From contig NBMI01000028.1 of the NCBI GenBank assembly GCA_002085445.1, forward strand, positions 1 through 64,000: a stretch of DNA of 64,000 nt, written 5' to 3'. Positions within the stretch are counted from its first letter, which is position 1; the number at the start of each line of letters is the position of its first letter. The notes beneath the pieces are model-generated. The model did not search any database, was not told the DNA's origin, and saw only the letters and a program-made list of their open reading frames with translations. Made by a program: the position numbers and the translations under genes. The stretch is from Candidatus Parabeggiatoa sp. nov. 2. Lineage in GTDB: Bacteria > Pseudomonadota > Gammaproteobacteria > Beggiatoales > Beggiatoaceae. Below, in pieces: positions 1-64,000 of this stretch.

Positions 1-48
1 TACTCAATGCTTCTGGCTTTGTGCCTTCGACAAGTCCCCCACGGCCCC

Positions 49-2442
49 TTAAATTTTTTGTAAATAAGGTAGCCATTTACTCTGGGTTATGACAATGATA
101 GTCACTATAATCACAAGTGGATAGCCAACCTGACCCGTTAAGACAATGCGCTTGATCAATAGCTGATCATTGCTGATACTTTCCTGAAGTTGATTGTTCT
201 CTTTATCCAGCGCTTTAGCCTCTTCACCCTCTCCAGCACTTTCAGTTTTCTTGGCAGCCTTTATCTTTTCCAGCGAACCTTGGGCTTCACTTATATCTTT
301 TTCTTTTTTGTGAATGTACAGGGTGGCGATTATGCCCAATACCGCTAACATATAGACCATATAGAAAACGTACTCAATCAGGACATTATAGTCAATCGCA
401 ACTAACACTGAAGCCAGTTGTAAATGGAAAAGCGAGGTTGCCAATATCATATTGATATTGAGACTCATTCTGAGGCCATAGTCAGTGGTAAAATAGACCA
501 CATACCCCAACACGATAATAAATATGGTTGCCAGCAAATTTTTAATAATAAAATTCAACGCCTGCCGAGCAATGTCAATATTCACATTGAACCGAGAATA
601 TTCTATCCGTTGTTGTGAGTCAAACAGTTCCGGAATACCCAGTGTCGAATCGACTTTCTGGCTATTTTGAAAAAACGAGATTTCGTTCATTTTCCATCCA
701 CCGATAGAAAAAAACTTGTTACCCTCTGCGCGTACTAAGTCAACCGGGTCCTTCATACCGAGCACATCGACCACATAAATCAACTGATCTTGGGTCAATT
801 TCTTGTGCTGAAATTGGAGGGGCAAAACCTGTTTATCCAATGGATAATCGTGAAAATCAAAATCACCTTTGAACAGGGTTTTAATTCGGTAAGTTTTAGT
901 GATCACGCCTCCATCAGTAGACGATTTCCTCTCATCAAAAAAATGCTCTTCCGGGTCTAAATCTTTGTCTGGGTCAAAAATATTGACAAAATTGATCAGA
1001 TCAAAGCCTTTTGTCTCTGTTGTCTCGTCGTCTTTGAAACGGAACCACAGATAAAAATCGGCCGTATAGGTCGAATCAGCGGTGTCGAGTTCACTGATGT
1101 CGTTGAAATCGATACCCACATAAACAACATGTGCCTTGTGCATAAACTTGCCATTGACTTGAATAATTTTATTATCCAAGACGTCTTGCAACAGGTTGTC
1201 TGTATTACGCAAGCTAGTCACAGGCTGGTATTGCTCCATTGTGACAATGGGTTTCCCCTTCTTATAAACCGCAATAGGTATCGACTTAATGGCATCACCA
1301 TTTCTATCGAAATACAGATCACCCGTTACCCCTTCTACTGCATTGACTGCACTTGATAACTGCCACAAGTTATCTTTCACCCGTTCACGCGTTTCCTTGA
1401 GGCTCGCAGTCTTACCCGCTTCTAGGGTTTTCCGCACGGCCTCAAGGGCCACCTTCGTGGCATCATAATACATGGCCGACGTGACGATGGATTCCTCTGG
1501 GTAGTTGTTTTTGAGGAATTCATATTTAAAATCCTGGGCACGTTTACCGGCAATATCAATCAGAAACGGTGACGCGATATAAATACCGTCGGTATAGTAA
1601 CCGGGGAAGTGTTTCTCTTGTGGATACTTCTTCTTGAATGCTTGCATAAAATGACTGCTTGCCAGCGCGTCTGCTCCCATCATTGGAATCTTGCGCTCTA
1701 AGCGCCGCAGTCCAGTGATGGTTTTTATTGCTTCGCTTGAGTGCGTTGCCAAAAACAAAATACCGTACTCTTCCTCGTCTTTCAAAGTGTCAAGCATCTT
1801 GGCGAAGTTATTGTCAAAGCTGGTACTCTCATCACTATTGAAACCCCACTGATGCTCAATGGAGAGGCCGATCCTTTTCGCCGTTTGTGCAAATGTCGAG
1901 GCAAGTGTTTTACCATAAGCATCCTCGTCGAATAGAATATAGGCCTTTTTATGACCAAGGATTTTACGCGCATAATTGGCGAGTACCGCACTTTGGTCAC
2001 TATTGTTGAAAATGACGCGGAAATACCAATCGCTATTCTCGGTGACCTCGTTGGCTGTCGCGCTGCCCGTGATCGCCGCCAGGCCCTGTTGTTGGTAAAT
2101 CGGGCCCGCAGCCAGGGATGCACCACTGGTATAATGACCAATAACCGCGACGGCTTTGCTATCGACAATTTTCTTTGCCTGTTCTTCGGCCTTGGCTTTG
2201 TTGTTTTCATCGTCAAATTTAAGCAATTTTACTTTTTTACCCGCAATACCGCCCTGCCGGTTGACTTGGTCAAGATACAGTTCAATGCCTTGTCGCATCG
2301 CCTCACCGTTGCTTTCCTTCAATGGCCCCGCCACCGCGAGATAAATCAGCGCGTCGTCGTCAAGATGTTTCCGGGCAGTAAAAGTCAAGAATATAACGAC
2401 AGACAGGGCTACTAAAAAGAATAGCCAAAATTTTGCTTTCAT
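49..2442 (-). CDS. Periplasmic binding domain fused to a pentameric ligand-gated ion channel
   Basis: The 797-residue product starts with a membrane anchor or signal (about residues 5-23). It continues with a type I periplasmic binding fold of the branched-chain amino-acid receptor kind (about 33-400, with AVAGPLKESNGEAMRQGIEL and an AVIGHYTSG segment). From about residue 434 the sequence is a pentameric ligand-gated channel of the Pro-loop (Cys-loop) superfamily. The beta-sandwich carries the hallmark FDFHDYPLDKQVLPLQF without flanking cysteines, followed by four membrane helices (M1 about 628-652, M2 658-681, M3 690-711, M4 771-790). The M3-M4 loop is about 60 charged residues, whereas the well-studied bacterial channels GLIC and ELIC have only a short linker. 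A ligand bound by the outer domain probably gates an ion current; ligand and ion selectivity are unknown. The start is preceded by AAGG 10 nt upstream. Family assignment is strong, function is inferred. Confidence 0.86.
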   Translation of the reverse strand: MKAKFWLFFLVALSVVIFLTFTARKHLDDDALIYLAVAGPLKESNGEAMRQGIELYLDQVNRQGGIAGKKVKLLKFDDENNKAKAEEQAKKIVDSKAVAVIGHYTSGASLAAGPIYQQQGLAAITGSATANEVTENSDWYFRVIFNNSDQSAVLANYARKILGHKKAYILFDEDAYGKTLASTFAQTAKRIGLSIEHQWGFNSDESTSFDNNFAKMLDTLKDEEEYGILFLATHSSEAIKTITGLRRLERKIPMMGADALASSHFMQAFKKKYPQEKHFPGYYTDGIYIASPFLIDIAGKRAQDFKYEFLKNNYPEESIVTSAMYYDATKVALEAVRKTLEAGKTASLKETRERVKDNLWQLSSAVNAVEGVTGDLYFDRNGDAIKSIPIAVYKKGKPIVTMEQYQPVTSLRNTDNLLQDVLDNKIIQVNGKFMHKAHVVYVGIDFNDISELDTADSTYTADFYLWFRFKDDETTETKGFDLINFVNIFDPDKDLDPEEHFFDERKSSTDGGVITKTYRIKTLFKGDFDFHDYPLDKQVLPLQFQHKKLTQDQLIYVVDVLGMKDPVDLVRAEGNKFFSIGGWKMNEISFFQNSQKVDSTLGIPELFDSQQRIEYSRFNVNIDIARQALNFIIKNLLATIFIIVLGYVVYFTTDYGLRMSLNINMILATSLFHLQLASVLVAIDYNVLIEYVFYMVYMLAVLGIIATLYIHKKEKDISEAQGSLEKIKAAKKTESAGEGEEAKALDKENNQLQESISNDQLLIKRIVLTGQVGYPLVIIVTIIVITQSKWLPYLQKI

Positions 2443-2467
2443 AATCTAACAACCTTTTGTGCATGCA

Positions 2468-2587
2468 TGTTTGTAGTAGGTGATTTATCACCTTAATTGT
2501 TTGTAGTAGGTGATTTATCACCTTAATTGTTTGTAGTAGGTGATTTATCACCTTAATTGTTTGTAGTAGGTGATTTATCACCTTAAT
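2468..2587. repeat. Four exact 30-bp tandem repeats with a hairpin core
   Basis: Four contiguous 30-bp units lie just upstream of the channel-fusion gene. Each unit has the foot TTTGTAGTAG followed by a perfect stem with a TTTA loop (GGTGATTTATCACC). They belong to the dispersed GTAG-hairpin family seen through the window. The position in the 5' region of the channel gene means they could affect its transcript, but nothing in the sequence proves this. Confidence 0.92.
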
Positions 2588-2657
2588 TACGGGGGCCTTT
2601 TCCTTAACTGCCAAACTAAAGTTTGGACGACTGAGCACTGAATACCACCCGCACTAC

Positions 2658-4788
2658 CTAATTTTCTAATGACCAGTTGCGGATGTGTTGACCACCAAAG
2701 GCCTTGTTGTACCAACCTTTAACCCGTGGCTTCACCAAAAACCGGGCATTTCTAAAATAGAGCGGGATAATTGCCACCTCTTCTTCTATCAAGATTTGTT
2801 CAGCACGGCGGGATAGTTCTTCGCTTTTAACTTGAGCCGCTGCAAATATTGCCTTATCCACCGTCTTGTCAAATAGCTCACTGTTTTTTCCACTGAGCCA
2901 GTTCAGGCCGGCACTAGAATGAAAAAGCCCTAGCCAGTTAATGGCATCGGAATATTTGACACACCCCGAATAGCGGAAAATATGCGGTGAATTTTGACTC
3001 ATCGGTTGGAGTGGTTTAATGGTAGCGTTGTAACGCGTCCAATTAAGCTCACGTACCTCAATCTCGATGTTCAAATAATGTTTAAGTAAGGTTTTGATCC
3101 CGTTAGCTATTTTTCTGTGAGCTTCGCTCGTGTTGTGCAACAAAACGAGTTTAGGAAAACCCTGACCATCAGGATAGCCGGCCTCTTTTAACCATTCTTT
3201 GGCTTGTTCTGGATTGAATTGAATACCCACTTTTTCGTTGGGATTAATAGCACCAAAACTCTTAGGATGAATTAAGCTCATCGCTGGAATCTGACTACCC
3301 TTAATTACAATCTCGATCAAAAGCTGTTTATCAATCGCAGCAGCAATCGCTTTGCGAACCAACACGTTATCTGTTGGAGATTTTTGAGTGTTGAATTCAT
3401 ACCACTCCGTACAAGCCTGCTCACCCGTGTGCATTTGCTTGTATAACTTAGGATCTGTCTGAATCCGGGGAATTTCCGTCTGTGGCAACCGCAGATAGAC
3501 AGCGCCACCTATGATATCCAAGGCTTCATTCTCATACATGGTTAAACCAATTGAATTTTCTGGCACAATGTGGTATTCCACTTTCCGAATGTTGACTTTA
3601 TCGGCTTCGTAATAATCAGGATTCTTGGTCAAAACAATTCTATTACCTTTATCCCATTCAGCCAGCCTATAGGATCCGTTGGTTTGAATGTTCTGTGGTA
3701 AAGTCCATTCGTCCCCGTATTGTTCAATGATATGACGTGGCAGAGGGCGATAGGCCTCAGTGCTGACCAAGGCAGGAAAAGAGGCTTTCGCGTGTTCCAG
3801 TGTAAATTGAACCGTGTAGTCGTCAATGGCACGAACCCCTAATGAGATAATCTTCTCACTTTGGCCCTGATTATCCGCCATTGCTACGCGTATATTCCCA
3901 CTTTTAAGGAATTGCGTTTTTGCCTCGTTAGTGGTCACCCATATCATCTTCGGTATCGCTCCGGCATTTTTGAGGATTATTGAAAATGTACCGAATTTGT
4001 TCAACCATCTTATGGGCGAGTCCCGGTTCACCCTGAGCCAATTTGACATCTTGAGGGAGTTTCAAGATATAAACCGTACCGTCTTCACTCTTTTGCCAAT
4101 TGTCAGTCGTCAGTGTCGGCACCACTTGTTGAGTGTTTGTGTTCTTTTCATCACTGACCCTTAATTTTTTAAAGACTTCTTGTTTTACAAATTCACGGAA
4201 TTTCTGCGCCATGGTATCATCTAACGCTTGTTCTAGCGTGAATTCCACCGTGTTCTGGTCAATTGCACGGACACCTAACGATACCAATACACTTTCCTCT
4301 ATTTTTTCTAGTGCTTCATTTATCGCTTGAATATTTTTAATAATATCAAACGGAGGAAAGGCATTTTCTAGGAGAAAATTGCGCCGAATGGCCCAAACAA
4401 TATCATGAGCCGTCACCTGTTTACCATCCGTACCATCCGTCCATTTGACATTACGACGAAGATTGAAGGTATAAACCGTGCCGTCTTCGCTGACTTGCCA
4501 ATCAGTCGCCAGTTCCCCCACAACTTTTCCAGAATATTTCTCAAAATCCGTTAATCCTAGAAACAGTTGTTCAACAAACTCACTTTGGTTATCCTCAGAA
4601 GCCAAGCCCGGATCAATGGTACCAACAACACCATTCAAAGGTATCCTCAGAACACCAGACGGTACCGCCGGCTTTTTTGATTGATTCTGGAGCATAAGGG
4701 ACTCGTTAGGGTTTTGCTGTTCGCAGCCGCTGAGAAGCGGCACGAAACACCCGGCTAAGATCGTTATCAATTTGATAAAACTAGACAT
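2658..4788 (-). pseudogene. Peptide ABC-transporter substrate-binding lipoprotein, duplicated and frameshifted
   Basis: This is a family 5 (OppA/DppA-like) solute-binding protein split over two frames. The 5' part (4788 to about 3970) begins MSSFIKLITILAGCF with a lipobox LLSGC, so the product would be a lipoprotein. The 3' part continues in another frame from about 3970 to 2658, with family motifs such as TNGSYRLAEWDKGNRIVL and VRKAIAAAIDK. The switch fits a one-base change near an A5 run (about 3965-3975), where one frame reads NNPQK and the other continues LKNAGAI, as in OppA proteins. The region is also unusual in holding two copies of one module, each with SEDGTVY followed by SLGVRAID and (E/Q)FTLE, at about 4500-4230 and 4095-3770. 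The start at 4788 has AAGG upstream and gives a clean signal peptide. It may be a pseudogene or a sequencing error in an intact gene. Confidence 0.82.
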
Positions 4789-5290
4789 TTTTACAAACCT
4801 TTTTTTGCATGTTGCATTTGAAGATATTGATTGGTAATTGGTAATTGTGAAAGGGCGCATTCCCGTTTTCACGGTTAAGTAAGTACAACGAATTACGCGG
4901 ATAAACGAATTAAATTATAAGTAAGTAACTGTTGGATTGATATTTCGGGAATGAGGAACGATTTCCCTAAACCATTTAGAAACCAATGAGTTATTTATTT
5001 ACAGATCCTAAGTACAACGAATTACGCGGATAAACGAATTACGCGGATAAACGAATTAAAATTAGGGATTGATAATCCTATCAAAAAGCGAACTTTTCAA
5101 AGCCTTTATCGAACCATTCATGTCTAATAATCAAGGCTCGTTTTAATTATTCGTTTATCGGCCCGCTTGTGTCGTTGTACTCAAGTACTCAACAGAAAAA
5201 TTGACTTTTATCAATCCTTATCAATATTATTAACAAAGTACCCGGAAAATGGGAATGCGCCCTTGTGAAACGTCGTCCGTCGCCCTATAG
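4789..5290. repeat. Spacer with copies of a GAATTACGCGGATAAAC repeat
   Basis: No gene is visible. The motif GAATTACGCGGATAAAC occurs near 4890 and twice in tandem near 5020-5050. A related inverted form lies near 5145-5175. Two GGTAATT heptamers lie at 4837-4850, next to the lipoprotein gene start. Confidence 0.6.
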
Positions 5291-5294
5291 GTAA

Positions 5295-5662
5295 GGCGAG
5301 CTATCGCCGACGACGAACCGGCCCACTAAAGGCGAGCTATCGCCGACGACGAACTGGCCCACTAAAGCCGAGCTATCGCCGACGACGAACCGGCCCACTA
5401 AAGGCGAGCTATCGCCGACGACGAACTGGCCCACTAAAGCCGAGCAATCGCCGACGACGAACCTGCCCACTAAAGGCAATCTATCGCCGACGACGAACCG
5501 GCCCACTAAAGGCGAGCTATCGCCGACGACGAACCAGCCTACTAAAGGCGAGCTATCGCCGACGACGAACCAGCCCACTAAAGGCGAGCTATCGCCGACG
5601 ACGAACTGGCCCACTAAAGCCGAGCTATCGCCGACGACGAACCGGCCCACCAAAGGCGAGCA
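5295..5662. repeat. 36-bp hairpin tandem array, about ten units
   Basis: About ten near-identical 36-bp units follow each other with no spacer. Each holds CGCCGACGACGAAC, GGCCCACTAAA and an imperfect palindrome GGCGAGCTATCGCC. Units differ at a few fixed positions (CCGG / CTGG / CCAG; GGCGAG / GCCGAG / GGCAAT). Because 36 is a multiple of three, the array reads through as a 12-residue repeat on the minus strand, but it has no gene-like start, signal or codon pattern. The same family recurs at 13031-13203 and 13297-13374. Confidence 0.9.
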
Positions 5663-5696
5663 ATTATTTTTAGCATCATTCTCAACTACTGAAATT

Positions 5697-5809
5697 GGGT
5701 GTGTCCCACTTGTCCAAGTAGGAAGTTTTTATCGATAGGGCCTTCAATAAAATCAACTGAATCAATTCACTAACCTGGCCCTCAAAAAAACCGCCAGGTT
5801 TTAGACACC
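5697..5809. mobile_element. Solo transposon-end fragment, GGGTGTGTC family
   Basis: About 113 bp begin GGGTGTGTCCCACTTGTCC and match the right end of the element at 28779-29034 in inverted orientation and the fragment at 10641-10735. Shared landmarks in order are AAGTAGGAAGTTTTTA, GGGCC, GAATCAATTC and CCTGGCCCTCAAA. Only one end is present, so this is a remnant. Confidence 0.7.
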
Positions 5810-5951
5810 TTGGGCAACTCCCGAATAATAATATACTAGGTGGTGGTGTATTAATTTTTTTCAGTTGCCTAAAGTTTGGAGTCCTGCCAAACTAAAGTTT
5901 AGACGATTGCCAAACTAAAGTTTGGACTCCGGCCTTCCTTACGTTTGGACG

Positions 5952-6025
5952 ACTGATAACTGATAACTGATAACTGATAACTGCAAAATTACCAATTACC
6001 AATTACCAATTACCAATTACCAATT
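5952..6025. repeat. Two adjoining heptamer tracts: TAACTGA and AATTACC
   Basis: About four and a half TAACTGA units are followed directly by about five AATTACC units, both with a strict 7-bp period. TAACTGA direct repeats are a reported feature of marine Beggiatoaceae spacers. The tract lies just downstream of the CHAT gene stop codon. Confidence 0.92.
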
Positions 6026-6097
6026 GACTAAAAAAGTCACAGTCACTAAAAAACAGGGTGGGTAGGATATAAAATATCCTCAATGCTTGTCAAGCAT

Positions 6098-8881
6098 TCA
6101 TAACCAATTTCCTATCAGCAAAAATGGTGCCCAATAGGACGGATGCCAATAACGCTTGATTTTTATCAACTTTTTCTGCGTTTCTTGTAACGCTTTCGCT
6201 TTGGAAAAACCCCTGTTTAGAAAGAGTTGTTGGTAAAATTCACTGATAGCCACTGAGGTGGCTTCATCATCAACATACCACAGCGTGGCAATCGCACTCC
6301 TCGCGCCGGCCTTCACCGCAACCCCTGCAAGTCCTAGCGCGGCTTTATCATCGCCTACTGCCGTCTTGCACGCGCTCAAAGTCAGCAACTCTAGTTGTTT
6401 ATCACGGAAGCGGCCCAAACCGATGGCTTCTTGCAGATCATCCATTTTCATTTTGTCGTGGTAAGTGAGCAGATAAGTATGCTCTGGATCGGCATCAAAT
6501 TCACCATGGGTTGCCAGATGAATGACGGAATACTGATGTTGCTTGATTTGCGCCCGAAATGTTTTAAACGAATACTCTTGGTTTAAAATGCGTTTACTGG
6601 CCAGATGTGCCGCGATACGCTGTATATTACTCAATTCCTTCGGCACATTGGATAATGGCGAATGACCTTGCACCGCCTCCGATAAACCCACCAATAAGAT
6701 TTGGCTGTCATCCCACTGAACGCGCTGTGGGTTCGCCAACTTCAGCCCCGGGGTAAGGGACATCGCATACTTTTCAATCAAAAATTGCTTACCGTCGTGC
6801 AGGGTTGAAAACGGAATCATGCGTAAATTGCCATCGGGTACGACTACCAAGGTATCAATTTTATGAGCCGTCAACTTGGCCTCAAAGGGGGAGATTAACC
6901 ACTTGTAAAGCTGTTGTGCTTGCTCCATAAAACGGTTATGAGGCCGCGTTTGTAGATTGGCTCGCAATTCCAAAGCCGTCTCGTTGACTTCCTTGGCGGT
7001 GACAGGTAGGCTCTTTTGATAGAGTTTACCCGCCACATTGATGACAACGACTAATCTATCCTTCAACGGAATGGGATACAGTATGGCGGTATGCTGCAAT
7101 TCCCGTTGCAATTGGGGCGGCATTTTTTGGGAGTCTAAGATGGAAATCGTTTTAGACTGTAAAGCCGTTACGCATTCGTCTTGGAAATAGTCTTGAAGTT
7201 CAGCCACTTTGACCAATTCGACGGATTCTACCGCTTCTCGTAGAAAGGATTGCTGCTCCTGTTTATTGGAGATAGCCTTGGCTTGTTGTAATAACAAATC
7301 AGCCAGTCCATAATGAACGGGTTTTACCACCTTTTCAAACAAACCAGGCGGCATACGATAACCCACATCCAACAATTGTTGAATCGGTTTGAGATTGACA
7401 GAGGCCAAACGGTATGCCTGTATGGCTTGCTCACGCTTACCTTGTGTTTTTAAAATCCGTCCTTGTTGCCAATACCAACGATATAGCCGATGAGAAAAAT
7501 GACCCGTAATGGAAGCAGGAGCCGGTTCAGTCAACGCAACGTCGTGGCGTTGACTTGAGTAGGGCAAATGAGTTTGAGTCGCGAAAAAGATAGCCCGTCT
7601 GGTGAGTGTTAGTGCATCGTCATAGCGTTCTTCTTCTTCATACAACTGTCCTAAATGGCCATAAGCGATAGACATTGTATGAGCATCTTGTAAATCCTTA
7701 GCAATTCGCAACGCCTTTTGAAAGGCGAAGTAGGCTTGAGAGAGGGCACTTTGCCTCTCTGGTTTGGTGAATCCTTTCTGTTCCAACAACAGATGAGTCT
7801 TTTCTATATCTTCTACTGTCAACAGAATGACTTCTTGTGAAGTTTGGCGTTGCTGATCTTCTGGTAAACAGGCGTATAAATCTTCTGTGACTTGAGATAA
7901 CTCGATGGTTTTTGAGTTTTTTCCCACACAACCGCGTTCTTGTAACAGCGTTTGAGTCACTTGCTGTTCTTGTTTGAGAAACTTATCTTCTTGCAAAACA
8001 TTGAGGGCAAATATACCCAGCGATAATAAATAACGGGCTTTGTCGTAGGTGTTGGGCAATGTTTCAATCTGTTTCCATAGCCTACCCAACGTGTTCAACC
8101 GTTCCACCGGCGAACTCTCGTCATTCATCACAACCACGTTTAATCTATTGAGGGAGGCTTTTACAGCCAACGCTGTATCACCGGCTTTGTCAGCGGCTTG
8201 CCGACTTTTTTGATAGGCCTCACTGGCCTTTTGTATACTTTCGCTATAGGCTTCAACGCTTGTTGACTTCTGTGCTCGAACCACCCAAACATTGCCTTGG
8301 GTATTTAAGGCCCTCGCCAAGATGCTGGGGTTGTTAGCAAGTGTCGCGTCTCTCACACTGGTTTCTGCTAATAACAGTGCCTTTTTCAAGTATTTTGGGA
8401 CTGTCGCATCGGCCTCGTTGGCCGGTTTCTCTGGCGCGACTGGAACCTCTTGATTGGTTGTGGTGTCTAATGACCGAGTGATTTCTGAAGCGCCAACAGA
8501 CAACCACGCATCACTTAATTGGCTATTGACAAGGGCGCGACTCCCCGCATCATGCCTGAAGTTGGCGAGAGATAACGCATATTCAAGCCTCAAAAACATG
8601 GCCCGGTGCATTCCGAGTGCTTGATAAGCGGCCGCCAATCGGGTTAAAACTTCAACACATTGGCCCGCATTTTGTGTACAGTCTATCCAGGCTAAACTGT
8701 TTTCCCAAGATTTTGCGGCTGATTGGAATTGGCCTTGTTGGAAAAAACTATCGCCTTGGCGCGTCTGTTCTACAACTGTGCCTGGCGCCGCCCCGTTTGC
8801 GAACACGGTGCCACCCACCACCAAAGAGAGATTCAGACAAACAGCCAGCCAGAAAATGATCGGTATTATTTTGTTATTCAT
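6098..8881 (-). CDS. Secreted TPR and CHAT-domain protein, caspase-like peptidase family
   Basis: The 927-residue protein has an N-terminal signal peptide (about 1-30) and a long alpha-helical region with TPR-like repeats (about 35-520, such as AYGHLGQLYEEEERYDDAL). Its C-terminal CHAT domain (about 610-927) shows the presumed catalytic His in HLATHGEF (about 787) and Cys in LTLSACKTA (about 836), followed by GLAGVAVKAGARSAIATLW. CHAT domains are relatives of caspases and separase. The signal peptide puts this one outside the cytoplasm, unlike CRISPR-associated CHAT proteins. The upstream DUF928 gene and the TpsA haemagglutinin at 14293-16992 lie on the same strand; the three families recur together in cyanobacteria and large sulfur bacteria. 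The substrate is unknown, possibly the haemagglutinin or other surface proteins. No clear ribosome site precedes the start. Confidence 0.85.
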   Translation of the reverse strand: MNNKIIPIIFWLAVCLNLSLVVGGTVFANGAAPGTVVEQTRQGDSFFQQGQFQSAAKSWENSLAWIDCTQNAGQCVEVLTRLAAAYQALGMHRAMFLRLEYALSLANFRHDAGSRALVNSQLSDAWLSVGASEITRSLDTTTNQEVPVAPEKPANEADATVPKYLKKALLLAETSVRDATLANNPSILARALNTQGNVWVVRAQKSTSVEAYSESIQKASEAYQKSRQAADKAGDTALAVKASLNRLNVVVMNDESSPVERLNTLGRLWKQIETLPNTYDKARYLLSLGIFALNVLQEDKFLKQEQQVTQTLLQERGCVGKNSKTIELSQVTEDLYACLPEDQQRQTSQEVILLTVEDIEKTHLLLEQKGFTKPERQSALSQAYFAFQKALRIAKDLQDAHTMSIAYGHLGQLYEEEERYDDALTLTRRAIFFATQTHLPYSSQRHDVALTEPAPASITGHFSHRLYRWYWQQGRILKTQGKREQAIQAYRLASVNLKPIQQLLDVGYRMPPGLFEKVVKPVHYGLADLLLQQAKAISNKQEQQSFLREAVESVELVKVAELQDYFQDECVTALQSKTISILDSQKMPPQLQRELQHTAILYPIPLKDRLVVVINVAGKLYQKSLPVTAKEVNETALELRANLQTRPHNRFMEQAQQLYKWLISPFEAKLTAHKIDTLVVVPDGNLRMIPFSTLHDGKQFLIEKYAMSLTPGLKLANPQRVQWDDSQILLVGLSEAVQGHSPLSNVPKELSNIQRIAAHLASKRILNQEYSFKTFRAQIKQHQYSVIHLATHGEFDADPEHTYLLTYHDKMKMDDLQEAIGLGRFRDKQLELLTLSACKTAVGDDKAALGLAGVAVKAGARSAIATLWYVDDEATSVAISEFYQQLFLNRGFSKAKALQETQKKLIKIKRYWHPSYWAPFLLIGNWL

Positions 8882-9015
8882 AGGTAATTAACCATTAAAA
8901 GTTTGTAGTCGTCGTGTTTGTAGTAGTGTTTGTAGTAGTCGCTTTAGCGACTTTTTGAGGTTTCTGAATATTAAATGAATTTTATTTGCCAATGCGTAAG
9001 TCCTAAAATTATTAT

Positions 9016-9118
9016 TACCACCTATCCGTTTTTAAATATTCAACACAGAGACACGGAGCTTTACTACGTTTCACAGAGATGTTAAAAAATAATGACTTTC
9101 ACAAACTGATAGGTGGTA
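9016..9118. mobile_element. 103-bp MITE-like element with TACCACCTATC ends
   Basis: The segment is bounded by perfect 11-bp inverted repeats, TACCACCTATC and GATAGGTGGTA, and contains no gene. It is flanked by near-identical direct repeats of TAAGTCCTA(A/G)AATTA (about 8998-9013 and 9117-9132), which may be target duplication or an older element it entered. A partial relative of its right half lies near 42140-42190. Confidence 0.6.
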
Positions 9119-9162
9119 AGTCCTAGAATTAGGGAAATTATTTGATTGACAATCCTAAAAAA

Positions 9163-10204
9163 TTAGTCAATATCAATCTCATGGTAACATTCTTCGCATC
9201 CTTCCTCTAGGAATTCTGCCACGTTAAGCATCTTCTCTTGCTCGATCAAAACCTTCAATTTTTTTCGCAACGCATTGTTATTAGGTTGCTTTTCAATTTG
9301 TACACCCAAGTTATCGAGGGCATCGTACCAAAAACCGTTCTCTTTGTAAACTTGATACCGTTGTGAAAGTGGCGTTTGTTCCAAGCGGCTAGTCAGCCGC
9401 GTTGAGGGTTTAGTGTAATGGAGAAAGGCACTGGCAAGCCAATCACTGGTTCGTTGTTCTGGATCCATGACGATAAAAACGAACCATTCATAGTCTTTAT
9501 TGGGTTTGAGACGCACATCAGAATCGGCCAATCGCAACTGGCATATCAAGTCGTCCTGAATAGGATGTTTATTACAATCATTCCGCTGGACGGTATATTC
9601 AATGATGGGTTCACTCGCGCCAAATTCGTTTAAGCTAAACTCAAGATCGCCCTCCCACCAGTAGGACATATACCAATAGAGAGTGGGTTGATCAGTCATG
9701 GTTAAACCGAGGCTGCGCTGTGGTGTAAGCGGTGCAATGATGAGTGGCAACCTTATTTTTGTTGGTAATGCCTCTGTCTTATCTGCGTTTTGGACAGTCT
9801 TTTTGAGAGTCTGCTCTGAGCCTCGACTCTGGCTAAAAGCGGCAAAACCGGATTTACCTCTTTTGAAAGCAAATCGGCCTCGACTCTGGCTAAAAGCGGC
9901 AAAACCGGATTTACCTCTTTTGAAAGCAAATCGGCCTCGACTCTGGCTAAAAGCGGCAAAACCGGATTTACCCCTTTTGAAAGAAAACCGGCCTCGACTC
10001 TGGCTAAAAGCGGCAAAACCCCTCAGCAACAACAGGCCCCGCCTCTCTTCTCATTTTTTTTGAGATGTCTGGTATTGGTATAACCGATTGACTGTGATAC
10101 TGTCCCGTTGCCCTTTCAGAAAAGTCGGCCGCAATCACAGTGGTTGTAGTCAACAAAGCGAAGGCCAAAATACAACGGCCTAAAAGTATTGTTAGCGTTT
10201 TCAT
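9163..10204 (-). pseudogene. DUF928 family secreted protein, repeat-expanded and frameshifted
   Basis: The start at 10204 has GGGTGA upstream and gives a good signal peptide (MKTLTILLGRCILAFALL, then VIAADFSER). That frame stops at 10004. The C-terminal DUF928 domain continues in another frame to 9163, with LPLIIAPLTPQRSLGLT, PTLYWYMSYWW and a late ALDNLGVQIE motif. The frame change lies within about 10010-10040, near a GAGGGG run. Just after it, a 19-residue unit containing GFAAFSQSRGRFAFKRGKS is repeated about three and a half times by exact 57-bp DNA repeats. These are in frame, so they lengthen the protein without shifting it. DUF928 proteins have no established function but accompany CHAT proteins and TPS haemagglutinins. 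Either a pseudogene or an assembly error; domain identity is fairly sure. Confidence 0.72.
9821..10020. repeat. 57-bp tandem repeat inside the DUF928 gene
   Basis: Three full units (9821-9877, 9878-9934, 9935-9991) and a partial fourth each start CCTCGACTCTGGCTAAAAGC. Units one to three are almost identical, so the expansion is recent. Confidence 0.9.
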
Positions 10205-10352
10205 TAGTATCACCCTATAAATTACACTTTGCACAAATTGCGCTTTTGGTAAGGGATCATGTTACCCCTTTTTCCTTTCCCCTTGCTATTTTTTCCTCGC
10301 CTCTAACAAGCTCAATTTATGAGATGACGAAGTATACTGCAAACTAGGCAGG

Positions 10353-10460
10353 CGTCCAAACTTGAGTTTGGAGTCCAAACCTTTAGGTTTGGCAGGAGCC
10401 CAAACTTGAGTTTGGAGTCCAAACCTTTAGGTTTGGCAGGTGTCCAAACTAACGTTTGGC
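10353..10460. repeat. GGAGTC-hairpin cluster (second REP-like family)
   Basis: Tandem copies of CCAAACTTGAGTTTGG and CCAAACCTTTAGGTTTGG are joined by GGAGT or GCAGG links. Each is a near-perfect palindrome. More copies lie at 5870-5940, 10985-11150, 14220-14280 and 33775-33955. Confidence 0.85.
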
Positions 10461-10985
10461 CGTGCCCAATAGAACATTGACAGAGTACTAACTTCTGAAC
10501 AAAAGTTTTCTCAAAGCCGAAAATTTTGCCGAGCATTTTTCATTTTTCATCTCAAAGGAAAGGGCCGATAAAGGCCTTACAATCAATAAGTTAAATACCT
10601 GCCTTTTATACGGAACGGACTTTAAAGCTGTAAAAATGAGAGTGTGTCCCACTTGTCCAAGTAGGAAGTTTTTAGGAAAAAGGGCCTGCAATCAAATCAA
10701 GTTAATCAATTTGACAACATGGCCCTCAAAAAATGAAAAATGAAGAATGAAGAATGAACAAAGACTTATAAAAAATTTTAAGTCCAAACTTTAGCAGGAG
10801 TCCAAAGTTTGACAGTCGTCCAAACTAACTAATGGCCGTGCCCAATAGAACATTGACAGAGTACTAACTTCTGAGCAAATGTTTTTTTCAGCAAAAATAT
10901 TGCCGAGAATTCATTTTTTAGTTTTCATCTCAAAGGAAAGGGCCGATAAAGGCCTTACAATCAATAAGTTTATACTCCTGCCTTT
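10458..10985. repeat. Direct duplication of a 150-bp spacer block around a transposon-end fragment
   Basis: The blocks 10458-10610 and 10829-10985 both begin GGCCGTGCCCAATAGAACAT and run in parallel to GGCCTTACAATCAATAAGTT with scattered differences. Between them, at about 10641-10735, lies another copy of the GTGTGTCCCACTTGTCC transposon end. No gene is visible in the whole stretch. Confidence 0.75.
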
Positions 10986-11149
10986 CGTTTGGACGGATTT
11001 AAGGGCACTGCCAAACTCAAGTTTGGACTCCATACCGAAGCCAAACCTTTCCGTTTGGACTCCATACTGCCAAACCTTTCCGTTTGGACTCCAATTTAAA
11101 CTTGGGGGGTTTGGATTCTAAGCTTTGTCCAAACCTTTCCGTTTGGACT

Positions 11150-13030
11150 CCATCTCATCGGCCATTTGGGCGTACTTCGTATTGGTACTTAAATTTTTGT
11201 CATGATTTTGTTTGTAAAACAAGATGTTAGTTATTATAAAATAATCACTCGAAAATAATATAACCCCCGTAAATTTTCTAACAAATGCCTTAGTAATCTG
11301 ATTAAAATGACTCGCTATTATATATAATTAATTGAAAGTGTTATTTTTATAATAATATGACCAAAAAACGTCGTGAACGGCCTTCTTTATCGCCGCGTAT
11401 TTTGGTTTTAACCCTACTTTAAGTCTGGTTTAGTAGAATGACGACTATTCGTTAAAATATTCATAGAGGCACGTTTTTTTAAATCGACTTAAATTAACGC
11501 TTATAATACAATCACTTATATGTTATGAGTACACAAAATTTGTTGTGAAGTTGTGGTCTCCATTGGAACGGAGACCCGTCAAAAAGTGATCTAATTATTA
11601 TCGTGAGTATTGCGTCTGTTTGGCGACCGCCTCTTATTATGACTAATCATCAAGTTGAATAGACTGATATAGGCTGGTACTGTGCTGTTTATTTTTTACA
11701 AAATAGTCCAAAAAATAGCGTGCCAAACACTGAAGAATCAAGTCGGCATTTTATTGAGATTTCATTTTTACAAAAAAAAGTCACTTTATGAGTGTCAATT
11801 CAAACCTCAAAAGCCTTATCTTGAGCCAGCTAAAAAACTTACTCACATAAAAGGTTTTTTTAGAATTGAGTTGTCCCTAAATCAGTCAAACATAAGGGGC
11901 CTTGTAGGCACGCACTGGCACAAATTGCGTTTATTCAATGTCTTACGCTCGCGATAAATTTGGGGCCTTTGAGTCAGATTTCTCTTATGCTCGTGTCTGA
12001 CTTTAACTTCAGTTTCTAGCGCTGCTCACTATAATATAAGGAACGTGGCAACTTTAAACTGACGCAATAGTCGTTTTGAGACCGGTGTTGCTAACAAATT
12101 TAGTCGGTATTAAAAAGTTAAAGCTTTGAGAGTTTTTTTAAGGGACATGCGTCTATGACTTTCGGCCTCATCCCTAAGAGTATGTTTTAAAAGTTTTGGC
12201 TTGGAGGCCTTCATAAGTCTGGCTGATGGGTGATTTTCTGAAATCTTAATAATGTGATCTCGACTGGTTGGCGAGGTGAGTTATAGATTTCTTAATTCTA
12301 TCAATTCGTTATTTATAATGACTTTTAAATCAATCAGTTAAAAAATATTGACTGACTCCGAAAAGTCTATGGCCCACAATTTGTAAGTTTTGGCGTATTG
12401 ATGTTAAGGGTTTACTTGTCAAAAAATCTCTTTTATTTAGCTGATTATTTTCAATCAATTGATATCGATCATTTTAATTAACTGATTATTTTCAAGCAAT
12501 TGATAGCGATCATTTTAATCAACTGATTATTTTCAACCAATTGATATTGCTCAAATTTCTATAACTGCTCAGAAAAATCTGTCGAACTCACGTTATAAAA
12601 ACACGCCAATGGTTTTGTTGGGTGGATGACGCGCTATGTTCCACCCGATGTGGCTAGACTTCAAACGGACAAAATTTCTGATTTTCGAGAGTCCCGACAA
12701 ATTGGGCGACCACAACGGATTAGCCCTACATGCGAGAGACGGTTTTTAGGGCCATATCCCCGCGCAAGCGGGTTGCAAAACGAAAAGTTGACCGTGTGCC
12801 GCAAGCAACGCTAATGGTTTTGTTGGGTGGATGACGCGCTATGTTCTACCCGATGTGGCGCAAAATATTTATAATGACGAAAGAAATCAATCAGTTAAAA
12901 AACATTGACTGACTTATTTCAGTCTATGGCCCACAATTTTCCCGTTTTGGCGTATTGATGTTAAGGGTTTACTTGTCAAAAAATCTCTTTTAATTAGCTG
13001 ATTATTTTCAATCAATTGATATCGATAAAA
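11150..13030. other. AT-rich decayed region without intact genes
   Basis: No open frame here has a credible start, ribosome site or protein-like composition; stops interrupt all frames. Two blocks are present in duplicate. A roughly 100-bp block containing GGCGTATTGATGTTAAGGG and GCTGATTATTTTCAATCAAT occurs at about 12390-12475 and 12940-13025, and its tail is also repeated in tandem at about 12440-12545. A block with GGTTTTGTTGGGTGGATGAC lies near 12609 and 12813. The stretch near 11357-11420 (MTKKRRERPSLSPRI, then stops) may be the start of a decayed gene, but I cannot name it. Confidence 0.5.
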
Positions 13031-13374
13031 TTCTCGCCGACGAAGAACCGGCCCACTAAAGGCAATCTTTCGCCGACGAAGAACTGGCCCACTAAAGGCA
13101 ATCTCTCGCCGACGAAGAACTGGCCCACTAAATAAAGGCTCTCGCCGATGATGAACCGGCCCACTAAAGGCAATCTCTCGCCTTTGATGAAGCGGCCCAC
13201 TAAGAGCAGGTTTTAAAAGTCCAATAATCAATCACTTATAAAATCGTGTCTGGCTTATAAAACAAGGAGTTAAGTTGAGTTTAAAAACACGTTCTAAAGG
13301 TAATCTCTCGCCTTTGATGAACCGGCCCACTAAAGGCAATCTCTCGCCGATGATGAACCGGCCCGCTAGACTTT
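13031..13374. repeat. Second and third copies of the 36-bp hairpin array
   Basis: About five units lie at 13031-13203 and about two and a half at 13297-13374, with CTCGCCGACGAAGAAC or CTCGCCTTTGATGAAC and GGCCCACTAAA in each unit. They match the array at 5295-5662 but carry the GGCAATC variant in the palindrome arm. Confidence 0.88.
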
Positions 13375-13418
13375 ATAGCGTCACAATTTGCGTGTGTTTG
13401 TCATTTCGACAAACGCAA

Positions 13419-14104
13419 GGCGCTAAAGCGCCTACTACAAACGCAAGGCGCTAAAGCGCCTACTACAAACGCACGCAAAAAAGCTGCTACTACAAACTAA
13501 GGCGCTAAAGCACCTACTACAAACTCAGGCGCTAAAGCACCTACTACAAACTCAGGCGCTAAAGCGCCTACTACAAACGCAAGGCGCTAAAGCACCTACT
13601 ACAAACGCAGGCGCTAAAGCGCCTACTACAAACGCAAGGCGCTAAAGCACCTACTACAAACGCAGGCGCTAAAGCACCTACTACAAACTCAGGCGCTAAA
13701 GCACCTACTACAAACTCAGGCGCTAAAGCGCCTACTACAAACGCAAGCAAAAATGCGCTACTACAAACGCAAGGCGCTAAAGCACCTACTACAAACGCAA
13801 GCAAAAATGCGCTACTACAAACTCAGGCGCTAAAGCGCCTACTACAAACGCAAGCAAAAATGCGCTACTACAAACGCAAGGCGTTGAAGCGCCTACTACA
13901 AACGCAAGCAAAAATGCGCTACTACAAACGCAAGGCGTTGAAGCGTCTACTACAAACTCAGGCGCTAAAGCGCCTACTACAAACGCAAGGCACTACAAAC
14001 GCAAGGCGCTAAAGCACCTACTACAAACTCAGGCGCTAAAGCACCTACTACAAACTAAGGCGTTAAAGCGCCTACTACAAACTAAGGCGCTAAAGCGCCT
14101 ACTA
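13419..14104. repeat. Array of about 26 hairpin units with TACTACAAAC tails
   Basis: Units of 27-29 bp consist of a stem (GGCGCTAAAGCGCC, the one-mismatch GGCGCTAAAGCACC, or a variant with GCAAAAATGCGC) followed by TACTACAAAC and a short link of GCAA, TCA or TAA. Runs of the two stem types alternate. No unique spacers separate the units, so this is not a CRISPR. It is the largest cluster of the GTAG-hairpin family and lies downstream of the haemagglutinin gene. Confidence 0.93.
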
Positions 14105-14292
14105 AGTACTGAAGCAAAAATAAACAGGTATTTTCATTGAATATCCCCCTTTAACTTCGGTTAGCATCATTCTCAACGACTGAAACTATAACTTGTTGTA
14201 AATAGTCTATTTTTTATATTAAAGTTTGGATTCCTGCCAAACCTTTCCGTTTGGACTCCATACTCAAGTTTGGACTCCGGTGGCGGTATTTG

Positions 14293-16992
14293 TCAAAACA
14301 ATTGTTCTGGAATCATCTGACTTTCCTGGGTGTCAGGTTCATATCCACGCGCTTTATTAGCGGCTTTTGAATTTGGCCGGCATCCCGTCAACAGGGCCAG
14401 TCTCAGAGGGCGGTGCGCTTGAGTCCCTTGGCGTTTTTGGGAAGAAGCCACGGGCTTGTCTATCTGCACCAATAACGGCCCACTGGCGAATAAATCGCCG
14501 GCGGCGTTGGTGGAGCCTTCGCTTGTAATTAATACCAAACTACTGAGATTTTCGGCCAGTCGTTGATCACAGGGTGTGTCAATTAACTGGCTGGCATCCA
14601 CAAAAGTCGCCGGCAGTGCAAATAACCCTTCTACCGCGTTGCCATCGGGGGTGCTAATAGTCACTTCACCATCAACACCCAATTCTGAGGAGGCATTGAT
14701 GATTTGTCCTATCGGTTCACCGGTAAAGTTATAAACCCCGGTTGTGGTGATGTTGATGTTGCCACCGGCCCCTTTTTTGGCTTTGGCGAAAATTTGACTG
14801 CCATCAAGGACGATAAAGTTGGGTTTCAGCGTGATATTGCCACCGCCACCGAACTCTTCACTGACACTGCTGGTGATTTGGCTATTGATGAGATAAACGT
14901 AACCTGAAGCGGTGATAGCCAGGTTACCGCCATCGGCACTTTCGGCTGAGGTTTCCACCGTGCTATCACGCATATGGAGCCGATCCCCGATGGTCAGTGT
15001 TATTTGCCCGGCATCACCCTTAGCTTTACTGTGTGCCGTGATTCGACCCGATGAAGCTAAGGTGATAGTTTGAGCCTGAATGTCGATATTTCCACCTTTC
15101 CCATCTCCCCAAGTCTCGGCGTAGATTTCAGCTTTATCGGTTAGCTGTAAATCACCGACTTTCAACACCAGGGTGCCACCATTACCGGGATTGTCAGCCG
15201 TACTCTGTGAAGACGTAAACAGGCCACTACTCAAACCTTCGTCATCTTGACCTGAGAAGGTGGCCTCTTTTGCCACTTCTACATAGAGCTTGCCACCTTG
15301 ACCGGGGCCAAAGGTAATCGAGCCTATCTGGGCCCCGTCAGCCAGTTGTAAGCGTCCCGCTATCAATTCAATTGTGCCAGCGTCGCCAGCCTCGGCCATT
15401 TCGCCTTGACTGTTTGCTTGCACATAACCACCGACACCGTAACTGTCTAAACCTTCGAGCTTGACTAAATCACTGACCAAGATTTTGATATTGCCGCCTC
15501 GACCGGTTCCCTCGCTATTGGCTACTAGACGAGTACCTTCTTTGAGAATTAATTGATTAGCTTCCAATACAACGGAACCTCCCTCACCCGAACCCAGTGT
15601 ACTTGCTTCTATGCCGCTGGTTTGAGCCTCGTTTTCACCAGATAAGGTAACATTTTCGGCGATCTTGAGGCTTATGTTGCCCCCTTGACCACTCCCTTCG
15701 GTGATTGTGCCTATCAGGGCACCGTCCGTGAGATGTAATTGTCTGGCTTCTAAGGTCACCGTGCCACCGTGACCAGCATTTTCCATTTGACCATAAGCAT
15801 TCGCGTCAATAGCACTGCTATATCCATCACGACTTAATCCTGAGAGCGTGATGGCCTCTGTTGCTCGAATGTTGAGATTGCCACCCTGGCCCAGCCCTTC
15901 TGTGGCCGCTGTTATAAATGCCCCTTCTTTGAGGTTAAAGGTACCTGTTTCTAATTCTAGGTTCCCTCCGTCACCGCCACCTTCACGCGAAATGACCTTA
16001 ATCCCGCTATTTTGTACCTGATCCTCATCATCAACTATCTCACCTGAAAACTCAGTCAATCCTGTGACTTTGATTTTTATATTGCCACCTCGTCCGGCAC
16101 CATAAGTGTCGCTGATAAACAGTCCGCCATGGGTTGCTATTAAATTCTCAGCTTGCACAGAGATTCCCCCGCCGTCTGTCGCACCCAGTGTATCGGCTAC
16201 TATGAAGGTGTTATCCACCAAAAACTGTCCGCCGCGAATAAAAATACTGCCTCCACCTTCACCACTCGTTTTCACGGTTGAATCTCGCAAAGTGATATCG
16301 CCTGCTTGGGCAGATAACACTAAGTCTTGTGGCAGCAGCGTGACATCGCCTTGGTTTGCCACGCCCGCTAGGTTAATACGTCCCGCCGCCGCCTCTAAAA
16401 AGGCCTCGGTGATCTGTAGGGTACCTCCAACGAGAGATAAAGTTTTGCCCTCTTTAGATGTGAGTTGACTGCCCTCAATACTCAAAGGTTGCGGGTTTTG
16501 TGTGATAAAACCAAATGCTGACACGGGTGCAACTGTCAACAAACTCTTGGAGGGGGTTGAGGCGTTAAATTCGCTACCATCGCTAAAACGCAACGTGTCG
16601 GCGCTGCTGGCGTGAAAAGAACCTTGCACATCTAGGGTGGCATTTGGCCCAAACATCAGGCCGGCCGGGTTAATTAAGTAAACATCAGCCTCTGGAATAA
16701 GGCTCCTGATGGCACCATCAATACTGGAGGGCGTTCCGCCCGTCACGCGGCTAATGACATTGCTGATGCTGTCAGGCCCCGAGAAAGTGGCACTTTCGTT
16801 GCTGTTGAGATTTAATTTCCCAAAGCTGTGAAATAGGTTGCTGCCGTGCTGTTGTCCCAACTCAGCGCCAATGGCATAGTCGGGGCCGTCAAGGGCCAGA
16901 CGGGAGCCTAAGGTGCCGTCTAGTGTTACTTCAGCGTGAAGGGTGGCACTACTTAAGAAGCTTACTAAAGATAATGGAATAAAAACTTTCAT
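14293..16992 (-). CDS. TpsA-type filamentous haemagglutinin exoprotein
   Basis: The 899-residue product has a signal peptide (about 1-20) and a haemagglutination-activity TPS domain (about 22-280). This includes VSRVTGGTPSSIDGAIRS and INPAGLMFGPNATLDVQGSF, the NP-L type motif that directs secretion through an FhaC/TpsB outer-membrane pore. The rest is a glycine-rich beta-helix in which units such as GGNIxIxA and LTDGAxIGTxTxGxGQGG repeat about every 60-90 residues. The C-terminus has a CDQRLAEN segment often found in cyanobacterial and Beggiatoa members. No TpsB pore gene is in the window. The start has AGGATAAC about 9 nt upstream. It is probably a surface or released adhesin working with the neighbouring CHAT and DUF928 proteins. 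Confidence 0.88.
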   Translation of the reverse strand: MKVFIPLSLVSFLSSATLHAEVTLDGTLGSRLALDGPDYAIGAELGQQHGSNLFHSFGKLNLNSNESATFSGPDSISNVISRVTGGTPSSIDGAIRSLIPEADVYLINPAGLMFGPNATLDVQGSFHASSADTLRFSDGSEFNASTPSKSLLTVAPVSAFGFITQNPQPLSIEGSQLTSKEGKTLSLVGGTLQITEAFLEAAAGRINLAGVANQGDVTLLPQDLVLSAQAGDITLRDSTVKTSGEGGGSIFIRGGQFLVDNTFIVADTLGATDGGGISVQAENLIATHGGLFISDTYGAGRGGNIKIKVTGLTEFSGEIVDDEDQVQNSGIKVISREGGGDGGNLELETGTFNLKEGAFITAATEGLGQGGNLNIRATEAITLSGLSRDGYSSAIDANAYGQMENAGHGGTVTLEARQLHLTDGALIGTITEGSGQGGNISLKIAENVTLSGENEAQTSGIEASTLGSGEGGSVVLEANQLILKEGTRLVANSEGTGRGGNIKILVSDLVKLEGLDSYGVGGYVQANSQGEMAEAGDAGTIELIAGRLQLADGAQIGSITFGPGQGGKLYVEVAKEATFSGQDDEGLSSGLFTSSQSTADNPGNGGTLVLKVGDLQLTDKAEIYAETWGDGKGGNIDIQAQTITLASSGRITAHSKAKGDAGQITLTIGDRLHMRDSTVETSAESADGGNLAITASGYVYLINSQITSSVSEEFGGGGNITLKPNFIVLDGSQIFAKAKKGAGGNINITTTGVYNFTGEPIGQIINASSELGVDGEVTISTPDGNAVEGLFALPATFVDASQLIDTPCDQRLAENLSSLVLITSEGSTNAAGDLFASGPLLVQIDKPVASSQKRQGTQAHRPLRLALLTGCRPNSKAANKARGYEPDTQESQMIPEQLF

Positions 16993-17703
16993 GGGTAGTT
17001 ATCCTGTCATGGGGAATGAGTTATAACAAATTCATAATTATCAGTTTGCCATGATCCATTAAGGTACATCCAAAAAATAAATTATACCAAAAATACCGGC
17101 GTTTGTTGAAAAAACGATTCCAATTAGTGTCTGGGAGAGTTAATTTTTTTGGATCCCCTAAGTCAACCAAATTTCTTCCCTTGGTGCGGTTAAACTGTCG
17201 GGGGCCGATTAGCCGCTAGGCGTAATCTGGGATGAAAATGATTAGCTCTCTATGCCCCACCGATTTTGGACGAAAGAATTGGAAATTTTGGATTAAATAT
17301 TATGTCATTCAAATACTTACCTGAAAAAGCACCCAAAACGGGATCAAACTTATCTCGCTCCGCGAAGAACGAAGTTGATCTGCTCCGCGAAGAACGAAAG
17401 TTGATCTGCTCCGCGAAAAACGAAAAGTTCGAAGTTGTGCGAGATAACGAAGGTACCCAAACAGCGATATTTTCAAAACGAAAGCTTTTAGCCAAACTTT
17501 GTTCTCTCGCACAGCGAATGACTGCGGATCGAAGTGACGCTAGTTCATTGCTTTAGCTGTTGGCGAGCGAGGCGTTTTGCAAGTCCCTCATCAAAAAATG
17601 AGTTGCAATTATAGTTATTAAAGTTTGGACTCCTGCCAAATTTAAAACGACTCCAGAGCCGGTTGCAAACCGGCTTTGGCAAATAAAATTTGAACTTTGA
17701 GTT
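16993..17703. other. Spacer between haemagglutinin and giant adhesin genes
   Basis: No gene is supported. It holds three tandem copies of a roughly 26-bp unit with CTCCGCGAAGAACGAA (about 17358-17420), a TGAGGGACTTGCAAAAC-type end on the minus strand near 17567-17590 (also the end of the element at 41661-41836), and a GGAGTC-type hairpin near 17620. Confidence 0.55.
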
Positions 17704-20700
17704 TTAGTGCCTTCGATAATTCCCAGAACTCCGCCCTCTTCTTCCGCCTCTACCACGATGAGTTCTTCTAATCTGTTCTTCCGGTTCTTCTATCACAACC
17801 GTGTATGTCAGGATACCGTTAGAGGGGGCAATGCTCGCTTCAACCGCTTCGCCTTCGGCAAAATTTCCGATCTGCAACCCAAAGTGGGATTCCACAAGGT
17901 AGGGTTGACCCTTGTATGTGAAGGAGTAGGTACCATCGGCCTTGAACACGATATCTTTGACTCCCTGAAATTCGTAGCCTTCCTCAGTAAAAGTATCAGG
18001 GGAGAGCATGGTTGGCGTGAAGGTTTGCATCGTGCCATCTGGATACACCACTTTGGCTGGCTCCGAACTGGTACGGCTTTCCGGCAGATAAAGTCCGGGT
18101 GACAGGCCCTCGGGGGCAGGTTTGATAAGCGGATCAAATATTCCTACCTGATGGGCAGTGTGGCCGGGTTGCGTTTGGCCGTTATCTTCCATCATGACAT
18201 CACCGCGTTTGCCTAAAACGACTTCACCATCGCCCAGTGCTTTGGATAATTCTACTGGGTTTTGAGGGGCAGGAATGACTTTAAATTGTTGTCCATATGG
18301 TGTCGTTATCGTATAAAAACCACCGTCATCCTCCGACAGTCCTATCGGGATTTCGTCCGTGTCAACTTGAATCACATTGTCGGCATCCGGGATAAAGCTG
18401 AAGTTGATACCGGCTGAGTTCCCGGTGCCTTTGACGAGCAAAACTCCCCCCTTCTCCTTCGGCTGTGACAGAACAAACTCGGCCAGATTGGCTTCTGCGA
18501 GGGAAAGAGTCACATTTGTTGTCAAGGGGGTTCCTCTACCGCCGATACCAAAGCCGGCACTGAAATCGGGCACACTCGGTAACGCCACTTGAGCGGGCAA
18601 ATCCGCTGGGGGTAACAATGTCCGAAGTGTTACTTTGGCACCCACCGGGGCCGTTAAAGCGCCGTCTGGAGCAACTTGCCAACCCGGCGGTATCAGTTGT
18701 TCCACATCTTGGGGGATGACATTCTCCGCATCAAGGTTGGTGAAGAGCTTGGAAACGTCTTCGCTGGGCATTTGCTTAAATTCATCGCTATTGAGTGCGT
18801 CCAGATGGGCCGGGGTGATTTGATTGATAACGTCGGTCGGCAATCCGCCCATATTGTCTTTGGTGAGGCCGCCTAGGGCCTCAAGCGGCATTTGTTCAAA
18901 CTGCTCTGGTGTCAACTCCGCCAGCGTGTCTTTTTGAACTTCGGCTAGTTGCTCTGGCTTGAGAGCACTGAAAGCCTCTGGGGGGATGCTCTCCAATTGT
19001 TCTGGCTCTAAAACACCAAAGACCGCAGGTTCTAATTCACTGAGAGTCTCAGCGTCCAGAGTGGTAAGGGCCTCGTCCGTCAGGCCAAAGTCTTCGAGTG
19101 TCGCTGGTTCCACACCGGGGCCTAACACCACGTCCTCTGGTAGTTGCACTGTTGAACTCAAGTGTACGTTGGATAGGATAGTACCGGGGGCAATCTGAGC
19201 GGCCATTATTAGTGCTGGCTTGTTAGGATCGCCACGGATTTCGCCCGCCAGTGTGCCACCTTTGACAGTTGTACCAGCGGCCAGTTGCACATCTTCAATG
19301 AGGCCATTCTCACTGGAGTTGGTGATGGTACCGGATAAAGTGCCGCCACTCAGTTTGGCCCCGGTAAACTCAATGTTTGTTATGGTGCCTCGGTTAGTAA
19401 TTGTGCCAGCTAAACGGCCGCCTGTCAATAGGGCCCCAGGTTCGATGGTGGTATCAGAAACGATACCTTGACTGTCAATGTTGCCCGCCAGTATGCCACC
19501 TTTGACAATTGTACCAGCAGCGAGCTGCACGTTGGAAATGGTGCCACCAATCTGACTTGAGTTGGTGATGGTACCGGATAAAGTGCCGCCGCTCAGTTTG
19601 GTCCCAACAAAGTCAATGTTTGTGATGGTGCCGTTATTGGTGGTCGTCCCACTTAGACTGCCACCCGTTAATAGGGCCCCGGCTTTTAGGGTGGAATTAG
19701 AAACCAGGCCTTGATTATGAATATTGCCTTCAAACACGGACTTGGAAACACTAGCACCTTTCGTCACGAGGGTATCACCTGTGAAGGTTTGTCCAGTGAC
19801 AGCGCCAGAAACAACAACTGTTGGCTTAAATGACGGTGGGAGTGCCGATGTGTCATCGACGGCCCCGTCACTGGGTGTCGTGGTGCCATCCGTACTTCCG
19901 TCCGGCGGTGTGGTGGTGCCACCCGTACTTCCGTCCGGCGGTGTGGTGCTGCCACCCGTACTTCCGTCCGGCGAGGTGGTGCTGTCACCCGTACTTCCGT
20001 CCGGCGAGGTGGTGCTGTCACCCGTATTTCCGTCCGGCGAGGTGGTGCTGCCACCCGTATTTCCGTCCGGCGGTGTGGTGTTGCCATCCGTGTTTCCATC
20101 GGGTGGCGAAGTGTCGTTGTCGTGGATGGTGAGGAAGGCCGTGTTGTTAGCCATACCCGCACCCGTGCCCGTCAGATTGCTGAGGCTGATTTTTAAGGTT
20201 CTATCACCTTCATGGGTAGTATTATCAATAATGTCTATCGTGAAGGTTTGGTCACCTTGTTGGCCGTCGGCCCAAATCAATGTACCAAGGCTTGTTTGAT
20301 AGTCTTGTCCAGCGATTGCGGTATCATCGCTGGTGGCGTAGTCAATGGTGAGGGTTCTCGTATCACCCTCCAAGCGGCTCACGGTAATCGTCGCGGGGCC
20401 ACTGTCTTCAGCAACCTGATACTCGGGGGCGGAAAAGCCAACCATACCCACTTGAAGTCTTAGGCCTCCAGTGCTGACAATGCTTCCATCGGCAGCAGTC
20501 TCATCGCCCGGTTGACCATCAACTAGGGTCAATGTGGCTGTCTGAACGGTTTGTCCATTGGGCAAGGTGGCTGTTTGGAGGCTGACATTGGGTAAGTCAT
20601 ACCAAGTGTTGTTGCTATCACCCGGTACGGTTGGCCCATATTGGCGATAACCATCGCCGCCAGTTACATCGCCATGATAGTACACGGTCAATGCGGTTTG

Positions 20701-23121
20701 TGGGCAGTTATCCAGTTCAAACGCTATCTGGCCCTGCGGGTAATGGTAGCCGGCTTCTGGTGTCAACGAGACTGTGTTGATGTACTGGAGCGTGCAATCA
20801 GTGTTATGAATGACTAAGGTTATGTAAGCACCCGTGACGGCATCAGGCCCAGAAACCACTTCGGCTTGTTGGCTGTCTTTGAGGCCATCACCGTTGCCAT
20901 CGCCGTTGTTGGGGGCGGCATCTTCAATCTCAGTGGACACCCCATCGGTATCACCTTTGATAAAGGTGGCAATGCAGGTACTATTGCTGGACAGGGTGAT
21001 TTTGCCGTCGATTTCGCAATCACCGTCGAAGCCGTCAAATTGCCAACCTTGGTCAGGTTGAGCCGTGAGCGTCACCTTGGTATTGGCGGGGTAGTTGACG
21101 GTGCAGTTGTCATCACAATCAATATTATCGCCAGTCAGTGTACCGTTGCCGAGGATCATGACGGTTAGGGTAAATTGCTCTTCGACGAAAGTCACGGTGC
21201 AGGATTTCTCACTGTTGATCACTACCGTGCCGGTGCTATCACAATCGCCTTGTAAGCCACTGAAGTACCAGCCGCTATCGGGTGTGGCCGTCAGTGTGAC
21301 TGAGGTACCATTAAAGTAGTCTTGTTGACAGTCATCGCCACAATTGATGCCGTCAGTAGTAATGGTGCCGTTGCCTTCTTTGTTGACGGTGAGTTGGTAG
21401 ATATCCGTCTTCGCAACGGTCACCGTAAAGCTTTGGTCAACGTCTACCGTGCCGTCGCTAACGCGCAATGTGACATTGTTGTTGCCCACGTCGGCATTTG
21501 CCGGGGTGCCAGTCAACGTGGCCGTGCCATTGCCGTTATCAGTCAGACTTAACCAAGTCGGCTGAGTTGGGGCGGTGATAGCCAAGGTATTACCTACGTC
21601 AACATCACTTGCCACTATATTATAGGTATAGGCATTGTCTTCGGTGGCGGCCGTAATGGCGGTGCTAGTAAACACGGGCGCATCGTTGGTATTGTTCACC
21701 GTCACCGTGAAACTTTGGTCAACTTGGGCCGTGCCGTCATTGACGCGCAGTGTGACATTGTGGTTGCCCACGTCGGTGTTAGTCGGGGTGCCAGTCAACG
21801 TGGCCGTGCCATTGCCGTTATCCAGCAAATTCAACCAGTTAGGTTTGATTGGGGCGGTTAGGGTTAAGGTGTCACCGGTATCGACATCACTTGCCACAAC
21901 GCTATAACTATAAGTACTGTCTTCATTGGCCGAAGTGACGGCCGTACTGGTGAACACAGGCGCATCATTAACCGCCGTAATGCTGAGATTGGCGGTATCA
22001 GTCGCACTACTAAACGCCGTTGTGCCACCATTGGTACTGGTATCGACTTGATTGCCGGCCGTACCACTGGTTTTATCCCAAGCACGGAAGGTGATTGCAT
22101 CCGTGATGCTACCATTGAAGTTGGCGTTGGGTTTCCAGTAAAGCCGTGTATTGGTATCGGCCGCCAGCAGTAGCGCATTATTGTCGGCCACACTACCCGC
22201 AGCCGTCCAAGTGGTTCCACCGTCTAACGTGTAATGCCAATTACCATTAGTCGTTAAGGCGGCCGTCAAAGCCACACCCGTCACTGCACTGCTATCAATA
22301 TCAGTGACATTACCGCTAAGTGCCACGAGATCCGTTATTAAAGTGCCCACCGCACCAGATGGCGTAGCCGCATCTTCGGCTATTGCATTCAAATTGAGAG
22401 CAGCCGTGTTGCCATCTTTGTCTTTGGTGTTGTCTAGCACTGGCGCATCGTTGCTATTGTTCACCATCACCGTGAACGTTTGGTCAACTTGGGCCGTGCC
22501 ATCGCTGACGCGCAACGTGACATTGTTGTTGCCCACGTCGGCATTTGCCGGGGTGCCAGTCAACGTGGCCGTGCCATCGCCATTATCCGTCAAGTTCAGC
22601 CACGTTGGTTTGGTTGGTACCGTGATAACCAAGGTATGGCCCACATCGACATCACTGGCAACGACATTATAAGTATAGGCACTGTCTTCGGTGGCGGCCG
22701 TGACGGCGGTGCTAGTAAACACGGGCGCATCATTGGTATTGTTCACCATCACCGTGAAAGTTTGGTCAACTTGGGCCGTGCCATCGCTGACGCGCAACGT
22801 GACATTGTTGTTGCCCACGTCCGCATTTGCCGGGGTGCCAGTCAACGTGGCCGTGCCATCACCATTATCAGTCAGACTTAACCAAGTCGGCTGAGTTGGG
22901 GCGGTGATAGCCAAGCTATTACCTACGTCAACATCACTTGCCACTATATTATAGGTATAGGCACTGTCTTCGGTGGCGGCCGTGATGGCGGTACTGGTAA
23001 ACACGGGCGCATCGTTGGTAAGCGTCGCGGTACCATTGCCATTATCCGTCAAGTTCAGCCACGTTGGTTTGGTTGGGGCGGTGATAACCAAGGTATTACC
23101 TACGTCAACATCACTTGCCAC
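17704..23121 (-). CDS. Giant modular adhesin, C-terminal part
   Basis: About 1,805 residues form the downstream part of a 10-kb adhesin gene. In order they hold Ig-like He_PIG repeats (each with DAPVFTS, YTYNIVASDVDVG, PTWLxLTDNGxGTATLTGTP), two InlB-type repeats with cysteine pairs (GxGTITTDGINCGDDC), and a calcium-like DGNGDGLKDS spacer. Next come an anchor-U-like region, one Calx-beta domain (about YQVAEDSGPATITVSR to ISLSNL), an 11-residue PPDGSTGGTTT linker, and a beta-solenoid of GxLSGTITNxxxI units. These are followed by about ten 11-residue repeats of the type LEPEQLESIPPEAFSAL, a globular end and an arginine-rich tail RTHRGRGGRRGR. It shares its frame with the 5' part at 23386-27699; see the +22/-22 junctions. 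The first Ig repeat lacks about 35 residues in frame. Likely role: attachment, filament sheath or biofilm. Confidence 0.8.
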   Translation of the reverse strand: MASDVDVGNTLVITAPTKPTWLNLTDNGNGTATLTNDAPVFTSTAITAATEDSAYTYNIVASDVDVGNSLAITAPTQPTWLSLTDNGDGTATLTGTPANADVGNNNVTLRVSDGTAQVDQTFTVMVNNTNDAPVFTSTAVTAATEDSAYTYNVVASDVDVGHTLVITVPTKPTWLNLTDNGDGTATLTGTPANADVGNNNVTLRVSDGTAQVDQTFTVMVNNSNDAPVLDNTKDKDGNTAALNLNAIAEDAATPSGAVGTLITDLVALSGNVTDIDSSAVTGVALTAALTTNGNWHYTLDGGTTWTAAGSVADNNALLLAADTNTRLYWKPNANFNGSITDAITFRAWDKTSGTAGNQVDTSTNGGTTAFSSATDTANLSITAVNDAPVFTSTAVTSANEDSTYSYSVVASDVDTGDTLTLTAPIKPNWLNLLDNGNGTATLTGTPTNTDVGNHNVTLRVNDGTAQVDQSFTVTVNNTNDAPVFTSTAITAATEDNAYTYNIVASDVDVGNTLAITAPTQPTWLSLTDNGNGTATLTGTPANADVGNNNVTLRVSDGTVDVDQSFTVTVAKTDIYQLTVNKEGNGTITTDGINCGDDCQQDYFNGTSVTLTATPDSGWYFSGLQGDCDSTGTVVINSEKSCTVTFVEEQFTLTVMILGNGTLTGDNIDCDDNCTVNYPANTKVTLTAQPDQGWQFDGFDGDCEIDGKITLSSNSTCIATFIKGDTDGVSTEIEDAAPNNGDGNGDGLKDSQQAEVVSGPDAVTGAYITLVIHNTDCTLQYINTVSLTPEAGYHYPQGQIAFELDNCPQTALTVYYHGDVTGGDGYRQYGPTVPGDSNNTWYDLPNVSLQTATLPNGQTVQTATLTLVDGQPGDETAADGSIVSTGGLRLQVGMVGFSAPEYQVAEDSGPATITVSRLEGDTRTLTIDYATSDDTAIAGQDYQTSLGTLIWADGQQGDQTFTIDIIDNTTHEGDRTLKISLSNLTGTGAGMANNTAFLTIHDNDTSPPDGNTDGNTTPPDGNTGGSTTSPDGNTGDSTTSPDGSTGDSTTSPDGSTGGSTTPPDGSTGGTTTPPDGSTDGTTTPSDGAVDDTSALPPSFKPTVVVSGAVTGQTFTGDTLVTKGASVSKSVFEGNIHNQGLVSNSTLKAGALLTGGSLSGTTTNNGTITNIDFVGTKLSGGTLSGTITNSSQIGGTISNVQLAAGTIVKGGILAGNIDSQGIVSDTTIEPGALLTGGRLAGTITNRGTITNIEFTGAKLSGGTLSGTITNSSENGLIEDVQLAAGTTVKGGTLAGEIRGDPNKPALIMAAQIAPGTILSNVHLSSTVQLPEDVVLGPGVEPATLEDFGLTDEALTTLDAETLSELEPAVFGVLEPEQLESIPPEAFSALKPEQLAEVQKDTLAELTPEQFEQMPLEALGGLTKDNMGGLPTDVINQITPAHLDALNSDEFKQMPSEDVSKLFTNLDAENVIPQDVEQLIPPGWQVAPDGALTAPVGAKVTLRTLLPPADLPAQVALPSVPDFSAGFGIGGRGTPLTTNVTLSLAEANLAEFVLSQPKEKGGVLLVKGTGNSAGINFSFIPDADNVIQVDTDEIPIGLSEDDGGFYTITTPYGQQFKVIPAPQNPVELSKALGDGEVVLGKRGDVMMEDNGQTQPGHTAHQVGIFDPLIKPAPEGLSPGLYLPESRTSSEPAKVVYPDGTMQTFTPTMLSPDTFTEEGYEFQGVKDIVFKADGTYSFTYKGQPYLVESHFGLQIGNFAEGEAVEASIAPSNGILTYTVVIEEPEEQIRRTHRGRGGRRGRSSGNYRRH

Positions 23122-23460
23122 TATATTATAGGTATAGGCACTGTCTTCGGTGGCGGCACGGGCGCATCGTTGGTATTAACGACGGTTACTGTGAACGTTT
23201 GGTCAACTTGGGCCGTGCCATCGCTAACGCGCAATGTGACATTGTTGTTGCCCACGTCGGCGTTAGTTGGTGTGCCCGTTAATGTTGCGGTGCCATCACC
23301 ATTATCAGTCAGACTTAACCAAGTCGGCTGAGTTGGGGCGGTGATAGCCAAGGTATTACCTACGTCAACATCACTTGCCACTATATTATAGGTATAGGCA
23401 CTGTCTTCGGTGGCGGCCGTGATGGCGGTGCTGGTAAACACGGGCGCATCGGCTGGTAAA
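23121..23460 (-). pseudogene. One Ig-like repeat of the adhesin in a shifted frame
   Basis: This block encodes one normal He_PIG unit (DAPVFTSTAITAATEDSAYT to QTFTVTVVNTNDAPV) but in a different frame from both neighbours. At the upstream edge (about 23440-23460) roughly 22 nt coding for DAPTFTS appear duplicated. At the downstream edge (about 23157) 22 nt are missing compared with the other repeats. The two changes cancel, so the flanking parts are in the same frame. Read literally, translation from the N-terminal part ends at 23386. Confidence 0.8.
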
Positions 23461-26400
23461 CGTCGGCGCATCATTAATATTATTGACGGAGACGGTAAAA
23501 TTTTGGTCAACATTGACTGTGCCATCATTAACGCGCAGGGTGACATTGTGGGTGCCAACCTCTGCATTGGTAGGTGTCCCAGCCAGTGTCCCGGTGCCAT
23601 TGCCGTTATCCGTCAACGTCAGCCATGCCGGTTTGGTTGAAGCCGTCAGGGTGAGCGTATCAGTCACATCAACCTCACTCACTGCAATACTGTAGCTATA
23701 AGGGCTGTCTTCATCGCTTGAGGTTATTGCTGTACTCGTGAAAATCGGCAGATCATTGGAGTTATTGACGGTGACAGTAAAGCTCTGATCCAGATTCACT
23801 GTGCCATCATTGACGCGCAGCGTGACATTGTGACTGCCAACTTCACTGTTAGTCGGTGTGCCCGTTAATGTGGCGGTGCCATCACCATTATCCGTCAGGG
23901 TCAACCAAGCCGGTTTCACTGGCGTGCTGAACGTGAGGCTATCACCGACATCCAGGTCGCTCGTCGTGATGCTGTAGCTATAGAGACTATCTTCATTGAT
24001 GGTCGTTGTAGCTGTGCTGGTAAAAGTGGGTGCGTCGTTGGTATTGTTCACGGTAACCGTAAACGTTTGATCCACGTCCACCGTCCCATCATTGACGCGC
24101 AGCGTGACATTGTGGATTCCAACCTCAGCATTGGTGGGTGTCCCTGTCAGTGTCCCGGTGCCATTACCATTATCAGTCAATGTGAGCCAAGTCGGCTTGG
24201 TGGGCGCAGTCAGGCTCAGAGTGTCGCCAACATCGATGTCAGTGCTGGTGATGTTGTAGGTATAAAGGCTGTCTTCATTGACAGAAGTGAGCGCTGTACT
24301 GGTAAAAGTCGGCGCATCGTTAGTATTGACAACGGTGATAATGAAGCTTTGAACAACATTTTCCGAGCCATAATTGAGGTACAAAGTGACATTATGGGTG
24401 CCGACTTCGTTATTAGTCGGTGTACCCACTAAAGTACCGGTACCATCATTATTGTCGGTCAGAGTCAACCAGGTGGGTTTAACCGTCGCACTGATAACCG
24501 GCGTGAATCCGTCCGTCGTTTCGGCATATGTTAGAGTGATGTTATAGGTATAGGCCGAATCTTCATTAACTGAAGTTGTCGCGGTACTACTAAAAGCCGG
24601 CGGACGTTTTTCATACGCGCCAATATCGCAGGTGTTATGTTGAGGGCGGCTAATCCCACGCTGATCGGTCGATTCACAAGCGGTATTGTCCCCGGCATTG
24701 AGGGCCACACTATTGGGTAACAGGGACATCGTGTGTGTAGGACCACTATTGTCCTGCAAGCTGCCCAAATTGGGATCACCGTTGAGGGTGGCACTGCATG
24801 AACCGTCTTCTATTAGGTTGTTGGAGTTAGTCGATAGCGTGCCATTATTAACACAATCTCCACCACCGAGACTATTGGCGATAATGGTGTTTGTCAGATG
24901 TAAGGTGCCTTCATTTAGAATACCGGCACCGCCACTGGCATTACTCGCTTGGTTATCAGACAAGGTACTGTTATTAACCGTCATGGTTCTGCCGGTTTGG
25001 TTTTTTAGGGCCGCGCCGCCACCGCTGATCTGTATAGATAAGTTGTGATAAAAAGTGCTATTGCTAATCAACGCATCGCCTGAGTTCAGAATGGCCCCCG
25101 CATAACCGGCCAGATTATCCAGAAAAGTGCTATTGTTGACGAGCAGGAGCGCTTCATTTTTTATCACGCCACCACTATAATTGAACCCGGCCATATTGTT
25201 GGAAAAAGTACACCCGTTAATGGTTAGGCTTGTGGTACTGTCCCCAACTAGAATGGCACCCCCATCCTGGGTATTGGTGCTTCCATCAGTTATGGTTAGG
25301 TTGTTGAGCGTGATATCGCCGGCTGTGGTTTCAAGTATCCGCACCGCACCGTTGCCACTGAGGGTGATATTGTTATTGCCACCGTCAATGGTGAGGTCTT
25401 TGCCAATGGTCAGTTGGCTGCTGAGGGTGATGGTTTGGCCGGCGATGCTTGAGTCAAAGGTAATGGTATCTCCGACACCGGCGGCGATAATTGCGTCACG
25501 CAATGAACCGGCACCACTGTCATTGGTGTTAGCCACGGTTGGATTAGTGACGGCGGTGACATTGACGATAAAATTCTGTGTGCCTGTCGCCGTGCCATCG
25601 CTGACTTGCAAACTGATACCGTGGTTGCCGGCATCACTTCCATCGGGCGTGCCGCTGAGGAAGGCCGTGCCATCACCGTTGTCAGTCAATGTTGTCAACC
25701 AACTGGGTTGGGTGGGTGCGGTAATGGTCAGTTCCGTGCCCAAATTATCCACATCGTTAGTCGTTATATTATAGGTATAAACACTACCCGCCGTGGCAGA
25801 CGTGACTTCGGTACTGGTAAACGTTGGGGCATCGTTGTCAGCGGTAATATCCATCGCGGCGGTGACAATGTTGGAATCGGTGGTGCCATCGTTCACTTTG
25901 TAAGTGAACGTATCACTACCAGTGGCATCGGCATTGGGAGTATAGGTGAAATCACCATTCGCCGGGTCAGTGAAATTGGCACTCCCTTTGCTACCGTTGG
26001 TCACTATGCTGTAGGTTAGGCTATCGCCGTCTATGTCGTAGGCAATCATGAAGCTACTGAGTGCGGTGTCTTCATTTGTCTGGAAATAGTCACCTGAAGC
26101 ATCGAACCAATTAGCCGCATCCATGTTGGTTAAAGTGCCGTGATTATTGTTGCTGGTACTGTCATAAGCAGTCATGCCGGTGCCTTCATCAAAACGCCAG
26201 TAGCCGACTAAGCCAGATTCGTTGCCTTGCAGGAATTGGTGCATATTGGCTTGGATTTGGGCTTGGGTACGGGCAACCGCCCAAATACGGACTTCGTCTA
26301 GCTGGCCTTTGAAAAACTCTATGCCCGAAAAGGTCGCTGCGAGGCCTGTTTGTCCCGTCGGCAGATTGGGTGTTGATGTACTCGTCAAAGTTTGTGCATT

Positions 26401-27699
26401 CCCATCGACGTAGAGTTCCCATGTTCCACTCCGTCGTATTAATGCAACATGATGCCATCCATCTATGGACAAAACATAGTCTGAATCGGCTACAATTATT
26501 CCACCCACAAGCAGTTGTAATTTATTGGTTGCATTATCAACCAATAAACCGTAACCATTCGTTGTGCTATTGCCGTTATAAAAAATAACTTGCTTGGTAC
26601 TGGTACTACCATCCCAGTTTATCCAGGCTTCCATGCTGATATTATCGATGGCGGTTGTGACTAAATTGGCTAACACATAGTCATCGGTCCCATCGAAATC
26701 CAACGCGGTGCCAAAGGCAGCGACAGGTGCAACGCTAGGATATTCATAGGCTCCAATGTCACAATTGGTTTGACGAGATTCTCCGCGCTGATCGGTCGTT
26801 AAACAAGTGGCACTATCCCCAGCCGCAATCGCCGGGCTGCCCAATTGCAACGCCATGGTTTGGGTGTCGCCACCATTGTTTGCTAATGCATTCAACATCG
26901 AATCGCCACTGAGTGCAGGATTACAAGAGTTATCTTCAATGAGGTTGTTGGTGTTGGTACTGATGCTGCCAGTGTTGTAACAATCAGAGTTATTCGTACT
27001 ATTGGCAAGAATCGTATTCAATAAATTGAGTGTCCCAGCCGAACCATTAAGGATAGCACTGCCATTACCGCCACCGCTCGTATTGCCACTAAAAGTACTA
27101 TTTTTGACAGTTAGAATCGCTTCATTTGAAATTCCACCACCCGCCCAACTCGCTGAATTACTATTGAACGTACTGTTTTTAACGGTCAAGGTTTGCTCAT
27201 TGCGAATAGCACCACCGCTATTATTAGCAACATTGTTGTCAAAAGTGCTATTGAGAACAGTAACATTTCCGTTTGAATTAAAAATACCACCACCGCTGGA
27301 ACCGGTACTGTTAGATGTGTTCCCATTAGCAATGATTAAACTGTCAAACGTGACTGTCCCCGCCGTCACTTCAAACACGCGCACAGCATTATTGCCGCTA
27401 ATGGTTATATTTTGCCCGGTGCCATCAATGGCGAGGTTTTTGTTAATGGTGAGTTGGCTGCTGAGGGTGATGGTTTGCCCGGCGATGCTTGAGTCAAAGG
27501 TAATCGTATCACTGGCAACGGTATCGGTAATGGCTTGCCGTAAGGAACCAGCACCACTGTCGTTATTATTGGTGACGGTGATAGTTGCAGCATTCGCCAA
27601 CGGGGGTAGGGCGGCACTCATCAATAGCATCGCCACCAATAGGCTACTCAAAGGCCAAAAAAAAGCCCGAGTTTGAGTGGTGGGTGTTGTGTGTTTCAT
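23386..27699 (-). CDS. Giant modular adhesin, N-terminal part
   Basis: The start at 27699 (MKHTTPTTQTRAF) is preceded by GGAGG 8 nt upstream and gives a signal peptide ending near LPPLANA. The modules in order are a parallel beta-helix with CSLREA/choice-of-anchor-Q character (ITVTNNNDSGAGSLRQAI to CDIGAYEY, about 35-325), and a LamG-like concanavalin domain (ALDFDGTDDYV to VGYWRFDEGTG, about 330-520). A cadherin-like Ig unit with FTYTPNADATGSDTFTYKVN, one He_PIG repeat, a second beta-helix again ending in CDIGAYE, and about five He_PIG repeats follow. The reading ends at 23386 after the +22 nt junction, with a non-homologous tail RCARVYQHRHHG. In the unbroken gene this would join the part ending at 17704, giving about 3,300 residues exported through Sec. 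Lectin-like and beta-helix modules suggest carbohydrate binding, which is an inference. Confidence 0.83.
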   Translation of the reverse strand: MKHTTPTTQTRAFFWPLSSLLVAMLLMSAALPPLANAATITVTNNNDSGAGSLRQAITDTVASDTITFDSSIAGQTITLSSQLTINKNLAIDGTGQNITISGNNAVRVFEVTAGTVTFDSLIIANGNTSNSTGSSGGGIFNSNGNVTVLNSTFDNNVANNSGGAIRNEQTLTVKNSTFNSNSASWAGGGISNEAILTVKNSTFSGNTSGGGNGSAILNGSAGTLNLLNTILANSTNNSDCYNTGSISTNTNNLIEDNSCNPALSGDSMLNALANNGGDTQTMALQLGSPAIAAGDSATCLTTDQRGESRQTNCDIGAYEYPSVAPVAAFGTALDFDGTDDYVLANLVTTAIDNISMEAWINWDGSTSTKQVIFYNGNSTTNGYGLLVDNATNKLQLLVGGIIVADSDYVLSIDGWHHVALIRRSGTWELYVDGNAQTLTSTSTPNLPTGQTGLAATFSGIEFFKGQLDEVRIWAVARTQAQIQANMHQFLQGNESGLVGYWRFDEGTGMTAYDSTSNNNHGTLTNMDAANWFDASGDYFQTNEDTALSSFMIAYDIDGDSLTYSIVTNGSKGSANFTDPANGDFTYTPNADATGSDTFTYKVNDGTTDSNIVTAAMDITADNDAPTFTSTEVTSATAGSVYTYNITTNDVDNLGTELTITAPTQPSWLTTLTDNGDGTAFLSGTPDGSDAGNHGISLQVSDGTATGTQNFIVNVTAVTNPTVANTNDSGAGSLRDAIIAAGVGDTITFDSSIAGQTITLSSQLTIGKDLTIDGGNNNITLSGNGAVRILETTAGDITLNNLTITDGSTNTQDGGAILVGDSTTSLTINGCTFSNNMAGFNYSGGVIKNEALLLVNNSTFLDNLAGYAGAILNSGDALISNSTFYHNLSIQISGGGAALKNQTGRTMTVNNSTLSDNQASNASGGAGILNEGTLHLTNTIIANSLGGGDCVNNGTLSTNSNNLIEDGSCSATLNGDPNLGSLQDNSGPTHTMSLLPNSVALNAGDNTACESTDQRGISRPQHNTCDIGAYEKRPPAFSSTATTSVNEDSAYTYNITLTYAETTDGFTPVISATVKPTWLTLTDNNDGTGTLVGTPTNNEVGTHNVTLYLNYGSENVVQSFIITVVNTNDAPTFTSTALTSVNEDSLYTYNITSTDIDVGDTLSLTAPTKPTWLTLTDNGNGTGTLTGTPTNAEVGIHNVTLRVNDGTVDVDQTFTVTVNNTNDAPTFTSTATTTINEDSLYSYSITTSDLDVGDSLTFSTPVKPAWLTLTDNGDGTATLTGTPTNSEVGSHNVTLRVNDGTVNLDQSFTVTVNNSNDLPIFTSTAITSSDEDSPYSYSIAVSEVDVTDTLTLTASTKPAWLTLTDNGNGTGTLAGTPTNAEVGTHNVTLRVNDGTVNVDQNFTVSVNNINDAPTFTSRCARVYQHRHHGRHRRQCLYL

Positions 27700-28187
27700 G
27701 GTGTTATCCTCCAGTTTGAGTGTTTGCACTTTCTGTGAGTTGTGTAAGGTGTTTCATTTATTTTTCCGGAGTTTTCAGTACTTGAATAGAAGCGATGTTT
27801 ATCTTGAATTTTGTCTAGTTAGAAATCCGATTTTTCTGGCTATCAACAGAATTAATTTCTGCTTTCGTGAGAATGACGAAATATCATATCGTGCGAGGGA
27901 TTTGTAAATATGATACTAAATAATAAATAATTTATATGCAATTATCGACTCGTACTTGATGGTTTTTTTTCGTTGATGGTTAAGAGTTTTACAAGAGGCT
28001 ATTGGGTATAATTTTTTACATCAAAATGGCACCAAACATTTCAAAAAATTCACTTAAAGCATTGAATTGAGTCTAAAAAAATTGAATATTTCATTGAATC
28101 TTTAATCACTATTTGATGACTCAAATTTCAATGAACTATTTAAAATAATCTTTAAAATTCAATATGTTAAAATAAATAATGAACATT
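27700..28187. other. AT-rich spacer upstream of the giant adhesin
   Basis: No gene, hairpin array or transposon end is recognised. Very AT-rich stretches at about 27900-28180 would suit a promoter region for the adhesin, but no convincing -35/-10 pair stands out. Confidence 0.4.
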
Positions 28188-28634
28188 TTAATTGCCATTT
28201 TTTAGGTAACAGTAAGAAGAAGAGAAGCCCCCAGAACCATTGCCTGAACACCAGCGGTTAGATAACGAATTCCCCAAAATAGCATCTAGCCGGTTGTCGC
28301 TATCGCCATTCACATTGGCCAAGACTAAGGCTAAGCTAGAACTGCTGTCGGAACTGAGGTTTTTACAGTTGGCAAAGTTGCCGGCCTCATCGCTCGGACA
28401 CACGCGTGCGGATGTATTTGAATTCGCAAAAACGACCGAGGGGGTGTCCTCATCGTTAGCCAGTACAGAAATTGTCACCGCTGCCGAATTTTCATTAACG
28501 GTGAACGTGTCGTCAACGGCTTTTGCCGCGTGCGCGGACGGCGGCGGTAGCACCATTGTTAATAGCATTGCCATAAGTAGGGCAATCAATGGTAAACATA
28601 ATATTTGACGTTGGTTAAAGTGTATTGCATTCAT
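28188..28634 (-). pseudogene. Truncated FG-GAP/VCBS-type surface protein
   Basis: The 148-residue product has a signal peptide very like that of the giant adhesin (ALLMAMLLTMVLPPPSAHA), a cadherin-like start (VDDTFTVNENSAAVTISVLANDEDTP) and about one and a half FG-GAP/VCBS beta-propeller blades (LVLANVNGDSDNRLDAILGN, then CSGNGSGGF). It stops at YCYLKNGN in the middle of a blade. Full proteins of this type have at least several blades, so this is probably the remains of a larger calcium-binding adhesin. A GAGGATAGCACG leader matches that of the giant adhesin gene. It could still be expressed as a short secreted protein. Confidence 0.62.
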
Positions 28635-28778
28635 CGTGCTATCCTCAACTTTGAAACCTGATACCTGTCTTTAATATTTTTAATAAAATTTCAATGAGTT
28701 ATAGGTTTTATGGTCAAAAAACACTTATCAGAAATATGACTTACCTACTGCTGCAAAATTTTATATCTATATATTTTT

Positions 28779-29034
28779 GGGTGTGTCCCACTTATTCGAC
28801 AGACTTTGAGTTGCCTTGCCGCTTTAAAGGTAAGGTTTATTTTTAGGGCCCAGTTTTCTTTCTTGATTTGGTAAGCTTTTGTTAATGGCTTACCATAATG
28901 AAAAATGAAAAATGAAAATTACTAAGGTGTCAAACATAAGCGGTTTGAGGGCCAGGTTGGCGAATTGATTCTCTTGTTTTGATTGATGGCCCTTTTCCCT
29001 AAAAACTTCCTACTTGGACAAGTGAGACACACCC
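28779..29034. mobile_element. 256-bp MITE with GGGTGTGTC inverted ends
   Basis: The left end GGGTGTGTCCCACTTATTC and the right end (read on the minus strand) GGGTGTGTCTCACTTGTCC form imperfect terminal inverted repeats. The inside has no gene. The right 130 bp match the solo fragments at 5697-5809 and 10641-10735. No clear target duplication is seen. Confidence 0.72.
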
Positions 29035-29039
29035 ATAAT

Positions 29040-30430
29040 TAATAATTAATTGTTACTGTTGATAAAGAGCTGATTGAAACGAGAAATATGGTTATCTATT
29101 TTTATTCCCAATGTCTCCCTCGTAGGGTGGGTTAGCAATGCCGCACTGAATCAAACATTATCCTGAAACGCAGTAACGAGCTTCGCTACGATAATCCATC
29201 CCTTAGCAGTCCCACCATCCATATCCCTTTCTATAGGCAACACGCTTAAACCCTAAATCAGCTTAAAATCAACAGCCTACCCAATGGCCCCAATGCCATT
29301 AGGGCGAACACTTAAGGGAGCCCCTACAGCCCCTGAGTACGCGGGGTTTGGTAGGGGCAGACCACCGCGAATGCCCTTAACTTATACTGCAAACGGTTAG
29401 AATTTGGACTTTTTACACACCCCCAGCCCCTCTCAAGAGAGGAGTCAAACCGCAGCCACTCCGCGAGATCAAAAAGCGCAAACTTATGTTCTTTGCTACG
29501 CGATATCACTTATGACGGTGTGCAGTATATCTCGACCGAGGGTACCCAATGGCCCACTAGACAAATCAGTGGCTTGGAAAGTTGCCTGTTGTATATAAAC
29601 TCATATTTTCGAGTCATTTGCAACAGTCGTATTTGCACATCAAGGCTGGAAAAAGCGAGTTATGCAGCCTCACCCCCAATCCTCTCCCTCAAGGGAGATA
29701 AAATTTCGACGTTTTGCAACAGGCTCTTTTAGTCACTTATTTTTTGTACGCCATTTCCCTTGTTAAAAATTATGTCAGTTTTCAGTCTTAATTTGCAATA
29801 TTATCTTAAAGCAGCAAATAGAGTGCAATTTATAGTGAGAGTACAACGTATTTTGGGAATAAACGGCTTTTTTATAGGCATTTTTAAGTGCCCTTGGGTT
29901 TTTATTTAGGCGTATTTTCGTTACCGTCTTATGTTTGTCATTTTATCCCGCATATGTACGTTCCGTATAGGCAACAAAATAAAATAAATTGAGTTATCAA
30001 CGACTTATAATTAGAGCGTCTTATTTTGACATCAAGCCTTTATTAATCAATAGGTTATTGATAAGTCTGACGAAGCCCTTGTCTCAATGGGTTGGTCAGT
30101 CCAGTATGACAACCATTTAAAAAAATTTTAGTTGCACTTTAGATTAATTATAGTATTTAAACTTGAGAGTTGTTGCTCCTTTCGTCGTCTCGTTTGCACC
30201 ACTTATCGGTAGGGAGTCCCTAAAAGGTGTTTTTGGTTGGAGTCCAAGCTTTAGCTTGGAGATCGTCGATAAATCTGGCTGAGTCCTATTTTAATGAGGC
30301 GATAAATCGCCTACTACAAACGACAAAATATTCGGCTGATATATAATAACGATATATGATATATGATAAAACTTTATTAATTATATAGACAAATATAGTT
30401 GACTCTAGTTGAATCTGTGGTATTAGAATA
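29040..30430. other. Long spacer with repeats and no intact gene
   Basis: Short frames here lack starts or protein character. Recognisable pieces are the CGTAGGGTGGGTTAGC block near 29130, a CACCCCCAGCCCCTCTCAA segment near 29417 and a related one near 29670 (compare 61339-61507), a TTTTGCAACAGGCTC end near 29714, and a single GTAG-type hairpin GGCGATAAATCGCC with TACTACAAAC near 30297-30322. Confidence 0.5.
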
Positions 30431-30432
30431 AC

Positions 30433-30771
30433 AGAAAATTTTCGGAATGGGCGAAAAGCATTCATTATCGAACCGCTTATGAACACTACCGTTGTGGTAA
30501 AATTCCCGGTGCTTATCAACTTAAAACGGGTACCATTATTGTTCCTGATGAATTGGAGAATAAAAAAGCTGAGTTTATTGTTACATATGCCCAAGTAAGT
30601 TCATCAGAAAACAAAGACAATCTGGAAAGACAATCAGAAAGACTCATGCCGTTTTGTAATGCGAAAGGATGGCAAACTCATTTAAACCTGAAGGAAATTG
30701 GCTCCGGACTCAATGATTCAAGACCGAAACTCAATAAAATATTGAAAGAAGGCAAACTTACCAATGATTAA
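30433..30771 (+). pseudogene. tnpA: IS607-family TnpA serine transposase, truncated
   Basis: The reading KFSEWAKSIHYRTAYEHYRC is the MerR-like helix-turn-helix start of IS607 TnpA, followed by GKIPGAYQLKTGTIIVPDE and the resolvase motif normally YARVSSSENKDNLERQ. Here the Arg is Gln (YAQVSS). The expected start codon before KFSEWAK is missing (AGA instead of ATG), and the frame stops at 30769 after about 112 residues. Complete enzymes are around 190-220 residues, so most of the catalytic domain is gone. The next gene, a TnpB relative, follows in the same frame directly after this stop. Confidence 0.78.
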
Positions 30772-31905
30772 GGAATTAAACAAAAATGGCGACAACTAAA
30801 AAAAAATAATAAGTTAATAAAATATATTAATAATATCAAACTTGAATTAGCAAATATTGGGAAACAACACCAGTTAAACAAACTTGGTGAGGCTTATTTT
30901 TTTGTCGTACAAAGTTATATTGATTACATTTTTGAGAATGACCTAAAAACAGTCAGTGGTTATGATAAATTGCCGGCCCTTTCTTCCGAATTATCGGAAA
31001 GGTATAAAAGAGGTGCTTGGCAACAAGCCGCTGGCATTATGAAGTCATTTTATGCTAATAATAGAGAAAATAAACCGAACTTAAAAAATATAAAAATACA
31101 AGGCAATGTCAATGTAATCCAAATTCAAGGTTCAAAAACGAAAACCTTTGAATATTGGCTAAAAATTTCGACCTTGGAAAAAGGTAAACCGATTTATGTC
31201 CCAATTAATATTCACAACTATGGCAAACAAGTTTTAGGTGAAGGAAAATTACGTGGTGGTGTGACTCTTTCCAAAACGGATGGACAATGGTATGCCACAT
31301 TAGCGGTAGAAATTGATAAAAAGAAACCGATTGCCGATTTGAGTAAAAAGGTTGGTGTTGATTTAGGAATTAAAAATATTTTCACGGCTTCGACGGGTCA
31401 GTTCTTTGGTCAATTTTCTAATCCGTTAAAGAAGCTTGTCGATCAAGCTGAGGCGAAAAGACGAGGGAAGCAGAAACTTAATACCTGTTTGAGAAAAAAA
31501 GGCCAGCCGGAAGTTGATTATCGCTCACCTAAAATAATCGCAACGGTTAGAAACGAGATAGGACGTGCGACGAATAAGCTGGTTAAAATTTTAGAAAGAG
31601 ATAGTTTAGTGGTTCTGGAAAGATTGAATATCAAAGGAATGAAGTTTAAGTCCAGGCGCATGAATCGGATTTTGAAAGCTTCCAAAATAGGCTTGGCTTT
31701 GGAAAAGCTAAAGGAAAAACTTGATTATAAACATATTCGCTACGCGACCGTTCAGGCCGCTTATTCAAGTCAGGAATGTAGTGAATGTGGATACGTTCAC
31801 AGAAATAATCGTCCAACTCAAGAAAAATTCAAGTGTGGTTATTGTGGACAGACGGAAAATGCGGAGATAGGTTGGCAACAACTGACGGTCAATCAGTCCA
31901 CTTAA
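30772..31905 (+). pseudogene. tnpB: TnpB-family RNA-guided nuclease gene, decayed
   Basis: From 30772 the frame runs open for about 377 codons without an ATG near its beginning; the first is at 30970 in the local context of a truncated N-terminus. The RuvC-like core is clear: GVDLGIKN (first Asp), VLERLNIKGM (Glu), and a zinc finger CSECG...CGYCG. The third RuvC Asp, normally in an ADxNAA-like motif right after the finger, is lost. The sequence reads TENAEIGWQQ, and removing a duplicated GA near 31862 restores NADRLATTD. TnpB proteins cut DNA at sites set by an RNA from the transposon end. This copy should be inactive for cleavage. Confidence 0.8.
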
Positions 31906-31988
31906 TGTTGGATCTATATTTATCTATAGATTTTACAACTATCTTAAACAAATAGTAAAATAAAACTATTAATAAGGAGTACCTCAAA

Positions 31989-32501
31989 ATGCTCTTTGTA
32001 AATTCTTTGACTGATGCCGAAAAAATAACGTTAGAAGCTATGCGTGAAAACCATCCGCTGTCAACGACAAGAAAACGTGCTCACGGTATTTTGTTAAGCA
32101 ATAAGGGATATTCTGTTCCAAAGATTGTTAATATATTGGGGGGCTGTCGGCAAAGTGCGTCACGTTGGATCAAAGTATGGGACACTATTGGGATAGCCGG
32201 TTTAATAGAAAAACATAGAAGTGGTCGTCCCCAAAAAGTCTCTACAGAAATCGAGACGGAGGCCTACGAAAAAGTTAAGGAAAACCCAAGAGGTATTGAA
32301 AATGGTTGTCTCCAAAAACTCTCGACAGAAATTGAGACGGAGGCCCTCGAAAAAGTTAAGGAAAACCCAAGAAGTATTGAAAATGGTTGTCTCCAAAAAC
32401 TCTCGACAGAAATTGAGACGGAGGCCTTTGAAAAAGTTAAGGAAAACCCAAGAAGTATTGAAAAGGTGCTTGCTGAAATAGCCGAGCAAACGGGCGTATA
32501 G
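31989..32501 (+). pseudogene. IS630-family transposase N-terminal part with internal repeats
   Basis: The 170-residue product has the helix-turn-helix start of IS630-type transposases (LTDAEKITLEAMRENHPLSTT, KRAHGILLSNKGYSVPKI, SRWIKVWDTIGIAGLIEKHRSGRP). It ends at EIAEQTGV, where the family normally continues into the DDE catalytic domain; no second frame for that domain follows. A 27-residue unit (STEIETEALEKVKENPRSIE plus ENGCLQKL-type link) is present three times. The start has AAGGAG 8 nt upstream. It may act only as a DNA-binding remnant, if at all. Confidence 0.75.
32233..32466. repeat. 81-bp tandem repeat inside the IS630-like gene
   Basis: Nearly three units of 81 bp contain GAGACGGAGGCC and GTTAAGGAAAACCCAAGA. 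Units two and three are almost identical; the first is more diverged. The period is a multiple of three and keeps the frame. Confidence 0.9.
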
Positions 32502-33110
32502 AGTTGCAAATAAACACTCAAGAGTTGTTCCACTGGTAAAAACCTCCGATTCATGGCTGAATCTGAGGTTTGCCATCCAATTGGCTTATACTTTGCGTGG
32601 ATAAAAACGGAAACGATGTAACTTCCGCTTCCGCAGATCACTAAAAACACCCGCCTAAATCCCCGAAACGAAAGGGGACTTGCCACGGTCTGACTTTTGT
32701 CATTGATTTTAAAATACCCGATTCAAAAAAATATAAGTCACTGAATATACGCTTGATTAGACTGTTAAAATAGTAACGTATTGAATTTTAGTTGATTTAA
32801 TTGACGATGTGCCAAAGTGAAAGGATAAATTGAAAGGAAAGTTATAGAATACTTAATATATAAGTTATACTTATCATATTTTTTTTGCAAGAGATAAATG
32901 GTGGGTGTAACGTAGTTCTGGGTGGCTACAAAAGAACGTTTTTTCTAATGGTGGCATTGACTTGAAAACCGTGGATGTGTCAATTGAATTGAATTCTCCT
33001 CAGATAACTATTTGGTTGGAGTCCAAGCTTTAGCTTGGCCGTACAAACTAAAGTTTGTACGGAAAAGTTTGTACGGAAAAGTTTGTACTCTGGCGCAAAG
33101 AAGAATGGCG
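32502..33110. other. Spacer before the histidine phosphatase gene
   Basis: No gene is recognised. A GGAGTC-type hairpin (CCAAGCTTTAGCTTGG) lies at about 33017-33038, followed by repeats of GTTTGTACGGAAAA at about 33053-33085, close to the ribosome site of the next gene. Confidence 0.5.
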
Positions 33111-33127
33111 TGATGGGAGGTAGGCAA

Positions 33128-33763
33128 ATGACTCAAATATTTTTAGTTCGTCATGGCGAAACTGTTTGGAATACTCAATGTAGAATACAGGGGCATCTTG
33201 ATAGCCCGTTGACTAGAACAGGCCTATCCCAAGCAAAAGCCTTAGCGAAGCATTTTAAATCACAGAAATTTGCGGCCCTTTATGGTAGCGATCTGGGCCG
33301 AGCTTATGAGACGGCGCGGTGCATTTCTGAAAAAAACGGACTGCCGATTGTGATAGATCAACGCCTCCGCGAGAGAAATTTTGGTATTTTTCAAGGCGTT
33401 ATAAAAAATGATCTGAAAACAAAATTTCCAGAGGCATTCCGTTATTATCAAGCCAATGATGCCGACTATGTCATTGAAGAGGGTGAAAGTCTTAAACAAT
33501 TGAGTAAGCGGTGCCTCGACTGTTTTGAAGAGCTTGTCCAAAAACATGTTGATGAGCGTATTTTAATCGTCACCCATAGCGGCGTATTGGTGAGTCTTTT
33601 TAAGCATACGCTGAATATCCCCCTTGACGCGCCGCGCCGTTTTCTATCGTCAAATTGCGGTATTAATGTTTTTTATTATCAGGACAAAACCTGGCTCTTG
33701 GAAAGGTTGGGAGATTTAAGCCATTTGCATGGTGTTAAATCAATTGATGATTCTTCATTATAA
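33128..33763 (+). CDS. Histidine phosphatase family protein (phosphoglycerate mutase-like)
   Basis: The start at 33128 is chosen because GGGAGG lies 7 nt upstream and the protein then begins MTQIFLVRHGETVWN, the usual start of the family. The 211-residue enzyme has the phosphohistidine motif RHGE, the second Arg in LRERNFGIFQG and the second His in ILIVTHSGVL. These place it in the cofactor-dependent mutase/phosphatase branch (GpmB/CobC/PhoE-like). The ERNFGIFQG motif and short length favour a phosphatase over a true glycolytic mutase, but the substrate cannot be told. Its last 26 bp are repeated in the downstream spacer. Confidence 0.88.
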   Translation: MTQIFLVRHGETVWNTQCRIQGHLDSPLTRTGLSQAKALAKHFKSQKFAALYGSDLGRAYETARCISEKNGLPIVIDQRLRERNFGIFQGVIKNDLKTKFPEAFRYYQANDADYVIEEGESLKQLSKRCLDCFEELVQKHVDERILIVTHSGVLVSLFKHTLNIPLDAPRRFLSSNCGINVFYYQDKTWLLERLGDLSHLHGVKSIDDSSL

Positions 33764-33774
33764 GTCAACTCTGT

Positions 33775-33955
33775 TGGAGTCCAAAGCTTTAGCTTTGGCA
33801 ATAAATCGCAACGTTCTATCCTGTTTCTGTTCAAAGCTTTAGCTTTGGCAATTGATGATTCTTCATTATAAGTCCAAACCTAAAGGTTTGGACTCCAGTC
33901 AAAACCTAAAGGTTTGGACTCCAAACAAAACCTAAAGGTTTGGATTCCAAAACCG
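33775..33955. repeat. GGAGTC-hairpin cluster carrying copies of both neighbouring gene ends
   Basis: Five hairpins (CAAAGCTTTAGCTTTGG twice, then CAAACCTAAAGGTTTGG three times) fill the spacer. Between them lie a 26-nt copy of the phosphatase gene end (33849-33874, original 33741-33766) and an 18-nt copy of the lolD 3' coding region (33804-33821, original 34003-34020). Confidence 0.88.
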
Positions 33956-33971
33956 TCAAAACTTGGCAAGA

Positions 33972-34655
33972 TCATTTTTCTTCTACCAACACGCCTTCAA
34001 CCAATCGCAACGTTCTATCCATCCGTTGTGCAAGGGCCTGATTATGTGTGACTAGCACTAAACTTGTCCCTTCGGCGTGGTTTAAATCCAGCATACGTTC
34101 ATAGACTTGTTCAGCCGTGCGGTGATCTAAATTGCCAGTGGGTTCGTCGGCTAAGACACATTTGGGTTCTGTCACCAGTGCCCGTGCTACTGCTGCTCGT
34201 TGCCGCTCTCCGCCTGAGAGTTCTCCCGGTTTGTGTTTGAGGCGTTGATCTAAGCCTACTTGTGTGAGAATAGACACGGCCTTTTTTTGGGCCTCGGCTG
34301 GGGATAAGCCACGAATCAGCAGGGGCATACAGACATTTTCTAAGGCGGTAAATTCGGGCAAGAGGTGGTGAAATTGATAGACAAAGCCTAAGTTTTGGTT
34401 GCGCCAGAGGCCGCGTTGGGCATGATTTAATTTGTTCATTAGTCGTCCCGCCACCCATATTTCACCTTGGTTTGGGTTGTCTAGGCCTCCCAATAGGTGC
34501 AACAGGGTACTTTTGCCAGCTCCGGAACTGCCGACAATGGCAACTTGTTCTCCGGTAGCGATACTCAAATCGACACCGCACAAAACATCGACGGAAAGGC
34601 CGCCTTCTTTGAAGGCCTTATGCAGATTTTTACAAGTCAGCACGGTTTCACTCAT
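33972..34655 (-). CDS. lolD: Lipoprotein-releasing ABC transporter ATPase LolD
   Basis: The 227-residue ATPase has Walker [10 protein letters not shown], signature LSGGERQR and Walker [13 protein letters not shown], and the usual LolD length. In the Lol system it powers release of outer-membrane lipoproteins from the inner membrane to LolA, with LolC and LolE as permeases. Its start overlaps the end of the upstream permease gene by 8 nt, so they form one operon. Its 3' end has a 18-nt copy in the neighbouring hairpin cluster. Confidence 0.92.
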
Positions 34656-35815
34656 AACGCAAGGCCTCGGCTGGTTGAGTGCGTGAAGCTCGCCACGCGG
34701 GATAAAGAGTCGCTAACAAACTGATTATTAAGGATAAACCCGTTATTTTGTAAACGTCAGGCCATCGTAAGTCAGAAGGTAAGTCGCTGATGTAATAGAC
34801 TTCTGGAGACAATATTTTAATGCCCCAAATATTTTCAATTGCTGGAATCACTGTTTCGATATTCAAGGCTAAACTGATTCGCGCCCAAAGTCCGCAAAAT
34901 GGCAATATCGGCCTGTTTGTCTGTCACAACCATGACTAAAGTGGAGACGATGTTAAAGGCGGCTACCGCGATAATTAGGGCTAAAATCACAAACATCACG
35001 GTTTTTTCCATTTTAATCGCTTCAAAAAAATTCTTGTGGCGATAAGTCCAGTCATAGCTGTGATAGCCCAAGGGCAATTCCTGTTGCAAATCACGACTAA
35101 ATGGTTTTGCGATAAACATATCATCCAGTTTGACATTGAGTTTGTGAATACTACCGGCCGGCATTCGCAATAATTTGGCCGCATCTTCAATGTGCAATAA
35201 CACGAGGCCGCTATCAAATTCGTGCATGCCGACGTTAAAGATACCTTGCACGGTAAAGCGTTTCATGCGAGGCAGTAGGCCGACGGGGGTGACGGAGGCT
35301 TGTGGCACAACCAGCGTTATTTTGTCGCCCATTCCGACACCGAGTGCTTGTGCCAATTCTGAGCCTAGCACTATGCCAAATTGACCGGCTTTGAGGTTGT
35401 CTATACTGCCGTATGACATTTTGTCTTTGACTTGAGAAACTTGGGGTTCAAGTTCTGGTGAAATGCCTTGCAACAACGTGCCTTCGACATTTTTGTTATG
35501 GGTAATCATGGCTTGGCCTTGTATAAACGGTGCGACTCCGGTGACATGGGGCCGTTTTTGTATTTGTTGCGCCAAGGTTTGCCAATTGCTCCAGTGGTTG
35601 TTAAAGGTGCCAACCACGACATGCGCTGACATGCCCAACATGCGGTAGCGTAGTTCTTTTTCAAAGCCATTCATCACTGATAAGACGGTGATGAGCGCGG
35701 TTACGCCTAAAGCAATGCCGAGCATGGATGTCAAAGAAATAAAGGAAATAAAATGGTTACGACGTTTTGCGCGAGTGTAGCGCAAGCCAATATAAAAAGG
35801 TAGAGGTTGAAACAT
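34648..35815 (-). pseudogene. LolC/LolE lipoprotein-releasing permease with internal deletion
   Basis: The N-terminal part (35815 to about 34885) is a normal LolC/E protein: MFQPLPFYIGLRYTRAKRRN, the first membrane helix LTSMLGIALGVTALITVLSV, the periplasmic domain and the second helix FVILALIIAVAAFNIVSTL up to AILRTLGA. Family members then continue with about 30 residues covering the third helix. Here the sequence jumps at once, in another frame, to LALNIETVIPAIE and the final helix and tail ([18 protein letters not shown]). A deletion of about 85 nt would explain both the missing segment and the frame change. LolC/E function is normally essential in gammaproteobacteria, so either another permease exists elsewhere or this is an assembly error. 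Confidence 0.85.
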
Positions 35816-35829
35816 GTGCGTGATTATAT

Positions 35830-36200
35830 ACGAATGAAAAATGAAAAATGAAAAATGAAAAGTGTCAATGATTCTCCAGGAGCGGAAGGGGCGTTGCCCC
35901 TGGCTTTAATAATACGCCCCTTCTGGGCTAATAGAGGTTAACAAGTTAGCCCCTTTGGTACGAAATTAATATAGCCAAGGGCAACGCCCTTGGCAAGCCC
36001 CTTTGGTACGAGATTAATATAGCCTGTGTATCTACCAGGTAAGCCCCAACGGGGATAAATTAATATAGCCTGTGTATCTACCAGGTAAGCCCCTTTGGTA
36101 CGATATTAATACAGCCAAGGGCACCGCCCTTGGCAAGCCCCTTTGGTACGATATTAATATAAAAAACGCCCTTGGCTTTGGGCTCGGAATGACAAAAGTG
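35830..36200. repeat. Spacer of AAAATGA heptamers and CCCTTTGGTACGA repeats
   Basis: Four AAAAATG heptamers (about 35835-35860) are followed by several copies of blocks with GCCCCTTTGGTACGA, TATTAATATAGCC and GTGTATCTACCAGGTAAGCC, and by hairpins CCAAGGGCAACGCCCTTGG. No gene is supported. Confidence 0.75.
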
Positions 36201-36281
36201 CAAATTATGATCTCTGAATCAGTTTTTCATGAAAAACTTATTCCGAGAGCCGTGCTGAGTATATTACCAATTACCAATGAT

Positions 36282-36707
36282 CTAGTTGATAGCCTTGCTT
36301 GTGGAAGGCGCGAGAAAAACATCTTTGCCGTTCTCGATTTCCAGACTGGTAAAACGGGCTAAGGAAATTTCAGCACCACCCATAGCCATGGCGAATAGCC
36401 CCATGTCAATGTCTTTGAAAAAGAAAAGAGTGACGACTCGCCCTTGGATAAAACCGGCACCATGGAGAAATTTGTGCGCGTTGATTTCTGTGAGCAATAG
36501 ATGATTGACAGTAATGTCTTCCCGCTGAAACACTTTTTGTCCAATTGAGGTAATAACCGCCTTTAACATCGAGTTTTTGGCCTTTTTGCCAAGCTTTAAA
36601 AAGGCCGGATTTTCTCCAAAATGGTCAAAAAAATAGTCCCAAGGTTCTTTAAAATCCTCGGCCGTCATGAGTTTTTCTTTTAATACCGAGAGTTTTTTTA
36701 AGTCCAT
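36282..36707 (-). CDS. Conserved-looking protein of unknown function
   Basis: The 141-residue product begins MDLKKLSVLKEKL with AAGGA 6 nt upstream and has a balanced composition. It has no signal peptide or membrane helix. A mostly helical first half (EPWDYFFDHFGENPAFLKLG) is followed by a probable beta-sheet half (FIQGRVVTLFFFKDIDMGLFAM). I do not recognise a family. It stands alone between two hairpin-rich spacers. Confidence 0.65.
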   Translation of the reverse strand: MDLKKLSVLKEKLMTAEDFKEPWDYFFDHFGENPAFLKLGKKAKNSMLKAVITSIGQKVFQREDITVNHLLLTEINAHKFLHGAGFIQGRVVTLFFFKDIDMGLFAMAMGGAEISLARFTSLEIENGKDVFLAPSTSKAIN

Positions 36708-38751
<2,044 letters not shown>

Positions 38752-38791
38752 TTCAGTGAACAGTGAACAGTGAACAGTGATCTGATCTGTC

Positions 38792-38863
38792 GGGTGGGCA
38801 ACGGGTTTTTGTTGCCCACCTTCCTCATTTGTAGGGTGGGCAACGGGTTTTTGTTGCCCACCC
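38792..38863. repeat. Two tandem copies of a GGGTGGGCAAC hairpin
   Basis: Two nearly identical inverted repeats, GGGTGGGCAAC...GTTGCCCACC with a GGGTTTTT loop, lie at 38792-38820 and 38834-38863, just after pgm. They could act in transcript ending, but no T tract follows. GAACAGT heptamers (38754-38780) sit between them and the pgm stop. Confidence 0.85.
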
Positions 38864-39101
38864 TCTTCATTAAAAAAGTTCAGTTTGTTACCGCGCTAAG
38901 TCAGTGAACAGTGATCAGTTATTTTTCCACAATCAATGACTTAAAGAAATTGTCCGGTACCAAGCCTACTTTTATATAATATATTGAATTTTATGATTCC
39001 ATTAGTGAATAGGCAAAAACGTTACTTGGGAACAAGTATAATGAAAAAAAACTGAGCACTGATCACTGATAACTGATCACTGAAAAAAAGGAAAATAAAC
39101 C

Positions 39102-40466
39102 ATGTCCATTTTCAGAGCCTACGACATTCGCGGCATTGTCGGCGAATCACTCACTGAAGAAATTGTCACCCAAGTCGGGCAAGCAATAGGCAGCGAAGCC
39201 GCGGCGCGTAATCGACCCCAAATCGTGGTTGCCCGTGATGGGCGCTTATCTGGCCCCAATTTAATAGAGGCCTTGATTGAAGGCCTACAAGCGGCCGGGC
39301 GCGAGGTAATAGACATCGGCATGATGCCTACACCCGTGTTGTATTTTGCTACCTATTACTTAAAAACCGGTAGCGGTGTCATGTTGACAGGTAGCCATAA
39401 TCCGCCTAATTACAATGGCTTAAAAATTATGCTCGGTGGTGAAACCCTATCTGGGGAGGCCATTCAGGCCTTAAAAACCCGTATAGATAATGGTGATTTA
39501 ATCACTGGCTCCGGCTTTCGACACACCACTGACATTCACCACGCTTATATATCGCATATCCATAAAGAGGTGAAATTGGCGCGTCCGTTTAAAGTGGTGG
39601 TGGATAGTGGTAACGGAGTGGCAGGCGTTGTAGCGCCTCATCTGATGCAAGGCTTGGGCTGCGAAGTCGTCAAATTATTTTGTGAAGTCGATGGTCATTT
39701 TCCCAATCATCATCCCGATCCGAGTATGCCTGAAAACTTGGAGGATTTGAAAAAAGCGGTGCTGGCTGAAGGCGCAGATTTAGGTTTGGCGTTTGATGGC
39801 GATGGTGATCGTTTGGGTGTGGTGGATGCGAAAGGCCGGATAATTTGGCCTGATCGTCAAATGATTTTATACGCAACCGACTTATTAAAACGTCATCCGG
39901 GGGCACAAATTATTTATGATGTCAAATGCACTCGGCATCTTGCCAATGCCATTGAACAAAACGGCGGCAAGCCTAAAATGTGGAAAACGGGACATTCCTT
40001 TATCAAATCAGAAATAAAGAAAAGCGGCGCGTTACTCGGTGGCGAAATGAGCGGCCATATTTTCTTTAAAGAACGCTGGTTTGGTTTTGATGATGCCTTA
40101 TACACTGCTGCCCGTCTATTAGAGATTTTATCTCAAGACAGCCGCACTCCCGAAGAAGTGTTTGCTGCCATACCCGACGCGGTAAACACGCCGGAATTAA
40201 AGTTAGAAATGACCGAATTTGGGGAACATTATAAGTTAATGCAAAAAATCCGCGACACGTTCCATTTTGAAGGAGCGGAAATTGCCACCATTGACGGAAT
40301 ACGGGCAGACTTTAAAGACGGCTGGGGATTAGTGCGCCCCTCCAACACAACGCCTTGTTTAGTCATTCGTTTTGAAGCAGATAATCAAGCAGCACTTAAT
40401 CGGATTCAAGAAGAATTTCGGCGGCAATTTTTGGCGATAGACAGTACGTTAAAATTGCCGTTTTGA
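39102..40466 (+). CDS. algC: Phosphomannomutase/phosphoglucomutase, AlgC type
   Basis: The 454-residue alpha-phosphohexomutase begins MSIFRAYDIRGIVGESL. It has the phosphoserine loop MLTGSHNPPNYNGLK, metal loop DGDGDRLGVVD, sugar loop GGEMSGHIFF and a phosphate-binding end RPSNTTPCLVIRFEA. AlgC-type enzymes act on mannose and glucose phosphates and feed alginate, lipopolysaccharide and other surface polymers. It is followed by a strong terminator and preceded by TGATCACTGATAACTGATC-type repeats. Together with pgm it makes a small sugar-phosphate cluster. Confidence 0.93.
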   Translation: MSIFRAYDIRGIVGESLTEEIVTQVGQAIGSEAAARNRPQIVVARDGRLSGPNLIEALIEGLQAAGREVIDIGMMPTPVLYFATYYLKTGSGVMLTGSHNPPNYNGLKIMLGGETLSGEAIQALKTRIDNGDLITGSGFRHTTDIHHAYISHIHKEVKLARPFKVVVDSGNGVAGVVAPHLMQGLGCEVVKLFCEVDGHFPNHHPDPSMPENLEDLKKAVLAEGADLGLAFDGDGDRLGVVDAKGRIIWPDRQMILYATDLLKRHPGAQIIYDVKCTRHLANAIEQNGGKPKMWKTGHSFIKSEIKKSGALLGGEMSGHIFFKERWFGFDDALYTAARLLEILSQDSRTPEEVFAAIPDAVNTPELKLEMTEFGEHYKLMQKIRDTFHFEGAEIATIDGIRADFKDGWGLVRPSNTTPCLVIRFEADNQAALNRIQEEFRRQFLAIDSTLKLPF

Positions 40467-40505
40467 TTTAAAGGAAGTTGATAAAACCGATTTATTTATA
40501 GTGCT

Positions 40506-40539
40506 AAAAATCCGATGTCTTTAAGACATCGGATTTTTT
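40506..40539 (+). terminator. Rho-independent terminator after algC
   Basis: A perfect 14-bp stem (AAAAATCCGATGTC with GACATCGGATTTTT) and TTTAA loop ends in a T run, 40 nt after the algC stop codon. Confidence 0.92.
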
Positions 40540-40815
40540 GAGAATTAGACACCTCCGTTATGATTTTTGAGTGTTAATGAATAGTTTACTATAAGTGAAC
40601 CTCCGATATTTTGAAAACCTCGGTACTACTGAACACATAAACTGAGCCTTTTTGCCATGTCTCATCCCGACGATCCAGATCCCTTTGAGCGGAGGGAACT
40701 TGAACTTGAACTTGAACTTGAGAACTTTTCCTGTGTAGCCCAAGATTTCTCCGTCTGTCTTCATTCCAAAAGCGCCGTTTGTAACGGTGCAAAGTCTAGT
40801 AGAACACAGATCACA

Positions 40816-40853
40816 GAGAACTGAGAACTGAGAACTGAGAACTGAGAACTGAT
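40816..40853. repeat. GAACTGA heptamer tract
   Basis: Five heptamer units run directly into the 3' end of the minus-strand gene at 40853-41635, whose TGA stop lies in the ACTGATCAG edge of the tract. Confidence 0.88.
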
Positions 40854-41635
40854 CAGTGGGTGAGAAAATTCGTAATTTCGTCAACTATCTGCTGTTTCCT
40901 TGCCCTACCCATGCTGCCATTAGCAGTCAGCAAGAGATTTTCATCCGTTTTTAACTCCAAAACGACCTGATAAAGGATTGTTTTAGAATTAAAATAAGAT
41001 GAAGTGTTGAGTTTCACTTCCGATATCTCTTCAAGTGGATGTTCAATCACTTCAGTCCCTAGCAAACCTTGCCGTTCAATCTTCAAACTACCCACCATTT
41101 TATCAAAAGTCACCGTGATGATTTTACTCAATTCCGCCAATAACCCAACAACAATCAAAATACTCCCAAGAATATAAATAAACCAACGATTATCTCGCTT
41201 GATGAGGAGTGATGTTTCAGGGGTTTTTTTAAGAAAAGCATTGATTTTAGCCGCTAATGCCTCTTGCTCTTCACGGCTAGAAGTGCCATAAGGGGTTAAA
41301 GGAATTCTCTGAGTTGGTGTTATCAGTATGACTCGGTAGTAAGGCTTTAGGATAAAAAAATTGTCCATCTGCCTAGCGCGAGTCGTTACAACCTCAGTGC
41401 CTTTTAAGTCATTGATTGAAATGATAATGCTTTTTGACATTAAAAAATGTGAATAAATAAGTTCACAACGACCTTGATTTGGCGGCACCCGCTCGCAAGT
41501 GAAGCTTGACGCTTTGCTAAACAGAATGATTATTACCACCCCGACTATCGTGAAAAAACTACCCATTACCCAAAGCGCAATAGGGCGGTGTCGAAGTATC
41601 AGTTGAGTTGGGGTTTGCTGTCTAATTTTGAGCAT
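40853..41635 (-). CDS. Membrane protein of unknown function with three predicted helices
   Basis: The 260-residue product has one membrane helix near the start (about 20-41, WVMGSFFTIVGVVIIILF), an extracytoplasmic or cytoplasmic domain with two cysteines (FTCERVPPNQGRCELIY), a second hydrophobic stretch (about 151-168, FIYILGSILIVVGLLAEL) and a C-terminal beta-rich domain with an EHPLEEISEVKL pattern. The layout resembles bacterial PH-like membrane proteins, but I cannot assign a family. AAGG lies 12 nt before the start. Confidence 0.65.
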   Translation of the reverse strand: MLKIRQQTPTQLILRHRPIALWVMGSFFTIVGVVIIILFSKASSFTCERVPPNQGRCELIYSHFLMSKSIIISINDLKGTEVVTTRARQMDNFFILKPYYRVILITPTQRIPLTPYGTSSREEQEALAAKINAFLKKTPETSLLIKRDNRWFIYILGSILIVVGLLAELSKIITVTFDKMVGSLKIERQGLLGTEVIEHPLEEISEVKLNTSSYFNSKTILYQVVLELKTDENLLLTANGSMGRARKQQIVDEITNFLTH

Positions 41636-41660
41636 GTAGTAAGATTACCTTAATTTAATC

Positions 41661-41836
41661 AATTGAGGGACTTGCAAAACTCCTCTATCGCCAATAGCTA
41701 AAGCGATTGGCTCACAGCTTAAGTACCCTAAAGGGCACTTACAAGATTGGACCGTTTTAGTAGGCTTTAGCCTGCTTTAGCTTTTAGCCTCAGAATTTAT
41801 TCTGAGGCGAACGATAATTTTGCAAGAGGCTCAATT
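41661..41836. mobile_element. 176-bp MITE-like element with AATTGAG ends
   Basis: Imperfect 20-bp inverted ends (AATTGAGGGACTTGCAAAAC and, on the other strand, AATTGAGCCTCTTGCAAAAT) bound a gene-free segment containing several short TTTAG hairpins. A similar end occurs near 17567-17590. No target duplication is visible. Confidence 0.55.
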
Positions 41837-42408
41837 ACTTATTTTTTAGACTGAGCATCGCCATAAACATAGCTCTTTCTGTCATTTCGAGTCCAGACTC
41901 AGTGAGGTTCATGGAAATCTGTAGCCCGTCAAGTATCGATTCCTCAAGTTCCCTCCTATCGTCGGGATTCGGAATGACAAAAGCGCAAATTGTGTAAAGT
42001 ATATATCGCCCCCTCACCCTAACCCTCAATGCCATTAAGTTAAGAATAAATCCATACATGTAGGGTGTTTTTTCTTGCCGGCCCCAAAATACGAATCGGG
42101 TGGGCAACAACGTTGGGATGGTACAAAAGAACGTTTTTAGTGAACTCTGTGTTGAAAAATAACGATTTTTACAAACTGATAGGTGCTAAGGCCCCAAGTG
42201 TCTAAGGTTGTTTTTCTTTAAAAGAATCCTTATTAGTTGTCATATCAAGCGGCCAGTTAACGTTTGTTAACATAAATGAATCGGAGACACCAAGTTGACG
42301 CATGAATGAATTTTCCCAAGCTGCCCTCACCTGAGCAAACACCCCACCGGGGAGAGGCGACTCACCCTCTCTCTTGAGGGAGAGAACCCTTGTGAGGGGT
42401 GAGGTGTA
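41837..42408. other. Spacer downstream of the first dsbA gene
   Basis: No credible gene. It has a partial relative of the TACCACCTATC element (about 42140-42190), a solo end of the 313-bp element family with GTTAACGTTTGTTAAC and AATCGG (about 42256-42284), and a CTCTCTTGAGGGAGAG hairpin near 42373-42390 close to the dsbA stop. Confidence 0.55.
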
Positions 42409-43068
42409 TCAGTTGCTTGACAAGCCCATCTGCTGACGTTCTTTCTCGATCAAATAGTCGAGCGCTTTCAGCATCTTTTTATGGCCGCCCACATTTCTCA
42501 AACGATATTTACCATTGACGAAGATGGCCGGCACACTAGTGACATTATATAGATCGGTCATATCCTCGGCATAAGGCATTTGTCGATAGACGTGAAAGGA
42601 GTTGTAGGCTTTAGCCAAGTCCTTCTTGCTAACACCATTTTGGGCAAAGAACTGCTCGATGGCTTCTTCCTTTGTTGTTATGTCGTACTGTTTTTTCTCA
42701 TGTATGGCCTGAAACATTTTGGGGTGGAGTTCCTCCAAACGACCCAAATCTTCCGCCGCGTAATAGGCTTTCGCCAATGGTTTCCAGTGGGAACTGATCG
42801 CCGGGATGCTTATAAATTCAACATCATCCGGCTGGTTTTTCAGCCAAGCCTTCAGAGGCCCTTCAGACTCATAGCAATGTCTGCAGCCATACCAAAAGAA
42901 CTCCAGCACTTCGATTTTTTCAGAATCGTCAGGCTCTTGTGGAAAGTCTAACACCTCATATTGATCCTTATAAGGATCGCTGCCTTGTGCCTTGAGAGTA
43001 GAAGCTAAAAATAAACTGCTTGCGGTTAGGCAAACCAGTATTAACCCTGTTTTGAGAGGTTTTTTCAT
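42409..43068 (-). CDS. dsbA: Thiol:disulfide interchange protein DsbA (paralogue 1)
   Basis: The periplasmic oxidase introduces disulfide bonds into exported proteins. The 219-residue product has a signal peptide (MKKPLKTGLILVCLTASSLF), the thioredoxin-fold active site CRHC within FFWYGCRHCYE, and the cis-proline loop VTSVPAIFVNGKYRL. Start 43068 (MKK) is preferred over 43083 because its leader aligns with that of the neighbouring paralogue, although the AAGGA is then 14 nt away. The CRHC centre differs from the usual CPHC, which would change the redox potential. A second copy lies 144 bp upstream on the same strand. Confidence 0.9.
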   Translation of the reverse strand: MKKPLKTGLILVCLTASSLFLASTLKAQGSDPYKDQYEVLDFPQEPDDSEKIEVLEFFWYGCRHCYESEGPLKAWLKNQPDDVEFISIPAISSHWKPLAKAYYAAEDLGRLEELHPKMFQAIHEKKQYDITTKEEAIEQFFAQNGVSKKDLAKAYNSFHVYRQMPYAEDMTDLYNVTSVPAIFVNGKYRLRNVGGHKKMLKALDYLIEKERQQMGLSSN

Positions 43069-43211
43069 AAGCAATTGATGCATCCTTATTTCAGTGCTCT
43101 GTGAGCAGTGCTCTGTGAGCCGTTATTTTGGTGGTCAGTGATTTTAGTCCAATTTGTGGCCGTGTGAAGTCTATTCGGTATTATTGGCAATAGGCTATAA
43201 CCAATTACCAA

Positions 43212-43880
43212 TTACCTCTTCAACGATTGAGCGTGACGTTCTTTCTCAATTAAATAGTCGAGAATCTTGATGAGTTTTTTGTAACCGCCAGCCTTTCCGC
43301 CGCTTAGGCGGTATTTACCATTGACAAAGATAATTGGCACACTTTTGACACCGTAGGTTTTGGTCACCTTCTCGGCCTCATTTATATCATCAAGGATATC
43401 AAATGAGCCAAATGTGTCAAAAAACAGTTCTTGGCTCACACCGTGTTTGGCAAATATCTGCAAGAGTGCTTGCAAGAATGTCTGGTGTTTTTTGGGTGCG
43501 TGTATGGCATAAAAAATGGGGGTGTGGACTTTATCCAAAACCTTCAACCGTTTTGCCGTGTAATAGAGTTTTGCCAAAGATGCCCACGGATGAGTCTCAT
43601 AAAACAGCGCCGGGAGCTGTATAAACTCAACATCATCCGGTTTTGTTTTCAGCCACTTCTTCAACGGCCTTTCAAAGTGATAACAATGTGGGCAACCATA
43701 CCAAAAGAACTCTACCACTTCAATTTTGTTGGAGTCGCTGATTGCCGGTAGAGTTTTCTTTAGCACGTCATATTGGCCCGCATAAGGATTGTCGTTACCG
43801 GCATAGCTCGTGGGAGCATTAAATGAAATGCTTGCGATTAGGCAAACCAGTATTAACCCTGTTTTGAAATGTGTTTTCAT
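43212..43880 (-). CDS. dsbA: Thiol:disulfide interchange protein DsbA (paralogue 2)
   Basis: The 222-residue product has a signal peptide (MKTHFKTGLILVCLIASISF), the classical DsbA centre CPHC in FFWYGCPHCYH and the cis-proline loop VKSVPIIFVNGKYRL. It closely resembles the downstream paralogue in signal peptide, active-site surroundings and the final LDYLIEKER, so the pair arose by tandem duplication. AGGA lies 12 nt before the start. The upstream flank is a decayed TnpB transposon. Confidence 0.92.
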   Translation of the reverse strand: MKTHFKTGLILVCLIASISFNAPTSYAGNDNPYAGQYDVLKKTLPAISDSNKIEVVEFFWYGCPHCYHFERPLKKWLKTKPDDVEFIQLPALFYETHPWASLAKLYYTAKRLKVLDKVHTPIFYAIHAPKKHQTFLQALLQIFAKHGVSQELFFDTFGSFDILDDINEAEKVTKTYGVKSVPIIFVNGKYRLSGGKAGGYKKLIKILDYLIEKERHAQSLKR

Positions 43881-43907
43881 CAGCAGTTGATTCCTGTTCC
43901 TAAAAAG

Positions 43908-45329
43908 TTAGACAAAGTTGGACATTCTTAGGTAATTCGCTCTCTGTTGACAACTATTGGGAGTTGCAACTAGAGTCCTGGTTGGTCCGTCCCAACCGTT
44001 GTCGCGCAAGGGAGTTTTAGCAAGATGGATTTGACCTTTTGCCAAGGAGTCCAACGATCTATCTCCTTTACATGAAGTATTGCTAAAACGTTTCGCGCAG
44101 CATAAACGTCGCTTTGCGTAGTTACTACGTTTCTCATCAGCTTGTAACACCACCCCGTCGAAACCGTATTCCAGGCAAAATTTTCTTCAAACTTTTGCCT
44201 GGCATAAGAATCCCCTTACGTTTTCCTAAAAGGATTCCATAACGAGAATCCATTTGCATCGTTCCAGCGCTATTGAATCGATAACCGAAGAACCTCTGGG
44301 CGCGATAAATCGTGTCTAAAGCCGTTGCTATCACACCTTTTGTCCAAGCAGATAGTCTTCTTATAACGTTTTTCCCAAATTTCTTACGTGTAATAGGTGA
44401 AGTTAAATCTTACAAAAGCAATCGTTGAAGCTTTATCAACCAACTTGTGTGTGGCTTGACAAACTATCTCTTTAATTTGAGACTTTACTTTCTGATTTTG
44501 AGGGTTTATTTCGGTTGTTTTTTGCTTTTTATGAGATTTTTTATTCGCAATCGCTCTAAGCTTATTTATCGCTTGATATTTGTTCTTTAACTTATCCGAG
44601 TGATGAGTCAATATTTTGCCTAATCCTTCGCCATAATGTTCACCATCAGAATCAACAAAAACCGAAGGTTGTTCCTTTATCTACACCAATTGTGGCCGTT
44701 GGACAATTATGAGTTTCTGCTACATCTACTGTATAATGAATCTCAACTTCACCCTCTTTTAGAATTAATCTCAAAGTACCACTCGGTTCAACGGTTGTAT
44801 TTAATGGAATCGCAATTCGTTTGCCTTTTTGCAAACGGGGGATTTTTAACCAAGCATGTCCATCTAGTTGAAAAGTTGTATAACTATCAGAACGAACGAC
44901 AATTTTGTTTTGAGTCTGATTGCGTCCGTGTTTCCAATATTTACGCATCAAACGTCTTAAATAATTATCACTCGTCCAATTATCAGACTTCAGCTTCTTA
45001 TAAAATTCCAGGCGTTTTCTCTCATCATAAACCTGTTTATAACGAATTTTTATGACCTTTTCCTTGGCTGATTCGAGGAATGCTTTTAGATCACCAAAAC
45101 TATCCCGTAAAGGATCGATCCAAGCATTAGCGGAAACATTAAACCGACGTTTTTCCTTGAGCCATGAACCGCGAATTGTCCTATCACTTTTAAAAGACAT
45201 ACCATTGATTGAACCATAACAATGCCAAACTTCTGAACGAACTTGACCTAATCGTTTAGCTTGTTCTTCTAGTTGTTCTTATGTACCACGATTAAGGTTT
45301 TTACTTTTTAAGATTCGAGTGACGATCAT
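43908..45329 (-). pseudogene. tnpB: TnpB-family transposon gene with stops and frameshifts
   Basis: Pieces in order on the minus strand rebuild one protein. They are MIVTRILKSKNLNRGT then a TAA stop (near 45280); EEQAKRLGQVRSEVWHCYGS joined to the long piece 45200-44652 ending TIGVDKG (RuvC first Asp); VDSDGEHYGEGLGKILTHH after a frameshift near 44645; and KKFGKNVIRRLSAWTKGVIA after another near 44400. SRYGILLGKRKG and a last ADEKRSNYA region, where an ADxNAA-like motif is expected, complete it. The gene type matches large TnpB proteins of cyanobacteria and sulfur bacteria. It cannot make a full protein as read. Confidence 0.8.
43964..44002 (-). ncRNA. Conserved 39-nt hairpin block at the tnpB 3' end (candidate omega-RNA end)
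   Basis: On the minus strand the block holds the perfect 6-bp hairpin GGTTGGGACGGACCAACC and then AGGACTCTAGTTGCAA. TnpB elements make a guide RNA from the 3' end of the gene, with the guide taken from sequence beyond the element end. An identical 39-nt copy without the gene lies at 48683-48721, and sequence similarity stops at both edges. This suggests that TTGCAA marks the element end. Confidence 0.5.
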
Positions 45330-45944
45330 TAGTAATTGTCTTCTTTATAATTCGTGTGGTCGATATTTATTACCCATAATGTACAATTATGGGTAGCTTT
45401 GTCCAACTTTCAAGTAGCCGTTTTTAGCTCCTCTATATGTAATTGGTAATTGGTAATTGGTAATTGGTAATTGGTTATTGGTATACTTAGCACCGTTTCG
45501 TGAGCGAGCGAAAAGTTTATAGAGTTTATAGAGTTTATGGAAATTATCTGCGGACGCTCGGTAACGAAATTTATGGGCTAATAACTCAATTATTTAGTGT
45601 AGCCACCCTTCGCTACGCGAAACCATTTTCATCAGTTTATAGAGTTTATGGAAATTATCGTAGCGAAGCTCGGTAACGAAATTTATGGGCTAATAAATCA
45701 ATTATTTAGTGTAGCCACCCTTCGCTACGCGAAACCCACCCTACATTGGCTTATTTCCGATAATGTCTAATACATGCACGGGTACTTATCAAAGTTGATC
45801 CCGTTTTTGTCTATTATGTAAGTATTTGAATTACATAATATTTCATAAAAAATCCAGACGATTTTAACAAACCTGTCATCGGTGGAGCATAGAGAGCTAA
45901 TCATCTTCACCACCCCGTATGTTACTCACTACCAATAACCCAAA
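45330..45944. repeat. Spacer with GGTAATT heptamers and a duplicated TTTATAGAGTTTATGG block
   Basis: Five GGTAATT heptamers (about 45439-45480) precede two direct copies of a roughly 120-bp block (about 45510-45630 and 45635-45745). Each copy has GTTTATAGAGTTTATGG, GGTAACGAAATTTATGGGC and TAGTGTAGCCACCCTTCGC. No gene is seen. Confidence 0.75.
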
Positions 45945-46565
45945 TTAATACAAGCCTTGCGTGTAATTCGTCACGGCCTTCATTTCGTCCTCGGACATTT
46001 TCAAGGCAATATCGCGCATGATGATAGCATTCTCTTTGGGCTTGCGGGCCCCACTTTTGTAGTCCTTCAATTGCTTGAGCGTATAATCCGCATGTTGTCC
46101 GCTGACAGTCGGATATTTGGCTGCCGGGTTACCTTTGCCTTTCGGCCCATGACAGCCCATACAGGCTGGCACACCGGTTTCCTTGTTGCCACCACGATAA
46201 ATTTTTTGCCCTTGCGCGAGCAATTCTTTACTGGCAAAACGGATTTTGGTTTTTTGGCTTTCAAAATAGGCCGCTAGGTTAAGCATGTCTTGTTCAGTCA
46301 GCGGCGCTGCCATAGGCGACATAGTTGGATCTTTACGGGCCTCGGATTGGAAGTTTTTTAATTGTTGGACAATTACGCTTGCGTGTTGTCCGGCGAGTTT
46401 AGGCCATAGCGGATTGACGCTATTACCATCGGCACCGTGACAGGCCGCACATAGAGCGGATTTGGTTTTACCGGCCGCAACATCGCCGGCTAAATTAGCA
46501 CTTGCCGCGCTCGCGGCTGGACTGCCCAAGGTCAAAATACAGAAAGCGAGTGTTAGTTTTTTCAT
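45945..46565 (-). CDS. Dihaem cytochrome c4
   Basis: The 206-residue exported protein has a signal peptide (MKKLTLAFCILTLGSPAASA) and two haem c sites, CAACH and CMGCH, each followed by its own domain with late methionine ligands (PTMSPMAAPL and MRDIALKMS). The two-domain layout and length fit cytochrome c4, a periplasmic electron carrier to terminal oxidases or denitrification enzymes. Start 46565 is chosen over 46577 because GGACAATTGG lies just upstream and the signal peptide is cleaner. In a sulfur oxidiser it would link thiosulfate or sulfide oxidation to respiration (inference). Confidence 0.9.
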   Translation of the reverse strand: MKKLTLAFCILTLGSPAASAASANLAGDVAAGKTKSALCAACHGADGNSVNPLWPKLAGQHASVIVQQLKNFQSEARKDPTMSPMAAPLTEQDMLNLAAYFESQKTKIRFASKELLAQGQKIYRGGNKETGVPACMGCHGPKGKGNPAAKYPTVSGQHADYTLKQLKDYKSGARKPKENAIIMRDIALKMSEDEMKAVTNYTQGLY

Positions 46566-46823
46566 CCAATTGTCCATGAGTAGTTGAACACGATATTTTT
46601 AACTATTTGTTTTAAATAGTATTTTTTAGGTACACGAAAACGAGAGTGGCATTAGATAACAATTTCATCGACAAATATCTACATGTCTACTAATGATGTA
46701 GACATTTCAATCTTGGGCCGACTAGGGAGAATCAGCCCTTTATCCCCTCGCCTAATGATCGCTACGGGTTACTTATTCACCGAACTTACGATATCTCGCC
46801 GCCCACCCCCAAACGTTGAAAGA

Positions 46824-47479
46824 GTAGGGTAGGGAGCCAACGAGCAGCATTACCTGCTTTTCCAACACCCCCCCTCCGAACCGTGCGTGCAACTTTCACT
46901 GCACACGGCTCTCCAGTAGGACTCGATTAAATCTCACTCACTTTTGAGTTCAATTCCATCAATTTTTGTAATTTATCAAGCATTTAAAGAGACTCCTCTT
47001 CATCCAAGATTTTTTACAAAGTCCTACCTGACCCCCTTCGTATATTATCTATATTACTACGAGGTCTCCGTTCCCATATCCGTCTCCAGACTTAGGGAAT
47101 CCCATAGTTGCCTTCATAGACGAGGTACACGCTTAGGTTCTCCGTTCGTAGTTACCAAGTTCATTACAAGGTGCGGGTATGATGTGACTTTATGACCACT
47201 ATGAATCTTTACTCATAAATCATACCAAGCTAGTTTCAAGTCTATTTCTAGCCGCTCATACAGTGCCGCCCTACTGGAGTTCAAGTAATCCAACCTTAAC
47301 CATACGTGCCCTAGCTGCGCGTCCCTTGATTAAATACTTTTCATCAAGTCCACGCTTTTCACAACATGCTACAGTCCCCATATATCTTTCGTATATAGGT
47401 AAGTTGCTGCTTTAAGTCATTTTGTCACAATACTGAGTCTCTATAGACCCATCGTCTATGATGCCACAATGGCGCACAC
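46824..47479 (-). mobile_element. ORF-less group II intron
   Basis: The minus strand ends with a clear domain V (46878-46911), followed by a domain VI-like segment and CCCTACCCTAC. The likely 5' end is GTGTGCG at 47479 (or GTGCG at 47477), which fits the GUGYG consensus. The length of about 650 nt matches a group II ribozyme without its reverse-transcriptase gene, and no maturase frame is present. Such an intron would need a maturase encoded elsewhere to move. The exact ends are inferred. Confidence 0.68.
46878..46911 (-). ncRNA. Group II intron domain V
   Basis: The 34-nt hairpin has GAGCCGTG pairing with CACGGTTC, the AGC triad in the first strand, a two-base CG bulge and a GAAA tetraloop. 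These are the defining features of catalytic domain V, and all appear intact. Confidence 0.88.
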
Positions 47480-47719
47480 CATAAGTATGACTGACAGACA
47501 GTCCCAACTTAAAAGTGGGAATAAGTTTCATCCTACAACGTGGCGGAAATTCTATTCAAACCTGAAATTTAAGTCAAGTGAAACGTAGTAACGGAGCCGG
47601 CGACGATCAATTTCTATAACCTTTTTTATAGACATGTCTATAAATGTAGATATTTTTAGGCCGACTCTATCATAAAATATCCGTCCAAGATAAATCTTGG
47701 ACGGAAGCCCACAATCTGG

Positions 47720-48517
47720 TTATTTATTTTTCCACCACGATATATTTAACTCCGCCTTGATCTTTTGCTCGGACTTGCTGAGCTTGTCAAAAAATTCATA
47801 GCCGGTTTCTTTCTCCACCTCTTGTACTGACATGGCGCAGTCCCATAACTGACTGGCTTTGATGCCCTCGTTAGGGATAATGAATCCTATACAACGTTCA
47901 TGTTCAAAGGAGTAAACGATTTTGTAGAAACTTTTAGGGACAGGAATATCATTAATCCGTTCAGGATTTTCATCATACAAAGGGCCAGTGATAACATACA
48001 ACTTGCCTTTGGTATGCGTCCATCCCCGGATAGTCTTTTCCAAACTCCCCCATGCTTGACGATTTAATTTGGGATGTTGCAATGCGATATTTGACATCGC
48101 AAAAGTCTGCATGTTGCTTGTACGACTAAAATCAATCGCGGCACTGGGTGCCAGATGGCCTCTGTCATAACCGGTATTGGTAAAATCTTCCGGTTGAACC
48201 TGGTATTTTTCTGGTATATCCGGATCGGCATAAAAGCAATCACCTCGGTCTACATCAACGCCGATAGAGCCTTTTGAGAGAATGTAGGAGGCCCATAACG
48301 CACATTTGCGCTCGTAACTATAGCCGAGACTGTAGCCATCACGATCAAACACTAAATCGGTTTGACACGGTTCACCGAGTTTTCTGTGGTTTCGGAATGC
48401 GTATATCCAAGTATAGGTTTTGTGGCGGTTAGGCCATAAGTAAGTTGAAAACGCATATTGCGCTCCGGCCCCGGCGATAGCCGCGCCTACGCCGACTAAA
48501 ATGCACTTTATTTCCAT
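47720..48517 (-). CDS. DNA/RNA non-specific endonuclease, NUC1 family
   Basis: The 265-residue protein has the beta-beta-alpha-metal nuclease core. The signature YDRGHLAPSAAID contains the catalytic His, followed by SNIALQHPKLNRQAW with the metal-binding Asn, and KLYVITGPLYDEN. The start MEIKCILVGVGAAIAGAGAQ is a short hydrophobic signal or anchor, so the enzyme acts outside the cytoplasm, probably to scavenge nucleotides or phosphate from extracellular DNA. AAGGAG lies unusually close, about 1 nt before the ATG, which may weaken translation. No immunity protein gene is adjacent. Confidence 0.9.
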   Translation of the reverse strand: MEIKCILVGVGAAIAGAGAQYAFSTYLWPNRHKTYTWIYAFRNHRKLGEPCQTDLVFDRDGYSLGYSYERKCALWASYILSKGSIGVDVDRGDCFYADPDIPEKYQVQPEDFTNTGYDRGHLAPSAAIDFSRTSNMQTFAMSNIALQHPKLNRQAWGSLEKTIRGWTHTKGKLYVITGPLYDENPERINDIPVPKSFYKIVYSFEHERCIGFIIPNEGIKASQLWDCAMSVQEVEKETGYEFFDKLSKSEQKIKAELNISWWKNK

Positions 48518-48682
48518 ACTCCTTTATTCCATCTCAGTGATATTTCAGTACTCAGTGAACAGTTATTTTTCATTCTGTGATCAGTTATTTGCCCTTTCTA
48601 ATAATTATTAAATAAGCTGTTCCTATAAATCGACTCAAAACTATGAATATGTCATTCGCGGACTAAAGATAATTCGTAAGAA

Positions 48683-48721
48683 TTGCAACTAGAGTCCTGG
48701 TTGGTCCGTCCCAACCGTTGT
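48683..48721 (-). ncRNA. Solo copy of the TnpB-associated 39-nt hairpin block
   Basis: All 39 nt match the block at 43964-44002, including the GGTTGG/CCAACC hairpin, but no tnpB sequence is nearby and the flanks on both sides differ. It may be a gene-less relict of the transposon end, or an independent guide-RNA-like locus. On the minus strand the sequence following TTGCAA is TTCTTACGAATTATC. Confidence 0.5.
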
Positions 48722-48812
48722 ATTTTTTCAAGTGATCTAAATGCGTCTCATGCGAGTAGTTATACATAGATTTAGATAGAAATTAAGTAGCAGTTGTTTG
48801 CTCTTTTCCTTT

Positions 48813-50114
48813 TCATTTCTCATAACGCGGCAACAATTGTATCGTATCATCCATCCAAATATTAACCGCTTCACGCAATGATTGTTGCATCTCTTTTTCC
48901 CACACGTTTTGTGTCACATGCAGCGCTTCGCCTACATCGGTAACAAATGTATCACGTTGCGTGAGTTCCACGCCTTCACTGATGGCATAATCAATTCCGA
49001 GTCCGCCGATAACACCAATGGCGACACCCAGGGGGCCGCCTAAAGCGCCTACTGCGGCGCCGCCACCGGCAAGTACGGCCTTGGATACAAAGGGAGCGGA
49101 CAATTTGGCAAAAATGCCTTTACTGGCGGCACCTGCGAGGGCTTGACTCGCAACCCCTTTGCCAGCAGTCCCCGCTACCGCTTTACCTACGGCCGCTCCG
49201 CCGGCCGCTAACGCGGCCCCAAGGGCTGCTCCTTTTGGGCCTTTCTCATACTCGGCCACATTGAATTTATTAAATTGGCTTTCCCAGTCAAGGACTAACT
49301 CAGTGTTTTCAGCCGAGGGTGTCTCAAGATGGGTGGTATATTTTGACACAAATGTTTGGAAATCGGCTTGCGTCTGCGACAGCACATTGACGTAGTTACT
49401 GTGCGCGGTTTGCAAAGCATTCCGGTAGGCCACCTGTAATTGTGGATCGGTGGTTTCTGGGCGAAGTACGATATTTTCGTAATGCTTGTGCAAATACTTT
49501 TCGACATCTATCGACACCGCCTCCGATAAACTTATCGCCTCGGCACTCAAGGCATGTTGTGTCGCAGATGTGGTGGCCTCCCATAAGATTTTGTACGTCG
49601 TTGTGTAGCCAAAATACCAATCAGCAAATCGGTCAATACGTCCATGCATCCCATCAAATACTTCTGTCAGCGCCTCATGCAATTGCTTTTCTGTCTGTGC
49701 AAGTAATTGATTTCGGGATTTTTCAAAACTAGCCGCCTGTTGATTGACAAACTCAGAATAAGCCTGTGCATCAGCAATGACACGTACTTTTTTGCCGTCT
49801 TTATTTTTATACACTAACGCGACGGTTGGGCGCACTTGGGAACGTATTCCAGTCTTTATCACCGATTCATCGGAATGCACCGCTTTCTTATAATTCAACT
49901 GTGCCAAAATGCTATCGTACCATTGCCGCCCAAACGTCAGGGCAAAAAACACTAGCACGATGAAAATAAACATCCAAATAAAGGACGAGAATAGCCGTCC
50001 CAAGCAACCGCGCCTTGAGCGTGGCGGTGGCGGGGGTAGTTGGTTGATGTCAGAGGCGGGGAGATATTCGCCGGTTTTTATGACTGCGGGGGAAAGTTGG
50101 TTGTCTGTTTTCAT
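48813..50114 (-). CDS. Single-pass membrane protein with glycine/alanine-rich hydrophobic region
   Basis: Start 50114 is chosen because GAGGAG lies 7 nt upstream. The 433-residue product has a short proline-rich cytoplasmic start (LPPPPPRSRRG), one membrane helix (about 41-62, LFSSFIWMFIFIVLVFFALTF) and a long helical region (about 100-300) with coiled-coil character. A region of about 75 residues rich in Gly and Ala (AALGAALAAGGAAVGKAVAG to GGPLGVAIGVIGGLGIDYAI) then resembles glycine-zipper segments that insert in membranes, and a helical tail follows. I do not recognise a named family. The glycine-zipper could mark a pore or toxin-like function, but this is speculation. Confidence 0.7.
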   Translation of the reverse strand: MKTDNQLSPAVIKTGEYLPASDINQLPPPPPRSRRGCLGRLFSSFIWMFIFIVLVFFALTFGRQWYDSILAQLNYKKAVHSDESVIKTGIRSQVRPTVALVYKNKDGKKVRVIADAQAYSEFVNQQAASFEKSRNQLLAQTEKQLHEALTEVFDGMHGRIDRFADWYFGYTTTYKILWEATTSATQHALSAEAISLSEAVSIDVEKYLHKHYENIVLRPETTDPQLQVAYRNALQTAHSNYVNVLSQTQADFQTFVSKYTTHLETPSAENTELVLDWESQFNKFNVAEYEKGPKGAALGAALAAGGAAVGKAVAGTAGKGVASQALAGAASKGIFAKLSAPFVSKAVLAGGGAAVGALGGPLGVAIGVIGGLGIDYAISEGVELTQRDTFVTDVGEALHVTQNVWEKEMQQSLREAVNIWMDDTIQLLPRYEK

Positions 50115-50611
50115 AGAACGACTCCTCAATAACAATGATGATCTGACTGACAAATTTCGCCAGCACGAAGGTGCTTGTAAATCAAGTCCTTACTTAAATA
50201 TAACACGGAGGGCACTGAGTAACACTTCGTTCCCAGAGCGACATAAAAAAAAGTTCCCTCACCTCTGTGTACCTCTGAGGTCTCTGTGTTGATAAGAGAA
50301 AACCCCGTTTTGATGAGCCAAAGCATTGGGCTTCTATTAATAGGAAACTTGTGGGTAAAAGTCAGCTTTTAAAGAAAGGGGCAAGGGAGATGAAGGCACT
50401 AAAATACCAATAGCGGGATAGAATAATCGGGTTGCGCCAAGCAGCGTGCTACCATACTGTAACACTTTATAAACCTTGAAAGAACCTCTGTAAGTCTCAA
50501 TAATCGGCGCACTCAAAACGGGTATCTTCTTGGCTGAAGAAAACTAAAAAAACTCAAAACTTTAAAAAATAGTATAATACTAATTACTATTTTAATTATA
50601 ATCTTTTTTGA
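50115..50611. other. Spacer without recognised genes
   Basis: Nothing gene-like. A short block near 50265-50300 reads CTCTGAGGTCTCTGTGTTG, which echoes CACAGAGACACGGAG inside the element at 9016-9118. Otherwise I see nothing. Confidence 0.4.
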
Positions 50612-50925
50612 GAGGTTCATGCATAGTACCCAATTTATTAACAAACCGTAACGAAGAGTACCAATTCTGAGGCCACTCATCAAAAAATGATTGACTTTGA
50701 TGATAGTTTTTTTTATCATATTTTTTATACAAGTGGCAGGTATATGGTTCAGTACTCATCCTGGAGTACGGGCAAAACCGTCGACTTACAATCTATCAAT
50801 GAAAGCGAGAACCAAGCGAATTCAGATTGTACAAAGCGGCTATCGATAATTTTCGGTACGCGATTAGTAGATTAACCCACTCTTAGGAGTGCTATTGTTA
50901 ACGTTTGTTAACATTTAGGAATCGG
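50612..50925 (+). repeat. 314-bp two-copy element with conserved inverted repeats (copy 1)
   Basis: This block and 56988-57300 begin with the same GAGGTTCATGCATAGTACCC and end with the same GTTAAC(G/T)TTTGTTAACAT and AATCGG. Between these they share about two thirds of positions with almost no length change. Internal inverted repeats are kept: ATGATA/TATCAT (50700-50705 with 50714-50719), ACAATCT/AGATTGT (50788-50794 with 50824-50830) and GTTAAC/GTTAAC near the end, while loops vary. It ends 11 bp before the TraB/GumN start codon. It could be a MITE or a structured RNA. Confidence 0.7.
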
Positions 50926-50936
50926 ACTGATTAATT

Positions 50937-51830
50937 ATGAAACCCTTTTTTCGTTGTGCTTATTGGCTAACCACACTATTTATTGTCACCTTAGCGGCTC
51001 CGAGCCTGTTTGCGGACGAAGCCTTATCGCAAAAAGGCTTGCTATGGCAGATTGACAAACAGGAAATGATCCCAAGTTATCTCTTCGGCACCATACATTC
51101 AGAAGACCCTCGCGTCAACCGATTGCCGCCCATCGTGCTCTCCTACTTTAAACAAGCCGACAGTGTCACGCTTGAGGTACTGATGGATATTTCTGCCATA
51201 CTGAAAGCGGTCCGTGCTATGTTTTTTACTGGGGAGCAGTCTTTGGACAAACTTATCGAAAAAGACCTTTACATTAAAGTGGTCAAAGCACTGCTCAAAT
51301 ATGACATACCCCCCGTGGTGGCAAAAAAACTAAAACCGTGGGCGGTGGTAGTCACGCTCAGTACGCCGCCGGCAAGCACTGGGGAAATTTTGGACTTGCT
51401 CTTGTACAAGGATGCAGAAAAACTTAAAATACCATTATATGGCTTGGAAACGGTAGAAGAACAGTTGGCGGTTTTTGAGGCTTTCTCGTTAGACGAACAA
51501 GTCATTTTGCTGAAAGAAACTTTGAAACACATCGACGAGATGCCGGATATTTTCGACAAATTGCATGAATTGTATCTTCAGCGCGATTTGACGACACTGA
51601 TGAAGTTTGGTGTGGAACATAAGCGAGATAGTGGCGACAATAGAACGTTGGTGGATGCTTTTTACAAGCGGATGGTAGATGACCGTAATTCCAGAATGGT
51701 TAAGCGTATGCAAGAACGTTTACTGGAAGGTAATGCGTTTATTGCTGTCGGTGCTTTACATTTGCCGGGGGACAAGGGCTTGCTTAAGTTGTTGCAAGTT
51801 CGCGGCTATCGGGTGTTTGCGGTGTACTGA
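50937..51830 (+). CDS. TraB/GumN (Tiki-like) family protein
   Basis: The 297-residue exported protein has a signal peptide (MKPFFRCAYWLTTLFIVTLAAPSLFA) and the two hallmark motifs of the family, SYLFGTIHSEDPR near the start and FIAVGALHLPGDKG near the end; their His residues and an acidic residue are thought to bind metal. The fold is related to erythromycin-esterase/Tiki proteases, but the bacterial substrate is not settled. No good ribosome site precedes the ATG, and the 314-bp repeat element ends just before it, so the leader may be provided by that element. Confidence 0.87.
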   Translation: MKPFFRCAYWLTTLFIVTLAAPSLFADEALSQKGLLWQIDKQEMIPSYLFGTIHSEDPRVNRLPPIVLSYFKQADSVTLEVLMDISAILKAVRAMFFTGEQSLDKLIEKDLYIKVVKALLKYDIPPVVAKKLKPWAVVVTLSTPPASTGEILDLLLYKDAEKLKIPLYGLETVEEQLAVFEAFSLDEQVILLKETLKHIDEMPDIFDKLHELYLQRDLTTLMKFGVEHKRDSGDNRTLVDAFYKRMVDDRNSRMVKRMQERLLEGNAFIAVGALHLPGDKGLLKLLQVRGYRVFAVY

Positions 51831-53059
51831 AAAGAATCTGGGTAGTCCGATAAAAGTAGTGAGATTTTTTAACAAAAAACCTTTGGGTTTGGACTTAAAA
51901 AGCTGGCGTTTTGGACGGAAAACAATCACTACTTGTTTGGGACTACCATCGACTCTATGTTCGTACTAATACCAATTCTTAAATGAAAACGGAGGTTGGA
52001 GTCCAAGATTTATCTTGGATTTTTGCCGATTTAAAATGGGTTTCAATCCAGAATTGGTATAATGCACAACCGTCTATAAGCGCAAGCAAAATATCCCAAC
52101 GTTGTTCGTAAAGCCGGGCAAAATGTGCACATTATGCAATAGGTGCAAAAGTCCAGTAAGACTCCTAAAGCCGTGCTGGAGAGATATGGGATGATGAAGT
52201 GGTGGGAAGTTCAGAGGCGGGTATGCGAGGAAGGTTAGCGTATCGTAATCAATTTATTAAGAAATTCTAACAAAAGCTAATAGTCTTTTCTTGGTATATA
52301 GAGAATGTTGCCGTCAATCTGTTGATTTTAAAAGTTGACAAACTGTTATTTTTTACGAGAAAATGCCTTATAAAACTAAAAAGGTTCTAAAGTGGCTGGG
52401 GCTTGCGTTCAGTACGCAATGTTGGCTGTATAACCTGAAACTTCTCATCCGATTAGTTGACGAGAACCAAGTCAATAGGATTGTATACTAGACAACTGAG
52501 TTTTTTGTTGTCATGGAGAGCGGAGCGAGAACAACGGAACCCTGAAAACCCTATTTCTCCTATTGTCGAAATGACAAAAGCGCAATTTGTGATCGAGGCA
52601 AAAGTTTTTGCTTCAAAAAACTGATTCAGAGATCGGTGCAAAGTATATAAAGCGACCATTTTCCATTTAAAATGGTCTTTGGTAGATTCACCCTCTCTTA
52701 AATTATTAAGAATGCGAATAATTGTGAATTGAATCATAAAAAATCAATGACTTATAAAAACGTATTTCAGATAAGTTATTTTATAAGGTGAAATGACCTC
52801 TTTGTTCATTCGACATTTTGAATTTTTCATTCTTAATTCGCATTAAGAGCGCTATTGTTAACTTTTGTTAACATTTAGGAATCGGAGTAAGTATATACAC
52901 ATAAATCATTTAACCTTTTTAGTCGCTAAAGCGACTACTACAAACCAACCTATATGTAGAGTAATAAACTTTTGTTGCCTACTGCGGAGTGGCTGTGCGC
53001 CTTTGAGGGCAGGGACGAGTGGATGTAATCGAGGATGGAAAATTGGCGGAAAATTGGAG
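51831..53059. other. Long spacer with GGAGTC hairpin and partial element copy
   Basis: No gene with a credible start is visible. A hairpin GGAGTCCAAGATTTATCTTGG lies near 51996-52017 (stem CCAAGATTTATCTTGG). GGTAGATTCACCCTCTCTT (about 52681-52699) and GCTATTGTTAACTTTTG with AATCGG (about 52850-52886) are pieces of the 313-bp element. One GTAG-type unit, GTCGCTAAAGCGAC with TACTACAAAC, lies at about 52922-52945. Confidence 0.55.
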
Positions 53060-53151
53060 TGGCGGAGAGGGTGGGATTCGAACCCACGTGGGCGTTGCCG
53101 CCCTCAACGGATTTCAAATCCGCGCCGTTATGACCACTTCGGTACCTCTCC
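53060..53151 (-). tRNA. tRNA-Ser (UGA anticodon)
   Basis: On the minus strand the acceptor stem GGAGAGG pairs with CCTCTCC, followed by discriminator G and an encoded CCA. The anticodon loop TTTGAAA carries TGA, which reads UCA serine codons. The long variable arm GGGCGGCAACGCCC is typical of serine tRNAs, and the T arm contains GGTTCGAATCC. All arms pair well. Confidence 0.96.
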
Positions 53152-53452
53152 AGCGAGGCGTGCTATTATACTACAAAAAAACTCGTTGAAAACAAAATTG
53201 TTTGCAAGAGGGATTTTGCGATTTTTGAAATTATTGGTAATCGGTAAATGGTAATTGGTAAATGGTAATCGGTATAAAAAAAGCGGTACCATTGATTCAA
53301 TATGGTTTCAAGAATAAACCGGATTGACGCACTTAACAAACTAACCAATTGATTATACATTAAAAACTATTCCAAATACCGGCATCGGCCTTTTAGATGT
53401 AACTGACTTTTGAGGAAAAACTTTTGCTTAGAAAAACTTTTGCCACTAAATA
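53152..53452. repeat. GGTAATT-type heptamers and internal MITE fragment
   Basis: Heptamer-like tract GGTAATCGGTAAATGGTAAT lies at about 53234-53275. At about 53360-53413 a segment with AAAAACTATTCC and GTAACTGACTTTTGA matches the inside of the MITE at 62809-62929, next to another member of that family. Confidence 0.6.
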
Positions 53453-53582
53453 TAGGACTTACGCACTCATGCAAATAACTCATTGATTTTATTAACATAA
53501 CTGGCATCCTTGGCGAAACGACTTTTTACAAATAACTCATTGAATTTTTTCCGGAATTTAATTTGTCAAGGCGTAAGTCCTA
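53453..53582. mobile_element. 130-bp MITE with TAGGACTTACGC ends
   Basis: Perfect 12-bp inverted ends TAGGACTTACGC bound a gene-free segment, and the left part (TTACGCACTCATGCAAA) matches the element at 62809-62929. No target duplication is seen here, so it may have been rearranged. Confidence 0.75.
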
Positions 53583-53765
53583 TCAATAAATTTATTTTGT
53601 TTATTTTGTTTATTTTGTTAAGGCGTAAATTTTTTCACAGTAAAACCAATTGTTACAAATAAACCAATTCTCGGAATCCGTTTTTCAAGAAAAATTTTTG
53701 CCGCGAAACCAATTACCATTTACCAATTACCAATTATCTCAACTTGAAATCACACCCCTTCTTAC
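53583..53765. other. Short spacer with TTTATTTTG and ACCAATT repeats
   Basis: Three TTTATTTTG units (about 53587-53620) and AATTACC heptamers (about 53706-53738) lie before the BCCT gene end. Confidence 0.55.
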
Positions 53766-55475
53766 TTATGGACGGTGCAACGGGGCGGCCACTTTCTCCT
53801 CCCGCAACGCTTTCACGAGACCATAAACCATCACCAATATAATAAATGAGAAAGGCAAGGCTGCGGTAATCGAAGCCGTCTGCAAAGCCTGCAATCCGCC
53901 CAAAATGAGCAACACCCCAGCAACCGCGCCTTCACCAATTCCCCAAAATATACGGTGAAATATCGGTGGTTCCTCGTTACCTATCGACAAGATAGTGCAG
54001 ACGACTAATGTGGCTGAATCAGACGAAGTAATAAAATAAGTCGCAATCAGCACCGTGGCAACCCCCGACGCGATGGTGCCCATGATACCGACATCCATCT
54101 TCTCAAAGGTGGTATAGAGCGCGATAGTCTTGTCATTCTTGACGGCCTCAACGATGCCCGCTTGACCAATTGCCGCTACTGTCTCGCCGGCTTGATTGAC
54201 GACGGTATGGAACAATTCTAAATACAATGCCGTACCACCGAATAATGTGAGCCAAACAAAAGCCAGCGCAGTTGGCACCAACAAAACACCAAGTATAAAC
54301 TCGCGGATTGTGCGGCCTCGCGATATGCGAGCGATAAAGATACCGACAAACGGCGACCAAGCAATCCACCAGCCCCAATAGAATGTCGTCCAACCATCCT
54401 GCCAGCCGCTATTCCCATGAGCATCCGTCCAGAGGCTCAATGGAATGACTGCCCCCAAGTAGTCGCCGGTGCTTTGTAGCCATGAATTGAGCAAGTAGCG
54501 GGTGGGGCCGAATGCCAAAAAAAAGGCTAACAAGGCGAAACTGAGCAACAAGTTAATCTCACTCAAAATCTTCACACCCCGCCCAACGCCAGAAACCACA
54601 GACCACGTTGCGATGCCGGTGACTACCACAATCAGGAAGATTAAGCTCGTTGGAAAGGGCTTGGGGTACTTGTTCGCAGCCGCCTCAACACAGGCTTTCT
54701 CGGCATCACCAGAGAGTTCAACACACTGTTTTTCGATATAGGTTTCTTTGTTATTTATAGCGGCCTTCTCAACGGTGGCATAAGAGTCATATCCAAAAAG
54801 ATGAGCTAACCCAGTATCCATTTGCTGTGCGCCGAGGCCTAGCGAGGTTGCCAAACCAAAGACGGTGCCAAATACCGCCAGAACATCTACCGCATGGCCG
54901 ATAGGCCCATAGATTCTATCTCCAATGATAGGATAAAGTGCTGAACGGATTGTAAGCGGCAACTTTTTGCGATAGGCAAAGTAAGCGAGTGACAAGCCGA
55001 CGATGACATAGATCGCCCAAGGATGTAAACCCCAATGCAAAAAGGTAATACGCATTGCCATATCAGCGGCCTCTGGTGTCAAACCTTCCGTAATGAACGG
55101 GTTGCTCTGGAAATGATAGATGGGTTCAGCAATACTCCAGAACACCAGCCCAATACCCATGCCCGCACTAAACAACATGGCAAACCATGAAAAGTAGCTA
55201 AATTCAGGTTTCTCATCATCATCACCAAGGCGCACGTCCCCGTAGCGGCTCAACAATAGCCAAATAACAAAGAACAGGAAAAACGCCACCACGCCGATGT
55301 AGTACCAGTTGAGTCCCAAGATAATATTTTTCTTTAGGACATCAAACGTTTGAGAGGCCCTTTCGGTCATTAAAGTTCCGAAAAGCACGAAGACGACGAT
55401 AACCAGTTTTGAGAACAGCGCCACCGTCGGGTTCAAACCCTTGAAAAATCCAGATTTAGCACGATATATTTTCAT
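53766..55475 (-). CDS. BCCT-family betaine/choline/carnitine transporter
   Basis: The 569-residue carrier has about 12 membrane helices and the family signatures AGMGIGLVFWSIAEP and FYWGWWIAWSPFVGIFIARISRGRTIREF, the latter carrying the substrate-binding tryptophans. The GMGIG form is typical of sodium-coupled members such as BetP and OpuD. An insert of about 55 residues with two cysteines (KQCVELSGDAEKACVEAA) between helices 5 and 6 is unusual. The start has AAGGAG 6-7 nt upstream. It lies downstream of proX and the betaine synthesis genes on the same strand, so glycine betaine is its likely substrate. Confidence 0.92.
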   Translation of the reverse strand: MKIYRAKSGFFKGLNPTVALFSKLVIVVFVLFGTLMTERASQTFDVLKKNIILGLNWYYIGVVAFFLFFVIWLLLSRYGDVRLGDDDEKPEFSYFSWFAMLFSAGMGIGLVFWSIAEPIYHFQSNPFITEGLTPEAADMAMRITFLHWGLHPWAIYVIVGLSLAYFAYRKKLPLTIRSALYPIIGDRIYGPIGHAVDVLAVFGTVFGLATSLGLGAQQMDTGLAHLFGYDSYATVEKAAINNKETYIEKQCVELSGDAEKACVEAAANKYPKPFPTSLIFLIVVVTGIATWSVVSGVGRGVKILSEINLLLSFALLAFFLAFGPTRYLLNSWLQSTGDYLGAVIPLSLWTDAHGNSGWQDGWTTFYWGWWIAWSPFVGIFIARISRGRTIREFILGVLLVPTALAFVWLTLFGGTALYLELFHTVVNQAGETVAAIGQAGIVEAVKNDKTIALYTTFEKMDVGIMGTIASGVATVLIATYFITSSDSATLVVCTILSIGNEEPPIFHRIFWGIGEGAVAGVLLILGGLQALQTASITAALPFSFIILVMVYGLVKALREEKVAAPLHRP

Positions 55476-55876
55476 AATGACTCCTTTTTCAGTGAACAGT
55501 GTTCACTGATAAAAAAAACCTTAAGCCGTGTCTGGTTCCATTCGCAGCGCGTATTGGCCTCTGATTTCTACGCGATTTAAAAGTAAATCCTTGAATGTCG
55601 GGTGGATTACGCGACGCTAATCGGCCCCCGACACGACTACACTACTTATATGTAGGGTGGCTAAGCACTACACAACGCTAACTATCCACCCGACACAACT
55701 ACACCATTTGTATGTAAAGTGGCTTAAAAAATGGCTAAAAAAATAAGTTCCAACTTTCAAAATATATTGAGACACTTTTGCAACATCCACCCGACATTAC
55801 ACTGAACAGTGATCACTGAGAACGATCACTTAGAACGATCAACACTGAACACTGTTCACTGAACACTGATCACTGT
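55476..55876. repeat. Spacer with CAGTGAACAGTG-type repeats and a GTGG block
   Basis: Heptamer-derived AACAGTGATCACTGA repeats lie at both ends (about 55490-55510 and 55800-55880). The middle holds ATTACGCGACGCTAATCGGC and two copies of a TATGTA(G/A)(G/A)GTGGCT block. No gene. The right edge overlaps the proX stop codon. Confidence 0.7.
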
Positions 55877-56764
55877 TCATTCACTGAAAAACCGATTCAC
55901 CTTGTCACGGTTCCCTTCTACCCAACGCTTGGCGTTTTGATAGGGATCAGCACCTTCTTTCGAGTTCCATACCATCACCTGCTCCATATCGGCAGGTTCC
56001 CAGTAAAAATTATCTAGCACGCGATAAACCTCTGGCATATCTTCTTTCATTCCTTGACGCACAATGGTAGCAATGTATTCATCACCACGCTTATCCTTGG
56101 GCTGGTAAATCCCTTTGGGATCGTCAAGGTATTTTAAGTCCCAACGAGAGAATTTCCAGTGAGGAGTCCAACCCGTTACCACGATCCACTCTTTCTTTTC
56201 GATGGCCTCGGCTAATTTATTTGTCATTTCAGGACCGCTACCTTTCACCAGAGTCAATTTGTCCAGTTCATACTCATCTATGGCTTCCATCGTTTTGTTC
56301 ATCAGTCCCGCGGCCGGATCGATACCAATGATTTTTCCTTTAAACTTATCGGCATTGCCATTGAGTTCCTCAATGGAATTGAGGGTGACATAAGTAGGAA
56401 CCACCAAACCAATCTTAGCACCCAAGAGATTAGGCCCCAAATTCTCCACTCGGTCTTTCATCACATTCCAATAGAGTTCGTGAGTGGTAGGCAACCAAGC
56501 CGCCACATGGGCATCGGCATCGCTGTTGGCAACGGCTTGCCACATCCAGATGGCCGTGACTGTCATAATATCGACCTGGTAGCCCAGTTCTTCCAAAACC
56601 ACTTTAACCACGTTGGTGCTTGCCACCTCACTCGACCACTCCACATAAGTTAATACAACTTCGCCCTTGTCCTTCGCATGGGCTACACACAAAATACCCG
56701 TTGCCAAAAAAAGTGCTAAAAAGACAAAAACACGACTGAGTGCCCGTTTAAAAGTCTTTGTCAT
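55877..56764 (-). CDS. proX: Glycine betaine ABC transporter substrate-binding protein
   Basis: The 295-residue periplasmic protein has a signal peptide ending near CVAHAKDKG and a family OpuAC fold: LTYVEWSSEVASTNVVKVVL at the start, DADAHVAAWLPTTHELY in the middle and WIVVTGWTPHWKFSRWDL, which carries aromatic residues that box the trimethylammonium group. AAGGAG lies 8 nt before the start. It is separated from proW by 684 bp containing the second 313-bp element, so it may be transcribed apart from proVW. Its TGA stop lies inside a GTGAATGAACAGTG heptamer-like tract. Confidence 0.92.
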   Translation of the reverse strand: MTKTFKRALSRVFVFLALFLATGILCVAHAKDKGEVVLTYVEWSSEVASTNVVKVVLEELGYQVDIMTVTAIWMWQAVANSDADAHVAAWLPTTHELYWNVMKDRVENLGPNLLGAKIGLVVPTYVTLNSIEELNGNADKFKGKIIGIDPAAGLMNKTMEAIDEYELDKLTLVKGSGPEMTNKLAEAIEKKEWIVVTGWTPHWKFSRWDLKYLDDPKGIYQPKDKRGDEYIATIVRQGMKEDMPEVYRVLDNFYWEPADMEQVMVWNSKEGADPYQNAKRWVEGNRDKVNRFFSE

Positions 56765-56987
56765 TAAAATACTCCTTCTTTAAAGTTGGTCATTGGTAAT
56801 TACACTGTGAACGGGTTAAATTTGGACTTTTTTCGGACTGGGGTGAAGGGAATTCATTCATAACGAACGAAACATAAAAGTCCAAATATAAACCGTGTGC
56901 AGTATAATGCCTGATGTGGAATTAAATATAACTGTACATGGATGAGATTTGGACGTCTAAATAGCCAGTTATAGCACCATATTTATT

Positions 56988-57300
56988 GAGGTTCATGCAT
57001 AGTACCCAATTTATTAACAAATCTTCACAAACAATACCAATTCTTCGGCAGATGCTGGAAAAAATGATTGACTTTTATGATAATTTTTTATATTATCCCG
57101 CGTTAGAAAGCGGCAGGTATATGGTTCAGTACTCATCCTTCCGTACTGGTAAAACCTGAGACTTACAATCTATCAATTTGCTTTTCCCCAAGCGAATTCA
57201 GATTGTCTAAAGCGGCTCTCGATAATTTTCGGTAGCCTTTGGTAGATTCACCCACTCTTAGGAGTGCTATTGTTAACTTTTGTTAACATAAATGAATCGG
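56988..57300 (+). repeat. 313-bp two-copy element with conserved inverted repeats (copy 2)
   Basis: It matches copy 1 at 50612-50925 from GAGGTTCATGCATAGTACCC to the final AATCGG. Inverted repeats are ATGATA/TATTAT (57077-57082 with 57091-57096, a wobble pair replacing the copy-1 pair), ACAATCT/AGATTGT (57165-57171 with 57200-57206) and the terminal GTTAAC pair. Loop sequences differ strongly from copy 1. It lies between proW and proX, opposite to their direction. Confidence 0.7.
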
Positions 57301-57372
57301 CAATAACATCCTTGATTTACAATAGCTTGCATGCATTAATCCACATACATCAGCCGTCATTGGTAATTTTAA

Positions 57373-57448
57373 TGCGCCATTACCCATTACCCATTACCCA
57401 TTATTCATTTTTCATTTTTCATTATCCATTACCCATTACCCATTACCA
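57373..57448. repeat. CCATTAC and TTTTCAT heptamer tracts
   Basis: Runs of CCATTAC, then TTTTCAT, then CCATTAC again, all with a 7-bp period, end next to the proW stop codon at 57449. Confidence 0.9.
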
Positions 57449-58285
57449 CTATTTTTTTTGACCAATCTTTTGGCTTAGACGGTCAAGAATCATCGCTAAA
57501 ATCACTATCGCAATGCCAGCTTGAAAACCCCTGCCAGCTTCCAGTCGTTGTATGGCCTTCCACACTTCACCGCCTAAGCCACCAGCACCAATCATAGCCG
57601 CAATGACTACCATAGACAATGCCAACATAATCGTCTGGTTGATGCCGGCCATGATTGTGGGAACAGCGAGGGGCAATTGTAGCTTAAATAATTTCTGAAG
57701 CTTGGTAGAACCAAAAGCATCCGCCGCTTCAATCAGTTCAGCCGGCACCTGCTTGATGCCTAAACAGGTGAGGCGGATAGCCGGGGGCATGGCAAAAACT
57801 AGGGTAGAAAAAATAGCTGAGACCTCGCCCAGTCCAAAAAAAGGTATGGCTGGAATCAAGTAAACAAAAGCCGGCATCGTTTGCATGAAATCCATCAGCG
57901 GCATAATGAGACGGTAGGCCGTTCTGGACAAGGCGGCCAGTATGCCCATAGGGAGGCCCACCAAGACAGCGAGGAAAGTAGCGACAAGGACTAGAGTCAG
58001 CGTCGCCATGGTGGGTTCCCATAAGCGCAAATTCCAGAGCAAACCTAAGCCAATGGCGGTAAATATACCTACCTTGCGTCCTGCCAGCCACCAACCCATC
58101 AGGCTGAAAATAACAATCACCACATAAGGCGGGAAGAACATCAGGCCCTCGACGATGTGTTCAATCACTTCCTTCAAATCTTTACTGATGGCCTTGGTTA
58201 AAAAGGCGAAGTTCTCAGTCATAAAATCTAGACCGCTATCAATCCAATCATCTAGTGGTAGCTTAGGCACCGAGAATTTTTCCAT
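57449..58285 (-). CDS. proW: Glycine betaine ABC transporter permease
   Basis: The 278-residue inner-membrane protein has a ProW-like start (LDDWIDSGLDFMTENFAFLT), about six helices, and the permease EAA-type loop around LIEAADAFGSTKLQKLFKLQLPLAVPTIMAGI. Its ATG overlaps the proV stop as TAATG, so translation is coupled. With ProV and ProX it makes an osmoregulated glycine betaine importer. Confidence 0.94.
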   Translation of the reverse strand: MEKFSVPKLPLDDWIDSGLDFMTENFAFLTKAISKDLKEVIEHIVEGLMFFPPYVVIVIFSLMGWWLAGRKVGIFTAIGLGLLWNLRLWEPTMATLTLVLVATFLAVLVGLPMGILAALSRTAYRLIMPLMDFMQTMPAFVYLIPAIPFFGLGEVSAIFSTLVFAMPPAIRLTCLGIKQVPAELIEAADAFGSTKLQKLFKLQLPLAVPTIMAGINQTIMLALSMVVIAAMIGAGGLGGEVWKAIQRLEAGRGFQAGIAIVILAMILDRLSQKIGQKK

Positions 58286-59475
58286 TAAATATTCTCCCTT
58301 TTAGCCAGTGCCGCTAGGACACCGCTATAAACAATTACTCCTTGAAGTTGACGTTCTTCATCCACCACCGGCACCTGCCAAGGCCATTCAACTAAGATAG
58401 AAATCAGCGTTGTGAGAGGAGCGGTGGAAGTCACTGTCGGAACTTTCTCCTGAATAAGACTCGCTATGCTTTTATCACCTCGTTCCACCGCCGCACTTGC
58501 GGCTTTTACTTGCACCATGCCCTGTAGTGTATTATCGTCATGCTTCACGACCAAAATGCCAGAGAGACATTCACTATTCATCTTGTCGAGGACAGTGCGA
58601 GGATTATCGTCAGGGTAAGCCACAACACGAGCCTGTGTCAGCACGGATTTAGCGGTAAGCACTTTGGACTTGTCCACATTCTCCACAAATCGCCTTACAT
58701 AATCATTGGCGGGAGCCATGAGGATTTCTTCTGGCGTACCAACCTGAACCACCTGTCCGTCTTTCATCAAAACCACACGATTGCCTATCTTGAGCGCTTC
58801 ATCCAAGTCGTGAGTAATAAAAAGAATAGTCTTCTTCATGCGATCTTGCAGAGAATTCAATTCATTCTGCATATCACCACGTATCAGCGGATCCAACGCA
58901 CTGAATGCCTCATCCATCAAGAGAATATCAGGGTCTACCGCAAGGGCACGGGCTAAGCCTACACGCTGCTGCATCCCGCCGCTGAGTTGGCTAGGCTTGG
59001 CATCCTCCCAGCCTTCCAAACCCACCAACTTCAGCGCGTCCCGCGCCTTCTCCTGCCGCAACTCCTTGTCTACCTTCTGAATTTCCAGACCATATTCAAC
59101 GTTGTTGAGTATGTTACGATGGGGAAATAGGGCAAAATGTTGAAAGACCATGCCAAACTTATGGCGGCGCAGTTCTAATAGTTCGTCATGATCTAAGGTT
59201 GTGATGTCCTCTCCATCTATGAATATTTGGCCTGAAGTGGGTTCAATGAGACGATTGATGCTGCGAATAAGGGTAGACTTGCCACTCCCGCTGAGTCCCA
59301 TCACCACCAAGATTTCACCTTCAGGTACTTCAAAAGAAACGTCGGCCAAACCAACGGCCTGCCCGGTTTGGTTAAAGATGTCATCTTTACTTGTGCCTTG
59401 GGAGAGAAGCTTCAGGGCACGCTCAGGATGAGGCCCGAAAATCTTCGTTAGGTTGACAGCACTGATTTTTTCCAT
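58285..59475 (-). CDS. proV: Glycine betaine ABC transporter ATPase
   Basis: The protein (about 396 residues) begins MEKISAVNLTKIFGPHPERA; this start is preferred over one 27 nt upstream because it matches the family. It has Walker A GLSGSGKST, signature LSGGMQQR and Walker B ILLMDEAFSALDPL, followed by a pair of CBS domains (about 285-395) that in OpuA/ProV sense ionic strength or nucleotides. No strong ribosome site is seen; the region before the start is filled with CAGTGATCACTG repeats. It is downstream of sdmt and overlaps proW. Confidence 0.93.
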   Translation of the reverse strand: MEKISAVNLTKIFGPHPERALKLLSQGTSKDDIFNQTGQAVGLADVSFEVPEGEILVVMGLSGSGKSTLIRSINRLIEPTSGQIFIDGEDITTLDHDELLELRRHKFGMVFQHFALFPHRNILNNVEYGLEIQKVDKELRQEKARDALKLVGLEGWEDAKPSQLSGGMQQRVGLARALAVDPDILLMDEAFSALDPLIRGDMQNELNSLQDRMKKTILFITHDLDEALKIGNRVVLMKDGQVVQVGTPEEILMAPANDYVRRFVENVDKSKVLTAKSVLTQARVVAYPDDNPRTVLDKMNSECLSGILVVKHDDNTLQGMVQVKAASAAVERGDKSIASLIQEKVPTVTSTAPLTTLISILVEWPWQVPVVDEERQLQGVIVYSGVLAALAKRENI

Positions 59476-59483
59476 TGTATATT

Positions 59484-59577
59484 TCAGTTTTTCAGTGATC
59501 ACTGTTCAGTTGAACAGTGATCAGTTGAACAGTGATCAGTTTGTCAGTGACCACTTATCAGTTATCACTGTTCACTG
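59484..59577. repeat. AACAGTGATCAGTTG repeat tract between sdmt and proV
   Basis: Repeats of TTGAACAGTGATCAG and related heptamers fill the whole gap and extend into the last codons of the sdmt gene, whose stop at 59558 is within the tract. Confidence 0.88.
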
Positions 59578-60403
59578 TCTTACGAAAATGCAGAATTCCC
59601 CAAGACAGATTTCTTTTAGCACCCGTTTCAATCCAATGATTTAGGCCTACTTTCATACGATCAAGATATTCTTGAGAGCAAACTGTAAGTAGTTCGTCGT
59701 AGCGAGCTTCAAGTTCTTGTAAAACGTGGCTGTAATGGTTAACCAATTGTTCTGTCATTTCAATGAATTGAACTTTTTCAAAGCCAAGCTCTTCGGCTGT
59801 CTTCGTATAAAATCCAATGGAACCCATTGATTCAAGATGAAGTCTATCTAAAACCGGTTGCAATACCCCTTCGGGGCAATCATCGCTTTGCATAGGATCA
59901 GTAAAAATAAACTCACCCTTCGGTTTGAGGACGCGATAAACTTCTTCAAGCACTTTGCGGCGATTGCCACTGTGCAAAATCGCGTCTTGAGACCAAACAA
60001 TATCATATTGTTGATCTTCTGACGGAATGGCTTCAAAGTTGCCGTCTATAACCAGAATTTTGTTGCCAAAAAAAACCTGCTCTTGGTTTAACTGGCGATT
60101 ACGTTGATTTTGAACTTCACTCAGATTGAGGCAGTCAACGTGACATGCAGTCGTTTTTACCAGATAGCGGGCGGAACCTCCATAGCCAGCACCGATATCC
60201 AACACACGGCTGTTCTCATTCAAGGTGAGCATTGACGCGATTTTTTGAACGGTGCGATGGCTTGCATCGAAAATCGATTCGTTTTCGTAAATGCCAATGT
60301 GAATATCTTCACCACCCCAGATAGTTGCGTAAAAAATATCCGCTTCATCGCTGTTGTAGTAAGTGCGGGCTGTTTCTACCGTCGTCGAATATTCGGATGT
60401 CAT
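59558..60403 (-). CDS. sdmt: Sarcosine/dimethylglycine N-methyltransferase
   Basis: The enzyme adds the second and third methyl groups of glycine betaine (sarcosine to dimethylglycine to betaine) with S-adenosylmethionine. The 281-residue protein has the SAM motif VLDIGAGYGGSARYL, the acidic NLSEVQNQRNR segment and the family start TARTYYNSDEADIFYATIWG, also seen in halophile and cyanobacterial enzymes. Its ATG follows the gsmt stop codon with no gap, so the two are translationally coupled. The last six residues (TVNSDN) and the TGA are encoded by the neighbouring GAACAGTGATAACTGA-type repeat, so the original C-terminus may have been replaced. Confidence 0.92.
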   Translation of the reverse strand: MTSEYSTTVETARTYYNSDEADIFYATIWGGEDIHIGIYENESIFDASHRTVQKIASMLTLNENSRVLDIGAGYGGSARYLVKTTACHVDCLNLSEVQNQRNRQLNQEQVFFGNKILVIDGNFEAIPSEDQQYDIVWSQDAILHSGNRRKVLEEVYRVLKPKGEFIFTDPMQSDDCPEGVLQPVLDRLHLESMGSIGFYTKTAEELGFEKVQFIEMTEQLVNHYSHVLQELEARYDELLTVCSQEYLDRMKVGLNHWIETGAKRNLSWGILHFRKTVNSDN

Positions 60404-61222
60404 TTATTGACTTTCTCCATTTTCTTCAGGTTCGTATTTCTTCTCGGCAACATGGACAAAAAAGTCTGGATCGTCTTTGCGATAGGTTTCCTTAAAATCC
60501 CCGTAGGTAGTGATGCGCTGAAAACCCACCTCCGTCATCAGAGTCCGCACATAATTTTTGCGTAGCGGATACATATTCAGATGAAAAAACGATTTATCGG
60601 GAAATTCATAGCGAAAACGGGCTAAACCCTCATCCACATGCTCAGGCTCGGCTTTTACATTGTCTCCACAATAATAATAAATGTGTTTTGAAGAAAAACC
60701 CTGATCGAGGATACTATCATAGTTACGTTGATCCAAGATGAGAATACCGTCATGACGTAGCGCGGCATAAAATTCCGCCAAGGTTTTGCGACGCTCTCTC
60801 TCTGAGAAGAGATGAGTAAAAGAATTGCCGAGACAAATAATGGCATCAAACTTTTCGTGCACATCGCGGCTGAGCCAGCGCCAGTCGGCATGCACAGTGC
60901 GTAGGATGAGGTTTCGGCGGCGGGCATTTTCAAACGCTTTAGCAAGCATCACAGGACTACCATCCACGCTGACGACTTCAAAATCCGCCTGAAGCAAACG
61001 CACTGAATGAAAACCGGTACCCGTTGCAGCATCCAGAACTTTGTGAGCGCCTCTTTCACGCAAAACATCAATAAAAAAATGGCCTTCGCTTTCTGCTCGT
61101 GCCTCCCAATCGATCAATTGATCCCAACGTTCAACAAAGCTCTCAATGTATTCAGCTTTGTACTGATCTGTTTCACGAACAGCAACCGGATTGGGGCCGT
61201 AATCTTGTTTCTGAGTCGTCAT
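60404..61222 (-). CDS. gsmt: Glycine/sarcosine N-methyltransferase
   Basis: The enzyme starts betaine synthesis from glycine (glycine to sarcosine to dimethylglycine). The 272-residue product has the SAM motif VLDAATGTGFHSVRLL with VVSVDGSPVML, the substrate-side region CLGNSFTHLFSE, and LDQRNYDSILDQGF, all characteristic of bacterial GSMT. AGGAAG lies 5-6 nt before the start. It heads an island of betaine genes on the minus strand (gsmt, sdmt, proV, proW, proX, BCCT). Together with sdmt this gives synthesis from glycine without choline, which points to a saline habitat. Confidence 0.93.
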   Translation of the reverse strand: MTTQKQDYGPNPVAVRETDQYKAEYIESFVERWDQLIDWEARAESEGHFFIDVLRERGAHKVLDAATGTGFHSVRLLQADFEVVSVDGSPVMLAKAFENARRRNLILRTVHADWRWLSRDVHEKFDAIICLGNSFTHLFSERERRKTLAEFYAALRHDGILILDQRNYDSILDQGFSSKHIYYYCGDNVKAEPEHVDEGLARFRYEFPDKSFFHLNMYPLRKNYVRTLMTEVGFQRITTYGDFKETYRKDDPDFFVHVAEKKYEPEENGESQ

Positions 61223-61338
61223 AGAACTTCCTGTTTTTAGAGTTCCCTTAATAAATCTCTCGTTGCCACGCGCTCTAAAAATACGCTAAGTGAATTAGTG
61301 GGTTATAGTTAGCACCGTTACAAACTTAGTAGCTCTTG

Positions 61339-61507
61339 ACACACCCCCAGCCCCTCTCAAAATGACTAATTAATAATTAATTGTTAATAATTAACGATTA
61401 ATTACCCCCAGCCCCTCTCAAAAGGAATAATTACCCCCAGCCCCTCTCAAAAGGAATAATTAATTCTTAATTTGTCCCCTTTGGAGAGGGGATGCCTGGG
61501 TGTGTTA
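61339..61507. repeat. Inverted-repeat element with CACCCCCAGCCCCTCTC ends
   Basis: The left CACACCCCCAGCCCCTCTCA is repeated twice more inside in direct orientation, and the right end TTTGGAGAGGGGATGCCTGG with GGTGTG is its imperfect inverse. No gene. Similar left ends lie near 29417 and a distant relative near 42310-42400. Confidence 0.6.
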
Positions 61508-61698
61508 CGGTATATCTCGCACAGCGAATGAGCGAGCTTCGCTACGATAAAAAAAGCGCGGAAATAATAAACACCATCATGTTATTATAAATATAATAAA
61601 TGTAGTTTCATTGAGTGGTATAAAATCACTAATCACACTCTCAAACAAGACGGTATTTTGTATTGTTCATTTGTAACGATCATTTTTGCATAAATAAA

Positions 61699-61727
61699 TT
61701 GACATTGATAACACTATATGATATATC
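61699..61727 (+). promoter_or_regulatory. Candidate sigma-70 promoter for the Sel1 lipoprotein gene
   Basis: TTGACA (61699-61704) and TATATC (61722-61727) are separated by 17 nt, about 150 bp before the start codon. The -35 is perfect, the -10 has four of six bases. No other evidence. Confidence 0.35.
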
Positions 61728-61876
61728 GCTATTGCTGTCAGCCGTTTGAGCGAATGACTTTTGGACGTAGGGCGGAATGGAAAATAGCAAAGCGCCGTAA
61801 AACCCACAAAGGTAATCTACAAGTGCTCAAGTGAGTAAACGGTGCCACACTCACTTTTTTAAGGAGGACACGTTTG

Positions 61877-62635
61877 ATGATAAAGCACCGGTTTTTACTT
61901 TTTCTACTAACTCTTTACTCGGCAGCATTAACACAGTCAGGCTGTACGACGACTCGCCCAAATACTTCAACAACCAAAAGTTCAACGCCAAGTCTTTCCA
62001 CTCCCCCATCGTCTGCCCTAGCCAAGAAAAAAGCGGCCCCAGCCAAGGAAAAAGCCGTTTCAGTTGAGACATTATATAAACAAGGCATTGAGTATTATGA
62101 AAATAATTATTTTATCCAAGCCGCCCTGAAATTTCGCAAAGCGGCTGAGCAAGGCCATGCGGATGCACAATTCAAACTGGCAACCTTGTACTACGACGGC
62201 AAAGGTGTTTCTCGGGATGCGGCCCAAACCGCACAGTGGTATCGCAAAGCGGCTGAGCAAGGTCATGCGGATGCACAATTCAAACTGGCAAGCATGTACT
62301 ACGACGGCAAAGGTGTTTCTCGGGATCCGGCCCAAACCGTACACTGGTATCGCAAGGCCGCAGAGCAGGGCCATGCGGATGCCCAACGCTTTCTCGGCGC
62401 ATTGTACTTTGTTGGCAGCGGCGTTCCCCAAGATTATAGTCAGGCCAAACACTGGTATCGCAAAGCCGCAGAACAGGGTCATGCGGAGGCCCAGTTGAGT
62501 TTAGGGATGATGTATTTCAACGGCACGGGCATCCCGCTGGACTTGCAACAAGCTAAAAAATGGTTGTCGCTCGCTGCCGAACAAGGAAATCAAGACGCTA
62601 TCGCCGCGCGCGAAAAAGTGGCTAATATTCAGTGA
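61877..62635 (+). CDS. Sel1-repeat lipoprotein
   Basis: The ATG at 61877 has AAGGAGG 9 nt upstream; a TTG one codon earlier is less likely. The 252-residue product has a lipoprotein signal with lipobox LTQSGC, a Ser/Thr/Pro- and Lys-rich linker, and five Sel1 (TPR-like) repeats of 36 residues with the pattern WYRKAAEQGHADAQFKLAxM followed by YYDGKGV. Repeats one and two are almost identical at DNA level. Sel1 proteins act as scaffolds in envelope stress and signalling complexes; the partner is unknown. Its TGA stop is part of the CAGTGATCAG repeat that follows. Confidence 0.9.
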   Translation: MIKHRFLLFLLTLYSAALTQSGCTTTRPNTSTTKSSTPSLSTPPSSALAKKKAAPAKEKAVSVETLYKQGIEYYENNYFIQAALKFRKAAEQGHADAQFKLATLYYDGKGVSRDAAQTAQWYRKAAEQGHADAQFKLASMYYDGKGVSRDPAQTVHWYRKAAEQGHADAQRFLGALYFVGSGVPQDYSQAKHWYRKAAEQGHAEAQLSLGMMYFNGTGIPLDLQQAKKWLSLAAEQGNQDAIAAREKVANIQ

Positions 62636-62720
62636 TCAGTTTTTCAGTGAACAGTGATCAGTGAACCGATCAATGATCATTCATTTTTTCAGTGATCAGT
62701 CAGTTTTTCGGTAATAGGTA
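62632..62720. repeat. CAGTGATCAG / GAACAGT repeat tract
   Basis: Irregular repeats of TTTTTCAGTGATCAG and GAACAGTG begin in the last codon of the Sel1 gene and continue for about 80 bp. Confidence 0.8.
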
Positions 62721-62808
62721 ATGGGTGGTGAATCCGTGATTATGAATGTTGGAAACACTTTGGATTACTTATACCGCCGGGCATTGCCCAGCAAAGGTTC
62801 AATTAATG

Positions 62809-62929
62809 TAGGACTTACGCACTCATCAAACTATGATTTTATTGAAAAACTATCCAACTAACGGCATGGGCTTTTCAGACGTAACTGATTGAATACTCAC
62901 TCATTTTATTTTTCAATGCGTAAGTCCTA
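62809..62929. mobile_element. 121-bp MITE with 13-bp ends and 5-bp target duplication
   Basis: Perfect inverted ends TAGGACTTACGCA bound a gene-free segment. The flanking 5-bp direct repeats TAATG (62804-62808 and 62930-62934) are identical, the mark of a transposition event. A relative lies at 53453-53582, a right end near 8985-9004 and an inner fragment near 53360-53413. Confidence 0.88.
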
Positions 62930-62934
62930 TAATG

Positions 62935-63263
62935 GTTAAATTATCTGATGAAGATCGAAATTGCATTGATTGCAGACGAGGCGCTGAACCACAACCACGG
63001 AGATAAGCAATAAACTTTTCAGATAAATACTTTGGCTGGAGTCCAAGATTTATCTTGGACGGATATTTTCTGTGACTGAGTACCCGTGCAAAAGTTTGTC
63101 GGTATTTTGACGACGAAAACGACTGTTTTTGTTAAGTTTATTTTTTAAAATATCTGCACGAGTACTTACTATATAACCGAAAAACTGATTTCGTCGGCAA
63201 AAGTTTTTTACATCAGGAAAAACTTTTGCCTGGAACACTGAGAACGAGAACGATCACTGAAAA
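62935..63263. other. Spacer downstream of dsbC
   Basis: A GGAGTC-type hairpin (CCAAGATTTATCTTGGAC) lies near 63044-63061. Two copies of CAAAAGTTTTT/AAAACTTTTGCC-like sequence lie near 63196-63232, and GAGAACGATCACTGA lies next to the dsbC stop codon. No gene. Confidence 0.5.
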
Positions 63264-63995
63264 TTACTGTTTAGATTCAAGGAGAGGAATCAGTTTATCT
63301 GCCGGGAGATAACCGGGCAGCAACTCGCCATTGGATAATACCATCGCCGGCGTACCAGTAATACCTATGCGTTGGCCCAATTCGTATTGGCTTTTTACGG
63401 GATTCTTGCACCATGCCGGTTTAACCTGGCGTCTCGCCTTGGCATCCGTCATGGCTTGTTGTCGATCTTTGGCACACCACACCGACACCATTTTTTTATA
63501 AGTGGGTGAGCCGACACCGGCACGCGGAAACGCTAAATAACGCACTTTGACACCGGCCTTATTGAGTGCGGGGATTTCTTGATGGAATTTGGCACAGTAC
63601 CCACAATCCACGTCGGTAAATACGTTAACCGTGTACCTCGTCTTTGTTTCAGGGGCAAAAACGACCATCTTGCGTTCCTTGACGGCATTGATGGCTTTCT
63701 TACGCATGGGGTTCTGCTCTTGACGCAGTTGGGCACGTCTTTCGTTGGTCAGATTTTTGTTCTTGTAAACATCATAAATGTTACCTGCCACGATATAGCG
63801 ACCATCCGCGCTGATATAGAGTATGTCGCCGCCGTCCCCTACCACTTCGTATAATCCCTTGATAGGGGTGGGAGCCAGACGAACCTCTTCTCCAAATACA
63901 CGCTTTGCGGTATCCTTTAGAGCACTAGGGATTTTTTCAGCCGCCAAGGTTAATGAACTTATAGCTAATAAAGCCAACATCAAATAAATACGCAT
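63264..63995 (-). CDS. dsbC: Disulfide isomerase DsbC
   Basis: The 243-residue periplasmic protein has a signal peptide (MRIYLMLALLAISSLTLA), the N-terminal dimerisation domain with GLYEVVGDGGDILYISADGRY, a linker, and the thioredoxin domain with active site CGYC in FTDVDCGYCAKFH and cis-proline loop ITGTPAMVLSNGE. A second cysteine pair (WCAKD and WCKNP) matches the structural disulfide of DsbC. It reshuffles wrong disulfides made by DsbA; two DsbA genes are in this window. Only 5 nt upstream of the start are visible, so the start is supported only by the signal peptide. Confidence 0.92.
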   Translation of the reverse strand: MRIYLMLALLAISSLTLAAEKIPSALKDTAKRVFGEEVRLAPTPIKGLYEVVGDGGDILYISADGRYIVAGNIYDVYKNKNLTNERRAQLRQEQNPMRKKAINAVKERKMVVFAPETKTRYTVNVFTDVDCGYCAKFHQEIPALNKAGVKVRYLAFPRAGVGSPTYKKMVSVWCAKDRQQAMTDAKARRQVKPAWCKNPVKSQYELGQRIGITGTPAMVLSNGELLPGYLPADKLIPLLESKQ

Positions 63996-64000
63996 AAGCG

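Follow-up and report, generated by a model that had tools for sequence, protein, structure and literature searches.

In this report, we found that a giant sulfur bacterium, Candidatus Parabeggiatoa sp. nov. 2, carries a predicted channel protein in which an amino-acid-type binding protein and a nicotinic-receptor-type binding domain precede a pentameric-type pore, and that sister proteins place the same two sensor domains on a mechanosensitive-type (MscS) pore instead. The first of these designs was described in 2004 (Tasneem et al.; PMC549065). We could not find the second described, although our literature searches for a fusion of MscS with a Cys-loop-type extracellular domain (ECD), or for a PBP-II placed after M4, covered only open-licence papers, and absence from them is weak evidence. 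The organism belongs to a genus of filamentous sulfur bacteria in Thiotrichaceae; its genome assembly comprises 8.45 Mb in 406 contigs, and the stretch analyzed here (hereafter, the window) is 64,000 nucleotides of one of them.

The window gene, at 49-2442, lies on the minus strand, begins with ATG and encodes 797 amino acids without an internal stop. The initial annotation had described it as an amino-acid-type binding domain fused to a complete Pro-loop channel with a long cytoplasmic loop, and this observation is confirmed. A hydropathy scan places an N-terminal hydrophobic segment, either a signal anchor or a signal peptide, at residues 5-23 (2374-2430, minus strand). It is followed by a PBP-I domain of the LivJ/LIVBP type at residues 30-400 (1243-2355, minus strand), where Peripla_BP_6 matches residues 37-394 with an E-value of 7e-37; the two-lobed fold is also supported by fold matches to the model of a relative (locus L112; L numbers denote retrieved loci). 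The Pro-loop ECD spans residues 401-632 (547-1242, minus strand) and contains the Pro-loop FHDYPLDKQ at residues 530-538 (829-855, minus strand) and the pre-M1 Arg626. The transmembrane domain, M1-M4, occupies residues 633-797 (52-546, minus strand) and was delineated with an alignment of 34 relatives. The Pfam models Neur_chan_LBD (9e-4) and Neur_chan_memb (6e-4) match only below their curated cut-offs, but NCBIfam TIGR00860 (LIC) matches residues 409-750 at 3e-16, residues 512-711 match solved chains of GLIC and ELIC-GLIC-type chimeras (about 1e-6 to 1e-5), residues 621-743 match the nAChR beta chain (6e-7), and a 22-sequence profile of the ECD finds GLIC at 1e-5. Together, these matches settle the channel assignment. 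The possibility, raised beforehand, that two separate genes had been joined by an assembly error is excluded by 26 full PBP-I+ECD+pLGIC loci with the same order across the family.

The interpretation that accompanied the initial annotation is supported in part. The fold assignments and the fusion are right, but the analogy to ionotropic glutamate receptors had already been drawn for the same fusion by Tasneem et al. (PMC549065), and thus the fusion itself is not new. The M3-M4 loop, which had been put at about 60 charged residues and considered unusual for a bacterial channel, is real but subclade-specific: it comprises 54 residues (712-765; 148-309, minus strand), 23 of them charged, in the window protein, 56 and 43 residues in two others, and 11-27 in all other relatives. 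Amino-acid binding is supported only by conservation of the LIVBP contact positions, and gating by a ligand remains an inference. The family context, namely a conserved upstream partner gene, relatives with a C-terminal PBP-II and relatives with an MscS pore, was not visible from the sequence alone.

This family is the larger result. The genome holds 12 genes with the PBP-I+ECD module (C numbers denote its contigs). A pLGIC pore is found in the window gene, on C104, on C41 and in one gene on C248; a pLGIC pore with a second binding protein (SBP_bac_1) after M4 on C84 and in two genes on C248; an MscS pore in one gene on C300 and on C38, the latter cut by the contig end; an MscS pore plus a cyclic-nucleotide-binding domain (CNBD) on C300 and C179; and a broken MscS copy on C325. 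The first set of loci, from the genomes of the family, gave 26 PBP-I+ECD+pLGIC, 8 with the SBP tail, 15 MscS and 23 MscS+CNBD genes. After all retrievals, 151 non-identical ECDs included 99 on MscS pores and 43 on pLGIC pores. In the MscS types, the pore helix and upper vestibule are matched by MS_channel_2nd (2e-16 to 8e-19), with further matches to MscK and MscS models, and a cyclic-nucleotide phosphate-cassette motif is present in 37 of 42 CNBDs. One gene of Ca. Parabeggiatoa HSG14 (L138:5780-9154, plus strand, the same as L166:3020-6394, minus strand) joins the module to a P-loop NTPase that appears STAND/NACHT-like (AAA_22 at 7e-4, below cut-off); it was seen in only one genome. A pLGIC-type relative (L071:1831-4704, plus strand) carries a DUF697 domain in front of the PBP-I, and the same family contains separate dCache-pLGIC relatives of about 650 amino acids (L103:3485-5503, L104 and L105), with the Cache domain confirmed by Pfam for L103 only.

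Is the domain on the MscS pore truly a pLGIC-type domain? The window ECD matches an MscS-type ECD at 5e-28 by phmmer and, by profile-profile alignment with hhalign, at 9e-70 with 31% identity over the domain. An AlphaFold2 model of the isolated MscS-type ECD of L112, built from 42 sequences, has a pLDDT of 87.8, and all 50 listed Foldseek matches to it are AChBP, nAChR ECD (alpha2) or GLIC, with a probability of 1.00. However, TM-scores to AChBP are moderate (0.43-0.59 in the listed hits), and the MscS-type ECD profile alone finds no PDB chain by sequence; the assignment rests on homology through the window type and on the predicted fold. The full-length MscS-type model (pLDDT 75.8) shows an N-terminal helix, PBP-I, sandwich, five transmembrane helices and the MscS beta and alpha/beta domains, but a Foldseek search with it listed only PBP-I and mGluR matches and was uninformative about the ECD. 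Artefacts of assembly or gene prediction could be suspected in the MscS fusions, since most of the genomes are MAGs and a few copies are broken (L015, L128 and L169). This explanation is refuted by the 99 non-identical MscS-type ECDs and by a tandem pair of such genes in a single-contig genome of 4.81 Mb (L084).

The coupling residues changed with the pore. In the family, Pro-loop P534 and D536 and pre-M1 R626 are present in 34 of 34 pLGIC types and 0 of 38 MscS types, whereas core positions (W466, F467, R468, N487, F524, H546, D559, G602 and S616) are kept in both. In the wider set, P is found in 43 of 43 versus 11 of 99, and D in 43 of 43 versus 7 of 99. This is the expected pattern if the ECD had to be coupled to a different pore. 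Lacking these residues and the four-helix pore, the MscS types are not classified here as pLGICs. A tree of PBP+ECD needs one change of pore at minimum, but the branch joining the two pLGIC clades is below 80 support; a single swap is thus consistent with the tree but not proven, and its direction is not shown. The loss of the coupling residues might also suggest that the MscS types are tension-gated MscS/bCNG channels whose PBP-I+ECD part is decorative or structural and unrelated to gating, as MscS subfamilies are known to carry extra N- or C-terminal domains, including ligand-binding ones (PMC4560390). We consider this unlikely, given that the ECD core (W466, F467, R468, N487, H546, D559, W583, G602 and S616) stays conserved and that the module is kept across several classes and phyla.

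Gene order and topology also follow the type of output. An SBP_bac_5 (PBP-II) lipoprotein gene lies upstream on the same strand, often overlapping the start, in 21 of 26 pLGIC-type loci, but near 0 of 8 SBP-tail and 0 of 38 MscS-type genes of the family; the PBP-II is encoded next door or fused, though some relatives lack the SBP gene. In the window, this gene (2658-4872, minus strand) is split into two overlapping ORFs (2658-4049 and 3928-4872; SBP_bac_5 at 1e-54 and 2e-28, the second with two stretches). The N-terminal Pfam part is matched twice, indicating an internal duplication plus frameshift that is either real or an assembly error; an intact gene of 541-612 amino acids is found upstream in 20 other pLGIC-type loci of the family. 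Between the SBP gene and the channel gene, at 2468-2588, are four perfect 30-bp tandem copies (TGTTTGTAGTAGGTGATTTATCACCTTAAT). Further repeats, at 5293-5661 and 5952-6025, comprise a 36-bp array (10 copies) and heptad arrays, the ACTGATA repeats being equal to the TAACTGA repeats reported from marine Beggiatoaceae (PMC4679880), in agreement with the placement of the organism. MscS and MscS+CNBD genes form tandem pairs in 15 distinct loci, always in that order and 28-1352 bp apart, most under 400 bp. In eight loci (L014, L077, L111, L112, L115, L118, L120 and L171), genes that by eye look like sucC and sucD (succinyl-CoA ligase) lie near the pair. SBP tails follow an even number of transmembrane helices after the ECD (periplasm), and CNBDs an odd number (cytoplasm), so that each cargo sits where it can work.

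With regard to the ligand, S79, T102 and E226 of LIVBP, which are alpha-amino-acid contacts, correspond to S106, T129 and D258 of the window protein, whereas Y202 is replaced by H234. S106 is invariant throughout, T129 and D258 are kept in 24 and 25 of 26 pLGIC types, respectively, and D258 is replaced by S/T in most MscS types. An alpha-amino acid is thus the best guess for the window type, and the MscS types probably bind something else. Tasneem et al. proposed that such domains help the preliminary concentration of ligand (PMC549065), and it is possible that the window protein is an ordinary prokaryotic pLGIC whose PBP-I is a passive tether that only concentrates ligand or attaches to another envelope protein, with the ECD itself binding the agonist as in ELIC. 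Some relatives do lack PBP-I (L106, ECD+MscS; L225, ECD+MscS+CNBD). However, the conservation of pocket residues by output type suggests ligand specificity matched to the output rather than a passive spacer, and we regard the tether as doubtful.

A match to the ECD profile occurs in 31 of 43 genomes of the family, 15 of 369 sampled in the class and 43 of 399 in the phylum, the last figure including hits to ECDs of other pLGICs. MscS forms occur in several Pseudomonadota classes, Desulfobacterota and Leptospiraceae; named carriers include Ca. Parabeggiatoa, Ca. Halobeggiatoa, Thiomargarita, Thioploca, Desulfococcaceae HSG8, Desulfobacterales HSG16, Leptospiraceae and Ca. Lambdaproteobacteria.

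We propose, with reasonable though not full confidence, that the window gene encodes a subunit of an inner-membrane pentameric ligand-gated channel with an extra sensor. In this view, the PBP-I domain would bind a small molecule, most likely an alpha-amino acid, and its closure would move the Pro-loop ECD below it, opening the M2 pore through the usual Pro-loop and pre-M1 coupling; the separate SBP_bac_5 lipoprotein would probably supply or sense a second, peptide-like ligand. The gene would be one branch of a modular receptor family in which the same sensor is joined to a pLGIC pore, a pLGIC pore with a PBP-II fused after M4, an MscS pore, an MscS pore with a cytoplasmic CNBD and, once, a P-loop NTPase; in the MscS forms, a nicotinic-receptor-type domain would gate or bias an MscS pore. 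The architecture, the homology, the predicted ECD fold, the exchange of coupling residues, the operon and pair order and the distribution are established by our analysis, whereas the ligands and their binding, gating, subunit number, ion selectivity and heteromer formation are inferred. M2 has no acidic residue at -2'/-1', and its 13' position is mostly Q or basic (numbered by eye from GLIC), so cation conduction must not be assumed. Further, the E. coli MscS ring is a heptamer and pLGIC ECDs are pentameric, which leaves the geometry of the MscS forms unexplained. A bolder possibility, about as likely as not, is that evolution moved a nicotinic-receptor-type ligand-binding domain from its pentameric pore to the MscS pore, probably once, with its coupling residues rewired. 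This would have created a widespread class of channels sensing a periplasmic metabolite, through PBP-I and the ECD, together with a cytoplasmic cyclic nucleotide, and acting as heteromers of the tandem-encoded subunits.

The coupling of the Cys-loop receptor binding domain to its pore is a long-standing question, and these proteins constitute a natural experiment: the same sensor on two unrelated pores, with the coupling residues kept on one and lost on the other. They also provide natural examples of one chain holding both binding-protein types of glutamate receptors around a pLGIC pore, and suggest that giant sulfur bacteria use many ligand-gated channels.

The closest known systems are the PBP-I-fused prokaryotic pLGICs of M. 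magnetotacticum and B. japonicum described by Tasneem et al. (PMC549065), who also noted neighboring stand-alone PBP-II genes and advanced a chemotaxis-receptor hypothesis. These proteins share the order of PBP-I, Pro-loop ECD and 4-TM pore; the present family differs in its expansion within one genome, the long M3-M4 loop of one subclade, the C-terminal PBP-II of another and its MscS-pore sisters. DeCLIC, the only pLGIC whose N-terminal domain has been partially characterized (PMC9897478, PMC12664993), likewise has a periplasmic domain above a pLGIC, but that domain consists of two small calcium-binding lobes rather than a PBP-I. GLIC and ELIC share ECD and TMD homology and the Pro-loop, but have no accessory domain and a short M3-M4 linker. 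The bacterial cyclic-nucleotide-gated (bCNG) channels of the MscS superfamily (Caldwell et al. 2010, cited in PMC4560390) share the MscS pore with a C-terminal CNBD, but in the proteins detailed here a PBP-I and an AChBP-like domain precede the pore. Finally, ionotropic glutamate receptors also carry PBP-I and PBP-II domains on a channel, and the SBP-tail relatives hold both kinds in one chain; however, the pore is unrelated, being of the pLGIC type rather than K+-channel-like, and the PBP-II, where present, follows M4 instead of being interrupted by the pore. The resemblance is therefore one of plan, not of membership.
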